Assembly: GCF_022965805.1 (NCBI RefSeq)
Contig: NC_133101.1
Span: 43,995,642-44,059,641, forward strand
DNA length: 64,000 nucleotides
Direction: 5' to 3'
Source of the DNA: Primulina eburnea
Lineage: Eukaryota > Streptophyta > Magnoliopsida > Lamiales > Gesneriaceae
Shown here: positions 1-64,000 of the stretch, in pieces
How positions within the stretch are numbered: the first letter of the stretch is position 1
Layout of the letters: every line of letters begins with the position of its first letter
The notes under the pieces: model-generated
Database searches by the model: none
What the model was told of the DNA's origin: nothing
What the model saw: the letters and a program-made list of their open reading frames with translations, nothing else
Position numbers and translations under genes: made by a program

Positions 1-959
1 TTGCCAAGGTGTAGGCGGTTGCACTGTTTGCAAGGTTGCCTCTCAGCAGGCTTAGGCGCTCCCGGGTTCTGTGGCTTTGGTGGCACTGGCTTCTTGTCTT
101 GACCTTGGGGCTTTTGAGGCCCTTGAGGTCTAGGAGGTCCCGTGTATGGTTTCTTGGCAGGCTGATTATTATTCTGATGTTGTTGCCTCTTACGCTGTAG
201 CTCAAAATCGATATCCCTCAAGGACTGCTCAGCCCGATATGCATAAGTAACTGCCATAGCATAATTCCCCGGATTCATCATCATAACTTTATCCCGGACA
301 GTAGGCCGTAGGCCATCCATGAAATGCCTAAGCTTTTCCTCCGCATCCCCTGCAATGAGGGGCACAAAGTGGCAACCCCTATCGAACTTCTTCACAAAGT
401 CAGCAACAGGTACGTCTCCCTGACGGAGAGTCATGAATTCCCTCTTTATCCGACTTCGGACATCAGCAGTAAAGTATTTCTCATAAAATTTTGTCTTGAA
501 CTGTGCCCATGTGAGTGTAGCAAGGTCAACACCATGCTCGGCTCCTTCCCACCATAAAGAAGCATCATCCCTAAGCAGATAAGTAGTGCATCTCACACGG
601 TCGGCGTCTCCCATGTCTAGATAGCGGAAATGCACCTCTAGCGAACGGATCCAACTCTCAGCAGCAAAAGGATCGGTGGTGCCAGAAAATTCCTTTGGCC
701 CTAGCCTCCGGAACTGCTCATAAATATCCTGCTGTGGCCTAGGTGGCGGCTGCTGCTGCTGCATCTGCTGTAACTGCAGTTGTAACTGCTGCTGTATCTG
801 TTGCTCAAAGAGACGAGTCATGCCTTCTAATGCACGAGTAGCAGGATCCCCTGGTGGGGGTGGTGGTGGTGGTGGTGGTGCATTTCCTTGACTGTTCCCT
901 GGTCGGTTAACACTGTTCTCGGCTTGGTTCTCGTGAGCGTGAGCACGTCTAGGAGGCAT
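1..959 (-). CDS. Ty3/gypsy (Tekay-like) gag, 5' part, runs off the window
   Basis: An uninterrupted frame of about 319 codons starts at the ATG at 957-959 and is still open at base 1. The first residues are MPPRRAHAHE, followed by a Pro run (about residues 30-40) and a Gln-rich stretch. Then comes a typical gypsy gag core with FSGTTDP, a WW pair, KFYEKYF, and EFMTLRQGD. The visible C-terminal end begins a zinc knuckle (CKQCNRLHLG). It is preceded by a Pro/Lys/Gln-rich linker. The protein would form the virus-like particle of the element. Pol must lie to the left, outside the window. The start lies 272 bp inside the PBS. No stop or frameshift is seen, so this gag is intact as far as visible. 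Confidence 0.9.
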   Translation of the reverse strand, partial: MPPRRAHAHENQAENSVNRPGNSQGNAPPPPPPPPPGDPATRALEGMTRLFEQQIQQQLQLQLQQMQQQQPPPRPQQDIYEQFRRLGPKEFSGTTDPFAAESWIRSLEVHFRYLDMGDADRVRCTTYLLRDDASLWWEGAEHGVDLATLTWAQFKTKFYEKYFTADVRSRIKREFMTLRQGDVPVADFVKKFDRGCHFVPLIAGDAEEKLRHFMDGLRPTVRDKVMMMNPGNYAMAVTYAYRAEQSLRDIDFELQRKRQQHQNNNQPAKKPYTGPPRPQGPQKPQGQDKKPVPPKPQNPGAPKPAERQPCKQCNRLHLG

Positions 960-1230
960 TATATCTGAATGTTTTCCAAATTCTAACGTAACCAACATGC
1001 GTTTAAATCTAAGTTCTCTAATCATGTGACAAATCCTAACTCAATTAGCAAATTAAGCATGCAAAGCATAATTACTCAAAAAGCTAATAAACATGCATCA
1101 TAAACATAATATTCATAACTTCATGCAGGTTAAATCATAAAATCACATAAAGCATGTAAAACTTACAACTTGGAGGCTTGACGACTGATCTTCCCGGCTC
1201 TGATGGTGGCACAACCCTTTAATGAACCTG
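960..1230 (-). other. gag leader of the Tekay-like element
   Basis: This is the untranslated leader between the PBS and the gag ATG of the minus-strand element. It is AT-rich, with repeated CATGC/CATAA words, and I see no reading frame in it. Confidence 0.6.
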
Positions 1231-1242
1231 GCTTTGATACCA
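1231..1242 (-). other. Primer-binding site (tRNA-iMet)
   Basis: Read on the minus strand this is TGGTATCAAAGC, which is close to the 3' end complement of initiator tRNA-Met. It lies 2 bp inside the LTR end at 1245. It fixes the orientation of the element as minus and marks 1245 as the inner LTR edge. Confidence 0.85.
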
Positions 1243-3969
1243 ACTGAAACGTCCTGATCTTCTTATTGCTTTTAAAAGTACTAGAAATTTTTTTTTCTAA
1301 ATCTCTCACATTTTCGGTCATTGCATGCACATGCACATAAAATAATCTTGCACCATTTTAAAGTAAATCATCCAACTAGTATTTGAAAATTGAAAGGTAA
1401 TAGTCAAACCAGAAATCGTAAAAACGTTTTACCAAACCTAAAAAGCAATAAATGTTGAAAAGTGTAGCCCATACTAAACTCTCCAAAAACCTCTCAAAAG
1501 CTTAAATAAATAGTCTTAAAATCTTTAAAAGAAATCATAAAGCGTAATGCGGAAAATAATGCGCTGGTCCTCGGGTTGTGTGCTCCATCAGTCCAGTAGT
1601 ATCACTCATCAAGGCCTCCCTCAGAACCACCTGCATCCATCACACCTAGTGAGTCTAAAGACTCAACACACAATAATCTTGATAACAAGTAATACGTAAT
1701 ACAGTCAACATATAACGGTGAAAAATACTTGTACTTAAAATATCTTTATCATGAAGATGCATAAACTTAAACATAATCATTTTCATAAATACTTTCATGA
1801 TGCATAAAACTTTATCATAAACCATTTCATGACATGCACATAAAAGTCTTGATCGTTTTCCTTATCATGACATAAAACATTTTAACTTGATCATAATCAT
1901 TTTCCTTTTTCCTTTTTCTTTTCCTTTTCCTTTGTTGAATTCAGATCGTTAATTGTGACTTTCCTGATCATGCTCATGAGGGTCGATGGATCCATCTATG
2001 TAAAACCACAGTACTGGGCGGCGGGGGACACCGGCAACACTCTCACCGGTCAACCGGGCCCTGGCCTATCGTGATTCGAATAGAAATACGATCGTCGGGG
2101 CTCCCTCTGGGGCCTTTTCCCATAAATGGGCTCCCTCTGGGGCCTTCTCCCCTCACGATATTTCCATTCTTCCGTTACCACAAAACCGTTACCACATATC
2201 CGTTACCACATATTCGCAATGATAGAAACACGATCGTCGGGCTCCCACTGGGACCATAACCCTCACGACGTCGCCACCATTAACGAATTAGTCACAATAA
2301 CTTCACATCCTTCAACATTTTTCATTTCATTCGCATCACTTAGAAAAATCATGAATATCATTACATTTTTCATTTTTGAAACCAAGCATGCAACATGTAT
2401 TTTAAATGTCTTCTCTCAGTCACAAATAACAAATAGACATTTAAAATCATAATTTATGTGACGTCCCGAAAATTTGAGGTCCACGTGAACCACGTGCGTG
2501 CAAGTTATTAAATTCCTTATGTATTTTATTAAATGATTTTAATGCATGTTTATTTTATTAATCGGTGTTTTAATTCATGATTTATGAATTTTAATTATTT
2601 TAAATTATTATGCGTTTAGTGGGTACACGTTAAAATGTTTTCTTGAGTTTCTTGGTTCAGGCGATTATTCGAGGCGGGATAGCGCAAAAGACCCGGTGAC
2701 GATTGTTGGCAATTTAAATGTGGTATTTTATTTTAAGTCAAGGAAGGGGCATTTAAATGATTTATTTAGTTTAAGCATTTTTAAAGCCTAATTTAATTAT
2801 TAGGTAAATTTATGATTTTTAAACTTTTAAAATGTATCACTTGTGCATTTCATTTTAAAATTAAGGAATTTTATTCAAGATTTATAGGTATTGATATGTT
2901 TAATTAATCTAATAATTTAGTTAGTATTTTAAGTAGCCACCTAATTAGCCTTTCATTTTTTAATTAGTATTGTAAATGAGTAATTAAGCAAAAATTATTC
3001 CCCTAATTTACTAAACTCACGCACACACACATTATTACACACACCACTCACGTAAGTCACACACATATTTTATTTGCACACACACATTCTTCCATCTCAT
3101 TTTCTTGAGAAAGAAACCTAGGGTTCTAAGATACACAGCAGCCGCCCCCTCCCTCTCCATATTCTCCAGCAAATTTCGGTGATTTTATTGCAAGAAATAG
3201 TGTCACGTTCGTCCCGGATCAACCTCGCTTCTATCTCCGCTTCGGTGTCGTCGTTCGATAACGTTTAAGATTCAAAAGGCACGTATATTCTGTTCTTTCT
3301 GCATCGATCTTGTCATATTATGTGTTGGGCTATTTTTATGCGTAAAAATTCATGTGTGACATTCGTCGTTTGAGCGGAAAATGGTTTGAATGCGTTTTGA
3401 AATACTTTTTAGATCTAAAAACTCGTAACTTACTGTTCTGTCGAAAACTGCGATTTTTCCGTCGGGATTTTGAGAAAACTTTCAACTAGAAAATTGTAGA
3501 ACTTTTCGATACCTTCGATTTGATATAAAATTCGAGATTTTTGGATGAAAATTGAGTGAGTTATGACGTTTTTCGTGGGACTGCTCAAACTGCGTTTTCA
3601 GAAAATTATGTATTGATGTGTTCTTGAGATTTTATGGTTGCAGGCTTCGTTGGGGATCGACGGGTGATCGTTGCTACGTCTAGGTATGCTTAGTATGATG
3701 TTGGGTTGTTATTTGATAGGTTGTTTAGTGTCGATAGGCACTCGACCTCATTAAAGCCGTAGGAAACGTTTCGGTGTCAATTGCCACGTTTTTGAATGAT
3801 ATGCGTCGTAAGGTGAACATTGTGCTTTGGGAGTCTATGCGAATGTGTTTTAAGGTTATGGCAAGCTAGGATGGGTCTCGAGGTGTCCACTCATAGTCCG
3901 TACAATCGGGTCTAGTCGAGTAAGCAAAAACCCGTACAGAATTTCCGAAGATTTACTTGTCCCGCAGGT

Positions 3970-4232
3970 ACACGGACCCACGGACGGACCCTGACACGGG
4001 ATCCGTGCCTTTGTTACCTCAGCAGTGCCAAGTTCCCGAGAGTACACGGACCCTCCACACGGACCCATGCACGGGTTCCGTGCCCCTCTCCTTTCCGAGT
4101 GTTCCCTTCACAGTATCTACACGGACCCTGACCCGGACCTATAGACGGGGTCCGTGCCTTTACTTTTCGACACACACACCATGCAGTATCTACACGGACC
4201 TAAGCCCAGACCCAGGCACGGGGTCCATGTCC
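3970..4232 (+). repeat. Four ~75-bp units with CACGGACCC/GGGTCCGTG hairpins
   Basis: Units start near 3970, 4044, 4119 and 4192. Each opens with ACACGGACC and closes 30-40 bp later with a reverse complement such as GGGGTCCGTG. The third unit has perfect 9-bp arms; the others have one or two mismatches or a bulge. The array is GC-rich in an AT-rich LTR. Confidence 0.8.
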
Positions 4233-4590
4233 TCCTATTTTTGGGATACATTCTTTCATCACTTAGGATTCGGTTTGAGGTTGTATGTTAAGGTTTAATA
4301 TGATGTTTTCAAGGTCGAGTCATGGGAAAACTTAGAACGTCCTAAGTATTGATTAAGCTTAGGAGTAAGTATGATTTCTACGTCTAAGTTATGTCAGTTA
4401 AGTATGCAGTTTCATGTTAGTATGTGCAGCAGCGACGGCCCCAGTCAAAGTCCCAACGAATCCCTCAACGCCAAGTAAGTATGTATGACGTGCAAAGAAA
4501 ATATTTTAAGTTTTTGAGGTATGCTAAATGTCTTGTGACCAAAAGTGAATGGGTTTGGAAGTCGGTGAACGTGGCCGAGGACCTCTCTAC

Positions 4591-4747
4591 CCCGTTAAAT
4601 TATGAACGGGTTTGAAGTTAGGATTGGAAAGCGTTAAATTATGAACGGGGACCAATCCGCCCGTTAAATTATGAACGGGTTAGATCGTGGTTGTGAAGCG
4701 TTAAATTATGAACGTGGATCAACTGGCCTGTTAAATTATGAACAGGG
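4591..4747 (+). repeat. Five copies of a GTTAAATTATGAAC hairpin
   Basis: Copies lie near 4591, 4631, 4660, 4698 and 4727, with spacing alternating between about 29 and 38-40 bp. Copies 1 and 3 are CCCGTTAAATTATGAACGGG, a 6-bp stem with an 8-nt loop. Copy 5 has CCTGTT in the left arm and AACAGG in the right, a compensatory pair change. Copies 2 and 4 have shorter stems (GCGTT/AACG). Confidence 0.85.
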
Positions 4748-7317
4748 ATCTCATGTATGTGGCAGTGGATACGTCCCTGTCAGCCCAGTACTGTGGTGTG
4801 TCTGATCAGGCGTTTATTATGTTACGGGTCACTTGCTTTGAAACATCCTCTACGCAAAAATGATGAAGTTATGTATGTGCAAGTATGTTCAAGTATGCAG
4901 CATGTTTATGAAAATTTTAAGTTATGGCACGTCGAAGTATGTATGTACGTATGTTCAAGTTTTAATACGCAAGTTCAAGTTTCAAGTTATGTATGTCCTA
5001 TTTTAAAGTTGCATGTGATTTTATTATGTAGTACTCGTTATACCAGTTTATACGTGTTGAGTCTTTAGACTCACTAGACTTGATCGATGCAGGTGACTAT
5101 GTTGATGAGGAGACGGGAGGTGGCGACCAAGGGGCAGGCTTGGACTGAGCGGGAGGCTAGACCCGAGGAAAATACATTTATACTCTGATTTTATGATTGG
5201 GTTGTGAGACTTTTCGAGACAGCTTCTCTTTTAGCACATTTAATTGTGATGGTTGATTTTAAAGATATTTTATGAATGATGAGTGACGAACGTGTGGATG
5301 TTTTTATTTTAGAAAATTTTTAATTTTTCCGCAAATTTTAAGTATGAGAAGTACGGTTCGTTACAATTTAATCGTGAACATTTCATAAACATTTTAAACA
5401 TAATCATAATAGCATAAAATAGCATTTCGGGCACTGCCATGACCTTTACTAATTTCCCGGTGTAAAATGACCGTTTTACCCCTGGCTACGACATTTTACG
5501 TTTTCGACTTTTTTTCTTGATTTTATGACTCTAATACGTCCCAAATAATTATTTAAGCTTACGCGAATTTTTCCGTAATTTTATTTGGCTTAAAACTTAG
5601 ACTTTTTAAATTATCTTTTCTTAATTATTTGAACGGTGTTTTAATCCCGAAAAATACCAAACTTTAATATAAAATTCCTAAATTCTAAATTTAGTCTTTT
5701 TATATTATTTTAGCCCTTATGGACCACAACTCGACCCCCGTGAGTCGTTTTCCAAAAATTCTTTATTTACAACTCGTTTTGACACCTAAACTTCGACCCC
5801 GAGCCATCACCTAATTTTCACGAGTTCGTCCCGAGCCATATCAAGCCAAAAGGTGCCCAACATGACAAAGTACCCTAATGGACTCTAAGTTAGACAAAAC
5901 AAGCCCCAAAAACTCAAAAACGAGACCACCAAAACTGAACCCTATCCGGCCGAGAGTTGCATCATGAACGTAGACTTTGTGTGTGATCGTGTGACTCCTA
6001 TCAACGCTATACTAACCAAGCCCAACGCATGGACACTTGCTTAGGACCCTAATGAACCTTCCTAGCCCAGCCCGTGCCCCATGCTTCGAGCCACAAGCGC
6101 CTGATAGCGACGCGACCCTGCACAAAATCTGTGCGCTAATCTCGGGTGGGAGTCCTTGCATGCAAGGACTCCTCCTTGCCCTTCGGTTATGAGTCCTAGC
6201 TTGGCTAGGACTCTTCTCAGACCAAGAACAGCCCCGGACGAGCCCTGGACCAAGCCACGACCCCGCCCCTTTTCTCCCAAGCCAACCCGATCGTCCCCAA
6301 CAATTTTGACAGCAAGTTACGTTCTTTTCTATTTCTTGTTTCTTCTTTCTTTCTTTCTTGGTTTGATCGATCTAGGTGTGGTGTGTGGGACTCTAGAACA
6401 AAAGCGTAAACTTATCCCTAACCATGGCAGCCCCTAAACATAGACAACACATGATTTGATTCATAAAGAAAACACATGATCAAAGCATATACATGAAAAA
6501 AAAACGAAATTCTGAAAGAAACCCCAAGATTTTCATGTACACATAATTTAATGCAATAATATGATGTAGTGGATGAGTAAAAGGAGATTAAGGTGTGCCT
6601 TTGCGTTTTATACGCTCGAAAATCCGTTGACGGCGAAGAACGGAGGAGACGACAAGTCTTAGAACTCCACGAGAAACTCTTCCCTTAAAATCGTGAGGCT
6701 GCTGCTGAGTGTGTGTGTGTTGTGTGGTGTTTGAGAGAGTTTTCAAAATCTTAAAAGTGGGTGGCCGATTATGTTTCTAGAATTGTGTAGGTTTTTTGTA
6801 AATTTTATACTTTAAATACTAATTACCCCTTAATCTAGACATTAGGCCTATTAAGCCAAAAATTAAAGCCCAATTAATTAAATTAGGATTTAATTAAAAA
6901 GATAGTAAAGTTTTCTTTTGAATAAAAATGTGAATTTAATAGCCGGGATGCTCGAAAGCTCGAATTTTATTTGAAAAGCCAATACCGATAAAAATTACGT
7001 TCCGGCGTATAAAATCATCTCACAACCCTATATTTTCGAAAATACTAAAAAGCATCGACCATATTTTAAATAATTTAAAAAAATTATTTAATAAAAATAT
7101 TTTACATTTTCTTCCGCCCTCGGTCCCCGTTTCTCGATCGTCGCTTGAATAATCCTTAAAATACAGTTTTATGCATGATGACAATTAAATCTCATTTCGC
7201 AAATAAACATGTATGTCACATAATTAATTAGCAATTAAAATAAATTAGTTACTCATTTTCCATAATTTCTTAGATTCGCATGCAGTTGGATTACGTCGTC
7301 TAATTTTGGACCTTACA

Positions 7318-8768
7318 ATATAACCATCACTTGATTTTACCCAAGCCCACTAGTTTAATAATTATTTCTAATTAGGCTCTACAAGTCCAATGTTGTTTAA
7401 TTAATCCAACACTTGAATTAATTTAACTATTTGAACTCTACTAGGTCCACTAGTGTTTAATTAATTCAACACGTGAATTAATTTAATTTAGTCCATAATA
7501 ATGTTTATGAAAATAACAATTTTGAAATACATTATTTGTATGGCCAACCTTTAATTTAGGAACACTTCCTCAAATTAAAAGTTACATTCTCCTTATAGAC
7601 GTCATACTTCTATTTTTCCTTACGCTTATAAATTCCTTTATAAGCCATTCAACACACTGAACTATTTTACTTCTCAACGAGATCTAAAAAGTTAGCACTT
7701 GTGTGACCCTCAATGGTTCATTGATACAACTAGCCGTGGGTTCACATCTCCATGTGACTCGGACTAAACATGTCCTTATATGAGCATACCCCATTGCTCC
7801 ATTCTTACTTATCAACTCCTTGATAACAAGAACGTCAGAACTCAAGTCTGATATACCCAACCAATCATGTTAAACGCCTAGCAGCATCGCTTACATGATT
7901 CCCTATGTATCAAATGATAGTGCCTGCAAGAACAATTCAATTATGGTTAGCGTACAGTACGGTCCCTTCAACTCATATATCCCGACCGATTCGACAACCA
8001 TTGGTATACCGAGTGTTGTCAATAAATCGATACTATGTGTCATGTCGTAGTTGTATCGATGGTGTAATCTAAGAAACCCCTTTCTTAATTACCAACATAC
8101 TTTGATCAGAGATTTCATACTACATACACATAGGATATCCACACCCGAAGGTTAGCGGTGAATCCCCGACTACAATGCATCGACTCCTATATGTTTCGAC
8201 AAAACACCCAAACTTGCCACCTGATGCCCCTTGAGAGTCGGTAAACAAGTAAAAATGTAATGCTAGCACATAGAGTCTCAATGTTGTCCCGGGTCATAAA
8301 GACTAATGGTGTACAACCATAGACTAGGTTGTTTCTACTCGATAAGTGAGAACCACTTGGAAAGTTCTTTATGGAGGGTTGTTCAGTGCACTCTACCAGG
8401 AGCACCTATCTGCATGCTCGGACATCACAATGTCCTCTACCAATGAAACATGGTAATCACATCGCAGATACTAGTCTCGAACTCGAGCGGCCTATATCCT
8501 TCTTAGCAGTGGCTGTATCGACTAGGAACTGTTTAGAATATACAGTATTCCAAATATGAGTTTCATGATACTCATCATATGAGCATCTCATATTCTTTCT
8601 ACTATTTTTATATTCAAGGGTTTTATCTATGCAACTAGCATGGGTATACAGATAAAAATGTGCCAAAATCAAGTATTTGAAATATTATTAAAATAAAGAT
8701 TGCTTATACATAGAGTTTCATTGTGAACACTCGGCCAACACTTGGCTCGACGGGCACCGACTCTAACA
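7318..8768 (-). repeat. COP-A 3' LTR, part right of the Tekay-like insertion
   Basis: It matches 14657-15816 of the 5' LTR almost base for base and continues about 300 bp further to the outer end CTCTAACA at 8761-8768 (TGTTAGAG on the minus strand). Its other end is beyond the window because the Tekay-like element interrupts it at 7318. The full LTR is about 2 kb, judging from the solo copy at 26941-28928. Confidence 0.85.
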
Positions 8769-8784
8769 ATCTCCCACTTGCACT
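8769..8784 (-). other. Polypurine tract of COP-A
   Basis: Read on the minus strand this is GTGCAAGTGGGAGATT, directly before the LTR start TGTTAGAG. This is the usual plus-strand priming site. The sister element has GTGCAAGTGAGAGATT at the same place. Confidence 0.75.
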
Positions 8785-8787
8785 AGA

Positions 8788-10412
8788 GCCAACTACCCAT
8801 ATGCTTCAAACCCATCGATTCACAATGCTTCTCGAATAATGGTCCAGGTAAAGGCTTAGTTAGCGGATCAGCAACATTATCTGTGGAGCCGACTTTGTCA
8901 ATCGAGACATCTCCTCTTTCCACAATCTCTCGGAGGATGTGGTACTTTCTCAATACGTGTTTGGATTTCTGATTAGACCTTGGCTCCTTTGCTTAAGCTA
9001 TAGCTCCCGTGTTGTCACACAATATCGGGACAGGAGCAACTCCATTAGGAATGACGTCCAACTTCTGGACGAAATTCCTTATCCAAATAGCCTCCTTTGC
9101 TGCATCTGATGCAGCAATGTATTCAGCCTCTGTGATGGAATACGTAGTACTGTCTTGCTTGGAGCCCTTCCAAGAGACAGCAGCACCATTGAGCATGAAT
9201 ACAAACCCAGAGATTGACTTCGAGTCATCGATATTGCTTTGGAAGCTAGAGTCGGTATAGCCTTCCAATTTCAGTTCTCCACCCCATAGACAAAGAACAA
9301 CTTATTGGTCCTTCTCAAATACTTGAGGATGTCTTTCACAGCTTTCCAATGTGGAAGACCAGGGTTGGATTGATATCTACTCACTACACTTAGTGCGAAA
9401 GCGACGTCAGGACGTGCAGATATCATCCCATACATGATGCTACCAATCGGAGACGCATAAGAAATGCTTTTCATCGCCGCTATCTCTGCATCAGTCTTGG
9501 GAGACATAGACTTGGATAGGGGCACGCCATGACACATTGGTAGATGTCCTCTCTTGGACTCATCCATCGAGCACCGCTTCACGATGGTATCAATGTATGT
9601 GGACTGGGTGAGACCAAGCAATTTTTTTTATCTATCTCTATAGATCCGTATTCCCAATACAAAATATGCTTCACCTAAGTCCTACATCGAGAACTTACTC
9701 GCTAACCATATCTTAGTTGATTGCAACATTCCTACATCATTCCCAATGCGTAGAAAGTTATCAACATACAGCACTAGGAATGACACAGCACTCCCACTGA
9801 CCTTCTTATACATATATGGTTCCTCAGGACTCTTAGTAAAACCAAAATCTTTGATTGTATTGTCGAATCTGAGGTTCCAACTCCTAAATGCCAGCTTTAG
9901 ACCAAAAATAGATCTCTGAAATTTGCATACCATATGCTCACTTCCAATAGATGTAAACCCTCAGGTTGAGACATGTAAATCTCTTCCTTAATATCCCAAT
10001 TAAGAAAGGATATCTTGACATCCATCTGCCATATCTCATAGCCATACCATGCAGCTATGGCTAGCAATATCTTTATAGACTTGAACATTGCAACTGGAGA
10101 AAATGTTTCCTCAAAGTCAACTCCTTGTCTTTGAGTATATCCTTTTGCCACCAATCGTGCCTTGAAGGTCAATACCTTCCCATCCGCCCCAATTTTCCTC
10201 TTGTAAATCCATTTACACCCTATGGGAACAATTCCCTCTGGTGGATCCACGAGATTCCACAATTGGTTTGAAAGCATGTAATTCATCTCAGATTCCATTG
10301 CTTCAAGCCATCTGGATGAATCGGCATCAGATAATGCTTCCTTGAAGGTCCTTGGATCACATCCATGGTTAGGTTCATCATGGTCCTCTTCAAGAAGCAG
10401 ACCATACCTCAT
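8788..10412 (-). pseudogene. COP-A reverse transcriptase and RNase H
   Basis: Frames at 9897-10412, 9682-9933, 9271-9621 and 8993-9268 together cover a copia RT-RNase H. The start includes WNLVDPPEG, GCKWIYKRKIG and ARLVAKGYTQRQGVDFEETF. The polymerase motif reads YVDN instead of YVDD, which removes a catalytic Asp. RNase H has GYTDSSF, EAEYIAASDAAKEAIW and CDNTGAIA; a stop follows, and the conserved tail SKHVLRKYHILREI and DPLTKPL is readable in the same direction down to about 8788. At least three frameshifts or stops separate the pieces. Product would be the reverse transcriptase polyprotein; it is dead here. Confidence 0.85.
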
Positions 10413-10502
10413 AGATGGTCTCGAGACTCTCTCTGATCTTCTAGGAGCTTGTATCTCCTCTTTTGGCTCTTCGGGTGTGGGTTCTATAATTGTGGGTGTC
10501 TC

Positions 10503-11395
10503 TCAAACCTCTTCGAGTTCTATCATCTCCCCTTTTCTATCTAATAGAAATTCCTTTTCCAAAAAGGTTGCATTCCTAGAAACAAACACTTTTGTTTCTT
10601 GGGGATGATAGAAATAATATCCAACTGAATTCCTTGGATATCCCACAAAGTAACATAAAATGGATCGACTGTCCAATTTATCTCCCACTACCTACTTCAC
10701 ATAAGCAGGGCACCCCCCATATTCTAAGATAAGAATATTTAGGTGGCTTACCCATCCATATCTCATATGGTGTCTTGTCAACTGCCTTTGAATGGACATT
10801 GTTCAACAACAGTGCCGCTGACTCAAGCGCATATCCCCAAAAAGGATGGCGGCAACTCCGTGAACCCCATCATACACCGAACCATGTCAATCAAAGTCCG
10901 ATTACGACGCTCCGAAACACCATTCAACTGCGGTGTAGCAGGCGGAGTCCACTGCGAGAGAATCCCATTCTCCCTAAGATACTCTTGGAACTCGGCACTC
11001 AAGTACTCACCACCTCGATCCGATCGAAGTGTCTTGATGCTTCGTCCCAACTGTTTCTCTACTTCACATCTGAATTCTTTGAATCTTTCAAAGGCTTCAG
11101 ACTTGTATTTCATCAAATACACATACCCATACCTCGAAAATTCATCGGTAAAGGTGATGAAGTAGGCATGTCCATGCTTAGTGGTGATGCTAAACGGACC
11201 GCAGACAACGGTATGGATCAAATCCAATAACCCTTTGACTCGCTCCACATGGCCCTTAAAGGGAATTTTGGTCATCTTTCCTTTCAGACAGGATTCACAA
11301 GTCGTGAGAGCATTAATATCAGACATATCAAACATGCCCACTCCCACTAGCTTGTTCATCCTTCTTAGGAAAAATGTCCTAATCGAGCATGCCAC
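10503..11395 (-). pseudogene. COP-A integrase
   Basis: The 190-residue frame at 10823-11395 carries the integrase core: CESCLKGK, then FITFTDEFSRYGYVYLMKY, LRSDRGGEYLS, and QLNGVSERRNRTL with the catalytic Glu. The first catalytic Asp seen in the sister copy (HTDVCGP) is Val here (HTVVCGP). The C-terminal part continues in a second frame at 10503-10688 (LDSRSILCYFVGYPRNSVGYYFY). The break between them shows a stop and probable frameshift. Integrase would insert the cDNA; this copy cannot work. Confidence 0.85.
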
Positions 11396-11499
11396 AATTG
11401 TGCCGATTTTAGAGTATCTTGTTTTCGCTTGTTTTTTGTTGTTATTTGTTGGACATTTTTTAGTGGAATATCTTTCAATTTTAAGTTATAGAGATCGTT

Positions 11500-12358
11500 T
11501 TAAAGTTCTCCAGTACCAATTAAACATTCATTCTTGTAAATGTTGCAAACACCTTTGCTAAATAAACAAGAATATCCATCTTTATCTAGCATAGAAATGG
11601 AAACAAAGTTTTTCACCAAATCAGGTACAAACAAAACATCTCTTAAAATTAACTTAAAATCATTGTTCAAAGGTAAGTAAACATCTCCTATGGCCTTGGC
11701 AGCAACTCTTGCTCCATTGCTCATCCTCAAGAAGGTCTCACCTTCCCTAAGCCTTCTACTTTTTCCCATCACCTGTAACTCATTACAGAGATGTGAGTCA
11801 CAACCGGTATCCAATACCCATGAAGTAGAGTTAATTGAAATGTTTACTTCAATATAGAACATACCGTTTCCAGAACTCTTCTGGGCAAGATATTCCCTGC
11901 AATTACGCCTCCAATGTCCAGGCTTCTTGCAGTGATGACATACATCAGTAGTCTTGTCAGCTTTCACTGGTATGGCTGCCACAATGGGACTAGGAGATTG
12001 CCTCTTCAAGGGCACGTTCTTCTTGGGACGCTGGAAATAACGCTTCTTTCACTTCCCAGGTGGACCAGTCTTCGTACTAGATGAAGAGCCCAGATAAAGA
12101 ACCGACTTCTCATCTTTCATAGAAGCCTGGATATAACACTTGGCTTTCAAGTCATGGTCACACCATTCCTTGTAAGTATGCAATTCCTCAGGAGTGCAGT
12201 AAGTCGGAGCCTCAACAGGGGACGACTTAGTTAAGTGTATACGCTATCCTTTCCGAATTCAAGACGATTTTCAGATTTCTTAGCCAATTAAGATAATTAG
12301 GTCTTGTTAATGCGTGTTTGTCGAGTATTATAGATAGCGAATTGCGAATCGAAGACAT
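11500..12358 (-). pseudogene. COP-A gag and protease
   Basis: The gag ATG lies at 12356-12358 and reads MSSIRNSLSI, then NYLNWLRNLKIVLNSERIAY, before a frameshift near 12235. The middle of gag is missing: the sister element has about 355 more bases here (26270-26625), so the coding sequence jumps from CYIQAS to EKSVLYLG. The frame at 11500-12015 (171 codons) has the zinc knuckle CHHCKKPGHWRRNC and the protease site WVLDTGCDSHL. The gag-protease part would package the RNA and mature the particle. Confidence 0.85.
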
Positions 12359-14053
12359 TGTCAAAAAGTATTGAAAAGTAAACAGCTAAATGTTAATGAC
12401 TATTTTAAAATATTTAGTAAGATATAAAATATGGACTTTTACTTTATAAATGTTTACTCCCACTGTTTTGACATCTTTCACTACCCTCTAGTGAAAACGG
12501 AAAACTCCTTTCCTCAGTAGGTACGCAAGGTCCAATTAGCGAATTATGAACCCGAATAATATCAACCAATCACAATTCCTAAAAGGTAGTTTCCAATTGC
12601 ATCACGATGCAACCCTCTACGTAAACTTTTGTCTCACGTTTGAATAGGACCCAATAATATGACGTCGTTCATCTTTACGTGTCAAGCCTTACCCATCGAT
12701 GTTGAACCTTAATGGACGGTCGCCATGAGTTCCCTCAATAATATGAGCCAAAATCATGGGAGTTCCACGTAGTTCACATCACCATTTCAATGGATGTCAC
12801 AGCTTTCCGGTACCCAGGGCCCCCCCAATAATATGAGCCGAGCCTCGAGCACGGGTAGCGTTCATCATGCACTCATTCTCGATGGAAGACATGGAAATTA
12901 TAAACAAATTTATAATTCCCCTTTTCGGGCTTGATAATAATTTTGAATCTTATTCAAAATGAGGGTTTTTAATTTTAAAAGGTCTCATCATTAATTTTAT
13001 TTAAAAGCTCGCCATGTTTGATCGTATGTTGCCGCATTCATGCAACTTTGTTATTATCATAATAATAATGCACATACTCATTATTTATAACATATCATGC
13101 ATATAATATAAACAGTAAACAAAACAAGGGTGATCAATCGCCCCAATACTAATGGCCCGTGTGAGCTAAGCACGGGCCTAGGTCCAATCCTAGAGAAATG
13201 CAAGTATTACATAAGCTTCCAATATTTACATGTATTCGATCTTCATAATCATCAAGGCCACCATCTTCCAATCTTGATCTTCCATTATTCTAATATTTAC
13301 AAATAAATATCCATGGCAAATAGGGATACATCTCATGGGGGTGGGAACAGGCCATAAACCAAGCCCACTTTAAATTTGATAATTATTACAATCATTCAAC
13401 ACAAAATATCCTAGCATACACTTAGCAAATTGGGCTTGGGCTTTTGATCATCTTTCATGCATAATATCACATATCATACACCATCAATTAATTATCACAA
13501 TAATTAATTGATCCAATATTATATATCTTGATCCAATCACTAACCGCCAGGATTATAAACTAAATTAACAAAGTAAACAAACACCTTTGTCTACTTTCTA
13601 ATTAATTTATTTATAACAAAATTTCTTATAAATCACCATTTACTATAAATAATTAAAGTCCAACTTAAATTACTTATTTCATGAGAAAATATTTGCAACT
13701 TTTGTAAATTTAAACTTAAGGTCCCAAAAAATCATTTTTCACCAAAAACATTTTGGCCCATTTTAATTTCACAAATATGTTAGCCATCTCATGGCCCAAC
13801 AACTTCAAGGCCCATGACACTTTGATAATCCAAAACACTTTCGGAAACCCTAGTCGTCATTGCCGTCGCCGGATTCCGGCCAACATGCCCAAAATTTTTT
13901 TTTTTGTAATATTCAATGGGGGGGTTCGGGCAGCTCGAGCTGCCCGAAATAACCCTCTCATGGCCTTGTATTTTGTTGCAAAAATCATCTCATGCGGTTA
14001 GAAATCGACCTCAATATAATATTATGTATATGCTACACAAAATAGTATCCTTA
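12359..14053 (-). other. COP-A long untranslated leader with four spaced ATATTATT boxes
   Basis: About 1.7 kb separates the gag ATG from the PBS. No gene is seen. The leader is conserved in COP-B at 24313-26034. Read on the minus strand it holds ATATTATT at 12827-12834, 12737-12744, 12653-12660 and 12555-12562, mostly followed by a G-rich stretch, at spacings of 90, 84 and 98 bp. COP-B has exactly the same spacings. Confidence 0.75.
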
Positions 14054-14066
14054 GCTCATGATACCA
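14054..14066 (-). other. Primer-binding site of COP-A
   Basis: On the minus strand this reads TGGTATCATGAGC, complementary to the 3' end of initiator tRNA-Met. It lies 2 bp from the LTR end at 14069. Confidence 0.85.
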
Positions 14067-14068
14067 CT

Positions 14069-15816
14069 TGAAAGAGGATCGATTTTAGGTGTTCTAAAGC
14101 GCAACGGAATTTTCAAAATTGTTTTTCAAGAGAAAAAATCGAACACCTCAATCCTATAATTTGTAGCAAATACAAAACACGAAATGTCATACATAGGGTG
14201 TTTAGAAGTTATATCTATCAATCTCTTGAGATTTATGTTGGATCCAACTAAGGTGTAAACACCATAGCTCTTGATGGTAGACAATCTACAAGCTTCACCT
14301 TTCTTTTGGACTCCTTTCTTCAAATTAAGTCCACCACTAACAAGGTAGATCCACTCTAATTTTGCACTAGAAAAATTAGAACATTTTTCTTTGAGAAGTG
14401 TGTGCTTTCATCAACAATTGAAGAAGCAAAAATGGAGAGAAAAATCATCAAAATTTTGGCAATAGCATGTGTGGAGTGAAGGGGATACTTTTCTTGGTGT
14501 GTGAAAAAGTTGTGTTGTTGTCCCAAAAGCATGCCATGCCTTGGACATGGAAAAAATTGTCTCCCAACTCTTCACCTCCACATGCACATTCTATTTGGGC
14601 TTGTAACAATTACAAGGCCCATGGACTTTTAATTTAAATGTCCCAAACAAATTTGAGGCCATATAACCATCACTTGATTTTACTCAAGCCCACTAGTTTA
14701 ATAATTATTTCTAATTGGGCTCTACAAGGCCCAATGTTGTTTAATTAATCCAACACTTGAATTAATTTAACTATTTGGACTCTACTAGGCCCACTAGTGT
14801 TTAATTAATTCAACACTTGAATTAATTTAATTTAGTCCATAATAATGTTTATGAAAATCACAATTTTCAAATACATTATTTGTATGACCAACTTTTAATT
14901 TAGGAACACTTCCTCAAATTAAAAGTTACATTCTCCTTATAGAAGTCATACTTCTATTTTTCCTTACGCTTATAAACTCCTTTATAAGCCGTTCAACACA
15001 TTGAACTATTTTACTTCTCAACGAGATCTAAAAAGTTAGCACTTATGTGACCCTCAATGGTTCATTGATACAACTAGCCGTGGGTTCACATCTCCATGCG
15101 ATTTTGACTAAACATGTCCTTATATGAGCATACCCCAATTGCTCCATTCTTACTTATCAACTCCTTGATAACAAGAACGTCAGAACTCAAGTTTGATAGT
15201 ACCCAACCAATCATGTTAAACGCCTAGCAGCATCGCATACATGATTCCCTAGGTATCAAATGATAGTGCCTGCAAGAATCATTCAATTATGGTTAGAGTA
15301 CAGTACGGTCCCTTCAACTCATATATCCCGACCGATTCGACAACCATTGGTACATCGAGAGTTGTCAATGAATCGATACTATGTGTCATGTCGTAGTTGT
15401 ATCGATGGTGTAATTTAAGAAACCCCTTTCTTAATTACCACCATACTCTGATCAGAGATTTCATACTACATACACATAGGATATCTATACCCGAAGGTAA
15501 GCGGTGAATCCCCGACTACAATGCATCGACTCCTATATGTTTCGACAAAACACCCAACCTTGCCACCTGATGACCCTTTGAGAGTCGGTAAACAAATAAA
15601 AGTGTAATGCTAGCACATAGAGTCTCAATGTTGTCCCGGGTTATAAGGACTAGTGGTGTACAACCATAGAATAGGTCGTTTCCACTCGATAAGTGAGAAC
15701 CACTTAGAAAGTCCTTTATGGAGGGTTGTTCAGTGTACTCTACCAGGATCACCTATCTGCTTGCTCGGACATCACAATGTCCCCTACCAATGAAACATGG
15801 TAATCACATCGCAGAT
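14069..15816 (-). repeat. COP-A 5' LTR, truncated at its outer end
   Basis: The inner end is TGAAAGAGGATCG (CA end on the minus strand). It matches the 3' LTR until CGCAGAT at 15810-15816 and then stops abruptly where a gypsy LTR (TGTAGAACCC) starts. The missing outer part corresponds to 8472-8768 and does not resume anywhere to the right in the proper context. Small open frames inside are repeated in the other LTR copies only because the LTR itself is repeated. Confidence 0.85.
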
Positions 15817-17039
15817 TGTAGAACCCGTAAATCAGACTACGTATATGTCATGCATAATTCTAGTATTTTAAATTAAAATGATTTTATTGCATGAGTATAT
15901 AAATTTAATTATTTTATGTAGTGGTTTAATTTTTATCATTTCAGTTATTTCAGTGAGGCTGGACGGGAGTTGGAGTTTTGAGATAGAATTTAAGATTCAG
16001 AAAACATTTCCAGGATTTATTTTTAGCTAGCAAGTAAGTTGATTTAAGTTAAAAAAGAGGTTTGAGGATTTATTTTAATTACTTGAGGTGAGTAGGAAAT
16101 AAGACCATATAAGTTCCTTTAATTAATGGATTAATTCACTAAATTATTTAAGGGATTAGTGAGGCTTTTAAAGGTTATAAATTTACTAGCTAGAAAACAT
16201 TTCCCCTCCATTTATTAGTGAGATTTTCGGCCACCCTTATGTCTAGACAACTTCTTTTCCAACTCATCATCTTTGACCTATTCTTTGTTTAGTTAGCATG
16301 CAAACCTTTTTAATTAGTGATCAACCTTAATTAATTAATTAATAAGCCATATCCTAACATATTCCTAGCCTTGAATAATCGGCCACCTCACCCCCTTCAA
16401 GCACCAACAAATTAATTGATAGCAACAAAAATTCAAATTTCAAAAGGTGGAGACTTGGTCTTGATTTATTCCCTATATCTTGCACCCACTTCCCTCACTC
16501 TACTAACCATCTTTCCCCCTCTCCCTTGCTCGAAATTGAGAGAATTTCAAAGCTAAAAACCGTGTGAATTCAGTAGGAAACAAGCGAGAATAATCGAGTG
16601 AAGAACAAGCTAGCAAGAGCGCTCCACTCCTCCGCGCCGCGTCGTCGTCGTTTAGTTCGTTTTCTTTCAAAACGAAACCAGGCATGCGTAGGTTCTTCTT
16701 TGACTCTTCAATCAAGTCCTATTATCAATTATTTTCATTGCATGATCATGATTTCTATGGCCATAAACCGAAATCCAACAAGAATTTTCAGAAAAATAAA
16801 AGTGCAGAATTTCGGTTTTCATTTCAAGCTTCACGATTTCTTTTGTGTTGATGGTTACAGGTATTGGTTCGACTCAAGGCTCCCAATGCTGCATCTATAC
16901 ATGTACTAGAACATGTTAGGATCATAATGGTCCATTCATTCAAGCCCCTCACCCGCTGGAAACGAAAATTGACAGCAACTCCCCAAGCACAGCTCATGTG
17001 CACTCGATTTCTTGTGTCTTGCTGTCAAAAAGGGAAGCT

Positions 17040-17480
17040 TCTGATCTTGGCTGCCCTAGTAGCCTATAGCCATGGTTAGATTACTTCCCTAGCATGTTTA
17101 AGACGTGACTAAGTCGCCCTTTTGGTTGCTTGGTCCATGGTTAATCGGTTTTTAAAATAAAACTCCAAGAACAGCCCTTTCGCCCCTCTTCATTTTACAG
17201 CATGTATGGTTCGAATTCTTGTGGATGGTGTGGATCTTGGTTGGCCTATGGCCCTTAGCCATGGTTCATACCATGCTCCTAGTTGTCTAGATCGTGCCAT
17301 GGTCAATCAAATGGCCACTGGAACGACACGAGACAACAATCGAAGCAAGACACCGCACACGCATGTATGAGTGTTCTCAGTTGAACTTTTCTGATGTTGT
17401 TGGAATATTTCGAATTGTGGCTGGCCTAGGGCCCTTAGCCATGGTTCAAATCATTCCTTGTGATGTTGGTAAGAGTTTTT
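17040..17480 (+). repeat. Degenerate ~185-bp tandem repeat inside the LTR
   Basis: Three related segments centre on GGCCTATGGCCCTTAGCC-like words followed by ATGGTT: near 17042, 17233 and 17413. A second shared word, CCATGGTTAATC or a close variant, follows each of the first two. The units are strongly diverged. Confidence 0.6.
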
Positions 17481-18119
17481 GGTCGGTGGTTCGAGCCCCA
17501 ATGGCCATTAGCCTCGCAAACGAAACAAGCAACCCAAGCGCAGCTGTTGGAATTTCTGGACAGCAGCGTGCTGCGTCGGTTTGGTGGCTCGTTCGAGTTC
17601 TCGGTTGGCTTTTAGCCTATGGACTTGGACTGGACAGTGCCTCATTGAGTTGGGAAGGTCATGTTTTTGACCATTTGTCATTCAGATCATTTTTTAGGTC
17701 GTACGAGAATTTACGGTGCGATGTGCCAAATTGACTCTCGAAAGAGCGTTCATGTTTTGGCCTCCATTCACCTAGATTTCGGCCCTCACCATTTTAGGAG
17801 CATTATTTTATCATTTTAGGCGTATTTTAATCATGACTACATGATGGTTCAGTGTTGGTTCGGGTTGGTTCAGAGTCATGATTAAATACGAAGTCGTTAG
17901 GCGTAATTGTCACATTTTTTGAAGGTTATTGCATAGTTTGGTCCCATAAATCTATTGCATATTTTTCATGGCACATTTAGGTTGCAGCAAGCCTGGGAGC
18001 GATCCAATCCATCCAGTAAAATGATTACAGGATATTTAATTCAGTTATTTAATTATATTACGTGCAAAAATACAAATTTTGAGATTTATGCGATATGGCT
18101 TGTGGTCACTTTACTATCA

Positions 18120-18330
18120 TGATTAAATCCGGTCGCCAGTTATCGGTCCGGTCGTCAGTTACCGGTTATGAGAGCACTACTAAGTCCTGTCGCCAGTTAC
18201 AAGCCCGGTCGCCAATTACCGGCCAGTTCAGTTGTTTCACCCAGTACTGTGGCAGTGGTCTGATCAGACGTACATTACTATGTCATGTCGCTAGTTACAG
18301 GCCCGGTCGCCAGTTACCAGTCAGTTCAGT
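18120..18330 (+). repeat. Array of GGTCGCCAGTTACCGG-like words
   Basis: At least seven variants of (G)GTCGCCAGTTA(C)CGG occur, often in pairs. It occupies the same relative LTR position (before the CCCAGTACTGTGG box or around it) as the hairpin array at 4591-4747 in the other family. Confidence 0.7.
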
Positions 18331-18888
18331 TCAGGGACCACATGCGTAGACCATAATCTCACCAGAAAATTATTACAGGCTATTTCAGTACAGGGCTCCA
18401 AGGAGCAAAAATTTTCACTATGATTTTCAGTACAGTTATGCACGTATTATAATAATCATGCCACGACATTTTTACGATATGCCTCATGACATGATATTTT
18501 CACTTGCATGAAACTTTACTATTTATTTACTTGTTATTTACGATGTATGCATGTTGAGTCTTTAGACTCACTAGTCTTGATTGTTGTAGGTGCTGATGAT
18601 GTCGGGGCCGAGGGTGGGGACCAGTGAACAGGCTCGAGTCGGCAATAGTAGAACCCGAGGACCTCAGTTCAGCATTTATTATTATGCGATTGCGCAAACA
18701 TTTTAATTATCATTGGAAAAAAAATTTTTTATTGTTATTTCGAAAAATGTTAATTTCTTCCGCTGCCATGTTGAACATCAAACTTTATTTATCAGTTCAG
18801 TTATGATTGAGGCAACTTTGATTATTTAAAAAGAAAAATTTTAATTTTTCCGCAAATATTCAAACACGAATTTTCGGGCCGTTATAGC

Positions 18889-18900
18889 TGGTATAAGAGC
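18889..18900 (+). other. Primer-binding site
   Basis: TGGTATAAGAGC, two bases after the LTR end at 18886, close to the complement of initiator tRNA-Met. The following GGGTTGCACTACTACTGACC and AAGCTCATGAAGTC look like the leader of a Tekay-type element. Confidence 0.75.
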
Positions 18901-21147
18901 AATGATTCTGTAAAGGGTTGCACTACTACTGACCGCGAGAAGCTCATGAAGTCACGTCTTCGGTCTGTAAGTTTTACATTTATGCATTTTATTTAAAGCA
19001 TGAATTATTTTAACAGCATGTTTCCATGAAATATTTTACGTTCAGATTTTAATTGTTCAGTGTTTATTTAAATTTAAAATAAATTATGGAATTATGCATG
19101 TTGGGTACGTTTGAATTGGACATGTCTAAGAATTCGAATATTGGGCTTTAGGAGAGGTTGAAAATGATTTGACTATATTAATTTTTAGATCAGTAGTGTT
19201 GATGTCCTCCTTATGGGTTATAAGTTAATCTTGAAAATATTGAATGATTTTGAGACTTGTAGAAATTTCTAAGAAATTATTAATGGTTCTTGGTTGCTAG
19301 TCGAGTAAATTTTTGAGGATTTCATATAAGCAATAGCGATTCGAAGACTACGATAATCATTAGGATTATAAGTACAATTTGAGGATTTTAAGTATCTATG
19401 GAAATGTAAGATTAATTATGAGAATTTATTTAGGATGCATGCTCTACATAGTTGGATTTAAAGATTGAATTGCAGGAATTGAGAATTTTAAGGACCTAAT
19501 TGTAATAACTAATAATTTGAGGACCTAAGTGCAAAACAAAAATTCTAAGGGACTATTTTTGAATTTACCAAATTTTGGGATTTAATTTTGAGTTCGAGAA
19601 TCTAAAAGTTTAATGAGGTAAAGATGGAAAATTTTAGGGGGACAATGATGCAAATTTCGAAGAGTCGTAGGGCCAAAATGTAAATTTGGAGAACTGTAAG
19701 GGCCAGATTGCAAGTTTCAAAGTTTTAAGGATGTAATTGCGAGCTTTTGAGAAACACTTGGGATTTTAAGTATTTATAGAAATGTAAGACATGTTATGGG
19801 AATTAATTTTTGGTTTAATAAACTTAAGACTATTGAACCTTATGATATGAGAAATCTATAAAATGAAATTGGGAATACTGAGGACTCATGAGTAATTGTG
19901 GAATTTTCGAGATTTATGGAAAAATTGGACGATATTCGAGGAAAGTAAGGATTAATTTTACAATTTTAAGTAATTTGAGAATTTATTTAGTGGTAAGTGA
20001 GAATTGAACGGTTTAAATGGTAGGAGGAATTTTCGGTTATTTAGTCTCGAAGGAAATATAGAATATTTAGATATTTGAGTTATAATATTATAATGAATGG
20101 TAACCCAAGACATTGTAGGATGAATCGATCTTAGGCGTGAAAATTTAAGCGTTAGTGAAATCATGTTCTGGCAAATTAAGGATTTAAAGTGATGACGATT
20201 TAAGGTAAATTTGATCGGCTAGTTAAGTTATAAGGATAAACATGGAGTTAGTAAATTTTTGAGAACATAAGTTTGATGTGTCACAAGTTTTAGTCATGAT
20301 CTTAACAGTTAAGATTATACCTTGTGAGAATTTAAATTTTTTAGGAAAGTTGGGTACGATGATGGTTAGTTTAATTGGTAGACGCACGTAAGAGGTGAGG
20401 TAGACACCTTGTCTTGAGAAATTTTGAAAGTCATTAACATACTTGGGACTAAACGGATATGTGTATTGGAATTATCTTATTCAAAGCTATTTGGATTAGG
20501 TAAATTTGAATTTCAAATTTATGGGATATTTGTTCATACGGAAATTTTTGGGTGAAATAAAAACAAAAGGGAATTAGTTGTGTTCAATATAAGTTATCAA
20601 TTGATGAATATTAAGATTTCTACCAAGTAAGAAATCTAAAAGCTTGATATGGGGATTCTAGAATTCTATGAGTTATAAGTGAAATTGATTTATTAAAGTT
20701 AGTCTAATGCTACCCTGGGCTAACTTATTAAGTTTATATGCTAGAATTAAGTAAGCATTAAGGATACATAAGAATGCGACACTTGTTCCAATGAGGAAGT
20801 TCAGAGTCCTAGGCTTCAACTAGATTGTAATTGGGAAGAGGATAGTTTGAGCAGGTAATTGATGCTAGAAGTGCTATTATTAAGGTAGAAGGTCAAAGTT
20901 GTATAATTGAGTTTTATGGATTAACGTTATTCGAGGTTTAAGATTTACAACGATTTCACACCCGGGATGCACTTGTAAATAATAAGTTACGTAAGTTTAG
21001 TGTCGTAAGATAAAGATTCGATTCAAGGATTTTAGGCTAATACTACTATGAGGTTGAAATAAGGTGTAACATTTAAACGTTCTACTGAGAATAGTAGTCG
21101 ATCAGTAAATTTTGGTACAAAGGTTTCTTAAGTCGAACTGCATAAAT
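18901..21147 (+). other. Non-coding internal region of the gypsy element
   Basis: No gag or pol can be read here in any frame. The DNA is AT-rich and G-rich on the plus strand, with loosely repeated phrases such as GAGGACCTAA, GGGCCAAAATGTAAATT and GAGGATTTTAAG. It could be the spacer of a Tekay-like element that has lost its coding part, or a large non-autonomous derivative. The tail (20161-21147) has no recognisable content beyond this pattern. Confidence 0.5.
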
Positions 21148-21152
21148 GCTAA

Positions 21153-22785
21153 TTTAATAGCCAAGCCTGGTGTACGGTACGGTTTAAGCTTTTGTATGAT
21201 TATTGATTAATTGGTTAAGATTTAGTTTAGTGTGATGTTAAGAGTTATGTTTGGGTTTTATTATTGTTGGTTATAACTGTTTCGTGGTATTGTCGTTGTT
21301 AGTTGTGGTGTAGTTGTTTTGTATCAGCGTTGCGATTCGATCTTTGTTGCGTAGAGTTGGTTGTTGGCTTCAGGGGTGACCGCACCCGCGCTCAGTAAGA
21401 GGACCGCACCCGCGGTCGTTATTTATGAATTTTGATGGGTTTGCCGTGAGGACACCGCACCCGCGGTGTGATTGTTACCGCACCCGCGGTGGAGGCACCG
21501 CACCCGCGGTAAGTTTCAGAGCGCACCTGCGGTCGACATTTTCAGAATTTGGAGGAGGTGCCGAGGGCATAGCGCACCCGCGGTGCATGTTGGAGCGCAC
21601 CCGCGGTCGATGAATAGTGAAAGCGTGTTTTTGGTTTTAAGTGATATAATTGGATGTTTTGGCTCATTTCTCTCATTTCTTTTCCTCATTCTCGATTTTC
21701 AGCTCTTGGGGAGGCTAGGGTTTCTTCATTTCTTCTCTTCCTTTCTTTGATCCAAGCTTGTTGTTGGGGATTTGTGGTGAGATTATGTTTATTTTGGGAT
21801 CAAGGAAGATAAAGGTAAGCTTTTGCTATGATTTATTCTTGGTTTGGTGTTGGGAGAATTGTTGGGTTTGTTGATTGTGTTGGTATTTTGGATTAAATGG
21901 TTTGATTGTTGGATTATTGGGTTATTGATGGTGTTATATACGGTTTATTGTTGTAGGAATTCAACCAAGAGATTAGTGGAAGGTGTTCTTGTTGGTTGTA
22001 AGTGGAATCTCATTCTTGTGCTCACATGATAGTATATGTATTGTGTTTCAATGGTTTTAACATGTTGTTCCCTTCCATTTGATCCATATTATGTATTGAA
22101 TTACTTGATTGCATATTTGAGACAATTGAATGTCTCAATTGTGAAAAATAAAATACAAGAGAAAAGAGTTTACAAAGTGTTTGATTAAATGCCCCAAAGA
22201 GAGTTTAAAATGATTTATGGATTGATAGATACATAGTCATAGATTGCATGCAATTAGTTGATCAACGACCATAGGCTTATATCCCTCAGAGTTATCGATT
22301 TATATCGATGGGATATAGGTACAGAGACAGAGATACTATATAGATATCAATCCAACAGAGAAAACAGAAATACCATCTTATTGTTTTATTGCTATGTTAT
22401 TCATGATCCAAGAGTTGATGGTATTTATTGATTTCAAAGCTATGTTTTCAGAGTATGATATGTACATTGCTATGTAAGAGTTCTACTTGCAGAGTTTTAT
22501 ACTCATTTCAGTTTATTCTTGTGATGCAGATAAGAGTGACGGGCCGGGACGTTGATTGTGGGCCGGAGTCATATGCATATAGTTGGAAGGAAGAAGGCCA
22601 TTTTGCAAACATTTTGGACATGATCCTAGAAATGATATTTTGTATTTTGTTATGTCATTTGAATGATCATGTATTTACTTCTTATTGTAAATGTTCTATG
22701 GTAGTTAATTTTTGAATCCTTCTTTCCTTCAAGAAAAATTTTAAATTCCGCTGTGTTTTTATTAAAACCGCTCAGAGGTGTCACA
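21153..22785 (+). mobile_element. Solo LTR of the GYD family
   Basis: The 1633-bp unit begins TTTAATAGCC (the family start is TGTAATAGCC) and ends GAGGTGTCACA. It is flanked by GCTAA at 21148-21152 and 22786-22790. It is the reverse-complement relative of the LTRs of GYD at 36506-38098 and 40564-42157. A GC-rich array of ACCGCACCCGCGGT words lies at about 21380-21610. Confidence 0.9.
21380..21610 (+). repeat. ACCGCACCCGCGGT hairpin array in the solo LTR
   Basis: About eight copies or near-copies occur, four of them perfect (in the intervals near 21403, 21453, 21477 and 21497). Each perfect copy is a 5-bp stem ACCGC/GCGGT with a four-base loop. The word is GC-only in an AT-rich LTR. Confidence 0.8.
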
Positions 22786-22790
22786 GCTAA

Positions 22791-23159
22791 TATAATAGGT
22801 CGATGAATATTACGAGTATAGTATAAGAAAATTAAGGTGCGATAAGTTTAGACATCCATCTCTAGTATGAGCAACTGCGGGATAAGTCAAAATTCGGGGC
22901 TATAGTTGAATAAAACTAAGTCACCATAAGTTGTTTTAAGTTGTGCTTCACAAACGAGGACTTTGGTTGACAAATTTATTTAGGATTGAGGAGACGTAAG
23001 GACAGCTTAATATTTATCTTATCAGAATAGCGCATCGGAAGCGTGGATAATTAGGATTCTAGAAGTAAGAGTCTAAACTTTTTGTTTATCAAGGATAAGC
23101 GAAATTGGAGGAAGTTAAGCAATTATAACTATTGAGGATATGAGGATAAGAATGGGGAT
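22791..23159 (+). other. Non-coding internal DNA, right of the solo LTR
   Basis: This continues the interrupted spacer (TATAATAGGTCGATG onward). I see no gene, and no clear start of the following LTR can be placed. Confidence 0.4.
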
Positions 23160-23933
23160 ATCATGAGGGAAAAGGCTCTAGAAGGAGGCTATTTATGGGA
23201 AAAGACCTCAGAGGGAGCCCGATGATCATATTTTCATTCGATGAGGATAGGCCACGGCCTAGTTTACCGTGAGAGTGTTGCTGGTGTAGATGAATCCATC
23301 GAATTTTTGAGGATGATGAAAGTCACAATTAACGATCTGAATTCAATAAAAATGAAAAATTTTATGATCGTGATAAAAGGAATTATGTTATGAAATGATG
23401 AAAAAGGAAAAAGAAAATGTTATTTTTACGTAAAAAGTATCTTTCACTGTTGCATGTGATTTTATACGTATTACTTGTTATCAAGATTATCGTGTGTTGT
23501 TTCTTTAGACTCACTAGGTGTGATGGATTCAGGTGATTATTATGTTAATGTTACTGGAGGTCTTGATGGTTGACCTTGCTGGACTGTCGGTGCATATAAC
23601 CCCAGGAACGGCGCTTATACTTTTCCGCACTTATGATTTATGTTTACGATTTATGTTAAAAGATTTTTAAGACCATTTATTTATGCTTTTGAGTGGTTTT
23701 TGAGAGGATTATACTTTTCTAGTTTATTGTTTTTTAGGTTGGTAAACATTTGACGAATCTATGTCTTCAGACATTTCTTTTAATTTTTAAATACTAGTTG
23801 GTTGACTTATTATTTTAAAATGAAGCAAAATATTTTATAAAAATATTTTTTTTTGTATATGGGAGTGTTCGATCGATTCCTTAGAAAAAAAATTTCTAGT
23901 ACTTTTTAAGTAAAAAGAATAGCAGACGTTTCA
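23160..23933 (+). repeat. Truncated LTR of the leftmost Tekay-like family
   Basis: From about 23160 the sequence is the reverse complement of 1245-2150 of the minus-strand Tekay-like LTR. Shared phrases include TTTATGGGAAAAG and GAGGGAGCC, AAGTCACAATTAACGATCTG, and the terminal AATTTCTAGTACTTTT and ACGTTTCA. The outer TG end (TGTAAGGTCC in the full copy) is missing. The 3' end at 23933 is followed by CATTC, which is part of the copia LTR; the matching left duplication is not found, so the left part was lost. Confidence 0.75.
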
Positions 23934-24297
23934 CATTCCCTCTAATTTTTTATTCTTCAATTGTTGAGGAAAGCATACACCTCTCAAAGAAAAATCCTCT
24001 AATTTTTCTAGTGCGTTAGAGAGGATCTTCCTATTTAGTGATGAACCTAATTTGAAGGAAAGAATCCATTTGAGCAAGGTGTTCTCTTGGAAGCTTGTAG
24101 ACTGGGTCAACCCTTCAATAGCCAATAATCAATCTTTGTGATCGATAAGTAAAAACTCTTAACACACTATGTATGACATTTTTGTGTTTTTGTTATTTGC
24201 TACACAACATATGTGGTACTGAAATTTTTCTTCTTGAAAAATATGATTTTTTGAAACTTCTGTTGTGCATCCAGGTACTGTAACTGATCCTCTTTCA
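23934..24297 (+). repeat. COP-B 5' LTR, last ~364 bp only
   Basis: It aligns with about the last 395 bp of the 3' LTR (from CATTCCATCC near 33626 to 34019), with small deletions, and ends GATCCTCTTTCA. The outer part of the LTR is replaced by the Tekay-like LTR ending at 23933. Confidence 0.82.
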
Positions 24298-24299
24298 AG

Positions 24300-24312
24300 T
24301 GGTATCATGAGC
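24300..24312 (+). other. Primer-binding site of COP-B
   Basis: TGGTATCATGAGC, 2 bp after the LTR end. It is identical to the COP-A site. Confidence 0.85.
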
Positions 24313-26034
24313 TATAGTTACTATTTTGTGTAGCAAATACATGATATTATATTGAGGTCAATTTCTAACCGCATGAGATAATCGTTACAACAAAATCGAA
24401 GGCCAAATGAGGGGCTGTTTTCGGCCCCATGAAATGGGTAGCAAGGCGAAACGCCCCTTCATTTAGAAAAAAATTGTGAGTTGGCCGGAATCCAGTGACG
24501 GAGATCCGGCAACGGTGATGACGACTAGGATTTCCAAAAGTATTTTGGAATATCAAATTGTAATGGGCCTTGAGTTGTTGTGTCATTAGATGGCTAACAT
24601 AATATGTGAATTTAAATGGGCCAAAATTATTTTTGGTGAAAAATCTTTTATTGGACCCTTAGGTTTAAATCCCCAAAATTTGTATATATTTTCTCATAAA
24701 ATAAATAATTAAAGTTGGACTTTAATTTTTTATAGTAAATTGTGAGTTACAAAAAATTCGGTTATAAATAAATTAATTAGAAAGTAGACGAAGAAGTTTG
24801 TTTACTTTGTTGATTTAGTTTATTATCGTGGAAGTTAGTGATTTGATCAAGATATATAATATTTGATCAATTGATTATTGTGATAATTAATTGATGGTGT
24901 ATGATATGTGATATTATTCATGAAGGATGATCCAAATCCCAACCCCAATTTACAAGGTGTATGTTAGGATATTTTGTGTTGATAAATTGTAATAATTATA
25001 ATTTATAAGTGGACTTGGTTTATTGCACGTTCCCATCCCATGAGATATATCCCTATTTGCCATGGATATTTATTTGTAAATACTAAAATAATGGAAGATC
25101 AATATTGGAAGATGCTGGCCATGATGTTTATGAAGATCGAAGACATGTAAATATTGGAGGCTTATGTAATTATGCATTTGCATCCCATGAATTCCCTATG
25201 ATTGGACCTAGGCCGGTGTTTGTCTCACATGGGCCATTAGTTTTTGGGTCGACTGATCATCCTTGTTTAGTTTACTGTTTATGATATATGCGTTATACGT
25301 TATAAATAATGAGTATGCGCGTTATTATTATGATAATAAGAAAGTTTCATGAATCCGGCAAACATACGATCAAACATTGTGAGCTTTTAAACAAAATTAA
25401 TGATGAGACCTTTCAAAATTAAAAACCCTCATTTTGAATAAGATTCAAAATAATATCAAGCCCGAAATGGGGAATTATGAAGATGTTTATAATTTCCATG
25501 TTTTCAATCGATAATAGGTGTATGATGAACTCTATCCGTGCTATGGGCTCGGCTCATATTATTGGGGGAGCCATGGACATCGAAAAGATGTGACATCCAT
25601 TGACATGGTGATGTGAACTATGTGGAACTCCCATGATTTTTGCTGATATTATTGAGGGAACTCATGGTGATCGTCCATTAAGGTTCAATATCGATGGGTA
25701 AGGCTTGACACGTAAAGATAAACGAAGTCATATTATTGGGTCCTAATCAAACTTGAGACAAAAGTTTACATAAAGTGTTTCATGGAGATGCAATTGGAAA
25801 CTATCTTTTAGAAATTACGATTGGCTGATATTATTCCGGATCATAATTTTCTAATTCGACCTTACGTACCTATTGAGGAAATGAGTTTTCCGTTTTCACT
25901 AGAGGGTAGTGAAAGATGTCAATACAATGTGAGCGAAAATTTATCAAGTAAAAGTCGATACTTTATATCTTACTAAATATTTTAAAATAGTCATTAACAT
26001 TTATCTGTTCTTACTTTTGAGTACAAATTTGACA
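24313..26034 (+). other. COP-B leader with four ATATTATT boxes
   Basis: This is about 1.7 kb without a gene, collinear with the COP-A leader. ATATTATT occurs at 25556-25563, 25646-25653, 25730-25737 and 25828-25835 (spacings 90, 84, 98). The first lies in the loop of GGCTC...GAGCC (25551-25572). Confidence 0.75.
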
Positions 26035-26935
26035 ATTTCTTCGATACGCAACCCGTTTTCAATACTCGACAAACACGTTTTAACTGGACCTAATTACCAC
26101 AATTGGCTAAGAAATCTGAAAATCGTCTTGAATTAAGAAAGGATAGCATATACACTGACTGAGTTGCCTCCTGTTGAGGCTCCGGCTAGCTGCACTCCTA
26201 AAGAATTGCAGACTTACAAGGATTGGTGCGACCATGACTTGCGAGAAAAGTGTTATATCCAGGCTTCTAAGAATAATGAGCTGCAGAGGCGTTTTGAGGA
26301 TCAAAAGAGTGCTGCTGACATTTAATTGCATCTCAAGGAGCTCTTTGGTGAGCAGACTCGGCCTCTTAGGCATGCGACCATATCACTTTACGCATGCGAT
26401 GGGGCTTCGGTCCATGAACATGGCCTGAAGATGATTGGGCTTGTGGACAAGCTCATTGGCATGGATCTTGTGTTGTCATCGGGGTTTACCACTGACATAT
26501 TGCTCTTGTCACTGCCTATCTCATTTTATCCTTTTGTGGTGAACTGAACATGAACAAGCTAGAACCTACCCTTGAGAAGTTGGTGAATATGTATGCTTGT
26601 TACCTTTGAGTCCACCATCAAGAAAGAGAATTTGGTTCTTTATGTGGGTTCTTCATCTAGTATGAAGACAGGTCCACCTGAGAAGGGAAAGAGGAGTTCT
26701 TTCCAACGTCCCAAAAAGAATGTTCCCTTGAAGAGGCAAGCTCAGAACCCGTTGTGGCAGTCACACCAGTAAAGGCTAACAAGACTGGTGATATCTGTCA
26801 TCACAGCAAGAAGACTGAACATTGGAGGTGTAACTGCAGAGAATATCTTGCCCAGAAAGATTCTGGACATGGTATGTTCTACACCGAAGTAAACATTTCA
26901 ATTAATTCAAATTCTTGGGTATTAGATACCGGCTG
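26035..26935 (+). pseudogene. COP-B gag
   Basis: The position homologous to the COP-A gag ATG reads ATT (26035-26037), so the start is lost. Readable parts are NWLRNLKIVLN, PVEAPASCTPKELQTYKDWCDHDLR, HLKELFGEQTRPLRHATISL, HEHGLKMIGLVDKLIGMDLV, and the damaged zinc knuckle CHHSKKTEHWRCNC (second Cys and Gly replaced). It then enters the protease with SWVLDTGC. In-frame stops include one after SAADI and one after PFVVN. COP-A lacks the middle third of this gag. Confidence 0.82.
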
Positions 26936-26940
26936 TGGCT

Positions 26941-28928
26941 TGAAAGGAGATCGGTTACGTTGACCGAAAGCGCAACGGAAGTTTAAAAATCGAATTTTTC
27001 CATAAGAAATTTCGGCCACCTCATTATTTTGTGTAGCAAATACAATAAAACACAAAATGACATTCATAGTGTTTTAAGAAATGTACCTATCAATCACAAG
27101 GATTGATGTATGGCTCCAACTAAGGTGTAAACACCTTAGCTCTTCAATGGTTGAAACTATCTTCAAGCTTCCTTTGAGCACTCCTTGCTCAACTATTAAG
27201 CCCACCACCAACTAGGTAGATCCCCTCATATTTTGCACTAGAAAAATATGAGGATTTTTCTTTGAGAAGTGAGTGTTTTCTCCAAAAATTGAAGAACACA
27301 AAATGAGAGAAAACTTGGAGAGAAAATCCCTCAAGAATTCGGCCCTTGCATATCCAAAAAATGGGAGAGGAAGACTTGTCTTGGTCTTGCAAAAAGCAAA
27401 AAGCAAAAGTAGCATGCCAAGCCTTGATCTTTGAAAAAGTTGTCTCCAAACTCTTCACCTCCCATGCATGCAATATTATATGGTGTTTTTAACAATTAAA
27501 AATCATGGACTAAATTTGATTATCTCAAACATATTTGAGACTAATTAAACATTACTTGAATTTACCCAAGTCCCACTAGTTAAATAATTAATTTAAATTG
27601 AGCTCTACAAGACTCAATATGATTTAATTAATTCAACACTTGAATTAATTTAATTTAGTCCATAATAATGTTTATGAAAATCACAATTTTCATCTTTTAA
27701 TTTAGGAACACTTCCATAAATTAAAATTTACATTTCTCTCATAGAAGTCATACTTCTATTTTTCTTTACGTTTATAAACTCATTTATAAGCCGCTCAACA
27801 CATTGAACTATTTTCTCCTTTATAGAAGTCATACTTCTAATTTTTCTTTACGCTTATAAACTCCTTTATAAGCCGTTCAACACATTGAACTATTTCACTT
27901 CTCAATAGGATCTAGAAAACTAGTACTTGTGTGGCCCTCAATGGTTCATTGATACAACTAGCCGTGGGTTCACATCTCCATGTGATTCGGACTAAACATG
28001 TCCTTATATGAGCATACCCCAATTGCTATATTCTTACTTATCAACACCTTGATAACAAGAACGTCAGAACTCAAGTATGATAGTACCCAACCAATCATGT
28101 TAAGCGCCTAGCAGCATCGCTTACATGATTCCCTATGTATCAAATGATAGTGCCTATAAGAACCATTCAATTATGGTTAGCGTACAGTACGGTCCCTTAA
28201 ACTCATATATCCCGACCGACTCGACAACCATTGGTTTATCGAGAGTTGTCAATGAATCGATACTATGTGTCATGTCGTAGTTGCATCGATGGTGTAATCT
28301 ATGAAACCCCTTTCATAATTACCATCATACTCTGATCAGAGATTTCAACCTACATACACATGATAACACATAGGATATCCATACCCGAAGGTAAGCGTTG
28401 AATCCCCGACTACAATGCATCGACTCCTATATGTTTCGATAGAACACCCAACCTTGCCACCTGATGACCCCATGAGAGTCGGTAAACAAGTCAAAGTGTA
28501 ATTCTAGAACAAGAGTCTCAATGTTGTCCCGGGTCGTAAGGACTAATGGTGTACAACCATAAACTAGGACGTTTTCACTCGATAAGTGAGAACCACTTGG
28601 AAAGTCCTTTTATGGAGGGTTGTTCAGTGCACTCTACAAGGAGCACCTATCTGCATGTTCGGACATCACAATGTCTCCTACCAATGAAACATGGTACTCA
28701 CATCGCAGATACTAGTCTCGAACTCTAGCGGCCTATATCCTTCTTAGCGGCGGTTGAATCAACTAGGAACTGTTTAGAATATACAGTATTCCAAATATGA
28801 GTTTCATGATACTCATCATATGAGCATCAATAATTTCAAATATTATTAAAATAAAGATTGCTTATACATAGAGTTTCATTGTGAACACTCGGTCAACACT
28901 TGGCTCGACGGGCACCTACTCTAACATG
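26941..28928 (-). mobile_element. Solo copia LTR inserted in COP-B protease
   Basis: On the plus strand it begins TGAAAGGAGATCGG and ends GCACCTACTCTAACA, with TGGCT on both sides (26936-26940 and 28929-28933). At 1988 bp it is a complete LTR of the COP family without internal sequence. It contains a local duplication of a segment around 27770-27880 (AAGTCATACTTCTA...CATTGAACTATTT occurs twice). The insertion falls just after the protease motif DTGC. Confidence 0.92.
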
Positions 28929-28933
28929 GCTCA

Positions 28934-30233
28934 TATCTCTGTAATGATTTACATGTGATTAGAAGAAGTAGAAGACTTAGGGAAGGTGATACATTCTTGA
29001 GGATGGACAATGGAGCAAGAGTTGTTGCCAAGGCCATGGGAGATGTTTACTTATTGTTGAACAATAATTTTAAGTTGATTTTATGAGAATTTTTGTTTGT
29101 ACCTGATTTGGTGAAAAAAATTGTTTCCATTTCTATGCTTGATAAATATAGATATTCTTGTTGATTTAGAAAAGGTGTTTGCAACATTTACAAGAATGAA
29201 TGTTTAATTGGTACAGGAAACTTGAAAACGATCTCTAAAACTTAAAATTGAATGATATTCCACTGAACAATGTCCAAGCTATTACAACAACAAAAAAACG
29301 AAAACAAGGTACTCTAAATTCGACACAATTATGGCGTGACCGATTTCCCTAAGAAGGATGAACAAGCTAGTGGGAGTAGGCATGTTTGATATGTCTGATA
29401 TCAATTCTCTCAGGACTTGTGAATCCGGTCTGAAAGGAAAAATGACCAAAATTCCCTTTAAGGGCCATGTGGAGATAGCCAAAGGGTTATTGGATTCGAT
29501 CCATACCGATGTGTGCGGTCCGCTTAGTATCACCACTAAGTATGAACATGCCTACTTCATCACTTTTACCGATGATTTTCCAAGGTATGGGTATGTGTAT
29601 TTGATGAAATAAAAATTAGAAGCCTTTGAAGGGTTCAAAGAATTCAGAGCTGAAGTAGAGAAACAGTTGAGACGAAGCATCAAGTAACTTCGATCAGATC
29701 GAGGTGGTGAGTACTTGACTGCCGAGTTCCAAGAGTATCTTAGGGAGAATGAGATTCTCTCACAGTGAACTCCGCCTGCTACACCGCAGTTGAATGGTGT
29801 TTTGGGGCGTCATAACCGGACTTTGATGGATATGGTTTGGTCTAAAATATGGTTAACGGAGTTGCCGCCATCTTTTTGGGGATATGCACTTGAGACAGCG
29901 GAACTGTTGTTGAATAATGTCCATTCAAAGGCAGTTGATAAGACACCATATGAGATATGGATGGGTAAGCCTCACAAATATTCTTATCTTAGAATATGGG
30001 GATGCCCTGCTTATGTGAAGTAGACAGTGGGAGATAAATTGGATAGTCGATCCATTTTATGTTACTTTGTGGGATATCCAAGGAATTCAGTTGGATATTA
30101 TTTCTATCATCCCCAAGAAACACAGGTGTTTGTTGCTAGGAATGCAACTTTTTTGGAAAAGAAATTTCTATTGGATAGAAAAGGGGAAATGATAGAACTC
30201 GAAGAGGTTCGAGCAACACCCACAATTATATAA
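28934..30233 (+). pseudogene. COP-B protease end and integrase
   Basis: After the solo LTR the frame resumes with LREGDTFLRMDNGARVVAKAMGDVYL. Integrase follows: CESGLKGK (zinc-finger Cys changed to Gly), SIHTDVCGP with the first catalytic Asp, FITFTDDFPRYGYVYLM, LRSDRGGEYL, and NGVLGRHNRT, in which the catalytic Glu seen in COP-A (SERRN) is Gly. Stops occur at 29610, near 29685, near 29766 and at 30021. The C-terminal part (30027-30233) includes LDSRSILCYFVGYPRNSV. Confidence 0.82.
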
Positions 30234-31897
30234 CCAACACCCGAAGATCCAAGAGAGGAGATGCAAGCTCCTAGAAGATCCGAGTGAGTCTCGAGACCAC
30301 CTATGAGGTATGGTCTGCTTCTTGAAGAGGGCCATGATGAGCCTAACCATGGATATGATCCACTAACCTTCAAGGAAGCGCTATCTGATGCTGATTCATC
30401 CAAGTGGCTTGAAGCTATGGAATTTGAGATGAATTCCATGCATTCGAACCAAGTGTGGAATCTTGTGGATCCACATGAGGGACCTATTCCCATAGGGTGT
30501 AAATGGATTTACCAGAGGAAACTTGGGGGCGGATGGGAAGGTATTGACCTTCAAGGCGCGATGGTGGCAAAAGGATACACTCAAAGACAAGGAGTTGACT
30601 TTGAGGAAACCTTTTCTCCAGTTGCAATATTCAAGTCTATAAGGATATTGCTAGCCATAGTTGCATGATATGACTATGAGATATTGCAGATGGATGTCAA
30701 GACAACCATTCTTAATGGGGATATTAAGTAAGAGGTTTTCATATCTCAACCTGAAGGGTTTACATCTATCGAAAAAGTGAGCATATGTTATGCAAACTTT
30801 AGAGATCTATTTATGGTCTAAAGAAGGCATATAGGAGTTGGAACCTCATATTAGATAGTACAATCAAAGAGTTTGGTTTTACTAAGAATCCTGAGGAACC
30901 CTGTGTGTATAAGAAGGTTAGTGGGAGTGATGTGACATTCCTGGTACTTTATGTCGATGACATTATACTCATTGGGAATGATGTAGGGATGTTGCAGTCA
31001 ACTAAAATATGGTTAGCAGAAAAGTTCTCGATGCAGGACTTGGGTGAACAATCTTTTGTATTGGAAATACAGATCTATAGAGATAGATCAAGAAGATTGC
31101 TTGGTCTCATCCAGTCCACATATATTAATCCCATCGTTAAGCGGTTCTCGATGGATGATTCCAAGAGAGGACATCTATTAATGTGTCATCGCGTGTCCCT
31201 ATCCAAGTCTATGTTTCCCAAGATTGATGCAGAGATAGCGGTGCTGACAAGCATACCGTATGCATCTGCAATTGGTAGTATCATGTATGAGATGATATCT
31301 GCATGTGACGTGGCTTTTGCACTAAGTGTAGTGAGTAGATATCTATCAATCCCTGATCTTCCACACTGGAAAGCTGTGAAAGACATCCTCAAGTATTTGA
31401 GAGAGACCAATAAGTTGTTCTTGGTCGATGGGGGTGGGGAACTGAAATTGAAAGGCTATACCGACTCTAGTTTCCAAAGAGATATCGATTATTCAAAGTC
31501 AACCTATGAGTTCGTATTTATGCTCAATGGTAGTGCTATCTATTGGAAGAGTTTCAAGTAAGACAGTACTGCGGATTCCACCACTGAGGCCGAATACATT
31601 GTTGCATCAACTGCAGCAAAGGAGGCTGTTTGGTTAAGTAATTTCGTCCAAGAGTTGGGCGTGATTCCTAATGGAGTTGCTCATGTCCCGGTGTTTTGTG
31701 ACAACATGGGAGCCATAGCTCAGGCAAAGGAGCCAGGGTCTCATCAGAAATCCAAACATGTATTGAGAAAGTACCACATCCTCCGAGAGATTGTGGAAAT
31801 AGGAGAAAAGTCAATTAATAAAGTCGGCTCTGCAGATAATTTTGCTGATCCACTGACTATGCCTTTATCTAGGCCATTATTCGAGAAGAATCGCTAA
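30234..31897 (+). pseudogene. COP-B reverse transcriptase and RNase H
   Basis: The RT begins near 30303 (MRYGLLLEEGHDEPNHGYDP) and shows WNLVDPHEG, GCKWIYQRKL, VAKGYTQRQGVDFEETF. After several stops (30666, 30730, 30820 area) a long frame at 30905-31561 contains the intact YVDDIILIGND, LPHWKAVKDILKYLR and GYTDSSFQ. RNase H continues after a stop at 31559-31561 with EAEYIVASTAAKEAVW, CDNMGAIAQ and DPLTMPL. The polymerase Asp pair is kept although the frame is dead. Confidence 0.85.
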
Positions 31898-31932
31898 TCA
31901 ATTGGTTTGAAGCATATGGGTAGTTGACTTTA

Positions 31933-31947
31933 GTGCAAGTGAGAGAT
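31933..31947 (+). other. Polypurine tract of COP-B
   Basis: A purine-rich stretch (TGCAAGTGAGAGATT) immediately before the LTR start TGTTAGAG at 31948. It matches COP-A at the same place. Confidence 0.7.
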
Positions 31948-34019
31948 TGTTAGAGTAGGTGCCCGTCTAGCCAACTGTTGGCCGATGGTTCACATTGAAA
32001 ATCTATGTATAAACAATTTATATTTTAATAATATTTGAAATTATTGTTTTGGCACATCTTTATCTGTATACCCATGCTTGTTGCATAGATAAAGTCCTTG
32101 AATATACAAATAGTAGAAAGAATATGAGATGCTCATAAGATGAGTATCATGAAACTCATATTTGGAATATTGTATATTCTAAACAATTCCTAGTCGATTC
32201 AGCCATCACTAAGAAGGATAAAGACTGCTTGAATTTAAGACTAGTATCTGCGATGTGAGTACCATGTTTCATTGGTTGGGATTTTGTGATGTCCGAGCAA
32301 ACAGATAGGCGCCCCTTGTATAGTGCACTGAACAACCCTCCATAAAAGACTTTCCAAGTGGTTCTCACTTATCGAGTGGAAACGTCCTAGTTTATGGTTG
32401 TACAACATTAGTCCTTATGACCCGGAACAACATTGATACTCTATAAGCTAAAATTGCACTTTGACTTGTTTACCGACTCATATGGGGTCATCAGGTGGCA
32501 AGGTTGGGTGTTTTGTCTAAACATATAGGAGTCGATACATTGTAGTCGGTGATTCACCGCTTACCTTCGGATATGGATATACTATGTGATCTCATGTGTA
32601 TGTAGTTTGAAATATTTGATCAAAGTGTTGGTGGTAATTAAGAAAGGGGTTTCTTAGATTACACCATCGATGCAAATACGACAGGACACATATTATCGAT
32701 TCTTTGAAGGCTCTTGATGTACCAGTAGTTGTCGAATCGTTCGGGATATATGAGATGAAGGGACCGTAGTGTACGCTAACCATAATAGAATGGTTCTTGC
32801 AGGCACTATCATTTGATACTTAGGGAATCATATAAGCGATGCTGCTAGGCGTTTAACATGATTGGTTGGGTACAATCAGACTTGAGCTTTGACGTTCTTA
32901 TTATCAAATAGTTGATAAGTAAGAATAGAGCAGCTGGGGTATGCTCATATAAGGAAATGTTTAGTTCGGAATCACATTGAGATGTGAACACACGATCAGT
33001 TGTATCAATGAACGATTGAGGGTCACACAAGTGCTAACTTTTTAAATCCCGTTGAGAAGGAAAATAGTTCAAAGTTTTGAACGGTTTATAAGAGTTTATA
33101 AACGCAAAGAATAGCAGAAGTATGACTTCTATAAAAGAATTATGGGGATTGTAACTTAAATTTATGGAAGTATTCCTAAATTAAAAGTTGTCTCAAATAA
33201 ATAATGTATTTGAAAATTGTGATTTTCATAAACATTGTTATAGACTAAATTAAATTAATTCAAGTGTTGAATTAATTAAACACTGGCAGACCTAGTAGAG
33301 TCCAAATAATTAAATTAATTCAAGTGTTGAATTAATTAAAAAATATTGGGTCTTGAAGAGCCCAATTGGAAATAATTATTCAACTAGTGGACTTGAGTAA
33401 ATTCAAGTAAAGATTTAATTGATCTAAAAGTGTTTGAGATATTTAAATAAAAGTCCTTGGGCTTTGTAAATGTTACAAGCCCAAAAAATATGCATGAGGA
33501 GGTGAAGAGTTGTGAGACATCTTTTTCAATAAACAAGACATGTGTCTCACATGCACTTTAACTTTTTCAAGTACCAAGAAAATTTATCCTCTTCTTTCTT
33601 GCTAGTGTAGTGGCCGAAATTTCTCTACACATTCCATCCAATTTTTGCTTCTTCAGTTGTTGAGGAAAGCCTACACTTCTCCAAGAAAAATCCTCTAATT
33701 TTTCTAGTGCAAAATTAGAGGGGGTCTTCCTAGTTAGTGGTGGACCTAATTTGAAGGAAATAATCCATTTGAGCAAGGTGTGCTCTTGGAAGCTTGTAGA
33801 TTGGGTCAACCGTTCAAGAGCCAAGTTGTTTTCAAGGTTGGAGCCAATAATCAATCTTTGTGATTGTTAGGTAAAAATTCTTTACACACTATATATGATA
33901 TTTTTGTGTTTTTTTTACTTGCTACACAACATATGTGGTGCTCGAATTTTTCTTCTTGAAAAAAATGATTTTTTGAAACTTCCGTTGCGCATCCGGGCAC
34001 CGTAACCGATCCCCTTTCA
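31948..34019 (+). repeat. COP-B 3' LTR, full length
   Basis: The 2072-bp LTR begins TGTTAGAGTAGG and ends GATCCCCTTTCA. It is the only full-length LTR of this family with both ends belonging to a coding element in the window, so it calibrates the others. Confidence 0.88.
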
Positions 34020-35000
34020 CCTATACTGTCAAATATATCAATAATTCAGTAACTATGTCTATACTAGGTGAAATTCATCCCTTTATGATCCTCTACATAT
34101 ATAACAACCATTAAAGATGAACACTTACAACTCTAGGATGCCCTTGAGGTGGATAATTCAATTCAAGCTTCAAAATGAGGAGGAAGAAGAAGAAGAAGAA
34201 GAAATGACCACTTGAAGGAAGATTTATTGTTTTTCTCTTGTGTTTGTTGTGGGGTGAATTGATAAAATGGTATTGATGCCTAGAAAATTTGAAACCTATC
34301 TTTTAATATGCCCAGTGTCCCTCGGGCGCGGAACCATCTGTCTACATATTGAAATTGTTGTTCATCGGTGCTCGGGCGGTAATATTCTACCGCTCGAGCG
34401 TGGAACTTTCTGTAAAAATACTGAAATTATAGTATAGGGGCGCTCGGGCGATAATATCTTACCGCTCGAGCGCCCCACATTCTGTCCCTGCACACGGTTG
34501 CATCAAAGATCGCTCCAGAAACGTCTCTTCCTTTCATAATTCGAAAAAGTGGTAAACATGAAAGTTGTAGCCCTACATCTTGGCTTGGATCACCAATTGT
34601 TTTATGTCATTTAAAAGTCTGAGAAAAAAGTTATGCTCACTCTCCCAACATCTGTCACAGCAAGAATAACGATATACACTACACACTTCGAGGCGATTTT
34701 GGCCTTGTTTCCAAAAATTTCGACAAAACTCAAAACATAAAAATTGTAGTCCTACATATTGGATTTCTAATGAAGTTGGCCTCATATCAATATCAGTCAT
34801 ATTTAAATATTATTGCTAAAAAACATAAAAAGTGTCATAGTTTTAATTCTCGTTTCGTGTATTTCAATATCAATGTTCATGACACCAAATCATTCACACA
34901 TCTTATTGTCAAATATTCAATCTAGTCATCACATTCAATCTCATTATCGATAATTCAATAAACACATGAAACATAATAAGCCAAATAACTACATAATAAA
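34020..35000 (-). repeat. Fragment of a gypsy LTR with GCTCGAGCGG hairpins
   Basis: No reading frame is credible. The stretch 34310-34490 holds the same type of array as the GYC LTR but in reverse orientation: CGCTCGGGCGG...CCGCTCGAGCG modules next to TTCTGTCC words (reverse of GGACAGAA). COP-B appears to have inserted into this LTR at CCTAT. A (GAA)n run lies at about 34183-34205. The family is not GYC itself; LTR ends are not visible. Confidence 0.55.
34437..34476 (-). repeat. 40-nt near-perfect hairpin
   Basis: The arms are GGGGCGCTCGGGCGATAA and TTACCGCTCGAGCGCCCC, 18 bp with two mismatches, around the loop TATC. A similar hairpin precedes it at about 34369-34400 (loop ATATTC). Confidence 0.8.
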
Positions 35001-35754
35001 TGTAAGGTCCAGAAATTTAATTCACATAACCTGAATGCATGTAATCTAGGATTTCATTTTAACTTACGTGTTTAATTATTTTTATGCATTTTATGCATAA
35101 TTCATGCATGATAGGATTTAATTCATGAAATTTTAAAAAATCATGCATTAGAGTTTCTAGATGTATTTCGCGCTCGATCGAGGAACGAAGACCGGATAAT
35201 TTTCAGGAAAATTATTTTACTACATGATTAATTTTTTATTAACTAATATAAAGTGTTTTAAGAGTAATTTTAAAAATGGGATTTTATTGGGTATTCTCGC
35301 AGGATTTTTATTTTTAACGGTACGTAAATTTTATCGAATCAGAGAACTTTTTGAGGTTTCGGCTAATATTTCAAAATCTTTCCAACTCGAAATATTTTTT
35401 AGGAGTGTGTTTAGATTTAATGGGTCTACTTTTAAGCTTATTGGGCTTAAATATCTTTTTAAACCTTTAACTAACAAATTAAGGCCCATTAGTTTATTTG
35501 TTAACCATTTTATTAGTATATAATTAAACATAAACCTTAACCAAATCATTCCCCATAGCCGTCACACCCTTCCAATCATCAACCTTCTCATGATTTGCTG
35601 CTACAAACCTTTCAGGTGACACCATTTTCTCCTTCAAGCAAAGAGCACCTCCCTTCGGCCGTTTGTCACTCGATCATTTGTCCAAGAATATTCACCAAGG
35701 CACGAATTGTATTACTCTTTACGCTATTATTAGTTTTCCAACAAAGTATCTTTC
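35001..35754 (+). repeat. Gypsy LTR fragment, left end preserved
   Basis: It begins TGTAAGGTCCAGAAATTTAATTC, which resembles the outer end of the Tekay-like LTR (TGTAAGGTCCAAAATTAGAC on the minus strand at 7317). It is cut on the right where sequence of the Sirevirus-like LTR begins (about 35755). The exact junction cannot be set by eye. Small frames inside show no protein features. Confidence 0.6.
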
Positions 35755-35943
35755 AGCTGATCTCCCAGTTGAACACGTCATCAATTGAGAACGACAACCA
35801 ACAAATAGTACAACAGACTGCAACTAGTAGTGTAACGCCGCATTTCAGAAACTGTAGTGTACGAATGTCAGGGAATATCGACGTGGCAATCAACGGATAT
35901 AAAGATTCAAATGTTATTTAGTATTACCGTTAAGAGGGAAGCC

Positions 35944-35952
35944 TATAAATAG
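35944..35952 (+). promoter_or_regulatory. TATA box of the SIR-B LTR
   Basis: TATAAATAG after GAAGCC; the same box is found in both SIR-A LTRs. It predicts transcription start about 30 bp downstream. Confidence 0.7.
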
Positions 35953-36505
35953 GTGAAGATGGCAGCTGAGAAAACACCTCACACGAACTACTATTCTATT
36001 CAAGCTTGCTGTTACTCTGCTAAAATCACCACTCGTATTTGAATATCAAAAGCTCACTCTTATCAGATTTATCAGTAGCAATCAAGGCTATATTTACGAG
36101 CTTGATAGCACTTCGAAATCTTTGTAAAGATTTAGTCAGTTGTGTTATATTCAGTCATGCACTGGAAAATTTATTGTGAACTAAGAGTTTCAGTTTGGTA
36201 GTGTTAAGTCCAAACTGAAGTGGGTCAGTACAACGTGTTTATTCAATAAAAGTCTTTTAGTGAAAATCCTATCTTCGTCATAGAAGGGGTGACGTAGGAG
36301 TTATTTTATTCTCCGAACATCCAGAAACATATCGTGTGCTTTTTATTTCAGTTACTATCAGTTATTTTATCTTTCAGTCAGTTTACTTCCGCAACTGTTT
36401 TTCAGTTAAACTGATTGTTATCGAATGACGAGATACCGAGTGTCAGTTTTTCATTAAACTGAACCAAATTTTCGAAAAGAATTTATAATCAGTGAGTGTT
36501 TATTC

Positions 36506-38098
36506 TGTGAGACCTCTGACCTCTTTAAATAAAATACACAGCGGAAATTAAAATTTTCTTTAAAATACGGAAGGAGTTTCAAAATACATTTCTTTAAACA
36601 TCTTTACAAAATAACAATACATGATCATTTGAATGACATAACAAAATACAAAACATCATTCCTATGATCATGCCAAAATCTTCCTTCCAACGGTGTATGC
36701 ATATGACCCCCTGTCCACAGTCAACGTCCCGGGCCGCCACTCTGATCTGCATCACATGAAATAACTGAAATGAGAATAAATCTCAGCAAGTGGAACTCTT
36801 CCATAGCAATGACAATAAACTCTGTAAAACATAGCTTTGAAATCATAAATACCATCAACTTTGAATCATAAACTCTGAACATGAATATCATGCAATAGCA
36901 TATAAATGAGATGGTATTTCTCTTTACTCTGGTTGGATTGATATCAATAGTATCTCTGCTCTGGGGTGCTCGTATCCCAAATCGATATAAACCGATAACT
37001 CTTAGGGATATAAGCCTATGGTCGTTGATCAACTAATTGCATGCAATCTCTGGCTATGTATTTATCAATCCAATAAAAACATTTAAACTCTCTCTTGGCA
37101 TTAACAATCACTTTGAAACTCTTTCTTTTCTCTTGTATTCCCTTTGAACAATAATGAGACATAAAAGTCTCCAATATGCATAGCAATGGAATCAATACAT
37201 AACAATGAATCAATTGAAGGGAATAACACATTAAAACCTTTGAAACACAATACATATAACATCATGTGAGCACAAAGGATGAAATTCCACTTACAAACCA
37301 ATAGAACACCTCAATCAAAGCTCTTGAACACCACCTACAACAATAATCCATAAATAACACCAACATCAACTCTATATCCAAGAATCCAAGCTAAATAATC
37401 CATAAATCCACAAGAACAACAAACCCAAGTCAACTCTTAACTCAAAACCTTAAAAGAATCGCACCAAAAGCTTACCTTAGCTTCCTAGCACCAAGGAGAA
37501 CCACGATCTCAAGTCGAAACGCAAACTAAACGCTTGAATCGAAGATATGAAGTGAAAGAAATGGATGAAAACCCTTGCTAGAAGAGAGAAAATCGAAATG
37601 AAAGAGGAAGGAAAAGGGAAAGTATGGCCAACCACTCCCAAAAAGTAACTAAATATCTCGCCCATACCTAGACCGCGGGTGCGCTGCCACAAGCACCGCG
37701 GGTGCGCTATGCCTTCGACCAAACCATCATTTCCTGAACCACTAGGACCGCGGGTGCGGTCCTTACACCACCGCGGGTGCGGTGCTCACCGCGGGTGCGG
37801 TGCTTACTCTACCGCGGGTGCGGTCCTGCTACGGCTTCCCAAAACCAAAATCATGAATAGTACACCGCGGAGGCACTCATATAAGAGCGCGGGTGCACTC
37901 TGGTCACGGCAATGATCAATACTCAACCAACTAAAATAAATTTGAAACTCTGAAACGAACAACCAACAACAACTAATACCTCAAGACAATAATACCAAAC
38001 ATACTATAGCCCATAAACACAACTCTTAACATCTAATCACATAACCCAAATAACATGCAAAGCTTAAACCGTACCGTACACCGGGCTCGGCTATTACA
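36506..38098 (-). repeat. GYD 3' LTR
   Basis: On the plus strand it begins TGTGAGACCTCTG and ends GGCTATTACA. It contains the ACCGCGGGTGCGGT array at 37670-37900. Any small open frames in it recur in the 5' LTR because the LTR is duplicated. Confidence 0.9.
37670..37900 (-). repeat. ACCGCGGGTGCGGT hairpin array, GYD 3' LTR
   Basis: Perfect copies lie at 37747-37760, 37770-37783, 37788-37801 and 37811-37824, with degenerate copies on both sides (near 37672, 37696, 37863, 37887). Each is ACCGC-GGGT-GCGGT, a self-complementary hairpin word. The same array occurs at 41730-41960 and 21380-21610. Confidence 0.85.
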
Positions 38099-38112
38099 AT
38101 CTCCCCTCCTTA
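38099..38112 (-). other. Polypurine tract of GYD
   Basis: Read on the minus strand it is AAGGAGGGGAGAT followed by the LTR start TGTAATAGCC. Confidence 0.75.
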
Positions 38113-38141
38113 GAGGAATTTCGTCCGCGAAATTGACGTCA

Positions 38142-38956
38142 CTACACGAACAACTCAGGATACTTCTCTCTCATCTCAACCTCTGGTTCCCACGTAGCCT
38201 CTTCGATCAAATGGTTCCTCCAAAAGACTTTAACGATGCCGATCTCTTTGTTCCTCAAAACTCTAACTCTGCGATCCAGAATCTGAATCGGAATCTCTTG
38301 GTAAGTCAAATTCGGCGTCAAGTCCAATGGCTCGTGGTGAAGAACATGGGAAGGATTCGCAATATACTTCCTGAGCATCGAAACATGAAACACATTGTGA
38401 ACTCTGTCAAGATCTGGCGATAAGGCTAACATGTAGGCTCGATTACCAACTATGCCCAATATCTCAAATGGACCAATAAATCTCGGACTCAACCAAAGGC
38501 AACATAGAATCCCAGCTACCTAGATAATCGATAGTACAAGCTCTGAGCATATCCTCTAGAATCTGAATGACTCTCTCTGCTTGACCGTCGCTCTGAGGGT
38601 GATAAGCTGTACTAAATGCTAACCGCGAACCAATAGCTCTGTGCAAACTCTTCCAAAACTCTGAAGTAAATCTAAGGTTACTATCAAACACGATCAACAC
38701 AGGAACACAAATACCACCTCGGAAGGTCACCAAACCATCACCATACACTCTAAGCTCTAAGTTACCTCTCTCCTCTGCTCTAGCTCTCAACTCTGACAAC
38801 TGTACCTCGTCAGTCTGCTCTCTACGGATCCTGTCCGTCAATGCAGCCCGAATTACCAACGCTGATAAACGAGCAATGGTCCCCGGAACCACCAAAGCAA
38901 TCACAAACTCCCCATCTCTGTCCGGAGGCAAACCCGGCACAACATTCTCAAACACA
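38142..38956 (-). pseudogene. GYD pol remnants: RT start, integrase pieces, chromodomain-like tail
   Basis: Upstream the frame reads DVFENVVPGLPPDRDGEF, the usual start of gypsy RT, and then jumps at about 38880 to ALTDRIRREQTDEVQL and LRVYGDGLVTFRGGICVP, the N-terminal part of integrase. A second jump near 38700 leads to FTSEFWKSLHRAIGSRLAFSTAYHPQSDGQAERVIQ, the C-terminal part of the integrase core. A separate frame at 38142-38492 gives FIGPFEILGIVGNRAYMLAL and WRNHLIEEATWEPEVEMREKYPELF, a chromodomain-like tail typical of Tekay chromoviruses. The whole RT, RNase H and most integrase catalytic residues are missing. Confidence 0.85.
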
Positions 38957-40426
38957 TCAACAACTTCTACACAGCAATCTCTCAGCCTCAAGACAAGAAA
39001 TAAAAGGAAGGACCAGCGAAGTACCTGCACTGGAGAGCATACCTCCCCTATCGCCATCATCTGCAAAAGTCACCGTCTTAGCAACACAATCGATCACTGC
39101 ACTGTAAGTCGATAGCCAATCCATACCAAGAATAACATCAAAAGCAACCATCGGAATCACAATCAAATCAGCAAAGACCTCTCGCTCATCAATACGAACA
39201 GGGCATGCATACACTCCAGACGTCGGGCACAACACGTCCCCCGAAGGCAATAAGACATTCAATTGGAGGGGAAGAATAGAAGGAACTATACCCAAAGATC
39301 TCAAAAACAATTCAGACATAAAAGAATGAGTAGCACCAGTATCAATAAAAGTCGTAGCTACTCTGCCTGAAATTAAAATAGTGCTAGAGATCACAGAAGA
39401 ATCATGATTAATACCTTCCTTGGTCATCGCAAAGATGCGACCCTGAACCTTCTCTTGGCTAGCTCCTCTTGGACAATCTCGGGCAGTGTGGCCTGCCGTG
39501 CCACAACGATAACAAGAATGAGTGCCATATCTGCACTCTCCCCAATGATGTCTGCCGCACTTGGGACACAATGGCTTCTCGGGATCAGATGGGACTGTCG
39601 GTGGTCTAGGACTCAGATCCATCTTTCCTTTCCCTTTGAATCGATCTCCACCTTGCTGACTCGAACTTTGGCCTCTCTGAGCAATCGCCTGATGTCTCGC
39701 CTGCCTCTCCCTGGCGATGTCCTTATCATCCTGATCGGCCAACAAAGCCTTGGACACGATCTCCTTGAAAGTCACAGCCTTGGACATATTGATATCTCGA
39801 CGAATCTCAGCTCTAAGGCCTCGAATGAAATGAGCACCTTTGTCTTTGTCGTTGGAAGCAATGTACGGAGCAAACAAGCAACCCTCTTCAAACTTCAGAA
39901 TATACTCATCAACGTTCAAGCTCCCCTGTCGAAGCTCCAAGAACTCCGTAACCTTCCTCCTTCGAAGTGCGTCGGGGAAATACTTGTCATAGAACAACTC
40001 TGTAAACTCTGACCACTTCAATGTCGAGACATCAACTCCAACCTTGGTCGCATTCCACCATATGCGAGCAGCTTTAACCAACATGAATACAGCACAGCTG
40101 ATACGGTCTCTGTCCTCGTAGTGGAGATGATCGAAGATCGCCTCTAAAGCCTTGACCCACTCGACTGCAACTAAAGGATCGGTGCTCCCTGAAAATTCCG
40201 GCGGATCCATCCTCTTAAAAGCAGAAAATATGGCATCAGTGCCAACAGCCTGAGCAACTTGGCCTCTCACTTGGCCTCTACCTTGTCCTGTTCCTTGCAA
40301 TCGAAGCAACTGCTGAATCTGCTCACTATGGACCTTGGCCTGCTCTTTCAATAACTTTCCGAACTCATCGACAACTCTCGAGGAAGAACTATCCTCACCC
40401 TCTACTGCTTTCCTCTTAGGTGGCAT
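38957..40426 (-). CDS. GYD gag-protease, intact 489-codon frame
   Basis: The frame begins MPPKRKAVEG and contains the gag core (FSGSTDPLVAVEWVKALEAIF, IWWNATKVG, FTELFYDKYFPDALRRRKV, EFLELRQGSL). A double zinc-finger region follows (CPKCGRHHWGEC, then CYRCGTAGHTARDC). The aspartic protease site FIDTGATHSFMSE and the second protease motif DVILGMDWLSTYSAVIDC come next. The protein would make particles and process itself. It is the only intact gag-protease of a gypsy element seen completely in the window. The frame ends soon after the protease, before pol. The start lies 121 bp inside the PBS. Confidence 0.9.
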   Translation of the reverse strand: MPPKRKAVEGEDSSSSRVVDEFGKLLKEQAKVHSEQIQQLLRLQGTGQGRGQVRGQVAQAVGTDAIFSAFKRMDPPEFSGSTDPLVAVEWVKALEAIFDHLHYEDRDRISCAVFMLVKAARIWWNATKVGVDVSTLKWSEFTELFYDKYFPDALRRRKVTEFLELRQGSLNVDEYILKFEEGCLFAPYIASNDKDKGAHFIRGLRAEIRRDINMSKAVTFKEIVSKALLADQDDKDIARERQARHQAIAQRGQSSSQQGGDRFKGKGKMDLSPRPPTVPSDPEKPLCPKCGRHHWGECRYGTHSCYRCGTAGHTARDCPRGASQEKVQGRIFAMTKEGINHDSSVISSTILISGRVATTFIDTGATHSFMSELFLRSLGIVPSILPLQLNVLLPSGDVLCPTSGVYACPVRIDEREVFADLIVIPMVAFDVILGMDWLSTYSAVIDCVAKTVTFADDGDRGGMLSSAGTSLVLPFISCLEAERLLCRSC

Positions 40427-40546
40427 CCTCTACTCTACAATGTGCTCACAAAAGACATATCAATATATAACAATGGATAGATGCAAGGAAACATACCCGG
40501 ACAGTTGAAAGTAGACGAAGTCATATGCATTGATCCGAAGAACACC

Positions 40547-40558
40547 GCTCTGATACCA
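40547..40558 (-). other. Primer-binding site of GYD
   Basis: On the minus strand TGGTATCAGAGC, the classic plant initiator tRNA-Met site, 5 bp from the LTR end at 40564. Confidence 0.88.
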
Positions 40559-40563
40559 CTAAA

Positions 40564-42157
40564 TGTGACACCTCTGACCTCTTTAAATAAAATAAACAGC
40601 GGAAATTAAAATTTTCTTTAAAATATGGAAGGAGTTTCAAAATACATTTCTTTAAACATCTTTACAAAATAACAATACATGATCATTTGAATGACATAAC
40701 AAAATACAAAACATCATTCTTATGATCATGCCAAAATCTTCCTTCCAACGGTGTATGCATATGACCCCCTGTCCACAGTCAACGTCCCGGGCCGCCACTC
40801 TGATCTGCATCACATGAAATAACTAAAATGAGAATAAATCTCAGCAAGTGGAACTCTTACATAGCAATGACAATAAACTCTGTAAAACATAGCTTTGAAA
40901 TCATAAATACCATCAACTTTGAATCATAAACTCTGAACATGAATATCATAGCAATAGCATATAAATGAGATGGTATTTCTCTTTACTCTGGTTGGATTGA
41001 TATCAATAGTATCTCTGCTCTGGGGTGCTCGTATCCCAAATCGATATAAACCAATAACTCTGAGGGATATAAGCCTATGGTCGTTGATCAACTAATTGCA
41101 TGCAATCTCTGGCTATGTATTTATCAATCCAATAAAAACATTTAAACTCTCTCTTGGCATTAACAATCACTTTGAAACTCTTTCTTTTCTATTGTATTCC
41201 CTTTGAACAATAATGAGACATAAAAGTCTCCAATATGCATAGCAATGGAATCAATACATAACAATGAATCAATTGAAGGGAATAACACATTAAAACTTTT
41301 GAAACATAATACATATAACATCATGTGAGCACAAAGGATGAAATTCCACTTACAAACCAATAGAACACCTCAATCAAAGCTCTTGAACACCACCTACAAC
41401 AATAATCCATAAATAACACCAACATCAACTCTATATCCAAGAATCCAAACTAAATAATCCATAAATCCACAAGAACAACAAACCCAAGTCAACTCTTAAC
41501 TCAAAACCTTCAAAGAATCGCACCAAAAGCTTACCTTAGCTTCCTAGCACCAAGGAGAACCACGATCTCAAGTCGAAACGCAAACTAAACGCTTGAATAG
41601 AAGATAGGAAGTGAAAGAAATGGATGAAAACCCTTGCTAGAAGAGAGAAAATCGAAATGAAAGAGGAAGGAAAAGGGAAAGTATGGCCAACCACTCCCAA
41701 AAAGTAACTAAATATCTCGCCCATACCTAGACCGCGGGTGCGCTGCCACAAGCACCGCGGGTGCATTATGCCTTCGACCAAACCATCATTTCCTGAACCA
41801 CTAGGACCGCGGGTGCGGTCCTTACACCACCGCGGGTGCGGTGCTCACCGCGGGTGCGGTGCTTACTCTACCGCGGGTGCGGTCCTGCTACGGCTTCCCA
41901 AAACCAAAATCATGAATAGTACACCGCGGGGGCACTCATATAAGAGCGCGGGTGCACTCTGGTCACGGCAATGATCAATACTCAACCAACTAAAATCAAT
42001 CTGAAACTCTGAAACGAACAACCAACAACAACTAATACCTCAAGACAATAATACCAAACATACTATAGCCCATAAACACAACTCTTAACATCTAATCACA
42101 TAACCCAAATAACATGCAAAGCTTAAACCGTACCGTACACTGGGCTCGGCTATTACA
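40564..42157 (-). repeat. GYD 5' LTR
   Basis: It begins TGTGACACCTCTG on the plus strand and ends GGCTATTACA. It is nearly identical to 36506-38098 and carries the same GC-rich hairpin array at 41730-41960. Confidence 0.9.
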
Positions 42158-42209
42158 TATTCAACCCCCCTTTCTAAACACTTATCACCTACTAACCGAT
42201 CCTTTCAAG

Positions 42210-42221
42210 TGGTATCAGAGC
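42210..42221 (+). other. Primer-binding site of SIR-B
   Basis: TGGTATCAGAGC, 2 bp after the LTR end at 42207. SIR-A has the same site at 57439-57450 on the minus strand. Confidence 0.88.
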
Positions 42222-42264
42222 AGTTGTATCTTGTCTAAGAATATTTCTACTCAAACTATTCATT

Positions 42265-42721
42265 ATGTCTTCCTTCAATAAGATCCCAATGTTTTCCAGA
42301 GAAGATTTCGATGATTGGAAAATCAGGATGCAGGCTCACTTAGCTGCACAAGAGGATGATATGTGGTATGTCATCACTGACAGACCAATGAAGATTCTGA
42401 AACTGAAAGCCAACACAACAGTTGAAATCAACGATGGGGCACCTCATAGAAATGAAAAGCCCAGAGATAAGTGGACTGCTGAGGACAAAATAAAAATAAA
42501 TCTGGATAACGTGGCAAAGGATATACTATTCAAAACGCTGGATAAAATAACTTTCAGCAAGATAAAAATATGTAAGACAGCTAAAGAAATTTTGGAAAAG
42601 CTGATCCAGCTTTGTGAAGGGAATGAACAAACCAAAGAGAATAAACTTTCTGTTGCTGTTCAGAAGTTTGATAATATCAAGATGAGGACTGGAGAATCGA
42701 TGCATGAGTATGATGAAAGAA
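42265..42721 (+). pseudogene. SIR-B gag, first part
   Basis: The frame begins MSSFNKIPMFSREDFDDWKI and matches the SIR-A gag over about 150 residues, up to ESMHEYDERI. There GYC is inserted; TCAGC at 42722-42726 is the target duplication. The N-terminal region is the Sirevirus/copia gag domain (WYVITD, KIQLC-type EGNEQTKENK). The remaining codons read into the GYC LTR are not real coding sequence. Confidence 0.88.
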
Positions 42722-42726
42722 TCAGC

Positions 42727-44474
42727 TATAATGCCCGAGATGTTATCACTATGACATTACTTAATTGACAAAATTGACGTTGTAGGAACTCGAGTGAAGA
42801 AGCCAGGCGTCGTGCATTATAATCTAAGATGTTAGACAGAACATCTGGCGCACGAGCGGCAGGAAAATACCGCTCGAGCACCAGTGCACCATAAGTTTAC
42901 CATTCGGACAGAACGTATGGTGCCCGACCGGTAGTTTTTGACCGCCCGAGCGCCAGTGGATGATAAGATGAGGGCTTGGACAGAACATTCCGCACCCGAG
43001 CGGCACATTACAACCGCCTGAGCGCCGCTTGATTTGTATCAAGAATGGGAAACGTATCATGGCCATGCATTTGACATATATACAAGTTCTTTCCATTTTA
43101 GTAACACAACAATGAAGATCGAGAATCTTTCAGAAAATCCTTACGCCTTTTATCTTGTAGATTTGTGATCTGTGAACGATCCGTCCGTTAGATTTTCAAT
43201 CCGACTTCACCGTGTTTCTATCGACGAAAGATTCAATTGGACGTAACTTTTCGTACGTTCTGTTATGTTTTGAAATTACGATAGTTAAGGAATCGAATAT
43301 GATTCATATATTATGTTCTTGACATAGTAAACATCGTATAATCGAAATCGGATCGAAGAACGGATATCGTATGAAATTGTTAAGATTTTGCGAAGGGATT
43401 TGATTGAGATTTGATATCAGAATTGTGCTATTATCGATTATGAGATGTTGGGATTGATATATGATTGATAATTGTATTGCTGGGTATATTGAGATTATGC
43501 AGTTATGAGTTGAAACAAAATTAGATTGAGTTCTATTTATATCCAGTATTGACTTGAGTGGTGTATTGATATTATACTCCTCAACATTGTCATTGCCAGA
43601 TTGAGTATTGACAGGCTTCAAATTCGAGACTTCGACAAAGCCAGAAACCGACAGAAAGAAAGGTATAAATCAATGTTAACCGGGAGATGGACTGGAGTCA
43701 AATTGGACTCGAGTTTCCAAAAACCACATACTTTACTTTATTGCATTGATGTTTGCAATTGAATGAAACTAATATGCTTAGTCTATTGATTTATAGCAAA
43801 GCACCTATTGAGTCATGGGCGGAGATGCCTAGTCATTGGCGGATATGCCAAGTCTTTGGCGGATATGCCGAGACACTGGATGATTGAATTGTATCGATGT
43901 TGCTTAGGAGTAGATCGACTCCTATCGCTGAGATTCGATATATGTGTCAATGTCCAGGAACCGGGATCCCTAGATTATATATGAGTCGAGTATGAGATGA
44001 CGAGTCACTAGTTTACAGTTTTATATCGATTAATTTTTTCAGATTTGATACATGTTATTGATGACTGTTAATTCTTTTATATATGTTTTTATATGATTGC
44101 ATTTATTCATTGTTTATACTGGGATTACATTCTCACCGGAGTTATCCGGCTGTTGTCGTGTTTGCATGTGTGCCTGACAACAGGTGGGACATGATCAGGG
44201 TCAAGAAGAGGATGAGAGAGGACAAGTTAGCGTGGAGATCCGGATCAGAAGTAGATTAGGATTCAACACTTGTTATCTAGTAGTTGAACCCTAGTTTGAT
44301 GTTATTGTATCCAGTACAGGACTTGTACGTTTACTTTTGATATGTATATCAGATTGATTATATTACGTTTCCGCATTTTTATTTTTTTTAAAAAAATTTA
44401 GACCCTGTTTATCTCAATTGATCAAATTATTCCCAAAAATGATTAAGAAATGAATTAGCGTCTGGGTCCCCACA
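42727..44474 (+). repeat. GYC 5' LTR
   Basis: It begins TATAATGCCCGAGATG, as fixed by the target duplication, and ends GGGTCCCCACA. It holds three hairpin units (42836-43030), a segment of three related words (GGCGGAGATGCC, GGCGGATATGCC, GGCGGATATGCC near 43820-43870), and a TA-rich 3' part. No gene is seen in it. Confidence 0.88.
42836..43030 (+). repeat. Three ~72-bp hairpin units in the GYC 5' LTR
   Basis: Units start with GACAGAAC at 42836, 42907 and 42979. Each contains a (C)GCCCGAGCGG-like arm and a CCGCTCGAGCGCC-like arm separated by 8-12 bases. In the first unit the arms CTGGCGCACGAGCGG and CCGCTCGAGCACCAG pair over 15 bp with two mismatches. The 3' LTR has only two units (61202, 61274). 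Confidence 0.85.
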
Positions 44475-44479
44475 GCAGG

Positions 44480-44491
44480 TGATATCAGAGC
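44480..44491 (+). other. Primer-binding site of GYC, one mismatch
   Basis: TGATATCAGAGC, a G-to-A variant of TGGTATCAGAGC, shortly after the LTR end at 44474. Confidence 0.7.
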
Positions 44492-44756
44492 AGTAGGTTC
44501 TAGAGCAGTAGGTTCTGTAGTTTGAGATAGAAGCTAGTGAGCGAGGTAGATTGAGTTTTCTTCCTTGCTTTTGAATGCTAGCATGTGTTACTGCTTTGAA
44601 ATACATGTTTACCTGAATTATCTGATTCAATTTGGTAATATGTACTATTGAGAATGAATCAGAACCGATTCTTGATCAGCATTAAGATGATCGGAGGGGG
44701 GACTGAACTGAAACAGGTTTGTTGTATTGGGTTACTAATCCTTTTGGTAATCAGAT

Positions 44757-45760
44757 ATGTCTCCTCGAAGAATATCAGAACAGGGCAGTACTTCTGTAAT
44801 CCGATGGATGTAACAGCAACTCCGATGAAAACGCTGCTGAAGATATTTCAGTCGTTCAAACCGCCAACCCTGAAAGGAACAGAGACTTCTATTGATTGTG
44901 AGTGTTGGTTAGATGATATAGAGATGTTGTTTGATTCCTTGGATTACACAGATGAGCGTCGAGTCCGATTGATTGGGCACCAGTTGCATGACGTTGCAAA
45001 GAATTGGTGGATCACGACAAAGAGGGCTTTGGAGCATCGAGGTACGAATATCACTTGGAATGTATTTAAGACTGAGTTTTATCAGAGATTTTTCCTAGTA
45101 TCGTACAGGAAAGACAAGGGGGCAGAGTTTGCCAATTTGAAACAGGGTCAGTTGAATATTGAAGAATATGTGGCCAAGTTTTCTACAATGTTATCATTTG
45201 CTCCACATGTAGCCGAAAATGATGAGGCCGTTGCTGATCAGTCTATCAATGGCCTGAATCCTGAGATCTTTACATTGGTGAACACAGGACGACCAAATAA
45301 CTTTGCTGATGCCCTGAACAGAGCCAAAGGAGCAGAAACGGGTCTGAAGAGACAGAAAGGAGCTGCGTATGTCGCTCTAGCACCGAGACCACATCAACCA
45401 CCTCCTATATTTGAGAGTGGAAATAGCAATGGTGGAAAGAAAGATTTTCTGAAAGCCAAAGTAAGACAGTTCAAGAAGTCTGACAGCAGTTCTTCTAGCT
45501 CCAGTGGTTTTCGACGGAGCCAAATTATATCGGGCTTATTGCAAAACTTGCGGAGGGAGACATCCCACAAAGTAATGCCAAGGAGTATTCGGTAGTTGCC
45601 ACTTCTGCAGACAGCAGGGACATTTTTCCAGAGTATGTCCACAGCGGGGTTCCCAAAGATCCAGGGAGCTGAATCATCGGGATCCGCGGCACAGACTGAT
45701 AGACGATCAGCCGCTGTTCATTCTTTTCAACCAGCACCAGCTCAGTTACAGCAGAGGCCA
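44757..45760 (+). pseudogene. GYC gag
   Basis: The likely ATG is at 44757 (MSPRRISEQGSTSVI), in a different frame from the long frame that covers the rest, so a frameshift lies near 44810. The core reads FQSFKPPTLKGTE, CWLDDIEMLFDSLDY, KNWWITTKRALE, FKTEFYQRFF, EFANLKQGQLNIEEYVAKFS. The zinc knuckles are readable in another frame at 45520-45650 (YCKTCGGRHPT, a stop, and CHFCRQQGHFSRVC). So gag is frameshifted at least twice. An upstream ATG at 44648 gives an unrelated hydrophobic N-terminus and is probably not used. Confidence 0.8.
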
Positions 45761-45839
45761 GGAGGAAGCCAGACAGTGATCCAGCCTACTAGACAGCGGG
45801 CCAGAGTATTTGCTTTGACAGAGGAGCAGGATCAGGAAG

Positions 45840-46240
45840 CACCAGATGACATCGTTGTAGGAAATTGTGATGTGGTTACTCTGCTTATGTATTGATAGAT
45901 ACGGGTGCTTCTCATACCTTTATATATGAAAGATTTGCATTGACTAATGCATTTCCTGTTGAGTCTTTATCTGTTGTAGTGTCTATCTCTTCTCCTTTGG
46001 GGACAGGTTTGATATCAGTGAATTCTCTGAAACATTGTATGCTACAGTATGACGGGCATGAGATTGAGTTAGATTGTATCGTACTTGGGCTGTCTGATTT
46101 TGACTGCATTATCGGTATTGATATGTTGACCAAGTACAGAGCTACCGTTGACTGTTTCCATAAGATTGTGAGATTCAGACCTGAGATGGCTGAAGAATGG
46201 AATTTTACGGTAAAGGTTCTAGGTCGAGAATTCCTTTGAT
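45840..46240 (+). pseudogene. GYC protease
   Basis: Reads LIDTGASHTFIYERFAL at 45889-45945 with the DTG active site and DFDCIIGIDMLTKYRATVDC near 46100-46150, the second protease motif. A stop at 46237 separates it from RT in this frame. Confidence 0.82.
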
Positions 46241-46319
46241 ATCTGTTATGTCTACGACTCGATTATTGCAGAAAGGAGCATAGGGGTTCCTTGTATATTC
46301 AGTTGGCTTACTGAAATCG

Positions 46320-46624
46320 AGTCCATCATTGGCTGATTTGCCAGTGGTGTGCGAGTTTGTTGACGTCTTCCTAGATGAGATTCCGGGTTTGCCTCCGATT
46401 CGAGAGATAGACTTCAGCATTGAATTGGTACCAGGTACAGTTCCAATTTCTAGAGCTCCATACAGAATGGCACCAATTGAATTAAAAGAGTTGAAAGATC
46501 AGTTGGAAGATTTATTGGCCAAGGGTTAAATCAGACCGAGTGTTTCTCCTTGAGGTGCTCCAGTATTATTTGTGAGAAAGAAAGACGGTTCGATAAGACT
46601 TTGCATTGATTACCGTCAACTGAA
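46320..46624 (+). pseudogene. GYC reverse transcriptase, part before SIR-A
   Basis: [20 protein letters not shown] and [22 protein letters not shown], then a stop after LLAKG (46527), another in place of Trp/Gly near 46552, and [19 protein letters not shown]. The reading breaks at CAAGG (46625-46629), the SIR-A target duplication. Confidence 0.85.
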
Positions 46625-46629
46625 CAAGG

Positions 46630-47572
46630 TGATAGGATCGGTTAACTCAAGGTGAAAGTGTTTAGAAGGGGGGGGGGGGGGGGGTTGAATAAACACTTGC
46701 TAGATTAAAACTTCTTCGAAAGGTTGGGTTCAGTTTTGTTACAAACTGACTCAAGTATCTCGTCGGTCGATATCAATCAGTTAAACTGAATAAAACAGTT
46801 GCGGAAAACTAACTGACTGAAAGATAGAATGAATAACTGAAAGTAAATAACACAGGAAATGTTTCTGGATGTTCGGAGACTTGAATAACTCCTACGTCAC
46901 CCCTTCTATCACAAAGATAGGATATACACTAAAAGACTTTGATCAAATACAGTAACGTGTACTGACCCACTTCAGTTTGGACTTATCTATTGCCAAAACT
47001 GAAACTCTTAGTTAACAACTCTTTTACAGATCACAACTGATCTTAGCACAACTTGTACAATTTATCAAAGATTACAAAGTGCTTTTTCTAGCTCAAAACG
47101 TAGCCTGAATGCTACTGATAAAACTGATAAGCTTGAGCTTTGATTTGAAGTTGAGAGAATATTTTCGCAGAGTAACAGCAAGTAAAATGAGTAGTTCAGA
47201 AAATCGGTAGTTCTTCAGCTGCTCTCTTCGACTATTTATAGGCTTCTGTTTCAACGGTAACATTTATTTGAATAACAGCCGTTGTTTGCCACGTCGATAT
47301 TCTCTGACAGATCGTACACTGCAACTTTCTGATATGCGGCGTTCCACTACTACTGTTGCAGTTAGACTGTACTATATGTCGGTTGTTGCAATCAATTGAT
47401 GAAGTGTTCAGTTAGGAACACACTTTACTGATCGATGGTTGAGGCGCTTAAATAGTAGCTGAATGATCAGTTACGTAACCAGTTAGTAACTTCGATGCGT
47501 AAATCAGTTGCTTGATTCAGTTACTTGGTTCAGTTGGTTAATTTGTCAAACTCCGGAATAAGATTTCCAAAA
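46630..47572 (-). repeat. SIR-A 3' LTR
   Basis: On the plus strand it begins TGATAGGATCGG and ends GATTTCCAAAA, where the 5' LTR has GATTTCCAACA, so the outer TG of the 3' LTR is TT here on the minus strand. It carries a 17-G tract (46668-46684), a TATA box at 47232-47240 (minus) and 15 copies of AACTGA/TCAGTT. Confidence 0.9.
46668..46684 (+). repeat. Poly-G tract (17) in the SIR-A 3' LTR
   Basis: An uninterrupted run of 17 G. The 5' LTR has 19 G at 57491-57509, and SIR-B has only C6 on the other strand at about 42165-42170. It lies about 40 bp from the inner LTR end. Confidence 0.9.
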
Positions 47573-47584
47573 ATTTCCCCCTTT
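47573..47584 (-). other. Polypurine tract of SIR-A
   Basis: Read on the minus strand: AAAGGGGGAAAT directly before the 3' LTR start. It confirms the orientation. Confidence 0.8.
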
Positions 47585-47713
47585 ATGGTGTTTGACAAAA
47601 CTTAGTAACATAGGAAATAGTAACTGACTCCATTGTAGATAACATAAACTGAATAGATTCTCATTTCAGATAAATATTCACTAGTCAACTGAATCATACA
47701 ATAAACAAGAGAT

Positions 47714-50324
47714 TTAGGCTTCTCTCTGTTTCTTCAGTAGTTCTTTCAGTTCATCCCTGATTAGCTCTTTCAGTTCTTCCCCCTTTTTGTCAAACAGGGC
47801 TACTTGAACTGATAATTTCTGCACGTGATTTGATAGAACGGAGATGGAGGTAGAAAAATTTTCGATTGAAGTCTGGATGAGCAGTTGTAGCGCATCCATT
47901 TTCCTGGACATAAGTGTCTGAACTTCATCAACTTTACTGTTAGAAGACTTCTGAGAAGTAGTAATACAAGCAGCTATTCCTTTGAATTTTTGAACTTCGA
48001 GGACTGCTGCAGTTAATAAACGAATGTCCGCCTGTATTACAGTCAATTGCTCTTTAGTGAATTCATGAGACTGATCTTGTTTCAAGGTGTGGGACAGCTG
48101 AGTGTTTTGCATATTCGTCATTGCTGTCACCATTGTGTTCATGTTATTCTGCATATTTTGGATCTCTTTAAGAACTAGATCCATGTCTGAGACTTCTTGA
48201 GGATGAGAGAAATCTGATCCTTTTGTAGTTTGATCAAAAATGATCAACGATTTATCAGTCTTGTCCATCTCATGAGAAATGTTGACATCAGTTGTAACAA
48301 TCTCTGCCTGTACTGAATGAGGTGAAGAGAGAATGTGAAGAGTAGGCGATCCAGTGGTCTCTACAACTGGTACCTCTTTAGATTGATCAGTTTCGGTCAC
48401 TGACACTTCAGTTGGAGACAACTTCTCAGCAGATACATCTAGCTGAGCTAATGTAGAATCTTGTGGAATAGAGTGATCAACGGAGTGATCAACTGAATCA
48501 GTTCTAAGAGCATCCTTCGGAGATTCTTGCAATACTGTCTGGATTATTTCATCGATGGTGGCAAAAGAGAGATCAGCCTCAGAGTATAGTTGTTTTTCAG
48601 CAGTTGGTGAAGTCTGAACTGGCAGTTCAGTTGAAGGAAAAACCTGTTCAGTGTTTATAGTTTGCTGCTGTGGTTCCGCAGTCACCATCTCTGTATTGCT
48701 TTCATTATCAGCAGACGTGCCTTTGTGAAATACCAATTCCTGATCTAATTCCCAAAATTTGATTTGTGATTGAATTCCGATTAGATCAGTATCCAGCTGA
48801 GTGATCGCGGCTCTATCGGAATAAGCAGTTGGATCAGTGGGAGTGTAGTTCGTTTTCAGAGATTCCAAAATCTGAGCCAACTTCTTGGCCCTTACTTGAT
48901 CAAAGAAATAATTTCTGCGATGCAGAGCCTGGACAATTGTAGCTGCCTTGACAGTTTTGAGAACGATGTTTTCCAACTTAATAAATTTGTCCAGTTGGGA
49001 CTTTTTCTTCAGTTGTTTAGGCAAAAACTTCTGTCCTGAAGGCTGTCCAGCTATCATATGCCACAAGTTGTGTAGCAGCAAAACCATTGACTTGTTCCCA
49101 TACAAGATCAATGTGAGTTTGAATGGAGTTGGTGGGTCTGGGTTTTTCAATCAGCTTTTCTTTTCCCTTGTCTGAACTTAATATATGAGGAATATCAAGT
49201 CCAGTATTCGTTGTTTCAACTCTTTCAATAATTGAAATACCCTTTGGCCTAGCCTGGGCTAATACAGCAGGGGTCTTGACCTTAGTCAGAGGAGCTTTGA
49301 TCAAGACTGATTTTTCAGTTTGGCCCGGAATAACCACTTTTAAGGGCACTGCTTCAATGGGCTTTTGAGTACTGGAAGAGGGAGCCTTTTCAGCAAGAAT
49401 ATTGACCTGAAATTTTGCTGGTTTGGACTTACGAGTCCTTGGTTTCTTTGATATTGTAGGTGAAGGAGTTTCCTCGGACTCAGATTCAGTTATTATCAGT
49501 TTTCTCTTAACTGATTTCGATTGAGCCAAAGACTTGGCCTTCTTAACTGATTTTGGAGCAGTCTGTTGATCTCCTATCTCCTTCTTTACTGCAATAAAGT
49601 TAACAGGGGAGATATCCAATTTGATTTTGATGGGCTGGGTGTTTTTGGCATTAAAGACCTTGAACTTTGCCGTTGTCTCAGAATCATTACCCACCAAACT
49701 TTTGACTTTCATCAAATAACTGATCTGCACAGCAAATCCTTTAGACTGTTTCGGTGAGACAAACATATTCTTCAAAATTGTAAACAGAAAATGTTTCCAG
49801 TTAAACTTCCGTTCCGTCATGATGATCGCCATGGCTTGAAATTTCTCAAGGGTCAAAGCAGCGAAAGAACCTGCTTTAGCGAGAAGACCCTTTGCAACAA
49901 CATCTGCTAACAACTGTACCTCTTGCTTGAGTTCCTTCTTTGGGTCTGAGACTTTAATCTTCTGCCCATCAGTTGACAGTTTAGTTTGCATTTCCTCTAT
50001 GTCTGATGCTTTTACCTCTGATAGAAGTGTCATGCCATCAGATGGCAGTAGAAAGGCTTCTCCGAATGAATCTTCGGATATGATCAGTTGTTGGTTGTTG
50101 ATTATTGAAACAATTTCTCCAGCATCATTGATTTGCCCAGAAGAATAGAATTCTTGAATCTCCTTTACGTATATTTCCTGAGAATATTGGCCCAAGAATT
50201 TCTTCAATCCAGCTGTATCTAGTTTCTGAAATACTTTCTTTACTTCAGTGTCCCCAAAGGATAGAATGGATCCAAAATTTATCGCCATTGCATTCATTAT
50301 GTATGCTGGTGTTTGATTCGCCAT
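47714..50324 (-). pseudogene. SIR-A long accessory frame (in the 'env-like' position), one frameshift
   Basis: Two frames, 49017-50474 and 47714-49150, overlap by 134 bp and together look like one protein of about 870 residues. The likely ATG is at 50322-50324 (MANQTPAYIMNAMAI). The A5 run at 49023-49027 is a likely frameshift site, where TEVFA-stop of the first frame becomes KFLPKQLKKKSQLDKFIK in the second. The N-terminal 250 residues form a folded-looking domain (EFYSSGQINDAGEIVSI, FGEAFLLPSDGMTLL, AKAGSFAALTLEKFQAMAII, WKHFLFTILKNMFV). The middle is basic (KKAKSLAQSKSVKRK, KKPRTRKSKPAK), suggestive of nuclear targeting. The C-terminal 150 residues have heptad-like leucine spacing and end DELKELLKKQREA, a probable coiled coil. 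I see no signal peptide or membrane segment, so it is unlikely to be an envelope. Function unknown. Confidence 0.75.
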
Positions 50325-50885
50325 TTCTGAAGATGCGTAGATTCCTGAAACGAAGAGAGAATAAGTTTTGGTGATAAACTCTGAGAACTTAGAATAGCTG
50401 AAAGCGTAAGGACGATGAACTGAATTGAAGCGGGTAAAGTAATGAAATGTGTGACTGTTTGAATTATCGGACACGTGTCAGTCCATGAAAAATTTAAAAA
50501 AAAACGTGTGTATGTGTGTACTAAGCAAGTGGATAATTCAAATGATTGGGAAAGTGTCACGCTGCAACCTCTGAGTGGTTGTCAGAGAGCATTTAATGCT
50601 GGTAAATCAGTCACGCTGGTATATCTGAATAAAATATGATTAAATGAATAACGTATGTGAGAAGATTAGAAAAATTCTCAACTGAACTATCAGTTAATAA
50701 AAATTGAGCGAGTTCAGTCGAGATTTTGCTAACAACTGACTTCTCAGTTATCATTTTAAATCAGATTATTCCCCCTTAAAACATGCTGGAACTGAAGGTT
50801 GAAGCATTAAAACAGAAGAAAATCTTATTGCTTAGGAGATTAATCGTCGGCTGATGTCATCAATTTATCTTGCGTCATCCTGTGC
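50325..50885. other. Divergent intergenic region of the SIR-A accessory block
   Basis: About 560 bp between the accessory frame (leftward) and the first antisense gene (rightward). It holds the G-box at 50472-50477, an A9-type run near 50493, and TGATGTCATCA at 50852-50862, 24 bp before the TATA box. No reading frame of its own is credible. Confidence 0.5.
50472..50477 (-). promoter_or_regulatory. G-box (CACGTG) upstream of the accessory frame
   Basis: CACGTG within GGACACGTGTCAG, about 150 bp before the likely ATG at 50324. It is a candidate bZIP/bHLH site; a function is inferred only from position. Confidence 0.35.
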
Positions 50886-50893
50886 TATAAATA
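50886..50893 (+). promoter_or_regulatory. TATA box of antisense gene 1
   Basis: TATAAATA in CCTGTGCTATAAATACAAG, 58 bp before the ATG at 50944. The second antisense gene has the same box 59 bp before its ATG, in the similar context CCTGTTCTATAAATAAGA. Confidence 0.6.
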
Positions 50894-50943
50894 CAAGTAA
50901 ATCAGTTAGATTTAAACATATATCATTTAAGCGACAAACACAA

Positions 50944-51369
50944 ATGGCAAGAGCTGGAATTTTAAGAGTTCCTGACGATGCTACGACTTTCATGGAAGCA
51001 GCTGAGGCCAAAATGAGATCTGCTATAGAAGAGCAGATATATGATGAGGTGCTAGGCCTTTGGGAAAGACTGCAGGAACTTCAGGTGCTGTACTATAGTG
51101 GAGAGGTGAATACTCCACGACTGATGGCCAAAATAAGCAAGTACCGGGAACGTTTGCACGTTTCCGAAACTTTTGATTTCTTTGATGACCCGCATATCTA
51201 TCAGTTGATGGTGTACAAAGAAAGAGGAGCTTTGAGGAAGCTCATCCGCTCAAACAGCTATGGCAAGAGTTCTACTCCAGCAATAAGAGGATGGGTGTCC
51301 ATATGGATGATCTATATGGAACAAAAATATCTTGATGTAATCAGAGAGAATTTCTTCAGATCCTGTTAA
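50944..51369 (+). CDS. Antisense accessory gene 1 of SIR-A, 141 residues, unknown function
   Basis: This frame lies on the strand opposite to the retrotransposon genes, between pol and the long accessory frame. It begins MARAGILRVPDD, reads without interruption and ends IRENFFRSC. The region from LQELQVLYY to MEQKYLDVI is charged and helix-rich, with no membrane segment or signal peptide. I chose the ATG at 50944 rather than the in-frame ATG at 50854 because the latter lies upstream of the TATA box and the former aligns with the start of the paralogue at 51617. Homology to gene 2 is clear at protein level (KYRERLH/KYRARLH, YQLMVYKE/YELMLRKE, G-W-x3-W, DVIRENF/DVIKNNF) although the DNA is much diverged, which points to selection on the protein. 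I do not recognise a domain. Confidence 0.72.
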   Translation: MARAGILRVPDDATTFMEAAEAKMRSAIEEQIYDEVLGLWERLQELQVLYYSGEVNTPRLMAKISKYRERLHVSETFDFFDDPHIYQLMVYKERGALRKLIRSNSYGKSSTPAIRGWVSIWMIYMEQKYLDVIRENFFRSC

Positions 51370-51557
51370 TGAATGAATCTTGTTTCTTATTTATCAACTG
51401 CTGTCTTGTCAGTTAATTTCGTAACCCTTAATGTTTCCCCTGAATACAAGCATTAATAAGAAAGATAACACTAAAGACCAGATTAAATAAATCCTGAAAT
51501 ATAGAAGATTGATCGACGTTGAAAAAGTAGCGTCCTTTCGTCTTCCTCATCCTGTTC

Positions 51558-51565
51558 TATAAATA
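51558..51565 (+). promoter_or_regulatory. TATA box of antisense gene 2
   Basis: TATAAATA 59 bp before the ATG at 51617; preceded by CCTCATCCTGTTC, similar to GCGTCATCCTGTGC before the first box. Confidence 0.6.
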
Positions 51566-51616
51566 AGATTGAAGCGGTTAGTAACAAATATCTTTAAGAA
51601 ACAAGGTTAGAATAAA

Positions 51617-52039
51617 ATGGCAGACGCTGGTACTTCTAAAACGTTGATGAAGGTAGAAGAGATAATGAAGACAGCTTTGGAGCGCATGAAGATGCAAGTA
51701 GAAGACGAAGTTTTCCAGTATATCCTTCAATATCAAGAAAATCTCCAGGGGCTCCATGTCCTCTAGGAGAATGAAATGGCTACCATTCCTAAACAACAGA
51801 GAAAGCTCGAGAAGTATCGAGCCCGACTGCATGAGTTCAACGTGGAAGACGTTTTCAGACCTGACAATCTTTACGAGTTAATGCTCCGTAAAGAGAAGAA
51901 ACTCCTGGAGAGTGTAGCTGCATCACCCAGCTTTGTTTCCATTCAGGTTGAAGACTTGGGAGCATGGTTAAAGAACTGGAAGGAGTCTGTTGATCAAGAA
52001 CTGAAGGATGTAATCAAAAACAATTTTAACAGTTATTAA
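51617..52039 (+). pseudogene. Antisense accessory gene 2 of SIR-A, one in-frame stop
   Basis: The frame begins MADAGTSKTLMKVEEIMKTA and ends DVIKNNFNSY after 141 codons including the final stop. One TAG (51764-51766) interrupts it after 49 residues, at the place where gene 1 has a Tyr codon (TAC), so a single base change explains it. Otherwise the frame is open and colinear with gene 1. Both genes start with MA-x-AG and are close to 140 codons, and the start-to-start distance is 673 bp, so this is an old tandem duplication. With the stop the product may be a 49-residue peptide or a protein from the later ATG at 51776. Confidence 0.7.
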
Positions 52040-52186
52040 TGAAAAGCTAGTATTTTTAGTTTTGTTATAATATGCAACGATCAGTTTTATCAGTCTCAGA
52101 AATTGATAAGATGCTAAAACAGAACAAAACAAAACTAATAAGCGACAAAAAAAAATGAACAGCTGATGTACGTCCATTGAACTGAT

Positions 52187-53572
52187 TTAAGATAACTCAA
52201 TTAAACCAAGTATATTTCTAAAATGAGAAAACTTAGTCTCGGGTAGTGGTTTGGTGAAGATATCAGCTGCTTGTTGTTCAGTTGAGACGTATTCCAGTCT
52301 GATTTCCTTCTTGAGAGCATGATCTCTGATGAAGTGATGTCTGACATCTATGTGTTTGGTTCGAGAGTGAAGAACTGGATTGTAGGTTATAGCAATTGTG
52401 CTTGTGTTGTCACAAAATATAGGTGATTCTTTAGCATCAACTCCATAATCTCTCAGTTGTTGCTGAATCCAGAGCAGTTGGGCACAACAGCTTCCAGCAG
52501 CAAGATATTCTGCTTCAGTTGTGGAAGTTGCTATGGATGTTTGCTTTTTGCTGAACCAAGAAATCAGTCGGTCTCCTAGAAACTGACATGATCCACTTGT
52601 ACTTTTTCGATCAAGTTTACATCCTGCATAGTCTGCATCTGAATAACCAACTAAATTGAAAGATGAATCTTTAGAATACCATAACCCAACATTTTGTGTG
52701 CCTTTAAGATATTTCAAAATACGTTTGGCAGCAGCAAAATGTGATTGCTTAGGATTTGCCTGAAATCTAGCACACATACAGACAGCAAACACAATATCAG
52801 GACGACTAGCAGTTAGATACAATAATGAACCTATTAAACCTCTGTAAAGCGTCGTCTCAACTGATATTCCCCCTTGATCAGTGTCTAGTTTAACTGATGA
52901 GCTCATGGGAGTGCTTGCAGCTGAACACGATTCCGTGCCAAATTTCTTTAGCAATTCCTTTGTATATTTTGTTTGACTGATGAAGGTGCCTGAATCCAAT
53001 TGTTTCACTTGTAATCCAAGAAAGAATGTCAGTTCACCCATCATGCTCATTTCGAATTTTTCCTGCATCAACTTAGCGAATTTCTCACATAATTTGGGGT
53101 TAGTTGACCCAAATATGATATCATCAACATAAATTTGAACAAGTAAGATATGATCATTCTTAGAAAATTTGAACAACGTCTTATCAACTGATCCAACAGA
53201 AAAATCATGATCAGTTAGAAATTTTGAAAGAGTTTCGTACCAAGCTCTTGGAGCTTGTTTAAGACCATATAAGGCTTTGTTCAAATGATAGACATGATCA
53301 GGAAGGTGATGATTAACAAAACCTGGAGGTTGTTCAACAAAGACTTCTTCCTGCAACTGTCCATTCAGAAATGCGCTTTTAACATCCATCTGGTACACTT
53401 TGAAATTTTTGAATGATGCATAGGCCAGGAATATTCTTATTGCTTCCAGTCTTGCAACTGGTGCATATGTCTCATCATAATCAATTCCTTCTTCCTGCCT
53501 GTATCCTTGTGCAACTAGCCTTGCTTTGTTGCGCACAACTGAACCATCCTCGTTCAGTTTGTTCCTGTATAC
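52187..53572 (-). CDS. SIR-A reverse transcriptase and RNase H (after the stop)
   Basis: The frame continues from the integrase without a frameshift but after a TAG at 53573-53575. It contains [56 protein letters not shown] and the intact polymerase motif [11 protein letters not shown]. RNase H has [43 protein letters not shown] and the tail [15 protein letters not shown]. It ends GLIELS just before the antisense genes. The protein copies the element RNA into DNA. All catalytic residues I can place are present. Confidence 0.9.
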
Positions 53573-55390
53573 CTATTTTGTACCTATAACAGTTTTTGAC
53601 ATTGGTCTTGGAACTAAGTTCCAGACATTATTATGGATAAACTGATTTAGCTCTTCTTGCATAGCATTTATCCAGTTAGGATCAGCAAGAGCTTCATCAG
53701 TTTTCTTTGGTTCCAGTTGAGATACAAAAGCTGAATGAATGAATAAGTTAAGCATTTGATTTCTCGTTCTTACCGGATCAGATGGATTACCTATCACCAA
53801 TTCTGGAGGATGTGATTTCTTCCATCTGAGTTCAGCATTTGTTGATTCCAAATTGGTAACTGCTTCAGTAGGTAACTGATTGGTTTCAGTTTCAGTTGGA
53901 GCTGTTTCAGTTGGCAACTGAATCTCATTTGTTTGTTCTACTAACTGATTAGCTTCCAATTCAACAGCCTGATCTAATATCTCAGGTTCAGGTGTTTGGA
54001 GATTGCTTTGATTCATATGAATATTTTCTTCATCATCATCTTCCAAACTGATATCTGTAAATCTGTCAGCTAGCTCAACTGTATCAGTTGGCTTATCAGT
54101 TAGTACAGTTTCATCAAAAACAACATGAATGGATTCTTCAACATTTAAAGTGTTTTTGTTGAAGACTCTGTAAGCTTTACTTACTGATGAATAACCGAGA
54201 AATATTCCTTCTGCAGATTTAGCATCAAAAGCTTTTAAATGAGTTTTACCATTGTCGAGTATAAAACATCTGCAGCCGAATATTTTAAAATAAGAAACCA
54301 CACTTTTTCTTCCATGCCAGATCTCATACGGTGTTTTCAAATGATTCTTATTAATCATTGATCTGTTTTGAGTGTAACACGCAGTGTTCACTGCTTCTGC
54401 CCAAAACCTTTGAGAGATACTAGAATCAGCAAGCATTGTTCTAGCAGCTTCCTTAAGTGTTCGATTTCTCCTTTCAGCTACACCATTTTGCTGAGGAGTT
54501 CTTGCTGCTGAGAGTTCATGTTTGATTCCAGTATTCTCTAAATAATTTGAAAGAATTTGATTGATGAATTCAGTTCCTCGATCGGATCTGATTCTGTCAA
54601 TTCCAACTGATTTTTCATTTGATAATCTTTTGAAAAGCTTGATCAGTTGAGCAGCAGTTTGGTCTTTGGTCTTGAGAAAAATGACCCATGTGAATCTAGA
54701 AAAATCATCTACAACCACCAAGGTGTATTTCATTCCCCCTAAGCTCATCACCGGTATTGGACCAAAGAGATCCATATGTAACAGCTCTAAGCAACGGGAA
54801 GAAGATTTACGACCCTTGTACTTAAAAGAAGATTTGATTTGTTTGCCAAACTGACATGCTGAGCAAATTTTGTCTTTTGTAAAATCCATTTTGGGCAGCC
54901 CAGTAACAAGATCATGTTTACTCAAATATGCAATGGATTTGAAATTCAAGTGGTTTAGCCTCTTATGCCATAACCAGTTTTTCGAAGATTTTGAAGCAAT
55001 AAGACACACTGGTGCATAGGGTTGATCATTCCAGCTGACTTTGTATGTGTTTCCACATCTTTTGCCAGTTAGAATGATCTCATCAGTTGAGTTTTTGACT
55101 GAGCAAATGAGTTTGTCAAATTGAACTGAAAATCCATTATCGCATAACTGACTGATGCTTATCAGATTATACTTGAGATTTTCAACTAATAAAACATTAT
55201 TAATGACAAAATTACCATGGATAAGCTTACCCTTACCCACAGTTGTACCTTTCGAGTTGTCTCCAAAACTAATCTTTGGTCCAGTGTATTTGACTAGTTG
55301 AGATAATAACCTTGAATCTCCTGTCATGTGGCGTGAACATCCACTGTCTAGATACCATATAGATCCAGTGCTTGTATCTGTTACCTGCAG
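53573..55390 (-). CDS. SIR-A protease and integrase, ends at a nonsense codon
   Basis: The frame opens after a TGA at 55391-55393 and starts VTDTSTGSIWYLDSGCSRHM, with the protease DSG motif. The pre-integrase domain has H-x3-H and C-x2-C (WLWHKRLNHLN, ICSACQFGK). The integrase core reads ELLHMDLFGP, VVVDDFSRFTW, RSDRGTEFIN and QQNGVAERRNRT, giving the D, D and E residues. The segment ends TVIGTK followed by TAG (53573-53575) where other copia elements have Trp (here followed by [10 protein letters not shown]), so TGG-to-TAG is likely. The protein would process and integrate the element. Confidence 0.88.
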   Translation of the reverse strand: MQVTDTSTGSIWYLDSGCSRHMTGDSRLLSQLVKYTGPKISFGDNSKGTTVGKGKLIHGNFVINNVLLVENLKYNLISISQLCDNGFSVQFDKLICSVKNSTDEIILTGKRCGNTYKVSWNDQPYAPVCLIASKSSKNWLWHKRLNHLNFKSIAYLSKHDLVTGLPKMDFTKDKICSACQFGKQIKSSFKYKGRKSSSRCLELLHMDLFGPIPVMSLGGMKYTLVVVDDFSRFTWVIFLKTKDQTAAQLIKLFKRLSNEKSVGIDRIRSDRGTEFINQILSNYLENTGIKHELSAARTPQQNGVAERRNRTLKEAARTMLADSSISQRFWAEAVNTACYTQNRSMINKNHLKTPYEIWHGRKSVVSYFKIFGCRCFILDNGKTHLKAFDAKSAEGIFLGYSSVSKAYRVFNKNTLNVEESIHVVFDETVLTDKPTDTVELADRFTDISLEDDDEENIHMNQSNLQTPEPEILDQAVELEANQLVEQTNEIQLPTETAPTETETNQLPTEAVTNLESTNAELRWKKSHPPELVIGNPSDPVRTRNQMLNLFIHSAFVSQLEPKKTDEALADPNWINAMQEELNQFIHNNVWNLVPRPMSKTVIGTK

Positions 55391-55423
55391 TCAAATACAA
55401 AATAAGATTGTGGTACCCTTTGT

Positions 55424-57394
55424 TTATTTGGGTCCAAAGTTGATTAGTCCTTTAGGAATCCAAACTTGGATCAGTCTGACTGACCGTCCAGTTGCTGTAT
55501 TCCATATGGTCCTTCTCGTTTTGTGTGTGCTTTGTGTGTGATGCATAGGTGAAACAATATGTGATTTTGCCTTTCCCAACTGATTGTTCGGCCGATATCG
55601 TTTCTGAACAGGCTTACAGTTATAGTAGTTGGAGTATTCATTTGAAAATCGTTTTGAAATTCTTTTCGATGTTTGACCACGAGAGTCAGTTGAAACGTTT
55701 GGACTATATCCAATACCATATCTATTTGCCTTGTTCTTGTTCTCAATGGGCGGTTCAATCAGTTTACTTGGTTCAAGCTGTTCTTGTTCCACGACTGATT
55801 TGACAAAGCGAATGAATTTTCCTTTGCCCATATTCAGTTGTGGCTGAGTATCATTGGAAGACATCTCACTTTGACTACTGAATCCTAGTCCAGTCTTGTC
55901 AGCAACTGATTTTTGCGAATTTTGAATATCAGTTAGAGCTGCTGAAGATTTATTCCAAGCCTGAATGAGCTCGTTGTGCTTTGCATTTTCAAACATCAAT
56001 TTTTGAATCAACAATTGATTCCTGCTCTTTTCAGCATTCAGCTCAGCAATTTCCCTTCTTAGACTCAACATATCAACTGACTGATCAGTTTTAGTATTGT
56101 TGTCCAAGGGATCATCTTGCTTTGCTCTGGCTTTATCAAATGATAGAGCAAGCTTTTGATACTCGCTGACCATGTCATGAAGAGTCGAAATAAGCTCTTC
56201 TCTAGTGAAATCAGTTGAGCTAAAGTCGAATACCTGCTGATTGTCTGATTGATCTTCTGTCTCATCAGCCATCAGACACTTGACTTCTTCCTCTTCTTCA
56301 CTAGAACTGTATGAGGTTTCTGCTTCTGACTCATCACTGTCAGTCTCTGCCCATTTGGTTTTGCTTTCTTCAGCTACTAGCACTTCATGCTTCTTTTTAT
56401 AGGTTTTCCTTTCATCCTTAGGTCTCCTTTTGTGCTCATATGATTTCTTTTTCCGTTCAGTTGAGACTTGACTGTCTTTCTTTGGTTTTGGGCAGTCAAC
56501 AATGAAATGTCCTGGCTTTCCACAGCTATAGCAAGCGTTTGAATCTTCTCTGGAGTTATTTCTTTGGTAGCTCTTCTGAAAATTTCCCTGATTCTTCCTC
56601 ATGAATCTACCAAACTTTCTGATAAACAATGACATAGCATCATTGCTCAATTGATCTGCAGCTTTTTCAACTGAGCCAGTTGGTTCTGTTCTTATAGCAG
56701 TTAGAGCAGTAGTTGATGAAGGTGTTGATGGTTCTGCTTCTCCTCGAGTTTGTAACTCAAACTCATAAGCTTTCAGATCAGCAAACAAATCATGAATTTC
56801 AACTTTGTTCAAGTCTTTTGATTCCCTCATGGCCATTGTCTTGACATCCCATTCCCTGGGAAGTCCTCTGATAATCTTGAGAGCCACTTCTTTATTTGTA
56901 TACACTTTTCCAAGTGCATTCAGTTCATTTATGATTCCACTGGTTCTTTCATCATATTCAAGCATTGATTCTCCAGCTTTCATTTTGATGTTGTCAAACT
57001 TCTGTACAGCAACAGAAAGTTTGTTTTCCTTTGTTTGCTCATTTCCCTCGCATAACTGAATCAGCTTTTCCCATATCTCTTTTCCTGTCTTGCACATCTT
57101 GATCTTACTGAACGTTATCTTGTCCAGTGTTTTATACAGTATGCCCTTGGCTACATTCTCAAGGTTTGCTTTTCTTTTATCTTCAGCAGTCCACTCATCT
57201 CTGGGTTTTTCGATTCTATGAGGTGCCCCTTCGGTGATGGCAACTGCTGTGTTTGCTTTCAGAATTTTCATTGGCCCGTCAGTTATGACGTACCACATAT
57301 CATCATCTTGTGCAGCTAAATGAGCCTGCATTCTGATTTTCCAGTCGTCAAAGTCTTCCCTGGAAAACATAGGAATTTTGTTGAAAGAAGACAT
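55424..57394 (-). CDS. SIR-A gag, 656 residues, intact
   Basis: Begins MSSFNKIPMFSREDFDDWKI. The N-terminal 220 residues are the copia gag domain (MWYVITDGP, LCEGNEQTKENKLSVAVQKFDNI, LGKVYTNKEVALKIIRGLP). A zinc knuckle CYSCGKPGHFIVDC lies near residue 290. An acidic, Ser-rich region (DSDESEAETSYSSSEEEEEV) and a coiled-coil-like region (REIAELNAEKSRNQLLIQKL) follow. It ends WIPKGLINFGPK at a TAA in frame with pol. A long gag with these C-terminal extensions is usual for Sireviruses. It makes the particle shell and binds RNA. Confidence 0.9.
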   Translation of the reverse strand: MSSFNKIPMFSREDFDDWKIRMQAHLAAQDDDMWYVITDGPMKILKANTAVAITEGAPHRIEKPRDEWTAEDKRKANLENVAKGILYKTLDKITFSKIKMCKTGKEIWEKLIQLCEGNEQTKENKLSVAVQKFDNIKMKAGESMLEYDERTSGIINELNALGKVYTNKEVALKIIRGLPREWDVKTMAMRESKDLNKVEIHDLFADLKAYEFELQTRGEAEPSTPSSTTALTAIRTEPTGSVEKAADQLSNDAMSLFIRKFGRFMRKNQGNFQKSYQRNNSREDSNACYSCGKPGHFIVDCPKPKKDSQVSTERKKKSYEHKRRPKDERKTYKKKHEVLVAEESKTKWAETDSDESEAETSYSSSEEEEEVKCLMADETEDQSDNQQVFDFSSTDFTREELISTLHDMVSEYQKLALSFDKARAKQDDPLDNNTKTDQSVDMLSLRREIAELNAEKSRNQLLIQKLMFENAKHNELIQAWNKSSAALTDIQNSQKSVADKTGLGFSSQSEMSSNDTQPQLNMGKGKFIRFVKSVVEQEQLEPSKLIEPPIENKNKANRYGIGYSPNVSTDSRGQTSKRISKRFSNEYSNYYNCKPVQKRYRPNNQLGKAKSHIVSPMHHTQSTHKTRRTIWNTATGRSVRLIQVWIPKGLINFGPK

Positions 57395-57438
57395 ACTGAA
57401 TCAGTTGAGAGAATATGTTCTATGACAAGATAAACTTT

Positions 57439-57450
57439 GCTCTGATACCA
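57439..57450 (-). other. Primer-binding site of SIR-A
   Basis: On the minus strand TGGTATCAGAGC, 2 bp from the LTR end at 57453. Confidence 0.9.
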
Positions 57451-57452
57451 CT

Positions 57453-58397
57453 TGATAGGATCGGTTAACTCAAGGTGAAAGTGTTTAGAAGGGGGGGGGG
57501 GGGGGGGGGTTGAATAAACACTTGCTAGATTAAAACTTCTTCGAAAGGTTGGGTTCAGTTTTGTTACAAACTGACTCAAGTATCTCGTCGGTCGATATCA
57601 ATCAGTTAAACTGAATAAAACAGTTGCGGAAAACTAACTGACTGAAAGATAGAATGAATAACTGAAAGTAAATAACACAGGAAATGTTTCTGGATGTTCG
57701 GAGACTTGAATAACTCCTACGTCACCCCTTCTATCACAAAGATAGGATATACACTAAAAGACTTTGATCAAATACAGTAACGTGTACTGACCCACTTCAG
57801 TTTGGACTTATCTATTGCCAAAACTGAAACTCTTAGTTAACAACTCTTTTACAGATCACAACTGATCTTAGCACAACTTGTACAATTTATCAAAGATTAC
57901 AAAGTGCTTTTTCTAGCTCAAAACGTAGCCTGAATGCTACTGATAAAACTGATAAGCTTGAGCTTTGATTTGAAGTTGAGAGAATATTTTCGCAGAGTAA
58001 CAGCAAGTAAAATGAGTAGTTCAGAAAATCGGTAGTTCTTCAGCTGATCTCTTCGACTATTTATAGGCTTCTGTTTCAACGGTAACATTTATTTGAATAA
58101 CAGCCGTTGTTTGCCACGTCGATATTCTCTGACAGATCGTACACTGCAACTTTCTGATATGCGGCGTTCCACTACTACTGTTGCAGTTAGACTGTACTAT
58201 ATGTCGGTTGTTGCAATCAATTGATGACGTGTTCAGTTAGGAACACACTTTACTGATCGATGGTTGAGGCGCTTAAATAGTAGCTGAATGATCAGTTACG
58301 TAACCAGTTAGTAACTTCGATGCGTAAATCAGTTGCTTGATTCAGTTACTTGGTTCAGTTGGTTAATTTGTCAAACTCCGGAATAAGATTTCCAACA
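57453..58397 (-). repeat. SIR-A 5' LTR
   Basis: On the plus strand it begins TGATAGGATCGG and ends GATTTCCAACA. It is the same as the 3' LTR except for three substitutions (near 58047, 58227 and the outer end) and two extra G in the G tract at 57491-57509. It drives the element RNA. Confidence 0.93.
58057..58065 (-). promoter_or_regulatory. TATA box of the SIR-A 5' LTR
   Basis: TATAAATAG on the minus strand, about 330 bp from the outer LTR end. Transcription would start about 30 bp further. The same box is in the 3' LTR (47232-47240) and in SIR-B (35944-35952). Confidence 0.7.
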
Positions 58398-58402
58398 CAA
58401 GG

Positions 58403-59460
58403 CGACGGTAAAGAATAAATACCCTTTGCCTCGTATAGATGATTTATTTGACCAGTTGCAGGGTTCTTCTGTATATTCCAAGATTGATCTGAGATCTGGA
58501 TATCATAAGCTGAGAGTCAGAGATTCTGATATCTCGAAGACAGCGTTCAGAACCAGGTATGTCCATTTTGAGTTTATAGTCATGCCGTTTGGTTGAACAA
58601 ATGCTCCAACTATGTTTATGGGTCTGATGAACCGTGTCTTTCAGAAATATCTCGATGATTTCGTGATTATATTCATTGATGATATTTTGATTTATTCGAA
58701 AAATATGATTGAGCTTGCTGAGCATCTGAGAACTGTGTTGCGAATTTTGAGGGCTGAGAAATTATATGCAAAACTGTGTGAATTCTGGTTGATACAGATT
58801 GTATTTCTGGGTCATATCATATCCGGAGATGGTATATCAGTTGATCCCAGCAAGGTTTAAGTCGTGATTTCATGGCCGAGACCGACATCAGCGCCAGAGA
58901 TTCGCAGTTTTATGGGTTTGGCAGGATATTACCATCGATTTATAAAAGATTTCTCCAGTATTGCTAAGCCTATTACGCAGATGACTCAGAAGAATGCACC
59001 ATTTGTTTGGTATGAAAAGTGTGAGTCCAGTTTTCTGGAACTGAAAAAGAGATTGACCAGTGCACCGATACTGACTATCCCATCAGGTATTGGTGATTTC
59101 GTTGTATATTGTGATGCTTCTCATAGAGGATTGGGTTGTGTATTGATGCAGTGGGGACATGTGATTGCTTATGCCTTTAGACAGTTGAAACCGCATAAGA
59201 CTCGCAACCCAATTCATGATCTTGAATTGGCAGCCATCGTCTTTGAACTAAAGATATGGCGACACTAACTTTATGGTGAAAAGTTTGAGATTTGTTCTGA
59301 TCATAAAAGCCTGAAATATCTGTTTTCTCAGTCAGAGTTGAATACGAGGCAGCGAAGATGGCTTGATTTATTGAAAGATTTCGATTGTGAAATCAAGTGC
59401 TATCCGGGAAAATCGAATGCAGCAGCTGATGCACTGAGTCGAAAGGTAGGTTCTTTATCC
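58403..59460 (+). pseudogene. GYC reverse transcriptase (second part) and RNase H
   Basis: Continues directly from the codon interrupted at 46624: [38 protein letters not shown]. The polymerase motif [10 protein letters not shown] is intact. Stops occur in place of Trp or Gln: after VMPFG (near 58595) and after DPSKV (58858). RNase H (58864-59450) has [34 protein letters not shown], a stop, [12 protein letters not shown] and [13 protein letters not shown], then [10 protein letters not shown]. Gypsy RT order and motifs are clear. Confidence 0.85.
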
Positions 59461-60990
59461 TTATCGACGATTGGTGTCTCGAATTTGATTAAGATTTTTG
59501 TTTGTCTGGATTAGTATTTGAGACAGATCATAGACCGTTGAGATTATACTTTGTTCAAGTCGAACCAGAGCTGATTTTGAGAATTAAAGCGGCTCAGAAA
59601 GTTGACCAGAATGTGCAGAACTCGATATAGATGTCAGAGCATGGCATCGATCAGAATATTAGGTTCGTGACAGTGTTTTGTATGTGAATAATCGTCTTGT
59701 TGTGCCAGATGTTTTAGATTTGAAACGACGGATACTATCAAAAGCGCACAGCAGTCGATTCACCATTCATCCTGGTGGCAGAAAAATGAATAATGATTTA
59801 AAAGGACAGTTTTTGTGGAAACAAATGAAGGCTAATATTGCTGAGTTTGTATCCAAGTGTTTGAATTTCCAACATGTGAAAGCTGAAAGAAAGAAACCAG
59901 GAGGTTTGTTACAGAGCTTGTCGATTCCTGAATGAAAATGGGATCAAATTTCCATGGACTTCGTGATGAAGCTACCGAGATTCTCCCGAGGTTGTGATGC
60001 GATTTGGGTCGTGATTGAAAGATTAACCAAATCTGCATGCTTTATTTCGTACAAGATGACATACAGACATGACCGGATTGTAGAGATCTATGTCAGAGAG
60101 GTGGTCAGATTGCACGGAGTTCCGAAGTCGATTGTTTCAGACCGTGATCCTCAGTTTACTTCGCACTTCTGGCAGAGTTTACAGCAGTCTCTAGGTACGA
60201 AGTTACATCTGAGTACCGCATATCATCCACAGACCGACGGACAGTTAGAGCGGACTATCCAGACACTGAAGGATATGCTTAGAGCTGTAGTGTTTGATTT
60301 TAGCACTAGTTGGCAAGAATCTTTGCCACTTTGTGAATTCTCGTACAACAACAGCTATCAGACGAGTATTGAGATGTCACTGTTTGAAGCGTTGTACGAC
60401 AAAAAGTGCAGATCCCCTCTGTATTGGGATGATATCTCTGAGGTACCTGAGATTGGACCTAACATGATTAGAAATATGACAGAGAAAATGAAGCTGATTC
60501 AGAAAAGAAAGAAGGCAGCTCAAGATCGACAGGCTAAATATGCCAATGTCGTAGACCATTGGTATTTGAGGTCGGAGACAGAGTATTCCTGAAGATTTCA
60601 CCTTTCAGAGGAGTTGTCAGATTTGGCAAGAAAGGGAAGCTGTCTCCACGTTATATTGGGCCGTATGAGATTCTCGAGAAGATACGAGATCGTGCCTATC
60701 GATTCGCCCTACCGCCTTCTCTGTCTGGAATACATGATGTCTTTCATGTATCTTTATTGAGGAAATATCTTCCTGATGCTTCACATATTATTCAGCCAGA
60801 CAAGGCCGATCTTGATGAGAGATTGAGATATTTCGAGAAGTCGATCCAGATTCTCGATCAGAAAGAAAATCATCTCAGAACGAAGACTATTCTGCTTGTG
60901 AAGGTTCAGTGGAGTCGTCATGGCATTGAAGAAGAGATCTGGGAGACTGAATCAGACATGAGACAGAGATTCTCAGAATTATTTCATTGA
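59461..60990 (+). pseudogene. GYC integrase and chromodomain-like tail
   Basis: The region after DALSRK is decayed (59461-59670). From 59678 the frame has VNNRLVVPDVLDLKRRIL, HPGGRKMNNDLK, and a zinc finger damaged at one Cys (KCLNFQHVK). The core follows after a stop at 59933: MDFVMKLPR, SIVSDRDPQFTSHFWQ, STAYHPQTDGQLERT, so D, D and E are present. A frameshift near 60590 leads to the frame 60559-60990 with RYIGPYEILEKI, HDVFHVSLLRKYL and LVKVQWSRHGIEEEIWETESDM, a chromodomain-like tail of Tekay chromoviruses that would guide insertion to heterochromatin. Confidence 0.85.
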
Positions 60991-61067
60991 TGTAAGTTTT
61001 CTATTCAGCTTCTATTATACATTTCTTTTTGATATGAATTGATTGCCTGTGATTTCGGGGACGGAAT

Positions 61068-61087
61068 CGTATCTTAGGAAAGAGAAA
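61068..61087 (+). other. Polypurine tract region of GYC
   Basis: Purine-rich AGGAAAGAGAAA (61076-61087) directly before the 3' LTR start at 61088. Confidence 0.65.
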
Positions 61088-62729
61088 TATAATGCCCGAA
61101 ATGTTATCACTATGATTAGACATTACTTAATTGATAGAATTGAGGTTGTAGGAACTCGAGTGAAAAAGCCGGGCGTCAATGCATTATAAGCTAAGATGTT
61201 GGACAGAACATCTAGCGCCCGAGCGGTAGGAAAAGACCGCTCGAGCGCCAGTGCACCATAAGTTTTCTATTCGAACAGAACGTCTGGAGCCCGAGTGGCA
61301 CATTACAACCGCCCGAGCGCCGCCTGATTTGTATGAAGAATGGGACACATATCATGGCCATGCATTTGACATATATATAAGTTCTTTCCATTTTAGAATC
61401 AGAGCAACGAAGATCGAGAATCTTTCATAAAATCCTTACGCCTTTTATCTTGTAGATTTGTGATTTGTGAACGATCTGTCCGTTAGATTTTCAATCAGAC
61501 TTCAGTACCGTGTTTCTATCGACGAAAGCTTCAACTTGACGTAAGTTTTAATACTTTTTGTATGTTTTAAAATTCATATATGATGTTCTTGACATAGTAA
61601 ACATCGTATAATCGAAACGGGATCGAAGAACGGATACCATATGAAATTTTTATGATTTTCCGAACGGATTTGATTGAGATTTTACATCAGAATTGTTTTA
61701 TTATCGATTATGTGATGTTGGGATTGATATTGATAATTGTATTACTGGGTATATTGAGATTGTGCAGTTATGCCGTTGAAACAGAATTAGATTGAGTTCT
61801 ATTTATATCCAGTATTGACTTGAGTGGTGTATTGATATTATACTCCTCAACATTCTCATTGTCAGATTGAGTATTACAGGCTTCGAATTTGAGACTTTGA
61901 CAAAGCCAGAAACCGACAGAAAGAAAGGTATAAATCAATGTTAACCGGGAGATGGACTTGATTCAGATTGGACTCGAGTTTCCCAAAAACCACATACTTT
62001 ACTTTATTGCATTGATGTTTGCAATTGAATGAAATTGATATGCTTAGTCTATTGATTTATAGCAAAGCGTGTATTGAGTGATGGGCGGAGATGCCTAGTC
62101 ATTGACGGATATGCCAAGTCTTTGGCGGATATGCCGAGACACTGGATGATTGAATTGTATCGATGTTGCTTAGGAGTAGATCGACTCCTATCACTGAGAT
62201 TCGATATATGTGTCAATGTCCAGGAACCGGGATCCCTAGATTATAGATGAGTCGAGTATGAGATGACGAGTAACTAGTTTACAGTTTTATATCGATTAAT
62301 GTTTTCAGATTTGATACATGTTATTGATGACTGTTTATGCTTTTATATATGTTTTTATATGATTACATTTATTCATTGTTTATACTGGGATTACATTCTC
62401 AACGGAGTTATCCGGCTGTTTTCGTGTTTGCATGTATGCCTGACAACAGGTGGGACATGATCAGGGTCAAGAAGAGGATGAGAGAGGACAAGTTAGCGTG
62501 GAGATCCGGATCAGAAGTAGAATATGATTCAACACTTGTTATATAGTATTGGAACCCTAGTTTGATGTTATTGTATCCAGTACAGGACTTGTACGTTTAC
62601 TTTTGATATGTATATCAGACTGACATTCTCGCATTTTTATTTTAAAAAAAATTAGGACCCTTTTTATCTTAATTGATCAAATTATTCCTAAAAACGATTA
62701 GGAAATGAATTAGCGTCCGGGTCCCCACA
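61088..62729 (+). repeat. GYC 3' LTR
   Basis: It begins TATAATGCCCGAA and ends GGGTCCCCACA, followed by TCAGC (62730-62734). It is 106 bp shorter than the 5' LTR, mostly because one of three hairpin units is missing. Confidence 0.88.
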
Positions 62730-64000
62730 TCAGCTGTATCATCAATGAACTAAATGCACTTGGAAAAGTGTATACCAACAAAGAATTTGCGTTAAAAGTG
62801 ATCAGAGGTCTTCCCAAGGAGTTGGACTTTAAGACCATGGCAATGAGGGAGTCAATGGATCTAAACAAGGTTTAGCTTCATGACCTATTTGCTGATCTGA
62901 AGGCCTATGAGTTTGAGCTGCAAACTCGAGAAGGAGAACCCTCTACTCCAGCAGTCACAACTACCTTAGCTGCTGTAAGAACAGAACCAATTGGTTCAGC
63001 CGAGAAGGTTGCTGATCAACTAAGCAATGATGCCATGTCATTTTTCATCAAAAAATTCGGAAGATTTATGAGAAAAATCAAGGGAACTTCCAGAAGCATT
63101 ATCAGAGAAACAATTCTAAAGAGGAATCAAACGCTTGCTACAACTGTGGCAAACCCGGTCACTTCATTGCTGACTGTCCCAAACCTGAGAAGGACAGTCA
63201 AGGCTCGACTGAAAGAAAGAAGAATTCGTATGAGCACAAGAGGAGACCCAAGGATGATAAGAAGTCTTTCAGGAAGAAGCATGAGGTACTCTTAGCTGAA
63301 GAGAGTAAATCAAAATTGGCAGAAACTGACAGCGAAGAGTCAGAGCCAGAAACCTTATGCATTTCCAGTGATGGTGAAGAGGAAGTGAAGTGTCTAATGG
63401 CTGCTGATACAGAAGTGGAGTCAAGCAGTCAACTTGTATTTGACTTTAGCTCAACTGATTTCACTAGAGAAGAACTCATTTAAACTCTTCATGACATGGT
63501 TAGTGAGTACCACAAGCTTGTCTTATCTTTTGAAAAGGCTAGAGCAAAGAAAAATGATCCCATAGACAATAAAACTAAAACTGATGTATCAGTTGATGTG
63601 TTGAGTCTAAAAGAGGAAGTTGCTGAGCTCAATGCTGAAAGAAGCAGAAATCAATCAATGATTCAGAAGTTTATGCTTGAAAATTCAAAGCAAACTGAGC
63701 TTATTCAGGCTTGGAACAAATCATCTGATGCATTAACTGATATACAGAACTCACAGAAATCAGTTAATGATAAAACTGGTTTAGTGTTCAGTAACCAAGA
63801 TGAAATGTTTTGCAATGATACTCGACCAAAACTGAATATGGATAAAGGGAAATACATTCACTTTGTCAAATCAGTTGTGGTACAAGAAAAAACAGAGCCA
63901 AGTAAACTGGTTGAACAGCCTACTGAAAGTACGAACAAGGCTAAAAGATATGGTATTGGTTATAGCCCAAAAGTTTTAACAGACTCACGTAGTCAGTCGT
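62730..64000 (+). pseudogene. SIR-B gag, second part, runs off the window
   Basis: Resumes after GYC as CIINELNALGKVYTNKEFALKVIRGLP, exactly where the SIR-A gag continues. A stop follows LNKV (near 62874). A frameshift near 63075 separates GRFMRK from the zinc knuckle CYNCGKPGHFIADC (about 63137-63180). Another stop interrupts REELI-stop-TLHDMV (near 63481). The acidic region (ETDSEESEPETLCISSDGEEEV) and coiled-coil-like region (KEEVAELNAERSRNQSMIQKF) are kept. The gene is older and more decayed than the SIR-A copy. Confidence 0.87.

Follow-up and report, generated by a model that had tools for sequence, protein, structure and literature searches.

Two homologous genes of about 140 codons are carried antisense behind pol by a SIRE-type Ty1/copia element of Primulina eburnea, and the same gene family was found in Retand-type Ty3/gypsy elements of that genome. 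The reading we favour, with a confidence somewhat better than even, is that of a small accessory gene family housed in two superfamilies, equipped with its own promoters, swapped as a module and encoding a trans-acting, host-facing protein. The window analysed is a stretch of 64,000 nucleotides (C1:43995642-44059641), and the genome searched comprised 812 Mb.

The SIRE-type element in the window

The window contains a Ty1/copia SIRE-type element on the minus strand, bounded by the TSD CAAGG on both sides (46625..46629 and 58398..58402, no strand, from flank comparison). Its insertion site lies within a Ty3/gypsy RT gene, the reading frame of which runs on once the flanks are joined. On the minus strand, the 5' LTR (57453..58397; LTR alignment, right end set by the TSD) is followed by gag (55424..57394; Retrotran_gag_2 and CCHC zinc knuckle), the integrase part of pol (53573..55327; rve and gag_pre-integrs) and the RT/RNase H part of pol (52187..53536; RVT_2), all recognised by Pfam domains. 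Behind them lie the first frame of ORF3 (49017..50474, 485 aa), the second frame that it overlaps (47714..49150, 478 aa, sense, in env-like position, without a Pfam match), both taken from the ORF list, and the 3' LTR (46630..47570; LTR alignment). A PBS, TGGTATCAGAGC, stands after the 5' LTR on the minus strand, and its motif AGTGGTATCAGAGC we take to be of the tRNA-Met type (tRNA-iMet). One GGGGGAAATTT tract precedes the 3' LTR. The two LTRs are identical in 939 of 943 aligned columns and the TSD is intact, in agreement with the first-pass annotation, which had called the element young. Both LTRs hold a run of 17 to 19 G (about 46668-46684 and 57491-57509), the length of which differs by 2.

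The gene order is copia-like, with integrase ahead of the RVT_2 reverse transcriptase and a copia-type gag with CCHC, and a large sense ORF (ORF3) is located behind pol, ahead of the 3' LTR, as in SIRE. According to the accessible text of PMC6317226, such an ORF behind pol (eORF-3'F) occurs in 74% of SIRE elements, and multiple PPT copies and CGG-CCG repeat boxes are given as SIRE marks in that of PMC2829016. From its structure, together with the label of the earlier reader, the element is putatively assigned to the SIRE lineage.

The window copy is damaged by an in-frame stop of pol ahead of the RT part (53573-53575), by a stop in gene B (51764-51766) and probably in ORF3 (overlap 49017-49150), which looks frame-broken because its two overlapping frames correspond to a single frame of at least 811 aa in the relative L031. 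Such damage in a young copy suggests that it may have moved in trans, or decayed soon after insertion. Elsewhere in the window, gag pieces of further SIRE relatives were found close to the element on the plus strand (42265-42726 and 62732-63999; 86% and 63-73% identical), as were two more distant copia-like pol regions (8807-11652, minus; 29397-31909, plus).

Antisense genes A and B and their relatives

Gene A (50944..51369, plus strand) encodes 141 aa and is intact according to the ORF list and codon models. Gene B (51617..52039, plus strand) spans 140 codons and was recognised by its homology to A and by open copies elsewhere. Both sit between pol and ORF3, on the strand opposite to the two. 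With the B sequence taken from copy L002, where B is open, BLASTP aligned A and B at 31% identity over 137 aa (E 3e-21). Two homologous antisense frames of about 140 codons, within 50325..52186, had been proposed from the sequence. The homology and the frame of A hold, whereas B of the window copy is interrupted by an in-frame TAG at codon 50, and the low end of that interval (50325-50474) is the start of ORF3.

Among the first 30 family loci fetched, which were picked by similarity to A, A was open in all 30, an outcome favoured by this sampling. B was open from the ATG (137 or 140 codons) in 25 of them; the other five comprised one stop (the window copy), two lost starts, one frameshift and one locus in which B was not found within the fetched stretch.

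Genome-wide counts are lower bounds. For A, the best 150 of 4708 candidates were scored, at least 41 of them at 92-100%, one at 81%, six at 51-60% and 102 at 48% or less, with no stop in 80 of these 102 places. The lowest class is mixed among the loci read with context, since L040-L050 are Retand-type and L038, L039, L070 and L077 are SIREs. For B, the best 150 of 4711 comprised at least 39 at 87-100%, 8 at 71-81% and 103 at 47-59%. The SIRE relatives L033-L038 each carry one such gene, antisense and adjoining ORF3, and pol where in reach; no pol is apparent in L036, the RT part of L031 is mostly gone, and ORF3 of L039 is only partly in reach. B-type genes occur in three further SIRE loci, L075, L076 and L077 (B identity 81, 59 and 54%; RT 99, 94 and 87% over the fetched parts), with no A-type neighbour among the A-query matches listed.

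The same gene family in Retand-type elements

Homologs of A (Retand a) lie antisense to pol, adjoining TRP28, in Retand-type Ty3/gypsy elements of the same genome. Most of L040-L050 have, next to the A homolog, one or two more related genes (b and c), again of about 140 codons; behind this set, the strand that carries it also encodes a protein with the Pfam domain Transposase_28. TRP28 similarity on the strand of the gene was detected in 10 of 11 Retand-type 8-kb loci (missing in L040), and PF04195 in all three candidate proteins scanned, that of L043 falling just below the gathering score. This sharing was missed by the first-pass annotation, which had named elements of this very kind as bearers of antisense frames.

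Gypsy pol was located on the opposite strand in both elements fetched for it (L051 and L074). L047 and L051 are parts of a single element; its LTRs (946 bp) share 99.2% identity, and its Ty3/gypsy gag-pol is on the opposite strand. In L051, RT_RNaseH (880-980) is followed by RVT_3 (1025-1134) / RNase_H (1011-1092); the ORF after that encodes integrase, and repeats of about 100 bp form an array at L051:2004-2537. For the second subfamily, L045, gypsy pol on the opposite strand was reached via L074 (70% identical). In the available part of PMC6317226, a second RNase H (aRH) between RH and INT marks Ogre and Retand. Judged by aRH, TRP28 and repeats, the elements carrying the a, b and c genes are of the Retand type (PMC11963269, PMC6317226, as far as their accessible texts go). 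SIRE and Retand differ in their gag and RT domains (Retrotran_gag_2 and RVT_2 versus Retrotrans_gag and RVT_1), and the integrase core rve is found in both.

The Retand b and c genes (L047:5219-6633, L045:4903-5334, L048:4924-5358 and others) make up a small family without a Pfam entry, and two relatives of them, P0001 and P0002, were found in other public data. The gene of L039 (SIRE) and that of L042 (Retand) have a pS of 0.42, below most within-SIRE pairs, possibly owing to a later exchange, or to noise on 138 codons.

TATA boxes and upstream regions

A TATA box, TATAAATA, was recognised from sequence and conservation on the plus strand ahead of each gene, 58 bp before the ATG of A (50886..50893) and 59 bp before that of B (51558..51565), exactly as the first-pass annotation had placed them. 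The similar upstream context that it described was likewise recovered: the 35 nt around the two boxes are 80% identical, and alignment of the 110 nt ahead of each gene scores 8.4 SD above dinucleotide shuffles.

TATAWAW was sought 40-80 nt before the ATG, excluding rows without a covered start. It was present in 36 of 36 rows of A (L001 and the window being one copy entered twice), 27 of 27 rows of B, 6 of 7 single-gene SIREs (6 of 8 including L070), 12 of 19 Retand a rows (12 of 18 without L070) and 11 of 14 Retand b/c rows, against a background of 2.7% of random stretches from the same loci. One of the 7 upstream regions lacking the motif at this distance in the Retand a group of 19 is that of the SIRE L070. 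For the Retand b and c genes, the box mostly lies 42-46 nt before the ATG.

Six SIRE genes were compared in their upstream regions, which proved homologous to one another (z 7.1-16.5), as did those of three Retand elements (z 4.3-8.5). Comparisons of SIRE with Retand were mostly near background (z -0.7 to 4.6), with a top score of 4.6 (L038-L042) that exceeds the lowest score within Retand, 4.3. This pattern is consistent with the SIRE genes being one lineage with promoters of the SIRE type and the Retand gene having a promoter apart from theirs. A and B carry what look like RNA polymerase II promoters of their own, from which the gene would be transcribed free of LTR control.

Purifying selection on the protein

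Omega was estimated with codon models (IQ-TREE GY+F3X4), 2dlnL being taken against omega 1. A is under purifying selection: its dN/dS, in a set picked by similarity, is not near 1 but 0.24-0.25. Omega was 0.242 among young A copies (23 rows, 2dlnL 21), a set that admitted uninterrupted frames alone and is biased to low omega because the copies were ranked by protein similarity to A. It was 0.226 when L031 was added (2dlnL 43) and 0.248 for A with the single-gene SIREs (7 rows, 2dlnL 90). Similar values were obtained for Retand a (0.285; 20 rows, one of which, L070, is a SIRE; 2dlnL 132) and Retand b/c (0.272; 12 rows, 2dlnL 109). The B-type lineage with L070, L075, L076 and L077 gave 0.363 (7 rows, 2dlnL 51), and the B copies of the window family, which are only weakly constrained, gave 0.563 (22 rows, 2dlnL 3.8, borderline). 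These values indicate that the gene family encodes protein, although for B within the window family the evidence is weaker. Together with the conserved TATA box of each gene, they uphold the proposal that a SIRE/Sirevirus-type element carries conserved protein-coding genes in antisense.

Two probably old gene lineages and a probable transfer between superfamilies

Trees with A and B as sisters were rejected (p-AU 6e-6; 0.003 with L031; 0.003 with L031 and L036), and after the addition of L075, L076 and L077 such a tree had an lnL lower by 109. The 'duplicated cassette' of the first-pass annotation is not supported by this result, nor by the B-type SIREs without a listed A neighbour; A and B did not arise by a recent duplication, and the pair looks like two old lineages placed side by side.

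A-type SIRE genes and Retand a share one branch (99/97), apart from B, L075, L076, L077 and L070, so that SIRE and Retand genes are interleaved. The best tree puts Retand a within SIRE diversity and does not unite B, L075, L076, L077 and L070 in one clade, although a single clade of these five had a p-AU of 0.125. A single clade of all SIRE genes (p-AU 0.06) and one of Retand a (p-AU 0.15) were not rejected either. On the simplest reading of the gene trees, there was a transfer between superfamilies, and most likely the family has passed between them at least once. As to direction, the place of Retand a within SIRE diversity stands against the Retand b/c genes and their relatives P0001 and P0002 elsewhere, which argue for an older home in Retand; the family may have moved either way, once or more often.

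Exchange of the region behind pol

For the same element pairs, dS of gag, integrase and RT was 0.24-0.84, whereas that of gene A and ORF3 ranged from 1.2 to saturation, except in the closely related L031 and in a stretch of 90 codons from L039. Likewise, the single-gene SIREs have 45-61% identity in A versus 86-94% in RT. The clearest case is L075. Compared with the window, its RT has a dS of 0.026 (176 codons) and its B a dS of 0.389 (139 codons). When L075:1-1201 is set against window positions 51500-52720, identity per 60-nt segment is 95-100% until pol ends and 55-95% past about 52180. In L012, a copy of the window family used as control, identity was 98-100% in pol and 88-100% through the gene to the end of the fetched piece. 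The sharp switch in L075 at the pol end implies that the region behind pol was exchanged as a module, and we take it for a recombination breakpoint that separates the backbone from the accessory region. A faster synonymous rate behind pol could account for part of the dS contrasts, but hardly for L075.

Recombination of this kind would be a simple route to an element with A and B, and the A-type and B-type genes may well have been brought together in this way from two elements. Alternatively, A and B could descend from an old tandem duplication inside SIRE, with the one-gene elements having lost the other copy. The homologous upstream regions of A and B (z 8.4) and the SIRE-type promoters of both lineages are what this history would leave behind, but it needs several losses of either copy, and L075 has swapped the region behind pol while its pol stayed nearly identical; we consider it rather doubtful. 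Because the region behind pol recombines apart from the backbone, classification by RT tells little of accessory content.

Predicted protein and possible role

AlphaFold2 models of A (pLDDT 85.1, pTM 0.75; 22 alignment rows) and of a distant Retand b protein (pLDDT 84.5, pTM 0.74; 15 alignment rows) are all-helical and have an identical helix order; the two are not fully independent, since their alignments have rows in common. A convincing known relative was found neither by sequence nor by fold. The pI ranges from 4.8 to 9.6 across eight a-type and two b/c proteins, and this varying charge gives no support to general nucleic-acid binding.

A and B belong to one accessory family of about 140 codons, predicted to be all-helical, which lies antisense to gag-pol and inhabits the unrelated superfamilies of SIRE (Ty1/copia) and Retand (Ty3/gypsy). 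Once translated, the protein would act in trans, and its partner may be a host factor of silencing, chromatin or nuclear traffic. A host partner appears more likely than an element part because SIRE and Retand share the host and have different gag and RT families. By analogy with VANC, and with ideas in the accessible texts of PMC7264820 and PMC11963269, counter-silencing or transcriptional regulation would be the most natural classes of function. Antisense transcripts might equally feed dsRNA silencing. More tentatively, both superfamilies might share a reservoir of small antisense genes with promoters of their own, encoding helical proteins that act against a host defence, for example, transcriptional silencing; the cassettes would move behind pol, and two old variants would have been stacked to widen reach.

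The protein could instead face the element, aiding its own particles or genomic RNA, for example, as a partner of Gag or ORF3, and be common to both superfamilies because small helpers move easily. The gene adjoins ORF3, both evolve fast compared with pol, and TRP28 and coiled-coil genes accompany the family in Retand, all of which would suit such a role. We nevertheless think it unlikely, because a partner specific to the element would need replacing whenever the gene passed between elements of different gag and RT families. Independent capture of the gene by both superfamilies from a plant host gene is distinctly improbable. LTR elements are known to capture host genes (PMC7264820, accessible text), and the SIRE and Retand promoter regions are not clearly related; against this, Pfam, PDB and large databases yielded no relative of evident cellular origin, and the SIRE and Retand genes are interleaved. 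In the genome itself, viewed via the best 150 places per query, an unlinked host copy may still exist. That the antisense RNA is the active product (as dsRNA or by promoter interference) and the frame incidental would accord with the possible regulatory role of retrotransposon antisense transcription (PMC7264820, same text) and with the stop in B of the window copy, but it is the least probable account, since the protein is under strong purifying selection in SIRE and Retand alike.

As a compact conserved protein of 141 aa in two unrelated superfamilies, A is a tractable candidate, and because any function would have to operate beside very different gag and RT proteins, the search narrows to host factors or general steps.

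Comparison with known systems

The maize element Grande belongs to Ty3/gypsy. Its gene23 is antisense, lies behind pol and has its own upstream promoter, as described in the available text of a review (PMC7264820). It resembles A and B in its antisense position behind pol, whereas the promoter of A and B is predicted from a conserved TATA box and their element is Ty1/copia; the likeness is one of description. The same text states for plant retrotransposon antisense genes, as of 2020, that the function is not known, the origin mostly not known, and that there is no similarity to other elements. Antisense ORFs of Retand, with TRP28/PF04195, lie between pol and the 3' LTR (Vicient 2025, PMC11963269); the A homologs are similar and are found shortly before TRP28 on its strand. 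In its accessible part, that study centres on ORFs >600 bp and TRP28 and mentions neither 140-codon genes nor Ty1/copia cases.

In SIRE, the divergent eORF-3'F or env-like gene behind pol (Neumann 2019, PMC6317226, accessible text) corresponds to ORF3 here and is on the sense strand, unlike A and B. That survey set its lower limit for ORFs at 250 codons, which 140-codon genes do not reach; such a limit, or a focus on >600 bp as in PMC11963269, can miss genes of this size. Bdelloid rotifers provide a parallel in ORF3, an accessory ORF type found, as here, in unrelated retroelements, although those ORFs encode enzymes in an animal host and the available text of PMC5408684 does not describe an antisense self-promoted gene. 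VANC of VANDAL, an anti-silencing protein (PMC5735166, accessible text), is a model for a transposon-encoded host-facing accessory protein; it belongs to a DNA transposon, and A is likened to it by analogy alone.

In the literature searched, mostly outside subscription journals, we found neither an antisense gene in SIRE nor a gene common to SIRE and Retand. Antisense genes in Ty3/gypsy, one of them (Grande gene23) with its own promoter, are already known from the sources above. The distribution of this family suggests that unrelated retrotransposons exchange a helper gene.
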